This document shows positions 1-20,115 of a stretch of 20,115 bases of DNA, piece after piece (positions within the stretch are counted from its first letter, which is position 1; every line of letters starts with the position of its first letter). The position numbers and the translations under genes are program-made. The stretch is from a virus. The notes beneath the pieces were generated by a model that worked only from the letters and a program-made list of their open reading frames with translations, was not told the DNA's origin and ran no database searches. The stretch covers positions 1 through 20,115 of IMG/VR virus record IMGVR_UViG_3300031951_001530; one strand, 5' to 3'.

Positions 1-93
1 GGCGACGTCGGTCGCCACGCGCAGACCCTCGATCTCGTCGGGGTCGGGGGAGGGCCGAAGCCCTCCCTTGGTCTTGGTCTTTCCTCGCTGCAT
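1..93 (-). CDS. N-terminal end of an unrecognised phage gene, cut by the window edge
   Basis: An ATG on the minus strand at 93-91 opens a frame that runs off the left edge, giving 31 residues that begin MQRGKTKTKG and continue with an acidic PDPDEIEG stretch. It starts only five bases after the stop of the ssDNA-binding-like gene upstream and lies on the same strand, so it is probably the next member of the early recombination/replication operon. A weak GGGG ribosome-binding site lies about nine bases before the start. Too little is visible to assign a family. A replication or nuclease function would suit the location but is only a guess. Confidence 0.5.
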   Translation of the reverse strand, partial: MQRGKTKTKGGLRPSPDPDEIEGLRVATDVA

Positions 94-98
94 GGCGG

Positions 99-752
99 TC
101 AGCCCCAGGCCGGCGCGGAGCCGTTGGGGGCGGACTTGGGCGCCGGCGCTTCACCGCCGCCGAAGGCCGCAGGGCGGTCGGCCTTGAAGGTCGACCCCTT
201 GAAGCCCTGGGGCTGGGTGGCCGGCTTGCCGGCGAACTGCTGCCCGTTACGGATGTAGCGGCTGTCCTCCGGCGTGATCGCCATGCTGAGGATGTTCTTG
301 TCGTCGTAGATGTCGCCGCTGCCGTCGGCCATGGGCTTGCCCTTCTCGACCCCGATCAGGGCCGTGAAGATCATGCCGTCCAGTTCGGCGAAGCCGGCGA
401 TCTGGCGGCCCGCCCGCGCCTCGGGGGAGGTGTCGAGGGGGTTGATGCCCCGCGCGCTCTCCACGATGGCCCGAAGCTGGCCGCGCGAGATGCCAGCAGC
501 CTGGGCGTGGCCCTCGGTGTCGCCATCGACCACAAACAGGCTCCAGAACTTGCGGGTGTCGTGCGGCCCACCCATCACGGTGAACTCGCAGTCGAGCATC
601 AGGGCTCCGCTGCGGGAGGAGGCCTTGAGGACCCGGTCGGGGCCGTGGCCACCGAAGCGGAGCGCCAGGACGACCTGCGCGACGGTGTTGTTGGGGATGA
701 CCCCGCCACGGGGACGGGGGCTCTCAGCCGTGTTAAAGTCAAAAAAGCTCAT
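99..752 (-). CDS. Probable phage ssDNA-binding protein (DUF669-like), partner of the adjacent ATPase
   Basis: This 217-residue protein starts MSFFDFN and has a compact N-terminal domain of roughly 150 residues. It is followed by a low-complexity Pro/Ala/Gly-rich tail (about residues 175-217) ending in an acidic-poor, disordered stretch. The core carries features I associate with a phage family found beside Sak4-like ATPases: a Gly-rich loop, a CEFTVMGGPHDTRKFW-type strand, and a SRGQLRAIVESARGI helix. A beta-barrel with a flexible tail is typical of single-strand binding proteins. It lies 25 bases downstream of the P-loop ATPase gene on the same strand, so the two are likely co-transcribed. 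A GAGAG-containing purine stretch precedes the ATG. The ssDNA-binding role is inferred from context and general make-up; it could be another recombination accessory protein. Confidence 0.6.
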   Translation of the reverse strand: MSFFDFNTAESPRPRGGVIPNNTVAQVVLALRFGGHGPDRVLKASSRSGALMLDCEFTVMGGPHDTRKFWSLFVVDGDTEGHAQAAGISRGQLRAIVESARGINPLDTSPEARAGRQIAGFAELDGMIFTALIGVEKGKPMADGSGDIYDDKNILSMAITPEDSRYIRNGQQFAGKPATQPQGFKGSTFKADRPAAFGGGEAPAPKSAPNGSAPAWG

Positions 753-777
753 GTCTGTTTCTCTCTTTCTCAGGGGG

Positions 778-1635
778 TTAGGCGGACTGAGCGGCGTCAG
801 TGGGCGGGGTGATCGTGGTGGTGATCCCCGCCCGCTGGCGCTTCTGGTCGGCGGCTTTGGCGATCAGATCGCCGAGGTGCGGCGGCTCGAGGGGTTCGAG
901 GCGTCCGCTACGGTCCTTCGCGGGGAAGCCCCACTCATTTCCGTACTGGCAAACGAAAGCCCTCTGGGGCTTGCCGTCGCCAAAGTCGATTTCAGTGAGG
1001 GTCAACACCTCATCGATGATGCCCGGCAACTGCCGACCGATAGCGGAGCCGGCAGTCTGGGCGACCCAGGTCATCCGCTTGTAGTCGTCTTCCATCTGGT
1101 CGAGGATCGACAGGAGGACGACGTTCTTGTCGCGGATGTGCTGAAGCTGGGTGATCCACTCGACGAACTCACGCCCCAGCAGGCCGTAGGCCCCCCGCGT
1201 GTCGGGCTTGCCCGTCTTCTCGGAGAAGGCCTCCGGCTGGGTCTGCGCCCAGGCGAAGCACGTCCTCGAGGCGACGGTGATGCTGTCGACGAAGAGGGTG
1301 TCGTACTTCTCCAGCGCAGCCGGGTCTCCGAGGGTCGACACGACGTGGTCGTAGTGCGCCTGGGAGTAGGTCTGGCTGTCGGCGCGGGAGGGGTTGGGGC
1401 CTCCCATCCAGCAGGCGAGGTTCCGCAGTTCCGGCCACGTCTTGGGGCGGATCGTGTCGACCGCCACGTCCTGAACCGACAGGTCGCCGGCCTCGACGTC
1501 GAGGAAGAGGGTCTTCCGCGTGTCGAGGGTCCGCAGCAGGCTCGTCTTGCCGACCCCAGACACGCCGAGGATGAGGGCTTTGACGCCCCTCGTCTCTCCG
1601 GCGCGCTCGTCGGCGGTGATGATCCGCAGGCTCAC
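778..1635 (-). CDS. P-loop ATPase, Sak4/RecA-like phage recombination protein
   Basis: This 285-residue protein has a Walker A motif GVSGVGKTS at residues 24-32 (Lys30, Thr31) and a Walker B strand ending in Asp117 (LFVDS). An early acidic DVEAGD strand at residues 46-51 resembles phage AAA/RecA-core proteins of the Sak4 group, which load on or anneal single-stranded DNA during recombination-dependent replication. The C-terminal 25 residues are low-complexity. It starts with GTG at 1635-1633, sharing the four bases GTGA with the stop of the preceding gene, which implies translational coupling. The next gene, 25 bases on, is a likely ssDNA-binding partner. The ATPase fold is secure; the specific Sak4 assignment rests on motif layout and neighbourhood. 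An ATPase for another DNA transaction remains possible. Confidence 0.8.
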   Translation of the reverse strand: MSLRIITADERAGETRGVKALILGVSGVGKTSLLRTLDTRKTLFLDVEAGDLSVQDVAVDTIRPKTWPELRNLACWMGGPNPSRADSQTYSQAHYDHVVSTLGDPAALEKYDTLFVDSITVASRTCFAWAQTQPEAFSEKTGKPDTRGAYGLLGREFVEWITQLQHIRDKNVVLLSILDQMEDDYKRMTWVAQTAGSAIGRQLPGIIDEVLTLTEIDFGDGKPQRAFVCQYGNEWGFPAKDRSGRLEPLEPPHLGDLIAKAADQKRQRAGITTTITPPTDAAQSA

Positions 1636-1904
1636 TGGACACCTCCAGCGACCTGGGCCTCGGCCAGCCGCATCTGCTCGATCTCGTCGCTGAAGGCGGC
1701 GTGCAGGCGCGGCTTGAGGCTTGCGTTCGCCTTGCCCACGGCCTCCGCGATCATGTTGTCGAAGATCGCGAGAACGGGGCTCTCCTTGGGGAGGCTGTTC
1801 CTCCCCAGGCGGACGGTCGTGTCGTACAGGGCCGCGATCTCGGCGAAGGCCGTCACGACGTCCTTCAGGACGGCAAACTGTTCTTTGGTTTTCCCTTCAA
1901 GCAT
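1632..1904 (-). CDS. Small helical phage protein of unknown function
   Basis: The 90-residue product begins MLEGKTKEQF and is almost entirely predicted helix, with no cysteines, membrane segment or recognisable catalytic motif. The start at 1904 is chosen because it overlaps the upstream stop codon as ATGA, and the stop overlaps the downstream ATPase start as GTGA. A longer in-frame start at 2003 would lie wholly inside the upstream gene and encodes Arg-rich antisense-like sequence, so it is rejected. Tight overlap on both sides places it in the same translationally coupled recombination operon. A cofactor or loader for the ATPase would fit the position, but nothing in the sequence shows this. 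Confidence 0.75.
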   Translation of the reverse strand: MLEGKTKEQFAVLKDVVTAFAEIAALYDTTVRLGRNSLPKESPVLAIFDNMIAEAVGKANASLKPRLHAAFSDEIEQMRLAEAQVAGGVQ

Positions 1905-2386
1905 CAGGCGGCTTCCTTCTGGTTGGCGACCAGCTTGATCGCGGCGTTGCCGGGGGTGACGGTGCGGCCAGCCTCGAACAGCTTCCGCACGAAGGACGGC
2001 CACGCCTTGTACTTGGCCTCGGGTACCGAGTAGGTGACGTCCACGAACTCGGACGGATCGTCCCCGCCCTCGGCGATCTGCGCGACGGCCTGCTTCAGGT
2101 GCGCCTGATCCCAGGCGACCCTCTTGGTGCGGGTGACGTCGGCGCTGACCTCGTCCGACAGGCGGATGTGGACGACGCCCGTGTCTTCGCCCTTGGCGGC
2201 GTAGGCCTCCGCGATGCGGCCCTCGAGCCGGTCGTCCAGCAGGTTGGCGATCGCCTTCTTGACGTGGGCCGGCTGCTTGATGGCCTCGTCCGCTTCGGAC
2301 AGGAGGGCCAGCAGGGCCTCATAGTCGAGACCGACGAGGACGCTGGCGTCTCCGGCGATCTCGCTGAGGGTGGGCAGGTTTCTCAT
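1904..2386 (-). CDS. Early phage protein of unknown function
   Basis: This 160-residue soluble protein begins MRNLPTLSEIAGD. Its first half is mostly helical (about residues 20-75), and the second half has alternating charged and hydrophobic strands ending in a FEAGRTVTPGNAAIKLV segment. I do not recognise the family, although proteins of this size often precede ATPase/SSB pairs in alphaproteobacterial phages. It is the first gene after the promoter proposed at 2490-2518 and after a leader of about 100 bases, and its stop overlaps the next start as ATGA. The purine-rich stretch AAGGACCACGACC upstream of the ATG gives only a moderate ribosome-binding site. The coding call is firm because of length, codon bias and coupling; the function is unknown. 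Confidence 0.8.
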   Translation of the reverse strand: MRNLPTLSEIAGDASVLVGLDYEALLALLSEADEAIKQPAHVKKAIANLLDDRLEGRIAEAYAAKGEDTGVVHIRLSDEVSADVTRTKRVAWDQAHLKQAVAQIAEGGDDPSEFVDVTYSVPEAKYKAWPSFVRKLFEAGRTVTPGNAAIKLVANQKEAA

Positions 2387-2425
2387 TTGGTCGTGGTCCT
2401 TCTCTTGGTCCTTGCTCGGATGGGT

Positions 2426-2488
2426 GTCGGCGGGGCCTGAGCGGGGACCAGACCGCCGGGCGCTCTCGCGTACCGGAGCCCCGCCGAC
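2426..2488 (-). repeat. 11-bp perfect inverted repeat in the leader of the early operon
   Basis: GTCGGCGGGGC at 2426-2436 is exactly complementary to GCCCCGCCGAC at 2478-2488, with 41 bases between. A smaller CGC-TCTC-GCG hairpin lies inside. This 121-base gap between the gene ending at 2508 and the one starting at 2386 has no convincing gene. The arms could fold in RNA or act as a protein-binding site around the predicted transcription start. No T-run follows, so it is not a standard terminator. Confidence 0.5.
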
Positions 2489-2489
2489 T

Positions 2490-2518
2490 TATATAGGGCG
2501 ATTGGTCCTAGGGCACAA
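2490..2518 (-). promoter_or_regulatory. Candidate sigma-70-type promoter for the 1-2386 recombination operon
   Basis: Read on the minus strand, a -35-like TTGTGC (2518-2513) and a -10-like TATATA (2495-2490) are separated by exactly 17 bases. TATATA is conspicuous in such GC-rich DNA. The -35 element overlaps the last codons of the resolvase gene. Transcription would begin near 2483 and run into the gene starting at 2386. The assignment is by sequence resemblance only. Confidence 0.5.
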
Positions 2519-3023
2519 TGCCCTTTCTGAGCCTCTCGCCATATTTCGCAATGAGGGCCGCCTCGGCCCTGCCGTCGTGCTTCTTGAGTTCGAACAGGTC
2601 GGACCACTTGGGGAAGAGGCCCTTCGCCGCGAGGCGCGACTGATCCTTGTCGCCCTTGACGCCCATCGCCTTCCGCCACTCCTGGGGGCGGACGTGGCTG
2701 ATCGGCATGAAGTGGCAGTGGGCCATGCCCAGCAGGAGGCCCACGGCCCGCCCGAAGGAGAACGCGCCGACGGCGCCCTCCCCCGGCCTGACGCCGACGT
2801 GCTCGATGGTGACGTGAGCCGCCCCGACCTTGGCGATAGCGTCGAAGATGCGCGCCAGGGCGACCTCGTCGACCACCACCTTGCGCTTCTTCGTGCCGGC
2901 CATCGTGCGACCGACACCGACATCAAGGGTCGGGATGTCGAAGATCAGGACGTCATCCGGCTGGCTGTCGTCGATGACGGCGAGGGCTCCGTAGAGGCCG
3001 GGATCGATGCCGACGTGCAACAT
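2508..3023 (-). CDS. RuvC-like Holliday-junction resolvase
   Basis: The 171-residue protein has the RNase H-like layout of RuvC resolvases: a first strand VGIDPG with Asp7, a second acidic residue Glu74 in TIEHV, and a C-terminal HDGRAEA motif at residues 149-155 with Asp150 and Glu154. These acidic residues would bind two metal ions and cut branched DNA. In phages such enzymes resolve recombination intermediates or debranch DNA before packaging. Length matches the family (about 160-175 residues). The start overlaps the stop of the Cro-like gene as ATGA, so it is translationally coupled to the immunity switch and would be an immediate-early gene. Family membership is confident; the exact substrate is inferred. 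Confidence 0.88.
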   Translation of the reverse strand: MLHVGIDPGLYGALAVIDDSQPDDVLIFDIPTLDVGVGRTMAGTKKRKVVVDEVALARIFDAIAKVGAAHVTIEHVGVRPGEGAVGAFSFGRAVGLLLGMAHCHFMPISHVRPQEWRKAMGVKGDKDQSRLAAKGLFPKWSDLFELKKHDGRAEAALIAKYGERLRKGIVP

Positions 3024-3250
3024 CAGGCGCTCGCACGCAGGAGGGCCTCGACCATCGTCGTCGCCTCGTACAGGCGGCGGCTCGTCAGGTCAGAGCGGCC
3101 ATCGCGCAGGCGCTCCAGGCGCTTGCCATCATTGAAGAGGATGGTGGAGAGGCGCGCCTCGGAGATGTTCCGGCGGGCTGCGTACTCCTGCGCGGACGCG
3201 ATCAGGGCGGCGATGTGGGGCGAGACGGGGGCGGTTGGGGTGCGGGACAT
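3023..3250 (-). CDS. Small HTH protein, probable Cro-like early repressor
   Basis: The 75-residue product begins MSRTPTAPVSPHIAAL. It carries a compact helical domain in which residues 20-60 (AARRNISEARLSTILFNDG followed by KRLERLRDG) resemble a Cro/CI-type helix-turn-helix. It is divergent from the CI-like repressor and is the first gene of the leftward operon, which is the position of Cro in lambdoid switches. The ATG at 3250 is preferred over an upstream ATG at 3319, because the extra 23 residues would be encoded by the operator repeats. No Shine-Dalgarno sequence precedes 3250, and the proposed -10 element ends seven bases before it, so the mRNA may be leaderless. Cro function is inferred from size, fold and position. 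Confidence 0.7.
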   Translation of the reverse strand: MSRTPTAPVSPHIAALIASAQEYAARRNISEARLSTILFNDGKRLERLRDGRSDLTSRRLYEATTMVEALLRASA

Positions 3251-3279
3251 GGCGGTACGGTAGGTCTGTTTGTACCGCC
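3251..3279. promoter_or_regulatory. Operator-like inverted repeat next to the Cro-like start
   Basis: GGCGGTAC (3251-3258) and GTACCGCC (3272-3279) form a perfect 8-bp inverted repeat with a 13-base spacer. The core GCGGTA/TACCGC half-sites are the same as in the tighter operator at 3301-3318, but their centres are 21 bp apart, about two helical turns. The site abuts the ATG of the Cro-like gene. Confidence 0.6.
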
Positions 3280-3285
3280 CCGCAA
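3257..3285 (-). promoter_or_regulatory. Candidate leftward early promoter for the Cro-like gene
   Basis: On the minus strand, TTGCGG (3285-3280) and TACCGT (3262-3257) are 17 bases apart. Transcription would start almost at the ATG at 3250. The element lies entirely under the operator-like half-sites at 3252-3278, as expected for a repressor-controlled promoter. The -10 match is weak. Confidence 0.35.
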
Positions 3286-3300
3286 GGGGGCCGAAGCCTC

Positions 3301-3318
3301 TGCGGTAGACGTACCGCA
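3301..3318. promoter_or_regulatory. Operator-like palindrome between the divergent regulators
   Basis: TGCGGTA-GACG-TACCGCA is a perfect 7-bp inverted repeat with a 4-base centre. It lies 50 bases before the repressor ATG at 3368 and about 50 bases beyond the Cro-like start. Its place between divergent regulator genes and the repeated GCGGTA half-site make it a good candidate for binding by the repressor, the Cro-like protein or both. Confidence 0.65.
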
Positions 3319-3367
3319 CCTGAAAGGTTAAAGGGGAACATCAGCAACAGGCGCGGACCCCGTCAAT

Positions 3368-4009
3368 ATGACCCTCCGATCTAGGATAGAAGAGAGACTG
3401 CAGGCGACGCGCCTGACACCCCAGGCCGCCTCGATCCGCTCGGGCCTGGGGAAAGACGCGGTTAGGAATGTCTTGAGGGGCCGGTCAAAAAGCCTCTCGA
3501 CGAAGAGCCTCACGGCCCTGGCCGAGACCCTTGGCGTCTCGGCATCATGGCTGGCGGGCCACCATGGAGGCAATGGGGAGCCGTCCACTGCTGGAGCGAT
3601 GCTCACTGTGAAGAAAGAAGTCGGACTTGGTCTTTGGAGGCCACAAGGCACTGAAATCCCCCCAGAAACCGGCCTCGTCTCGATGAGCGCCGAGTACGCA
3701 GACCACGACCAGTGGCTCGAGCGGGTCGTCGGGCGCGACATGGACGACAGGTATCCGCCAGGGTGCCTCCTCCACGTCGTCGATGCGGCGGCGATCGGCT
3801 ACGCCCCCAGAACCGGCGACACGGTGATCGTCTCCTACACCCGCGAGGACGAGGAGCAGCGCCTCGTGAGGCAGGTCGAGGTCCGCTCGGAGGGCCTCCT
3901 CCTGGTGGCCCGCTCCACCCAGGCGGCGGTAGCCGGCACGTCGCCGATCGGCGCAGGGCGCATCGTGGCTCTCGTCCTTGGGTCGTACATGCCGGAGGCG
4001 AGGCGGTAA
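3368..4009 (+). CDS. CI-like phage repressor with HTH and degenerate S24 (LexA-like) domain
   Basis: The 213-residue protein has an N-terminal XRE/CI-type HTH (residues about 5-63: SIRSGLGKDAVRNVLRG, then an LGVSASWL ending). It has a C-terminal domain with the layout of LexA/S24 repressors (about residues 100-205). In that family the nucleophile lies in a G-x-S-M motif followed by YPxG, and a Lys lies about 40-45 residues on. Here the motif is GRDM, with Asp124 in the Ser position, and the expected Lys segment reads LVRQV, with Arg168. The fold is thus recognisable but RecA-stimulated self-cleavage is predicted to be lost. It is divergent from the Cro-like gene across operator repeats and upstream of the integration operon. 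No clear Shine-Dalgarno precedes the ATG. The repressor role is well supported; the induction mode is inferred. Confidence 0.85.
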   Translation: MTLRSRIEERLQATRLTPQAASIRSGLGKDAVRNVLRGRSKSLSTKSLTALAETLGVSASWLAGHHGGNGEPSTAGAMLTVKKEVGLGLWRPQGTEIPPETGLVSMSAEYADHDQWLERVVGRDMDDRYPPGCLLHVVDAAAIGYAPRTGDTVIVSYTREDEEQRLVRQVEVRSEGLLLVARSTQAAVAGTSPIGAGRIVALVLGSYMPEARR

Positions 4010-4028
4010 AAAAGCCGCCCAAGCCCAG

Positions 4029-4057
4029 TTGACGCGGTAAACATCCCGCACTAGGTC
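4029..4057 (+). promoter_or_regulatory. Candidate promoter for the integration operon
   Basis: TTGACG (4029-4034) and TAGGTC (4052-4057) are separated by 17 bases, 48 bases before the GTG of the first small gene. The -35 is good and the -10 poor. An operator-like site overlaps the spacer, which supports regulated transcription starting here rather than only read-through from the repressor gene. Confidence 0.45.
4033..4050. promoter_or_regulatory. Third operator-like site, on the integration-operon promoter
   Basis: GCGGTA-AACA-TCCCGC (4034-4049) keeps the half-site sequence and the 4-base spacing of the palindrome at 3301-3318, with one changed base in the right arm (TCCCGC for TACCGC), and the following A is also shared. 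It covers the end of the -35 element and most of the spacer of the promoter at 4029-4057. Confidence 0.55.
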
Positions 4058-4104
4058 TACCTCTAGGCAAGGGCATCCCGCCCGGCCCACCTGGAGACAA
4101 GACC

Positions 4105-4293
4105 GTGTCCCGAAGCACACAAGAGTACGTCGCCATCCCCGTCTACGGCGGGTTCTGGCGAGCCGCCCTGGAGACCTGGGGCTGGTGGCGCGGCGAGCGT
4201 GATTGGCGCATCGACCCCGTCGGCCCCCTCTATCACACGGAAGCGGACGCCCGCCGGGCCGCGACCCTCCTGAACCAGGAGGCCTTCGCTTGA
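4105..4293 (+). CDS. Small phage protein of unknown function, first gene of the integration operon
   Basis: A GTG start at 4105, preceded by GGAG at 4093-4096, gives a 62-residue product rich in Trp (five residues, including a WGWW cluster near residue 25). It ends in a helical ADARRAATLLNQEAF segment. It has no cysteine or membrane segment. The stop TGA at 4291-4293 overlaps the TTG start of the next gene, so the two are coupled. The compact WxGERDWRIDPVGPLYHTEADARRAATLLN pattern resembles small uncharacterised phage proteins that present one helix after a short beta-sheet, but I cannot name a family. The gene is real by coupling and codon use; its function is unknown. Confidence 0.65.
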   Translation: MSRSTQEYVAIPVYGGFWRAALETWGWWRGERDWRIDPVGPLYHTEADARRAATLLNQEAFA

Positions 4294-5009
4294 CCCGGCA
4301 GATGGGCGACCTCTCGTTCCCCTACGCCTCTCGCCCCATGCCCGACGGCCAGCGGCGGGGCCACGTCGGGATCGAGTGCAAGACCTGCGGTCGGGAGGAG
4401 TGGCGGGTCGCCAAGAACCCTGGCCTGGGCAACCGCATCTACACGCGCGAGGGCTGGCACCTCGGATCACGGCGGGGGCACGACGAGTGCCCCACCTGCG
4501 TCGAGGCCCGCCTGATGCCCGCCGAGAAGCGACAGATCATCACCCCACCCAAGAAGAAGGAAGCCGTCGTGCCCGCCACCGCGACCATCCGAGACATCCC
4601 GCCGCCCCGTGTAAACGGGATCGCGCCGCCCACCGACATCCCCGTCGCAGAGCCGCCGCGCCAGCCGACCTGGGCGGACAATCGTCGCATCCGCCAGGAC
4701 CTGGACTTGGCCTATGACGCAGAGGGCGGTCGGTACTTCAACAACAACACCGACGAGACCGTCGCCAAGCGCCTCAACGTCCCCCGCGCCTGGGTGTCGA
4801 CGATCCGTGAACTCTTCGGGCCAGACCGCTGCGAGGACGACGATCTGCGCGCCAAGGCCCTGATCTCCGTCTTGGAGGCGGCGAGGAAGAGCGCAGCGGA
4901 GGCCGAGAAGGCGGCAACCGTCGCCCTCGAGCAGGCCGAGGCGGCGTCGCGGATGGTCGCCTTGATCGTGAAGTCGGCGAAGGACGCCGGCCTGGAGGTG
5001 ACGGCGTGA
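4290..5009 (+). CDS. Zinc-ribbon/HTH phage protein with C-terminal coiled coil
   Basis: I choose a TTG start at 4290 because AGGAGG (4277-4282) sits seven bases before it and the codon overlaps the upstream stop as TTGA. An ATG at 4302 is the alternative. The 239-residue product has paired CxxC motifs (Cys30/33 and Cys67/70) that could bind zinc. A Pro-rich linker follows, then a putative helix-turn-helix around residues 130-165 (ETVAKRLNVPRAWVSTIREL) and a long Ala/Glu-rich helix at about residues 180-230, probably a coiled coil for oligomerisation. It is likely a DNA-binding regulator or architectural protein of the integration operon. The function is inferred from domain make-up, and no exact family is recognised. 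Confidence 0.7.
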   Translation: MTRQMGDLSFPYASRPMPDGQRRGHVGIECKTCGREEWRVAKNPGLGNRIYTREGWHLGSRRGHDECPTCVEARLMPAEKRQIITPPKKKEAVVPATATIRDIPPPRVNGIAPPTDIPVAEPPRQPTWADNRRIRQDLDLAYDAEGGRYFNNNTDETVAKRLNVPRAWVSTIRELFGPDRCEDDDLRAKALISVLEAARKSAAEAEKAATVALEQAEAASRMVALIVKSAKDAGLEVTA

Positions 5010-5152
5010 GGCCCCGCTTCCACCCGACGCCGGGCGTGGCCTTCCAGATCGGCAGGCCCCGCCTCTGCGTCCCCACGGGCTGGATTTGGGGCTTCCTGGC
5101 CCTGGTCTCCTGGGGCCTGTTCCTCGCCGTCCTCATCAGCATCCCCGGCTAG
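5006..5152 (+). CDS. 48-residue single-pass membrane peptide in the integration operon
   Basis: A GTG at 5006 overlaps the stop of the zinc-ribbon gene as GTGA and opens a 48-codon frame to TAG at 5150-5152. The first 24 residues are basic and Pro-rich. Residues about 25-46 (GWIWGFLALVSWGLFLAVLI) form one strong membrane span. Nearly every codon ends in G or C, matching the coding bias of its neighbours, and the next gene starts three bases after the stop. It has no signal-peptidase site. Its role is unknown: superinfection exclusion or other membrane effects during lysogeny would fit a small membrane protein expressed near the repressor and int, but this is speculation. Confidence 0.6.
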   Translation: MRPRFHPTPGVAFQIGRPRLCVPTGWIWGFLALVSWGLFLAVLISIPG

Positions 5153-5155
5153 GCC

Positions 5156-5473
5156 GTGACGCCCTTCCCGACCGTCAAGACGGCGAGAGCCCTGGTCGAG
5201 GAGGGCGTCCTCCCCTGCTCCGAGGCGCAGGTGAGGGCGCTTGCCAAGCGGCACCAGATCGGCAGGATGCTTGGTCGGTCTTACGTCTTCACGGCGGACG
5301 ACATCCACCACCTGTTGGCCAGCCTGCCATGCCCCTCAAACTCGTCCGCCGGCCCAAGTCGCCGTACTGGTATCTGCGCGGGACCGTCCGTGGCATCAGC
5401 ATCACGGAAAGCACTGGCACTGGCGACCGCGCCCAGGCGGAAGACATCCGCGCCCTCCGCGAGGCGGAACTAG
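5156..5473 (+). CDS. Excisionase-like winged-helix protein
   Basis: A GTG at 5156 starts a 105-residue frame. The first 58 residues look like a MerR/excisionase-type DNA-binding domain: TVKTARALVEEGVLPCSEAQ for the recognition helices, then an RMLGRSYVFTADDI wing and a closing HHLLASL helix. Such small proteins bind near attP and steer the integrase towards excision. The remaining 47 residues are Ser/Arg/Ala-rich and are encoded by DNA that also encodes the integrase N-terminus in another frame (145-bp overlap), so that part may be an unstructured tail with no selected function. No ribosome-binding site precedes the GTG, so translation may depend on coupling with the upstream gene. Excisionase identity rests on the domain and its place before int. 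Confidence 0.6.
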   Translation: MTPFPTVKTARALVEEGVLPCSEAQVRALAKRHQIGRMLGRSYVFTADDIHHLLASLPCPSNSSAGPSRRTGICAGPSVASASRKALALATAPRRKTSAPSARRN

Positions 5474-6354
5474 TCCGCAGGTCCATCCACGGAGACCGGG
5501 CCACCCGCACCTTCGGGGAGGCCGCCCTCAGCTACATGGAGGCCGGCGGCGAGCGCCACCACCTCGCGCCGCTGATCCTAAGGTGGGGCGAGAGGCCCCT
5601 CTCTCAGATCGGCCAGGAGGAGATCGATCGCGCCGCCAGGAAGCTGAAGCCGAAGGCGAGCCCCTCCACTCTCAACCGATGCGTTTACACGCCTACAGCA
5701 GCCGTGCTGCACCACGCCGCCCGGCTGCAGTGGTGCGAGAAGCCGGTGATCGCCCGCCCCTCGCAGCCCAAGGGCCGCGTGCGGTGGGTGACGGTGGAGG
5801 AGGCCGAGAAGCTGATCGCCCACGCCGGCCACCTGCGGCCCCTGGTGATCTTCCTCCTGGCGACCGGCGCGCGGATCGGGGAGGCCCTGGTCGTCGATTG
5901 GCGGGACGTGGACCTGGAGCGGGGGCACGTCGTCTTCTTGGACACTAAGAACGGCACGGATCGAGGCGTCCCCCTGAACAGCCGCGCGATCGAGGCCCTG
6001 AAGGGCCTCCCCCACCGGCAGGGGGCCGTCTTCCGCGTCCACTATGGCGGCCTGCGCTGGGATGGCACGCGACGCCCCCTGGGGCCGGCCTACGCCAGCC
6101 GTGGAGGCCTCGGCGGCGGGCAGATCAAGGGTGGCTGGAAGGCCATGCTGAAGGCGGCCAAGATCACCGACTTCACCCCGCACGACTGCCGCCACACCTG
6201 GGCGACGTGGCACTATCAGGCGAACCGCGACCTGGGCGCGCTGATGAGCCTGGGAGGGTGGAAGACGCCGGCCATGGTCCTTCGATACGCCCACACGAAC
6301 ACCACCCAGCACGCGGCCAGCATGGAGGCCGCCTGGAGAAAAGCTGGAGAATAA
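5329..6354 (+). CDS. int: Tyrosine-recombinase phage integrase
   Basis: The 341-residue protein has the full tyrosine-recombinase active site: Arg182 (TGARIGEA), Lys207 (TKNGTDRGV), His285 and Arg288 (HDCRHTW), Trp311 in place of the second His, and the nucleophile Tyr320 (LRYAHTN). The N-terminal 60 residues form an arm-binding region with basic strands, followed by a SAM-like core-binding domain (about 60-145). The ATG at 5329 is chosen because the longer upstream reading is antisense-like and overlaps the excisionase and membrane-peptide genes. It should catalyse recombination between attP at 6411-6465 and a host tRNA-Thr gene. The first 145 bp overlap the excisionase frame, linking expression. 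It is the last gene of the operon. Confidence 0.93.
   Translation: MPLKLVRRPKSPYWYLRGTVRGISITESTGTGDRAQAEDIRALREAELVRRSIHGDRATRTFGEAALSYMEAGGERHHLAPLILRWGERPLSQIGQEEIDRAARKLKPKASPSTLNRCVYTPTAAVLHHAARLQWCEKPVIARPSQPKGRVRWVTVEEAEKLIAHAGHLRPLVIFLLATGARIGEALVVDWRDVDLERGHVVFLDTKNGTDRGVPLNSRAIEALKGLPHRQGAVFRVHYGGLRWDGTRRPLGPAYASRGGLGGGQIKGGWKAMLKAAKITDFTPHDCRHTWATWHYQANRDLGALMSLGGWKTPAMVLRYAHTNTTQHAASMEAAWRKAGE
6334..6352 (+). repeat. Arm-type direct repeat, left copy (integrase or Xis binding candidate)
   Basis: TGGAGAAAAGCTGGAGAAT at the 3' end of int matches the copy at 6554-6572 at 17 of 19 positions. The pair flanks the attP core at unequal distances, which is the usual arrangement of arm sites bound by the integrase N-terminal domain. 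Confidence 0.5.
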
Positions 6355-6356
6355 AC

Positions 6357-6397
6357 CCTGGGAAGAACACCTAAGGACCTATTTTCCCCCAGGTTTT
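6357..6397 (+). terminator. Weak candidate terminator after int
   Basis: CCTGGG (6357-6362) can pair with CCCAGG (6388-6393), or an 8-bp stem with a 2-base bulge can form using GGAA and TTCC, followed by TTTT at 6394-6397. The loop is long (about 25 bases), so strength is doubtful. Confidence 0.35.
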
Positions 6398-6410
6398 CGT
6401 GCGCCTCGAT

Positions 6411-6465
6411 TGTCCTTGGTAAGGCTGAGGTCGGCAGTTCAATCCTGCCCGGCGGCACCATTTTT
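6411..6465 (+). other. attP: attP core: 3' half of a tRNA-Thr(GGT) gene
   Basis: Positions 6416-6460 read as the 3' half of a tRNA: anticodon loop TTGGTAA (6416-6422, anticodon GGT for Thr), 3' anticodon stem GGCTG, variable loop AGGTC, T-stem GGCAG/CTGCC around TTCAATC (6433-6449), acceptor CGGCGGC (6450-6456), discriminator A and CCA (6458-6460), then TTTTT. Upstream of the anticodon loop the stem no longer pairs properly and no D-arm or 5' acceptor exists, so this is not an intact tRNA. The crossover should lie in or near the anticodon loop, and integration would rebuild the host tRNA. Phage-like genes on both sides identify it as attP rather than a prophage end. Confidence 0.8.
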
Positions 6466-6482
6466 CCCTTGAGTTTCAAGGG
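6466..6482. repeat. Perfect 7-bp inverted repeat beside attP
   Basis: CCCTTGA-GTT-TCAAGGG directly follows the T-run after the tRNA CCA. A T-run follows it on neither strand, so it is unlikely to be a terminator. It could be a binding site for integrase, Xis or a host factor. Confidence 0.4.
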
Positions 6483-6553
6483 TTTGGTAGTGAGCCTCAT
6501 CCCTGTCTCCACCCCCTCGGGGGTCGGAGGCGGGGGTCGAGAGGCTCGAAAGG

Positions 6554-6572
6554 TGGAGAAAAACTGGAGACT
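6554..6572 (+). repeat. Arm-type direct repeat, right copy
   Basis: TGGAGAAAAACTGGAGACT matches the left copy at 6334-6352 at 17 of 19 positions, in the same orientation, about 95 bases beyond the attP core. A second pair, ACCTAAGG at 6369-6376 and its reverse complement CCTTAGGT at 6603-6610, also flanks the core. Confidence 0.5.
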
Positions 6573-6634
6573 GTTTCTGCCTGAAAACGGCGCTCCATTG
6601 CCCCTTAGGTCGTTTTGTCCTAGGAACTTTTGTC

Positions 6635-6898
6635 ATGGACGCGAATGAATACCGCAAAGTGATCGCCCACCTCGGCCTCTCCCAGGTCAAGAGCGGCGCT
6701 GCACTTGGAACCGACCCCCGCACAGCGCGACGCTGGGCGAAGGACGGCCCGCCCAGTTCTGTCGCCGTCGCCCTGACGGCCTTCGTTGTGATGCAGGACA
6801 ACGGCATGGAGAGGCCCTGGGATCACCCGGCCATCGTCGAGGCACGAAAAAAGCCCCCCGGCGCGAGCCAGGGGGCTTCCGAAGCTGAGAAGGCGTAG
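6635..6898 (+). CDS. Small HTH DNA-binding protein
   Basis: The 87-residue product has an N-terminal helix-turn-helix resembling small phage XRE-type or DNA-binding proteins: residues about 5-45 include HLGLSQVKSGAALGTDPRTA followed by RRWAKDGPPSS and a hydrophobic helix. The C-terminal 25 residues are low-complexity (KKPPGASQGASEAEKA), and their codons also form the terminator of the opposing late operon. AGGAA (6622-6626) lies eight bases before the ATG. It is alone between attP and the convergent holin gene, whose stop is three bases away. It could regulate lysogeny, int or late genes; no partner or target is visible. Confidence 0.75.
   Translation: MDANEYRKVIAHLGLSQVKSGAALGTDPRTARRWAKDGPPSSVAVALTAFVVMQDNGMERPWDHPAIVEARKKPPGASQGASEAEKA
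6847..6880 (-). terminator. Rho-independent terminator of the late/lysis operon
   Basis: Read on the minus strand, GAAGCCCCC, a 12-base loop and GGGGGCTT form an 8-bp GC-rich stem (6878-6871 with 6858-6851) followed by a T-run from the AAAAAA at 6847-6852. It lies about 25 bases beyond the holin stop. It is embedded in the last codons of the plus-strand HTH gene and works in one direction only, since no T-run follows on the plus strand. Confidence 0.8.
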
Positions 6899-6901
6899 GC
6901 C

Positions 6902-7093
6902 CTACAGCTTGGCCTTGACGCGACCGTAGATGGTGAGGGCCAAACCGGCGACGGTGCCGACGGCCTGAATGACCTCGGCCTGCGCGTCAGGCGACACGAT
7001 ACCGACCTTGGCCAGCGCGATGGGCGCGAGGCTCGAGACGGCCATCAACAGCGCGCCGTTGATCGTCTTGGACTTCCAGGGCTTCTTTCTCAT
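6902..7093 (-). CDS. Probable holin
   Basis: The 63-residue product has a basic N-terminus (MRKKPWKSK) and two hydrophobic segments, about residues 11-29 and 41-58, with a short polar loop. It ends in a basic KAKL tail. This is the size and topology of small class II holins, which open the inner membrane to release the endolysin. It is translationally coupled to the endolysin gene (ATGA overlap at 7090-7093) and is the last gene before the late terminator. A longer reading from 7252 is antisense-like and rejected. Function is inferred from topology and lysis-cassette position. Confidence 0.72.
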   Translation of the reverse strand: MRKKPWKSKTINGALLMAVSSLAPIALAKVGIVSPDAQAEVIQAVGTVAGLALTIYGRVKAKL

Positions 7094-7497
7094 TGCGCGG
7101 TCTCCTTTTTTTGCGCGGGGTACTGCTTCCAGGGAAGCTGAAAGTGGGGGCCGTCCTTGAGCCGCTTCCACGAGCCGCCCCACTCGATGGGGACCTTCTC
7201 GATGCGGGCGGCGTCGGCCATGACAGAGTGCAGGCGGGTGTAGAGGGGCCAATCCCAGCGCACCTCTCCGTCGAGGATCACCGCCAGATCGACGGCGTGC
7301 CCCGTCAGGTGGCGGCTGTTGAGGGTCTGCGACGCGCCCTGCGCGAACAGTTCCTGCTGCCGGCGCAGGGTCCTCAGGCCCTCGGTGACCGTGAAGTCGA
7401 AGGGCGAGTTGGAGATCGCCCGCTTGACGACGCGGACCAGATCGGGGTGGACGCCCTCCAGGCGTCTCAGGGAGCGCGCTCCGAGGGCGTAGGTCAC
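7090..7497 (-). CDS. M15-family peptidoglycan peptidase, endolysin
   Basis: A GTG start at 7497 overlaps the stop of the metallophosphoesterase gene as GTGA and gives 135 residues. The zinc site of the M15 peptidases is intact: SRHLTGHAVD supplies His63 and Asp70, and GPHFQLP supplies His118; IEWGGSW with D115 just before the last His matches the catalytic region. Members cut peptide bonds in peptidoglycan (L-Ala-D-Glu or D-Ala-D-Ala type). There is no signal peptide, so export depends on the holin encoded immediately downstream. A longer reading from 7818 runs through the neighbouring gene in another frame and is rejected. Family and lysis role are confident; bond specificity is not. Confidence 0.88.
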   Translation of the reverse strand: MTYALGARSLRRLEGVHPDLVRVVKRAISNSPFDFTVTEGLRTLRRQQELFAQGASQTLNSRHLTGHAVDLAVILDGEVRWDWPLYTRLHSVMADAARIEKVPIEWGGSWKRLKDGPHFQLPWKQYPAQKKETAQ

Positions 7498-8540
7498 ATC
7501 TGGCTCCTGAGGAAGTCGAGGTAGGCGCGGCCCGCCTCGGGGTCGTGGAAGACCTTGACCAGTTCGGGGTCGAGGTCTGAGCGGCGCGGGTCGATCACCA
7601 GGAAGACGGCGGGGCTGTTCGAGCGGTCGGAGAGGCCCAGGTCGTCGGCGTAGTCGTCGATCGACTTGAAGCTGGCCACCTGGACGCACCACGTCAGGCG
7701 CTTCGTCAGGGGGCACTTCTCGATGCTCTCCCCCGAGATGTGGGTGTGGCCGCCAAGCAACACCGTGTCGCGGACCCCCATGCGGGCGGCCCGCTTCATC
7801 CCGTGGACTTCGTTCCACATGGAGCGGCCCGGCCAGGAGTGGCGCAGGTTCATCGTCAACTCGCGACCGCCCTTGGTGCGGTAGGTGGCGCGGAGGGACG
7901 TCCCACGGTGCAGGATGCCTCGCTCCTCCATCATCCGCCCCAGGAGGTCGTTCGAGCCGCTCCAGGCGTCGTGGTTGCCGCCGACGCTGAGGTCGAGGTC
8001 GGGGGCCATCTGGTCGAGGTAGTGTTCGAAGAGTATCCAGCCCTCAGGGGCGGTCGTCTCGGCCTGGGCGTAGAGGAAGGCGAGCGGCTTCACCCAGTTG
8101 TCCAGCACGTCGCCCAGCAGCGCCCCGTGGACGTGCTTGTCGCGGTTCAGGTGGTTGGCCCAGTATTCGAACAGCGACAGGTCGGTGCCGGGGTTGTCGA
8201 GGTGCAGGTCCCCGAAGGCGATCAGGCCGAAGGGGCCATCGTCAGGCAGGTGGAGGATGTTGTGCCCGCTGCCGGGGCCGGCCTGGGAGACGCGGCGGAA
8301 CTCGCCCTTGCGGCGCGCGATGATCTCGTCTGCCGGCCTCCAGCGGGAGGGGTTGGGCAGGCCTCGCTCCTTGCCGATCAGGCCCTCTTTCCGCGCCGCC
8401 TCCAGGCGGTGCTGAATTGCGCGGCGGCTGAGGCCGAGGGTCTTGGCGGCCCCCGTGATCGAGCCCGCCTGGAGGAAGGCGTCGACAGCGGCGCGCATCG
8501 AGGGGTAGTTCATCTTGGTGGTGCCGGGCTTGCCCGCCAT
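7494..8540 (-). CDS. HTH-metallophosphoesterase fusion protein
   Basis: The 348-residue protein has two parts. Residues about 13-55 form a helix-turn-helix (SITGAAKTLGLSRRAIQHRL). Residues about 100-345 form a calcineurin-type metallophosphoesterase with every signature motif: GDLHLD (Asp111, His113), GDVLD (Asp144), GGNHD (Asn189, His190), His234 in LRHSW, and GGHTH (His265, His267). These would bind two metal ions and hydrolyse a phosphodiester or phosphomonoester. Its start overlaps the upstream membrane-protein stop as TAATG, and its stop overlaps the endolysin start, so it is locked into the lysis cassette. The HTH suggests a nucleic-acid substrate or DNA docking. The catalytic fold is certain; the substrate is unknown. 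Confidence 0.85.
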   Translation of the reverse strand: MAGKPGTTKMNYPSMRAAVDAFLQAGSITGAAKTLGLSRRAIQHRLEAARKEGLIGKERGLPNPSRWRPADEIIARRKGEFRRVSQAGPGSGHNILHLPDDGPFGLIAFGDLHLDNPGTDLSLFEYWANHLNRDKHVHGALLGDVLDNWVKPLAFLYAQAETTAPEGWILFEHYLDQMAPDLDLSVGGNHDAWSGSNDLLGRMMEERGILHRGTSLRATYRTKGGRELTMNLRHSWPGRSMWNEVHGMKRAARMGVRDTVLLGGHTHISGESIEKCPLTKRLTWCVQVASFKSIDDYADDLGLSDRSNSPAVFLVIDPRRSDLDPELVKVFHDPEAGRAYLDFLRSQM

Positions 8541-8827
8541 TACCGATCCCCCGCCACGCGCTGCTCGATCCGGTTGACGGTCTCCTGCAGGGCCTTTGTC
8601 CTCTCATCGACGCGGGCGACGGTCTCCGAGAGGTGGGCCGTGCCGGCCATCCTGGCCTCCACCTTGGCGATCGCGTCGGTGTTTTCCGTCACGCGCGCGT
8701 CGATCCTCGCCCCCCACATCAGGAGGGTCGCAGACTGCCCGACGAGGGCCAGGAAGAGGGTGATGACCCCCCACAAGGGGATTTTGAGGTCGATCCAAGA
8801 CGTGGTCCTGGGTTCGGCGTTCGCCAT
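8540..8827 (-). CDS. Membrane-anchored coiled-coil protein, lysis-accessory or spanin-like
   Basis: The 95-residue protein has a short polar N-terminus, a single membrane span at about residues 16-38 (LWGVITLFLALVGQSATLLM), and a long charged helix (about 40-93) with heptad character (RVTENTDAIAKVEARM, then RVDERTKALQETVNRIEQRV). N-terminal anchor plus periplasmic coiled coil is the plan of inner-membrane spanins. It is also the plan of some holin-accessory proteins. No overlapping lipoprotein gene is visible, so a classic two-gene spanin cannot be claimed. AGGAG lies about nine bases before the ATG, inside the 48-bp repeat at 8831-8878. It is the first gene of the coupled lysis cassette. Confidence 0.6.
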   Translation of the reverse strand: MANAEPRTTSWIDLKIPLWGVITLFLALVGQSATLLMWGARIDARVTENTDAIAKVEARMAGTAHLSETVARVDERTKALQETVNRIEQRVAGDR

Positions 8828-8830
8828 GGA

Positions 8831-8980
8831 CGGGCGCTCCTGCTGAAGGTTAGGGTGGCGGCTATGTTCGAACGCGAGATCATCGATGCCGAGTTCGAGG
8901 CTGTCAGACCGCCTCGCGCCGCTGTTCGCGACCGGGCGCTCCTGCTGAAGGTTAGGGTGGCGGCTATGTTCGAACGCGAG
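8831..8980. repeat. 48-bp perfect direct repeat (8831-8878 and 8933-8980) with interleaved second repeat
   Basis: The 48-bp segment starting CGGGCGCTCC and ending CGAACGCGAG occurs twice, exactly, with an offset of 102 bp (34 codons). A second, 36-bp segment (8898-8933 and 8978-9013) is also duplicated with three mismatches, so the order is A-spacer-B-A-B. The duplication contains the start of the plus-strand gene at 8864 and the ribosome-binding site of the minus-strand gene at 8827. Confidence 0.9.
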
Positions 8981-9079
8981 GCCGTCAGGCCGCCTCGCGC
9001 CGCTATTCGCGACACGGTCTACGCCGCCATCGCCGGGGTGATCCTCGGCGTGACGTACTTCGTCGTGAGCCTGCTCTAG
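8864..9079 (+). CDS. Small plus-strand membrane protein with duplicated N-terminus
   Basis: An ATG at 8864 opens a 71-residue frame. The N-terminal segment MFERE...VRPPRAAVRD is repeated in shortened form (MFEREAVRPPRAAIRD), joined by ten residues encoded by the duplicated leader. The last 21 residues (TVYAAIAGVILGVTYFVVSL) form one membrane span, and all their codons end in G or C, which supports this strand as coding. An internal ATG at 8966, with the same upstream sequence, would give a 37-residue form. GGGTGG precedes both starts. The stop overlaps that of the convergent 698-residue gene as CTAG. It is the only plus-strand gene within the late region. An antiholin or superinfection-exclusion role is possible but unproven. 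Confidence 0.55.
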   Translation: MFEREIIDAEFEAVRPPRAAVRDRALLLKVRVAAMFEREAVRPPRAAIRDTVYAAIAGVILGVTYFVVSLL

Positions 9080-11172
9080 GGGCGGTTCTGCGTGCTGCCG
9101 GCGATCGGCGCGGTGGAGCGGCTGATGGCCCCCTGGATGCGCTGACCCGTCTGGAGGCCGTTCAGCAGGCGAGACATCTCGGCGTCGTCGAGGAGAGCCC
9201 CTCCCAGGATCGCGTTCCTTTTGGGGTCGGTGAGGATGCCGCCGCGACCCTGGAGGATGCGCGCAGTCACTCGGCCAGCCGCCGCGCGCGGTGAGGTGAC
9301 GTCGTCCATCAGGTCGCTCAGATCGTAGCCCTCGCCCTCCAGGCGCTGGCGCATGGCCTGACGCAGGTAGGTGGGGGAGCCGCCGGCGTAGCGGTTGTTG
9401 AGGTTGGCCTGCATGACGCGCTTCTCGGCGGCATCGAGGAACTCGACGAAGGACGCGTCGTCAGGGAAGGCCAGCCGCAGGCGCTGCTTGAAGTTCTCGT
9501 TCTTCAGGAGGTTCCGCAGCACGCGCAGATCGCCCGTGTCCATCACGGTGTTCAGAAGCTGCTCTGCGACGCCCTTGCGGTAGGCGGCCATCGCCCCCGG
9601 CCCCGCCTCGTCCAGTTCCCGGCGAACGAACTCAGCCGAGTTGTCGAGGCCGTTCTTCAGCACGTTGGAGCCGAGTTCATAGGCCCCCTCGATCTCCATG
9701 TCGGTGGCGTACTGCTTGAGGAAGTCGTCGTACTCCTTGAGGCCGCCGCGATCGGGCGTCCTGGCGTTTGTGCGGACAGCCCGCCCCAGGCTCTTCAGTG
9801 TCGGGCCGAGACCTGGAGTGACGGTGCTGCTCTTAAACGCGGCATCTGCAGCCTTGAGAAGGCTCTCACTGATGTCCTGCGCCTGACGCACGGTGATGGC
9901 GCGCGGCCCGAGGGCGTAGCCGGGCGTGTCGCCGAGGTCGTCCATCAGGCGCTGCAGGGCCACGCCGGAGTGGCGGACGGCCTCATCTTCCGAGGCGAGG
10001 GCGTTCTTGACGGCTTCGGCCATGGCGCTTCGGGCGCGCTCAGAGCGGAGGGCGGCGACGCTGTTCTCATCGAGCATGATGGGCCGGTCGCCGATGAGCC
10101 CCATGCTATCGTCGGCGGCCTTCCGGCGACCCTTCTGCATGGTCTCGAGGGTCTCCCAGTAGTCGCCGCGACCGCCGAGGCCCTGCGCCAGATCGGCTCG
10201 CAGGTCGGGCTGCTCGTTGGCCTTCACCTCCTCGGCGCGGGCGCGGACGCGAGCGCCGCCGGGGCCGCCGGACTGCACGAGGACGTCAGCCGTCGTCTGC
10301 ATGTTTGGCCCGCGATCGTACATGGCCGGGCCGCCGCCGGGGGCGTATCCGCCATCCAGGTCGTCGCGCCTGATCTCCTCGAGGGCCTTCGCGACGCGGT
10401 ACTCATCCTCGCTGAGGGGCTGCCTGTTTACACGCCTTGTCGACGCGCCGCCCGTCGCGCGGTCGAGTTGGGCCGCGAGATTGGGCATCGCCTCGGCCAT
10501 CCGGCCCATCGCGGGGATGGCGACGCGCTCAACGGCGCGAGCCATGGGCGGGAGGGTCTTTTCGAGGACGGGGACGCCGACGAAGCCGGCGGGCGCGCCC
10601 ATCAGCGCGCCGCCGACGAAGCCGCCCACGCGGTCGTTCTCGGCGTTGCCGGCCCCCGCCGCCCCGCCGTAGCCGCCCGCCACGAGGGCCGCCCGCTTCG
10701 CGCGGGACATCATGGTCGCCCCACCGCCGATGTAGCGACCAGCCATCTTGGAGCCGGGGCCGAAGACCGCGCCGAGGATGTTGGAGCCGGTGGAGAGCCA
10801 GGGGTGGTCTTGGCGGAACTGCTCGTCGCCCTCTTTGTTGGCGGCCAGGACCGCCGCCCGCGCCTCCTCCGGCGTGTAGGGGAGGGCCTCCTTGCCAACC
10901 AGCGAGCGGACCTTGTTGTTGAGGCCCGTCTCGACGCCAGCGCCCCAGGCGTCGAGGTCGTCTGCCCAGTTGGCCCAGGCTCCCGCGTTGAGGGCGCGGA
11001 TGACCGCCGGCGTGTTCCGCACCCGAGTGCGGGCGTCCTTCTGCGCGGCGACGCGGCCCGCGCTGCCGCGATCGGCCCACATCTTCTCCAGGCCGGCCCT
11101 CGCCTCCTCGGGCGACGCGGCCCTGGCGCGGTGGATTTGGCCGTCAGGCCCCTTGAAGCGATAGACCTCCAT
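9076..11172 (-). CDS. Large virion protein, probable DNA-ejection protein
   Basis: The 698-residue protein begins MEVYRFKGPDGQIHRARAAS, a short beta hairpin seen at the start of many phage structural proteins. It then has an Ala/Gly-rich, membrane-like segment at about residues 130-205 (SNILGAVFGPGSKMAGRYI and VGGFVGGALMGAPAGFVGV). The remaining 450 residues are mainly charged helix. Large, helical, Gly-rich proteins near the tail genes of podoviruses are often packaged and ejected with DNA to form a channel across the envelope. It is coupled to the upstream gene by a TAATG overlap. I do not recognise a named family, so the ejection role is inference from composition, size and location. Confidence 0.6.
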   Translation of the reverse strand: MEVYRFKGPDGQIHRARAASPEEARAGLEKMWADRGSAGRVAAQKDARTRVRNTPAVIRALNAGAWANWADDLDAWGAGVETGLNNKVRSLVGKEALPYTPEEARAAVLAANKEGDEQFRQDHPWLSTGSNILGAVFGPGSKMAGRYIGGGATMMSRAKRAALVAGGYGGAAGAGNAENDRVGGFVGGALMGAPAGFVGVPVLEKTLPPMARAVERVAIPAMGRMAEAMPNLAAQLDRATGGASTRRVNRQPLSEDEYRVAKALEEIRRDDLDGGYAPGGGPAMYDRGPNMQTTADVLVQSGGPGGARVRARAEEVKANEQPDLRADLAQGLGGRGDYWETLETMQKGRRKAADDSMGLIGDRPIMLDENSVAALRSERARSAMAEAVKNALASEDEAVRHSGVALQRLMDDLGDTPGYALGPRAITVRQAQDISESLLKAADAAFKSSTVTPGLGPTLKSLGRAVRTNARTPDRGGLKEYDDFLKQYATDMEIEGAYELGSNVLKNGLDNSAEFVRRELDEAGPGAMAAYRKGVAEQLLNTVMDTGDLRVLRNLLKNENFKQRLRLAFPDDASFVEFLDAAEKRVMQANLNNRYAGGSPTYLRQAMRQRLEGEGYDLSDLMDDVTSPRAAAGRVTARILQGRGGILTDPKRNAILGGALLDDAEMSRLLNGLQTGQRIQGAISRSTAPIAGSTQNRP

Positions 11173-11867
11173 TAGCGGCCCTCCGGTCCCAGGTACTCAA
11201 ACGAACTCGCCCGTTCCTGCGCCGTCTGGCCAGGAGCGCCAGCGCCCTTCTTGTTGCGGTACAGCTTGCCGTTGGTCGCGATGAAGAAGGCCCCCTGGGG
11301 GATGTCTTCAGGGTTGTCGGTGCGGAGGTCGTAGGGGTAGTCCTCGGTGAGGCCCTTGCGATTGCGGCCCAGGTGCCTGCGAGCGGCAGCAACCTCTTCA
11401 AGGAACTGTTCGCGCGACTGACTGACCTCGAGGTTCGCATCCTTGGACATCAACAGCGCCATGTCGGTGTCGGACGGGCTACCGACCGCCGCACCCGTCG
11501 GGTTGTTCTGCCTCATCTCCTGCAGATTGGAGAAGGCGGCAGACGCGCGCACGGGCTTGACCTGCTGCGCGAGGTCGTGGGCCGCGCCGATGCCCTTGAA
11601 GGGCGACCATGCAGGCGCGCCCTGGCCGGAGATCAGCCCCCCGATGAAGCCGGTCGCCGTCGGGCTGTCAGTGGCGATCTGCTTGGCCCTGTCGAGGCGT
11701 CTGCGAAGGTCGAGGTCGGCGTCAAACTTGACCTGCGTCTCGCCCCTCGTGGCCTTCCAACGCTCCTTGGAGACCCAGCCCAGCTTCTTGCCGCCCCAGA
11801 CCTGCGGCTCACCGCCGTCGCCGAGGTCGTACATGTTGCCTGTGATGTAGTCGTCAGCTTTGGCCAT
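11172..11867 (-). CDS. Probable virion/ejection-associated protein
   Basis: The 231-residue protein starts MAKADDYITGNMYDLGDGG. It has a helical middle with a short Gly-rich stretch (about 75-95, GFIGGLISGQGAPAW), a QEMRQNNPTGAAVGSPSDTD segment near residue 115, and a C-terminal beta-like domain (PQGAFFIATNGKLYRNKKG). GGGAGG at 11875-11880 lies seven bases before the ATG, within the end of the preceding gene. It sits between two other proposed virion genes and is coupled to the 698-residue protein. The QxxNPTGAAVG helix-turn pattern resembles proteins encoded next to phage ejection proteins, but I cannot assign a family. Confidence 0.55.
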   Translation of the reverse strand: MAKADDYITGNMYDLGDGGEPQVWGGKKLGWVSKERWKATRGETQVKFDADLDLRRRLDRAKQIATDSPTATGFIGGLISGQGAPAWSPFKGIGAAHDLAQQVKPVRASAAFSNLQEMRQNNPTGAAVGSPSDTDMALLMSKDANLEVSQSREQFLEEVAAARRHLGRNRKGLTEDYPYDLRTDNPEDIPQGAFFIATNGKLYRNKKGAGAPGQTAQERASSFEYLGPEGR

Positions 11868-11870
11868 TTG

Positions 11871-12575
11871 TTAACCTCCCACGGGTCCGAGGTTCACCGG
11901 CTTAAAGGGGCTCTCGCCGTCACCGCCTGCTCGCGGCCTCGTCGCCGAAATGCGCTGGCTCCTGGCGTTGTACCAATCGATGTCGCGGCGGGCGGCCTTG
12001 TCGGCCCGCTCCATGTCGAGGCGCATTGCCTCCTGCGCCCTGGCGAGGGCGTCGCTCGGGCTGATGCCCTGCTCGGCATAGCCGGGCGTCTTGTCGAACT
12101 TCCGCGTGCCGTAGCCGGGGCTGACCAGGGTGTCCCCCTCGTTGGCGACCGTCTTGCCGTAGTTCGTCGAGACGCTCTTGCCCCACTCGTCGGGGTTGGT
12201 GTGGTAGGCGAGGCGCTCGCGCGGGTCGGTCAGGACGCCATCCTCCAGAGCCCGACGCATGCGCTCCATCTCGCTGCGCTTCTCGTAGTCGCGGCGGATG
12301 TCGCGCGGGCGCTGGCCGTCCAGCAGGCCGCTCAAGTAGTCGATCCAATCCGGCGCGTAGGGGTCCTTGGGCCGCTGATCAGGGTGCATGGCGTACTGCA
12401 GTTCCTGCGGCGTGTTGGTCATCCCCCGCCCGCTCGCCGGCTCCTGCATGTCGTGCCAGGACTTGTACGGCACCGACAGGTCCACACCGTCGGGCGTCGC
12501 CGTGCGGGGATCGATGGTGGCCGGCTCGTCGACCGGCCCAAACTTCAGGCCCCTCGGGCCTCTGCGATTTGCCAT
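11871..12575 (-). CDS. Hydrophilic late protein of unknown function
   Basis: The 234-residue protein (MANRRGPRGLKFGPVDEPAT) is strongly polar, rich in Arg, Asp and Pro, with a mainly helical centre (about 75-115) and a second helix near 175-205 (SDALARAQEAMRLDMERADK). It has no hydrophobic segment, cysteine cluster or known catalytic motif. It lies between the 309-residue and 231-residue late genes with three-base gaps on both sides, so it is part of the same transcript. A virion-internal or scaffolding role would suit the composition and neighbourhood, but this is only contextual. Confidence 0.6.
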   Translation of the reverse strand: MANRRGPRGLKFGPVDEPATIDPRTATPDGVDLSVPYKSWHDMQEPASGRGMTNTPQELQYAMHPDQRPKDPYAPDWIDYLSGLLDGQRPRDIRRDYEKRSEMERMRRALEDGVLTDPRERLAYHTNPDEWGKSVSTNYGKTVANEGDTLVSPGYGTRKFDKTPGYAEQGISPSDALARAQEAMRLDMERADKAARRDIDWYNARSQRISATRPRAGGDGESPFKPVNLGPVGG

Positions 12576-12578
12576 GTC

Positions 12579-13508
12579 TTACTTCCCAAAGCCAAGAGTG
12601 AGACCGAAGCCCGAAGACTTGCCTTTCGACGTGGTGTTGGCCGTTGAGTTCTCGGTCACGTCCTCGTCGCTGCCGAAGAAGGGGTTGGCGAGGCCGCCCC
12701 ACAGATCGGTCAGGTACTTCTGCATGTCGAAGGGCGCAGTCGCCCTCTCCTGCTCCTGCGTGCGAAGCTGGGTGCCCATGTCGAAGGTCTGGCCTGCGTT
12801 GGCGCGCTGGTTGGCGTCGAAGGCCGTCGCGTTGGCCGTGAGGCCTCGCGCCGCCTCCAGGGTGCGGTCCCGCTGCTGGCCGGTGAACGTGGCGTTGGCC
12901 ATCGCTGCCTGCTGCCGGCGATCGGCGTCCGAAGCGGAGAGGGCCGTCGCGCGATCGAAGCCGGCGCTGCGGATACCGGCCCCAAGGGCGAAGCGGCCCC
13001 TGCGGCGGGCGTCGTCTCCGGCGGCCAGGGTGAGCGCGCCACCGGAGCCCCTGAAGGCGTCTCCAGCCGCCATGCCCAGGATGTCGCCCGCGCGATCCCG
13101 ACCGGCGCTGAAGTCGTAGTCGGCCATCGAACTGTCGATGACGTCCTTTTCGAAGGGGTTGTAGTAGCTGCTGAGGCCGGTCAGGAGGCTCTCGCCGTTG
13201 ACCTGGGGGGCGGAGGCCCCAGCGACACTCTTCATCCAATCGTTGGACTGATTGAAGGCTTCAGGGTTCCCGGTCAGCGAGTTTACACGGCCAGCCGCCT
13301 CCGTCTGGAGGGCGTTGTCCTTCGGGACGAGGGTCGTCGGGTCCGTCTTCGCGAGGTTGCTGACGTTGCCCATCAGGTCGATGGCGGGCTGCTTGAAGAC
13401 GTCGTCCAGGTAGGCGCGCTGGCGGCTCGTGCCGGTCGACGTGGTCGTCGCCGTCGACTTCGCGCTCGTCTTCGACTTGTTGAAGCTACCGGAACCAAAG
13501 AAACCCAT
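12579..13508 (-). CDS. Probable virion protein next to the tail hub
   Basis: The 309-residue protein starts MGFFGSGSFNKSKTSAKS, followed by a Ser/Thr-rich linker. Its centre (about 30-250) is helical, Ala-rich and glutamine-rich with many Arg residues (RRQQAAMANATFTGQQRDRT), and the C-terminus is a Ser/Gly/Lys tail ending in GFGLTLGFGK. A short MGxFG start, low-complexity linker and long Ala/Gln-rich helices are common in podoviral proteins encoded after the tail genes that travel inside the particle. It follows the gp10-like gene by nine bases. The role as an internal or tail-tip protein is inference. No enzymatic motif is visible. Confidence 0.55.
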   Translation of the reverse strand: MGFFGSGSFNKSKTSAKSTATTTSTGTSRQRAYLDDVFKQPAIDLMGNVSNLAKTDPTTLVPKDNALQTEAAGRVNSLTGNPEAFNQSNDWMKSVAGASAPQVNGESLLTGLSSYYNPFEKDVIDSSMADYDFSAGRDRAGDILGMAAGDAFRGSGGALTLAAGDDARRRGRFALGAGIRSAGFDRATALSASDADRRQQAAMANATFTGQQRDRTLEAARGLTANATAFDANQRANAGQTFDMGTQLRTQEQERATAPFDMQKYLTDLWGGLANPFFGSDEDVTENSTANTTSKGKSSGFGLTLGFGK

Positions 13509-13517
13509 ATGAACCTC

Positions 13518-15308
13518 CTACCGCTTACCAAGCAGTGTGTAGTCGAACTGAGGGAGGCCCAGGCGGCCCCTCGCCGGGCTTGAGGACCCAGAGAACTTGA
13601 TGCGGAAAAGCCAGCCCGTCGCCATGAAGTCGACCTGATCGTCCGTCGAGGCGAACGTGTACGGGCCGTAGGTGGTCGGGGGCTGGTTGGGCCGGATGCG
13701 TGTAAACAGGGTCAAGGCCCAGGGGCCGACCTGATCCTTGACGTCTGGGAGCAGGCCCCTGATCAGGGACGTGCGCTCGGGATCAAAGAACATCTCGCCG
13801 CTTTCGATGCTCCACGCAAGAGGGGAACCGTCTGCGCTGCGCCCCCGCTCGTGCCAGTAGATGTTGCCGCCGGCTGTCGTCCCGATGGGCGTGTCAGATG
13901 GGCCGCTGTCGACCATGGCCGTTCTGGCCATGACGCCCGAATACCACCTCAGGTCTGAGATGCTCATCGCGAGGTAGCGGCTGTTCTCAAAGCCGTCTCT
14001 GCCGTCGGGGTAGTCGAAGCGCACCTCGTTGAAGTTCGAGTTGATCGAGGCGACGATCTTGTCGAGTTGCGACGGCGAGATGTTGTCGATCGCGTCCTGG
14101 GAGATGGGGCACTCGATCACCTCTGGCTGACCGCCGGGGGAGAAGGTGAGGAACTGCCCGTCAGGAGCCCACCAGAAGGCGCGCTGGCCCTTCACGGCGA
14201 CTGCGTTGGGGCCGGCGGCTCCGCAGTTCTCACCGACCCGCGTAAAGCGCCAGGGGGCGGCGAGGTTGCCCGTGAAGTCGGCGAAGAAGAGGTCCTTCGT
14301 CGTCCAGATCAGGATGTAGGGGCCGAGGTTGCGGCCCGTGACGATCTCCCCCCCGCCGGGCAGGATGTACTCCCTCGACGTGCTGTCGCTCGGGGTGAGG
14401 GTCGTCCACTCGTTGACGCGACGGATGCCGCTGTAGCGGATGCAGAGGGGGTTGTAGACGCCGCTCACCTCCTCATTGCAGCCGAGGGCGAAGATTTGGT
14501 CGGTGTTCGAGACCACCATGGCCCGCACGCGGGCGGGGGCCTCCCTGATCGGCGCGGCGGGCGTCCCCGTGACGTTCTGCCAGAGGTGGATGGTCCCAGC
14601 CCTGGGCGAGGCCACCATCTGCCCACCCCAGGCGGCGATAGACCACGTCCTGGGCCAGTAGTCGGAGGTGGAGGGCGAGCCGTAGGTCCCCACGTCCCAC
14701 GCGCCCGTGCCGAAGCCTGCGCCGCCTGTGCCGTCGATCGCGCCGTCGGCGAAGGCCTTGTTGGGCTTCGCCAGGACAGCCGCGCCGCCGCCCGTGGTCG
14801 TCGCGTTGGCGGAAGAGCCGGCGGTGAAACTCCAGGTGTTCGTCGTGACCGCCGTCACCGTCCAGGTGCCGTTGATCGTCACGGTGGCGACTGCCGTCGC
14901 GCCAGAGATCGTGACGCTGTCTCCGACGAGGTGCGGATGGCCGGCCTGGGTGACGACGACGGTCGTCAGGGTGTTCGTCGTCGCGATGGGGTTGTTGCCG
15001 AGGGTCTGCTCGGGGAGGGCCAGGGTCGGCGTGATGTTGAACAGCGAGCCACCCACCCACACCTGCAGCCTCGAGTGCGTCCCGAAGGCGATGTTGAGGG
15101 ACGGCGCGGCGAGGCGATCCGTCCACTGGAAGATGTTGCGGCAGACGCCCGTCAGCAGGCTGTCCGTCAGGCTCTCCCAGCCGCCGATGATCTCCGGCCT
15201 GCCCTCCACGAAGCGCACGTTGGACCCGGTCGCCCAGCGCCCCTTGCTCGCGAGGCGGCTGTCGTCGGAGAACATGCCGGGCGGGAGGTCAAGGGACTGT
15301 CGGGTCAT
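13518..15308 (-). CDS. P22 gp10-like tail hub / packaged-DNA stabilisation protein
   Basis: The 596-residue protein starts with the pattern SLDLPPGMFSDDS...GRWATGSNVRFVEGRPEIIGGW, typical of gp10-like hub proteins. Repeated beta-strand blocks with WxxxDxxF/W patterns follow through residues 180-590, consistent with a beta-propeller (RTWSIAAWGGQMVA, RAFWWAPDGQFLTF). In P22-like phages this protein seals the portal after packaging and forms part of the tail hub. Residues about 100-170 are a Thr/Val/Gly-rich insert (HLVGDSVTISGATAVATVTI) that looks like an extra immunoglobulin-like or host-contact module. It is coupled to the preceding 69-residue gene (ATGA). Family confidence is moderate to good; the insert's function is unknown. 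Confidence 0.75.
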   Translation of the reverse strand: MTRQSLDLPPGMFSDDSRLASKGRWATGSNVRFVEGRPEIIGGWESLTDSLLTGVCRNIFQWTDRLAAPSLNIAFGTHSRLQVWVGGSLFNITPTLALPEQTLGNNPIATTNTLTTVVVTQAGHPHLVGDSVTISGATAVATVTINGTWTVTAVTTNTWSFTAGSSANATTTGGGAAVLAKPNKAFADGAIDGTGGAGFGTGAWDVGTYGSPSTSDYWPRTWSIAAWGGQMVASPRAGTIHLWQNVTGTPAAPIREAPARVRAMVVSNTDQIFALGCNEEVSGVYNPLCIRYSGIRRVNEWTTLTPSDSTSREYILPGGGEIVTGRNLGPYILIWTTKDLFFADFTGNLAAPWRFTRVGENCGAAGPNAVAVKGQRAFWWAPDGQFLTFSPGGQPEVIECPISQDAIDNISPSQLDKIVASINSNFNEVRFDYPDGRDGFENSRYLAMSISDLRWYSGVMARTAMVDSGPSDTPIGTTAGGNIYWHERGRSADGSPLAWSIESGEMFFDPERTSLIRGLLPDVKDQVGPWALTLFTRIRPNQPPTTYGPYTFASTDDQVDFMATGWLFRIKFSGSSSPARGRLGLPQFDYTLLGKR

Positions 15309-15514
15309 TTTTCATCCCATTCGACGGACTTGGCGCAATGGTTCGGATCGAGCCAATCGAGGAAGCGGCAGAGAAGGCACCCCCACCGCTCGCCGCGCAG
15401 CCGGGCCTTCTCGGCGCGGCTGGAGATCGTCTCGTCGGGGTTGCCGCCCAGGATAGCGTTGCCTAGCTGGTCGATGGCGACGGCGATCCTGAAGCCCCAG
15501 CGCCCGAGGCTCAT
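15305..15514 (-). CDS. Small conserved-looking phage protein
   Basis: The 69-residue product has an amphipathic N-terminal helix (WGFRIAVAIDQLGNAILGG), a PDETISSRAEKAR motif and a C-terminal FLDWLDPNHCAKSVEWDEK segment with three cysteines in total (Cys46, Cys49, Cys60 approximately). The AIDQLxNAxLGGxPDETxSSRA pattern recurs in small uncharacterised proteins of many tailed phages near tail and lysis genes. It overlaps both neighbours by four bases (ATGA), so it is translated with the gp10-like hub. I see no signal peptide or clear transmembrane segment. The function is unknown; a small lysis or assembly factor is a guess. Confidence 0.65.
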   Translation of the reverse strand: MSLGRWGFRIAVAIDQLGNAILGGNPDETISSRAEKARLRGERWGCLLCRFLDWLDPNHCAKSVEWDEK

Positions 15515-15939
15515 GCGAGGAGCGCCCCAGCCTCGGCCTCAGTGAGGAGACCCTGGCTCTGCATGTAGGCGACGCCGGCGAGGGTGTCGGCGGCGTCCAG
15601 GTTGATCGTGTCTGTCGCCGAGATCAGATCGAGGAAGTCTTCGATGATCGGGTTGGTCTTGCCGGCGGTGCGGATGGCGATGCGGGCCGGCGCGGGGATG
15701 CGCTGCAGGAACAGGATGCGGGTGATGTCGCGCCTGACCGGCGGCGGCTCCGGCTCGGGCGGCGGCACCGGGAGGAAGCCCGTGTCGCCGAAGCCCAGTT
15801 CGTGCGCGATGGTGGAGCCCAGGGCCTGCTCGAGGTCCGCGAGGCTCTCGTCCTTCAGGCCGACGAGGTTCGCCGGCAAGGGGCCGGGCTCCCCGACCAG
15901 GAGCCCCGTGGTCGCGTTGATGCGCTGATAGAGGGACAT
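15511..15939 (-). CDS. Late phage protein, possible tail-fibre assembly factor
   Basis: The 142-residue protein starts MSLYQRINATTGLLVGEPGP. A Pro-rich linker (PVPPPEPEPPPVRRD) separates a small N-terminal part from a helical C-terminal domain with the pattern RILFLQRIPAPARIAIR...NPIIEDFLDLISATDTINLDA. GGAGAGG lies just before the ATG, and the stop overlaps the next start as ATGA. It lies between the glycine-rich fibre-like gene and the hub. Its N-terminal fragment resembles the target-binding end of fibre chaperones, so a chaperone role is possible, but I do not recognise a defined family. Confidence 0.55.
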   Translation of the reverse strand: MSLYQRINATTGLLVGEPGPLPANLVGLKDESLADLEQALGSTIAHELGFGDTGFLPVPPPEPEPPPVRRDITRILFLQRIPAPARIAIRTAGKTNPIIEDFLDLISATDTINLDAADTLAGVAYMQSQGLLTEAEAGALLA

Positions 15940-15970
15940 GGCCTCTCCTTTGGTGATGTTGGGTGGTGGG

Positions 15971-16588
15971 CTAGGAGCCCTTGATCAGGACCGCCAGGAC
16001 GAGGCCGGACTGACCTGGGATGGTCGCCACGCCCTGCTCGCCAGCGCCTGCGCCCACGCCGCCCTGGCCCGACCCTGGGCCGCCCGCGCCGCCTCGGTAG
16101 GGCAGGTTCGCGGGCGCACCAGAGCCTCCAGAGCCGCCGCTCGGCGCGCCACCTGCGCCGCCGCCCGTTCCAAGGCCCGCCGCGCCTGGGCTGGACCCAG
16201 CGGCCACACCGGCTGAACCGGCGAGATTGACGTCACCGCCGCTCGCGGTTCCGGCTGTCTGCCCGTTTGCACGGGTAGCGGTGGCCGTTGCGCCGGGCAG
16301 GACAACGCTCGTGTCGCTGGAGGACGCAACACCTGCCGTGATCGTGACCACCGCGCCGCGACGAAGCTGGCGCGTGATCTCGAAATAGCCGCCAGACGCG
16401 CCACCGCCCGCAGGCGACCCGCTACCACCGGCCCCCCAGCCGACGAACTTCCACTTGCCGGTCCTGGGCACGGTCCACGAGTAGGCCGAGGCCGCCGCCG
16501 GGAAGGTGTGGGGCTCGTCCTGGTCGGGCTCGGCGCGCTGCGCGTCCATGCCCTGCCCGGCGAAGCCCCTCATGCCCTGCCGGTTCAT
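15971..16588 (-). CDS. Glycine-rich adhesin or tail-fibre tip protein
   Basis: The 205-residue protein starts MNRQGMRGFAGQGMD. An N-terminal polar stretch leads into Y36-SWTVP and a beta-rich domain (WKFVGWGAGGSG). From about residue 115 to 195 it consists largely of glycine blocks separated by short hydrophobic turns (GAAGLGTGGGAGGAPSGG, GGAGGPGSGQGG). This is the composition of phage glycine-rich domains that pack as polyglycine-II helices in receptor-binding tips. The chosen start lies two bases after the upstream stop; later ATGs at residues 6 and 14 are possible. Neighbouring tail genes support a receptor-binding role. The structural analogy is inference; the glycine pattern is visible. 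Confidence 0.65.
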   Translation of the reverse strand: MNRQGMRGFAGQGMDAQRAEPDQDEPHTFPAAASAYSWTVPRTGKWKFVGWGAGGSGSPAGGGASGGYFEITRQLRRGAVVTITAGVASSSDTSVVLPGATATATRANGQTAGTASGGDVNLAGSAGVAAGSSPGAAGLGTGGGAGGAPSGGSGGSGAPANLPYRGGAGGPGSGQGGVGAGAGEQGVATIPGQSGLVLAVLIKGS

Positions 16589-16590
16589 GC

Positions 16591-17016
16591 CTAGTAGTCC
16601 GAGTAGTCTGCGTCGAAGACGCAGGCCGTCGACACGCTGCAGGCGACGTACAGTTGCTCGTTGGGGCCGAGGACCAGGGGGTTGTCCTCGCTGTAGCCGA
16701 AGTCGACCGGGATGGCCGCCGTGGTCGAGTTGACCGTCACCGCGCCCTGGGTCACGCCCTGGACGAAGAACTTGGTGGTCCCGCTGTCTCGGGAGCGGAA
16801 CAACTGGTGGACCGCAGCGGCGATGGTCGTCTGCGGCGTCGCGCGGAGGCGCGTCAGGCGTCCGCCGCCCGTTCCAGCCGTGAGCAGGAGGAACGTGTTG
16901 CTCGGCGCGGTCGTCGGCGGAAACGTCCCCTGGGCGGCGTTGGTCAAAACCGAAGCCGACCTGGGGGTCTGCGGCGTGACGATGCTGTTGGGGACGGCGT
17001 TGGCGTTTGCGGGCAT
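16591..17016 (-). CDS. Small phage virion/tail protein of unknown function
   Basis: The 141-residue protein (MPANANAVPNSIVTPQTPRS) is beta-rich, with a LLTAGTGGGRLTRLRATPQT strand-turn, FRSRDSGTTKFFVQGVTQG, and a C-terminal SEDNPLVLGPNEQLYVACS block. The layout, with a Gly-turn followed by regularly spaced strands, is that of small compact jelly-roll-like proteins that recur in tail regions of phages. AGGAG is about nine bases before the ATG. It lies between the 196-residue tail protein and the glycine-rich protein, so it probably decorates or joins the fibre. No catalytic residues are evident. Confidence 0.6.
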   Translation of the reverse strand: MPANANAVPNSIVTPQTPRSASVLTNAAQGTFPPTTAPSNTFLLLTAGTGGGRLTRLRATPQTTIAAAVHQLFRSRDSGTTKFFVQGVTQGAVTVNSTTAAIPVDFGYSEDNPLVLGPNEQLYVACSVSTACVFDADYSDY

Positions 17017-17028
17017 GCTGATGCTCTC

Positions 17029-17619
17029 CTAGAGGGCGACTGCGGCGGCGATGGCGAAGCCGCGAATGTTGGTGTTGGCGTCGGAGATGTCCGACACGGT
17101 GAGCAGCTTGGGCGTCCAGGCGCCGCCGACCACGACGAGGCTCCTCCCCTCGTTTCCGGTCGTCGCCGGCAGGGAGCCCGTCGTCGAGAGGATCGCCGCG
17201 TCGATGTACGTCTTCAGGTCGAAACCGGCGATGGAGAAGGTGCGGACGTTGGTCCCGTCGCAGGCCACCATCATCGTGTCGCCCACACTGAGGACGACGG
17301 TCGTGCCCGCCCCCGTCGTGACCGTCACGGCCCCGTTGGAGCCGTTGCGGATGGTGTAGACCTTGGAGACGGAGGGGATGATGAGGCTGCATCCGCCGAC
17401 GCCAGAGAGGTCGAGGAAGGCGTTGCGGGCCTCATCGTCCGCCACGTTGGAGACGGAGAGAGTGTAGGCCGTCGGGCCGGCGAGGGTGATCGCGGCGCGC
17501 CCAGCGATGGCCGCGTCGATCCTCGTCAGGGCGGTGTTGAGGCGAGCCCCCCAGTTGTTCAGGTTCTCGCCCGTCCCCTGCAACTCGAAACGCAGGCGGG
17601 TCGTGTAGGTTGAGGGCAT
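17029..17619 (-). CDS. Tail or tail-fibre protein
   Basis: The 196-residue protein begins TYTTRLRFELQGTGENLNNWGARLN, a pattern I associate with the N-terminal module of phage tail/fibre proteins that attaches them to the virion. It is followed by beta-rich sequence (SLIIPSVSKVYTIRNGSNGAVTV, TTGAGTTVVLSVGDTMMV), as in the collagen-free fibre shafts of small phages. The start overlaps the stop of the 82-residue gene as TAATG. Adjacent adhesin-like genes suggest it is the anchor for the receptor-binding proteins. The tail location is fairly confident, the precise role not. Confidence 0.7.
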   Translation of the reverse strand: MPSTYTTRLRFELQGTGENLNNWGARLNTALTRIDAAIAGRAAITLAGPTAYTLSVSNVADDEARNAFLDLSGVGGCSLIIPSVSKVYTIRNGSNGAVTVTTGAGTTVVLSVGDTMMVACDGTNVRTFSIAGFDLKTYIDAAILSTTGSLPATTGNEGRSLVVVGGAWTPKLLTVSDISDANTNIRGFAIAAAVAL

Positions 17620-17867
17620 TAGAGGGCGCTCCCATCAGATCGTGTCCAGGCCCAGGTGGAGCCGGAGGGGGTAGAGACGGCGATGGTGTTGCGATCGGTG
17701 ACGATCACCATGCAGTTGCGCCAGTTGGCGGCGGGCGGAAGCTGGGCGAACGTCACGGCGGCAAGCTGCGTCGGTTTGCCCGGCGCGCGGATGTCGGCGA
17801 TGGCGTCCACGACAGCCTTCAGGATCGGCTGCAGGAGAGCCGGGATGTCAGGTCCGACGAACAGCAT
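17619..17867 (-). CDS. Small tail-associated protein
   Basis: The 82-residue product starts with a hydrophobic helix (MLFVGPDIPALLQPILKAVVDAI) and ends with a short beta domain whose last strand has the form STWAWTRSDGSAL. This W-x-R-x-DG-x-A-L ending is common to small phage proteins encoded immediately before fibre genes. It is coupled to the tail-fibre gene by a 1-base overlap (TAATG) and is four bases after the upstream stop. No signal peptide cleavage is evident. Its role is unknown; a virion-bound trimming or capping piece is a guess. Confidence 0.6.
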   Translation of the reverse strand: MLFVGPDIPALLQPILKAVVDAIADIRAPGKPTQLAAVTFAQLPPAANWRNCMVIVTDRNTIAVSTPSGSTWAWTRSDGSAL

Positions 17868-17870
17868 GCG

Positions 17871-18347
17871 TTAGCCCCACGTCTCGGGAGAGTTGGTCTC
17901 GGGAACCCAGGTCTCGGGAGAGGTCTCTGCAGAGACCCACGTCTCGGGAGAGGGGGCCGCCGCAGCCCAGGTCTTGGGGAAGGCTCCTGCAGAGGCCCAG
18001 CTTGCCGGGGCTCCCCCCTCCTCGTCCCAGGGGTTACCCCCGAAGGTCGCCCCGCTGAAGGTGACGACCGTCAGGCCGGAGGACGAGAAGCTGGCGCTGA
18101 TGATGCCAAGCCCCGCCCCCAGCCAATCAGACAGGGTCGAAGAGGTCGCCGAGAAGGCGGATGGCGAAATGCCGACCAGGACGAGGGACGCTGAGGTCGA
18201 GCCAGCCGAGGACCACGAGGCAGAGGAGATGGTCGAGGATGGTCCGTAGAACTCGTCGGCGACGACCGCCGAGAGTGCGCCACCCTCAAACCCCTGGACC
18301 GCTCGGCGCAGCGCCGAGGAGCGCCAGCGACGGAACTGGAGGCTCAT
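17871..18347 (-). CDS. Late protein with C-terminal decapeptide tryptophan repeats
   Basis: The 158-residue protein starts with a basic segment (MSLQFRRWRSSALRR) and has a Ser/Thr/Gly-rich beta-like middle. It ends in a tandem repeat: Trp at residues 107, 117, 127, 137, 147 and 157, always exactly ten apart, in units such as VSAETSPETW and VPETNSPETW. The repeat covers the last 52 residues and ends at the stop codon. The gene is coupled to the preceding 263-residue gene by ATGA and lies among fibre genes, so it is probably part of the tail tip. Repeat proteins of this kind can bind a partner at many sites or form a stalk; this is inferred. Confidence 0.7.
   Translation of the reverse strand: MSLQFRRWRSSALRRAVQGFEGGALSAVVADEFYGPSSTISSASWSSAGSTSASLVLVGISPSAFSATSSTLSDWLGAGLGIISASFSSSGLTVVTFSGATFGGNPWDEEGGAPASWASAGAFPKTWAAAAPSPETWVSAETSPETWVPETNSPETWG
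17874..18030 (-). repeat. 30-bp-period minisatellite encoding the decapeptide repeat
   Basis: The plus-strand element CCCAC/G (GTCTCGGGAGAG in the best copies) recurs at 17876, 17906, 17936, 17966, 17996 and 18026, exactly 30 bp apart. The three copies nearest the stop codon are almost identical and the others more diverged, as expected from recent local expansion. The unit length is a multiple of three, so changes in copy number would keep the reading frame. Confidence 0.85.
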
Positions 18348-19135
18348 CTCGACGCGACCTCAATCCAGACCTCGTTGGCGCGGCTGCCGGAGGTGTTGCT
18401 CCAATAGATCGCCAGGGCCGAGTTGTCGTAGACCTCCCGCCAGCCGCAGGCGTTGGGGTTGTCCTGCACGGCGTCGGGAGGCGGACACCCGCGATCCGAA
18501 CCACCAAAATACTTGTAATTGAACCGCGAGAGCAGGCGGTTGATGGCGACGTTGTAGGTGCCGCCAGTGGCCCCCGCCTCGACGATGTTGGTGACCCGGC
18601 GAATGCCGTGGGAGGGGATCGAGACCCGGTGGATGGTGTTTGCCCCCGCCGCCGCCGGTAGCGTGATCGAGGCCACCTGGGCCACGTCCGCATCGTCACG
18701 GTAGTCGATTGTGATGACCGCCGTGCCGACCATGGCCGTGACGACCTCGATCCACAGTTGCAGCCCTTTGAAGTCGGAGCCCGGCACGCGCCCCACGTTT
18801 GAGGTGGTCATGGGGAAGTTGGTGCCGAAGGTGTGGCCTCCCGACTTCCAGAGCTGGTCGAATAGGAGGCCCCACTGAGAACTGGCGTTGGACGTGACGA
18901 AGTCGCAGCGCGTGAGGTAGCCCTGCGCGCCGCCAGCGAAGCTGTTGATCGGCGGGTAGCCGGTCACGGCGTCGGTGGGCGTGATGCCCGTCGTGGTGTT
19001 GCCCGCCGCCAGCGTCCCGGCGGGCGGGGTGCCCGAGGAAGTGAACGGGAAGTTGTTCGCACTGAGGCCGGTCTTGAGGAAGAAGATTTTCTGCTTCACC
19101 GCCGCCCGGTAGTCGTCCAAACTTGCGATAGCCAT
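18344..19135 (-). CDS. Virion protein, paralogue A of a tandem pair
   Basis: The 263-residue protein starts MAIASLDDYRAAVKQKIFFL. It shares with its neighbour (19136-19936) the motifs GTLAAGNT, GYPxINSFAGGAxGYLTR, VPGSDxKGLxxWIE and the VYDNSAL segment near the end, so the two arose by duplication. Beta-rich content, a terminal segment like ANEVWIEVASR and its position among tail genes suggest a tail structural or host-recognition protein. It has no recognised enzymatic motif. Its ATG directly follows the stop of paralogue B, and the stop overlaps the Trp-repeat gene as ATGA. The function is unknown, but belonging to the virion is plausible. Confidence 0.7.
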   Translation of the reverse strand: MAIASLDDYRAAVKQKIFFLKTGLSANNFPFTSSGTPPAGTLAAGNTTTGITPTDAVTGYPPINSFAGGAQGYLTRCDFVTSNASSQWGLLFDQLWKSGGHTFGTNFPMTTSNVGRVPGSDFKGLQLWIEVVTAMVGTAVITIDYRDDADVAQVASITLPAAAGANTIHRVSIPSHGIRRVTNIVEAGATGGTYNVAINRLLSRFNYKYFGGSDRGCPPPDAVQDNPNACGWREVYDNSALAIYWSNTSGSRANEVWIEVASR

Positions 19136-19936
19136 CTACTTCGACCCGATCTCGATGCTGAGTTCGGGGACGCCGGAAGACGTGCCGTCCATGGCGAAGA
19201 CCGGGTAAAGCGCGGAGTTGTCGTAGACCACAGGCAGGCCGGTCTTGAGGTAGTCCCAGGTGTCACCGCCGTTCGCGAACGGAAAGCGGAAGCAGGAGAT
19301 CAGGGGGCGCATAATCATGACATTGAAGGTGCCAGACGCTGCGCCGGAGGAGGTGATGGCCACAAGGCCCGAGACGCCGCTGTCGCCCGCCTGCAGCGGA
19401 AGCTGGATCATCCGACCGAGGGTCAGAGCGCCGCCGACGCTGACCGCGCCGGTCGTCCCCGCGTTGCCGTCCTGGTCGAGGTACTCCACCGTGATTGTCG
19501 CCGTCGCCGCCAGAGCCGTGACGCACTCGATCCAGATTTCGAGGCCCTTGTAGTCGGAGCCGGGTACGCGGGACTGCCAGCCGGTCGGCGGCGAGGACAG
19601 CGCCAAGCGCGATTGGATGCCGGGATAGGCCCCACACACAAAGAGGCGGTCGTAGAGGGCCACCTTTCCAGCCAACGAGCATTGACCGGCGAAGCGGGTC
19701 AGGTAGCCGACGGCCCCGCCAGCGAAGCTGTTGATCTGCGGGTAGCCCGCGATGGCGTCGTCGTGAACCACACCGGAGGCTGTGTTGCCCGCCGCCAGGG
19801 TTCCTGGGCCGGGCTGCCCCGCCAGTTCGAACAGGGTGAACCACCCGCCGATAACGGTCGTGCGTGTGACCGACCGCATCCACTCGATGACCTGCTTGGC
19901 ACTGCCGACGTAGTCGTCGTTGTTCGCGATGGGCAC
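19136..19936 (-). CDS. Virion protein, paralogue B of a tandem pair
   Basis: The 266-residue protein starts MPIANNDDYVGSAKQVIEWM and is aligned along its length with paralogue A. Divergence is greatest near residues 20-45 and in the segments between the shared motifs, while the GYPQINSFAGGAVGYLTR and SDYKGLEIWIECVTA blocks are well conserved. It ends in PELSIEIGSK, as paralogue A ends in EVWIEVASR. It abuts paralogue A exactly (TAG at 19138-19136, ATG at 19135), which indicates tight co-translation. The pair may build hetero-oligomers or give two receptor-binding specificities; this is inferred only from the duplication. Confidence 0.7.
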   Translation of the reverse strand: MPIANNDDYVGSAKQVIEWMRSVTRTTVIGGWFTLFELAGQPGPGTLAAGNTASGVVHDDAIAGYPQINSFAGGAVGYLTRFAGQCSLAGKVALYDRLFVCGAYPGIQSRLALSSPPTGWQSRVPGSDYKGLEIWIECVTALAATATITVEYLDQDGNAGTTGAVSVGGALTLGRMIQLPLQAGDSGVSGLVAITSSGAASGTFNVMIMRPLISCFRFPFANGGDTWDYLKTGLPVVYDNSALYPVFAMDGTSSGVPELSIEIGSK

Positions 19937-19939
19937 GGC

Positions 19940-20115
19940 CTACTCCTCCGTGATCGTGGAGCCGGTGGTGAGGCGCGGTTGGATGCCGGGGCTGACGGCG
20001 ATGGAGGGCGTCAGCGCGCCTCGGTAGAGCAGCTTACCGGCTCCGCTCGAGGCCGTTCCGACGGCGACGTGCGTGATCGTCGGGGTGCCGGAGGTGCAGG
20101 CTGGGAAGTCGACGT
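19940..20115 (-). CDS. C-terminal end of a tail-fibre-like gene, cut by the window edge
   Basis: The minus-strand frame ending with TAG at 19942-19940 is open to the right edge and gives 58 residues. It includes ACTSGTPTITHVAVGTASSG and AGKLLYRGALTPSIAVSPGIQ, ending RLTTGSTITEE. The pattern (THVAVG..SSGAGKLLYRGALT...V.PGIQPRL...) resembles small phage tail-fibre or tail-associated proteins. The stop is three bases before the start of paralogue B. The N-terminus is not in the window, so length and start are unknown. Confidence 0.55.
   Translation of the reverse strand, partial: VDFPACTSGTPTITHVAVGTASSGAGKLLYRGALTPSIAVSPGIQPRLTTGSTITEE

Follow-up and report, generated by a model that had tools for sequence, protein, structure and literature searches.

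Why would the last part of a tRNA gene, without its beginning, lie directly behind an integrase gene in a metagenomic viral contig and be followed by further phage genes? The contig, hereafter the window, is a 20,115-bp IMG/VR record classed as linear, and the original prediction was that it carries, at 6411-6465, a phage attachment site (attP) in the 3' half of tRNA-Thr(GGT). I consider it highly probable that positions 6413-6460 are the attP core of a temperate P22-like podovirus of the Caulobacteraceae, whose arm-bound integrase would recombine at tRNA-Thr(GGT). Four lines of evidence carry this reading: sequence identity, the architecture of the arms, relatives whose integrated copies show both types of junction, and a relative found in both states.

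The core itself (6413..6460, plus strand; TCCTTGGTAAGGCTGAGGTCGGCAGTTCAATCCTGCCCGGCGGCACCA) spans tRNA-Thr(GGT) from its anticodon stem through CCA and is identical at 48/48 positions to this 3' part of complete tRNA-Thr(GGT) genes (L073, L080, L081, L083, L086, L087 and others), with the match reaching 49 in some genes by way of the next T after 6460; judged from the sequence, an exact tRNA match of 48 bases cannot be put down to chance. The predicted 45-bp stretch, running from the anticodon loop as far as CCA, is real (6416-6460); only the interval drawn around it was a little too generous at either end. Eight other contigs, in the initial comparison, had a complete tRNA-Thr(GGT) matching the core (six exactly, two with two differences), and the core is also matched in the tRNA-Thr(GGT) of many bacterial genomes. 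ARAGORN finds no complete tRNA in the window, so a full tRNA gene inside it was rejected, and the same program recognizes a complete tRNA-Thr(GGT) once the 5' half from relatives is joined to the window from 6413 onward. The exact 47-mer 6414-6460 occurs in only 1 of 385 genomes drawn across the class; this one, G004, is a Phenylobacterium genome, and its family is therefore the Caulobacteraceae, in which 69 of the 199 genomes examined carry the same 47-mer. The proposal of an alphaproteobacterial host stands, and the host is now narrowed to this family.

Just past CCA there is a hairpin (CCCTTGAGTTTCAAGGG; 6466..6482, plus strand; -13.6 kcal/mol for the fold of 6461-6520), a possible terminator for the restored tRNA, and many relatives also have hairpins after CCA. 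Antisense to the tRNA segment runs a 98-aa open reading frame (6216-6512, minus strand) containing 'VPPGRIELPTSALPRT', which is probably spurious, like similar mis-annotated frames.

The gene immediately before the core encodes a tyrosine integrase of 341 aa (5329..6354, plus strand; PF00589 E 4.7e-23; PHROG integrase 5e-48) that is intact, as had been claimed, and possesses its catalytic residues, with R182, K207, H285, R288, W311 and Y320 invariant in 20 relatives. The integrase start is overlapped by the gene for an excisionase-like HTH protein (5156..5473, plus strand; phrog_1840 excisionase E 6.9e-5, with an HTH_17 match of 4e-4 that is below the cut-off). On the right of the core, where an HTH gene and lysis genes had been read from the letters, both are present: a small HTH regulator-like protein (6635..6898, plus strand; weak match to phrog_4779, E 0.008), a probable holin-like small membrane protein (6902..7093, minus strand), proposed from its sequence and its place beside the endolysin and with a profile match only to a group of unknown function, and the endolysin itself, of the peptidase M15 type (7090..7500, minus strand; phrog_465 endolysin 2.4e-60; PF13539 3e-11). 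Farther to the right, a head-completion or stabilization protein (13518..15308, minus strand; phrog_3287 1.7e-45) serves as the marker of the late region.

The strongest test of the attP reading is the integrase-arm motif. A 17-bp repeat, TGGAGAAAA(G/A)CTGGAGA, flanks the core on either side, as TGGAGAAAAGCTGGAGA in the P arm (6334..6350, plus strand, within the end of the integrase gene) and as TGGAGAAAAACTGGAGA in the P' arm (6554..6570, plus strand, beginning about 94 bp past CCA); the two copies agree at 16 of 17 positions, and the best 20-mer match from arm to arm is 17/20, a value reached in 0 of 200 dinucleotide shuffles. Both repeats are putative binding sites of the integrase. Because an earlier arm test by plain word matching had given a clear outcome in some relatives only, the motif was tested as a spaced motif with controls, namely as two GGRGA units 11 bp apart; this motif was picked after inspecting these arms, and the 28 control sites played no part in the choice. 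Integrated relatives have it on a single side of each junction: next to the integrase at attR, at -77 to -82 relative to the core, and downstream of the intact tRNA at attL, at +85 to +96 counted from CCA. Both arms occur together only in the window (-81, +94) and in three viral contigs, L011 (-81, +94), L012 (-82, +85) and L016 (-80, +95), and the integrase-less host copies of tRNA-Thr have the motif at either position in 0/28 cases. The motif is typical of the closer relatives, not universal; L003, L020, L084, L105 and some other distant relatives have none. The arrangement bears out the attP claim, with repeats on both sides of the core here and on one side per junction in integrated copies, and the window does not have the form of a prophage end (attL or attR), in which host DNA lies on one side of the core: it has both arms, phage genes on both flanks and no tRNA 5' half.

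How, then, would the integrated form look? Scanning with the integrase alignment recovered relatives from the Caulobacteraceae, Hyphomicrobiales and Acetobacteraceae, among others, and both ends are visible in seven elements (L073, L087, L088, L090, L091, L101 and L105), each of which has an intact tRNA-Thr(GGT) at its start and, at its end, the integrase, a displaced half-tRNA and then host DNA; on comparison, this order is the split form of the order in the window. Bacterial tRNA-Thr(GGT) genes with an adjacent related prophage, which the original prediction had proposed as a check, were found in the Caulobacteraceae with the 3' part shared at 48/48 positions, and the predicted target was upheld by the displaced half beside related integrases and the intact tRNA-Thr at the other element end. 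One element was caught, by its alignment, both as attP and as integrated: L016 has the attP form and L017 the integrated one; they share 5,058 bp at 99.98% identity and separate 2 bp past CCA, where L016 continues to the P' arm and L017 into other DNA, with no arm motif in the 81 bp available in L017 beyond the fragment.

The position of the exchange can be narrowed with L088 (Brevundimonas bullata), in which the attL half has the T arm GGCAG..CTGCC, carried in by the element (98% identical to L073), and the attR half has the T arm GTGGG..CCCCC, a form also found at L089-L091. The two halves agree at the 5' end only over TCCTTGGTAAGGCTGAGGTCG (21 bp) and then differ in the T arm, and the exchange must therefore fall within 6413..6433 of the window (plus strand), an interval that includes the anticodon loop TTGGTAA (6416-6422). 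From what is established for such integrases (PMC8371274), the overlap region probably corresponds to the 7-bp anticodon loop, and a crossover across this loop (6416-6422) is the most likely course, with exact cut positions that I infer. In B. bullata, the tRNA-Thr at L088:796-870 has its 3' half swapped for the element version, and the original half is displaced at 11085-11133. As the T arm may differ in this way between element and host, the exact match leaves Brevundimonas possible as a host of the window phage.

Taken together as a mechanism, the tyrosine integrase would bind the flanking arms at 6334-6350 and 6554-6570, and the core would be recombined by this neighbouring enzyme with the identical 3' part of the host tRNA-Thr(GGT), strand exchange being predicted. 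After integration, attL would combine the host 5' half with the phage 3' half into an intact tRNA with the late genes behind it, and attR would consist of the integrase followed by the displaced host half; since the final 48 bases of the tRNA gene are duplicated in the phage, insertion would leave a working tRNA.

The claim of phage DNA on both sides holds for the right flank as well, as, right of 6461, the window is collinear with the phage DNA that lies behind tRNA-Thr in integrated and resident relatives, including those in host genomes, and homologs of the stabilization protein are collinear behind tRNA-Thr in both. G203, a contig 99.8% identical to the window over 11.1 kb, adds 13.2 kb on the right, in which TerL-like, P22 portal and P22 coat genes were recognised but no host genes, so the P22-type portal and coat are found in G203, outside the window itself; a second near-identical contig (99.9%) adds 988 bp on the left. 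These near-identical contigs end at 6166 and begin at 8792, and the junction is crossed by the window alone. At 8792-8980, upstream of an Rz-like gene, the window has a repeated stretch where G203 breaks and realigns. The window record has no end repeats or overlap to close the genome, and together with G203 it amounts to 33 kb; the genome measures at least 34 kb, of which the linear contig covers 20 kb, and the molecule would be circular or circularly permuted. The layout of G209, a 40.7-kb phage, fits one permuted genome as expected: integrase, attP and then a minus-strand lipoprotein gene lie together, with the late genes at the opposite end. Four viral contigs have the same late genes straight after an intact tRNA-Thr, and they may be either integrated phages or resident clusters, because resident clusters look alike at that end; no complete integrated relative was found that combines, on one contig, the window's integrase type with its P22-like late region.

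Among the other explanations, the best survivor, although improbable, is a junction of tandem prophages, an alternative that the original prediction had also allowed beside a free or circular genome, in which the integrase would come from one prophage and the right side from a second in the same tRNA, with P-core-P' lying inside a chromosome. Comparable tandem junctions do occur at tRNA-Thr, as in L092 (Phenylobacterium, L092:5704-11117), where a tRNA, a 5.3-kb integrase element, a half-tRNA and P22-like late genes follow one another, and in G080 (C1:2086686-2086731) and G173 (C45:186928-186969) a displaced half separates the tRNA from the late genes; moreover, each flank of the window is backed by a contig of its own. 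However, the half in L092 has no P' arm motif on its right, whereas the window has one at the standard distance, no host DNA or tRNA 5' half is present in the window or in the 33 kb with G203, and the same integrase-attP layout exists within a single phage, G209. An assembly artefact, with attL and attR reads of an integrated prophage joined through the shared 48 bp, has a smaller probability again: the shared core is just what a short k-mer graph would collapse and a second contig across it is absent, but the same two-armed form recurs in three other contigs, L016 and L017 give the attP and integrated forms of one element, and an assembler would presumably more often break at such a repeat. 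Scarcely credible is the last reading, that the right side is a resident integrase-less P22-like cluster and 6461 onward therefore host DNA, since such clusters do lie behind tRNA-Thr(GGT) in many Caulobacteraceae with the same gene order, but have an intact tRNA ahead and the P' arm motif in 0/7, share only about 30-69% protein identity with the window phage and in G188 are followed by host genes (e.g., an Mnh-type antiporter operon, in my reading of the sequence) where G203 continues with phage-like genes, and the arm test already contradicts it.

The resident cluster nevertheless forms a subject of its own beside the attP of the window phage. About 48 of 390 Caulobacteraceae genomes encode a protein closely homologous to the stabilization protein (roughly E <= 1e-90; loci L216-L245). 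By my count, 32 of these 48 have the gene no more than about 10 kb behind tRNA-Thr(GGT), with the same relative orientation; the other 16 comprise 2 beside a displaced half, 2 at 47 kb or more, 11 on another contig and 1 without a tRNA match, and the window's integrase type is found in none of the 48. The seven stretches inspected (five of 60 kb, one of 40 kb and one of 15 kb; L246-L263, from G188, G109, G090, G099, G032, G013 and G085) contain neither a second full half-tRNA nor a related integrase, and a 25-bp tRNA fragment between tRNA and cluster in G099 is the sole exception in the search for a downstream half within 40-60 kb. The cluster in G188 retains endolysin, stabilization, coat, scaffold, portal and TerL-like genes, and most of the closest pairs show dN/dS values of roughly 0.1-0.2 for the stabilization gene, giving the picture of a cluster without attR and under purifying selection. 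It looks like a kept, domesticated cluster and is a candidate for a domesticated or gene-transfer-agent-like element. In L092, G080 and G173, the P22-like cluster is separated from tRNA-Thr by tandem or nested insertions, with a half-tRNA left in between. A tentative thought, more doubtful than not, is that the window phage is a still-mobile relative of this vertically kept cluster at the same tRNA-Thr gene; if the cluster makes particles, they would be those of a podoviral-type gene transfer agent, and attP would mark the capture site of its ancestor. A search of the literature on Caulobacteraceae prophages at tRNA-Thr and on P22-type gene transfer agents found no paper on the cluster.

What is gained is a host family and a precise chromosomal site for a metagenomic phage, together with a compact natural set of attP, attL and attR that gives the core, arm sites and crossover interval for one integrase family, common to phages and capsid-encoding satellites, and a lead to an integrase-less phage cluster, so far unexplained, beside this tRNA gene.

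An attP in a tRNA is a known kind of system, and this example is an ordinary but well supported one; tRNA-targeting attP sites of tyrosine integrases were reportedly described by Reiter in 1989, Campbell in 1992 and Williams in 2002. The window has no DNA match in the phage collection and no close phages in GenBank, and the closest annotated phages share less than 60% protein identity in the integrase and 23-31% in the stabilization protein. Islander holds 2083 islands with an anticodon-centred attP (class A; PMC4383910), and, like these, the window phage carries the tRNA 3' part from anticodon to CCA with the integrase adjacent and, in relatives, a displaced fragment at the far end; no mechanistic difference was found, and what differs is that the integrase family is here common to capsid-encoding satellites and that the arm spacing is given for a set of relatives. 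The likeness to P22-like podoviruses (portal PF16510, coat PF11651) lies in the portal, coat, scaffold and stabilization genes of G203 and relatives. Small integrated elements of about 10.1-10.5 kb (L073, L087, L088 and L090) have the integrase family and tRNA site of the window phage; L073 encodes an AAA/primase-like protein, HNH, terminase, HK97 capsid, S78 protease, portal, connector, xis and integrase, has no tail genes and, by this gene content, resembles capsid-forming satellites. These 10-kb Caulobacteraceae integrase elements, which resemble capsid-forming PICIs, share with the window phage the integrase family (about 66% identity), the tRNA and the arm motif; they carry capsid (HK97-type), portal, protease and terminase genes without tail genes, whereas the window phage is P22-like and possesses tail, lysis and recombination genes.
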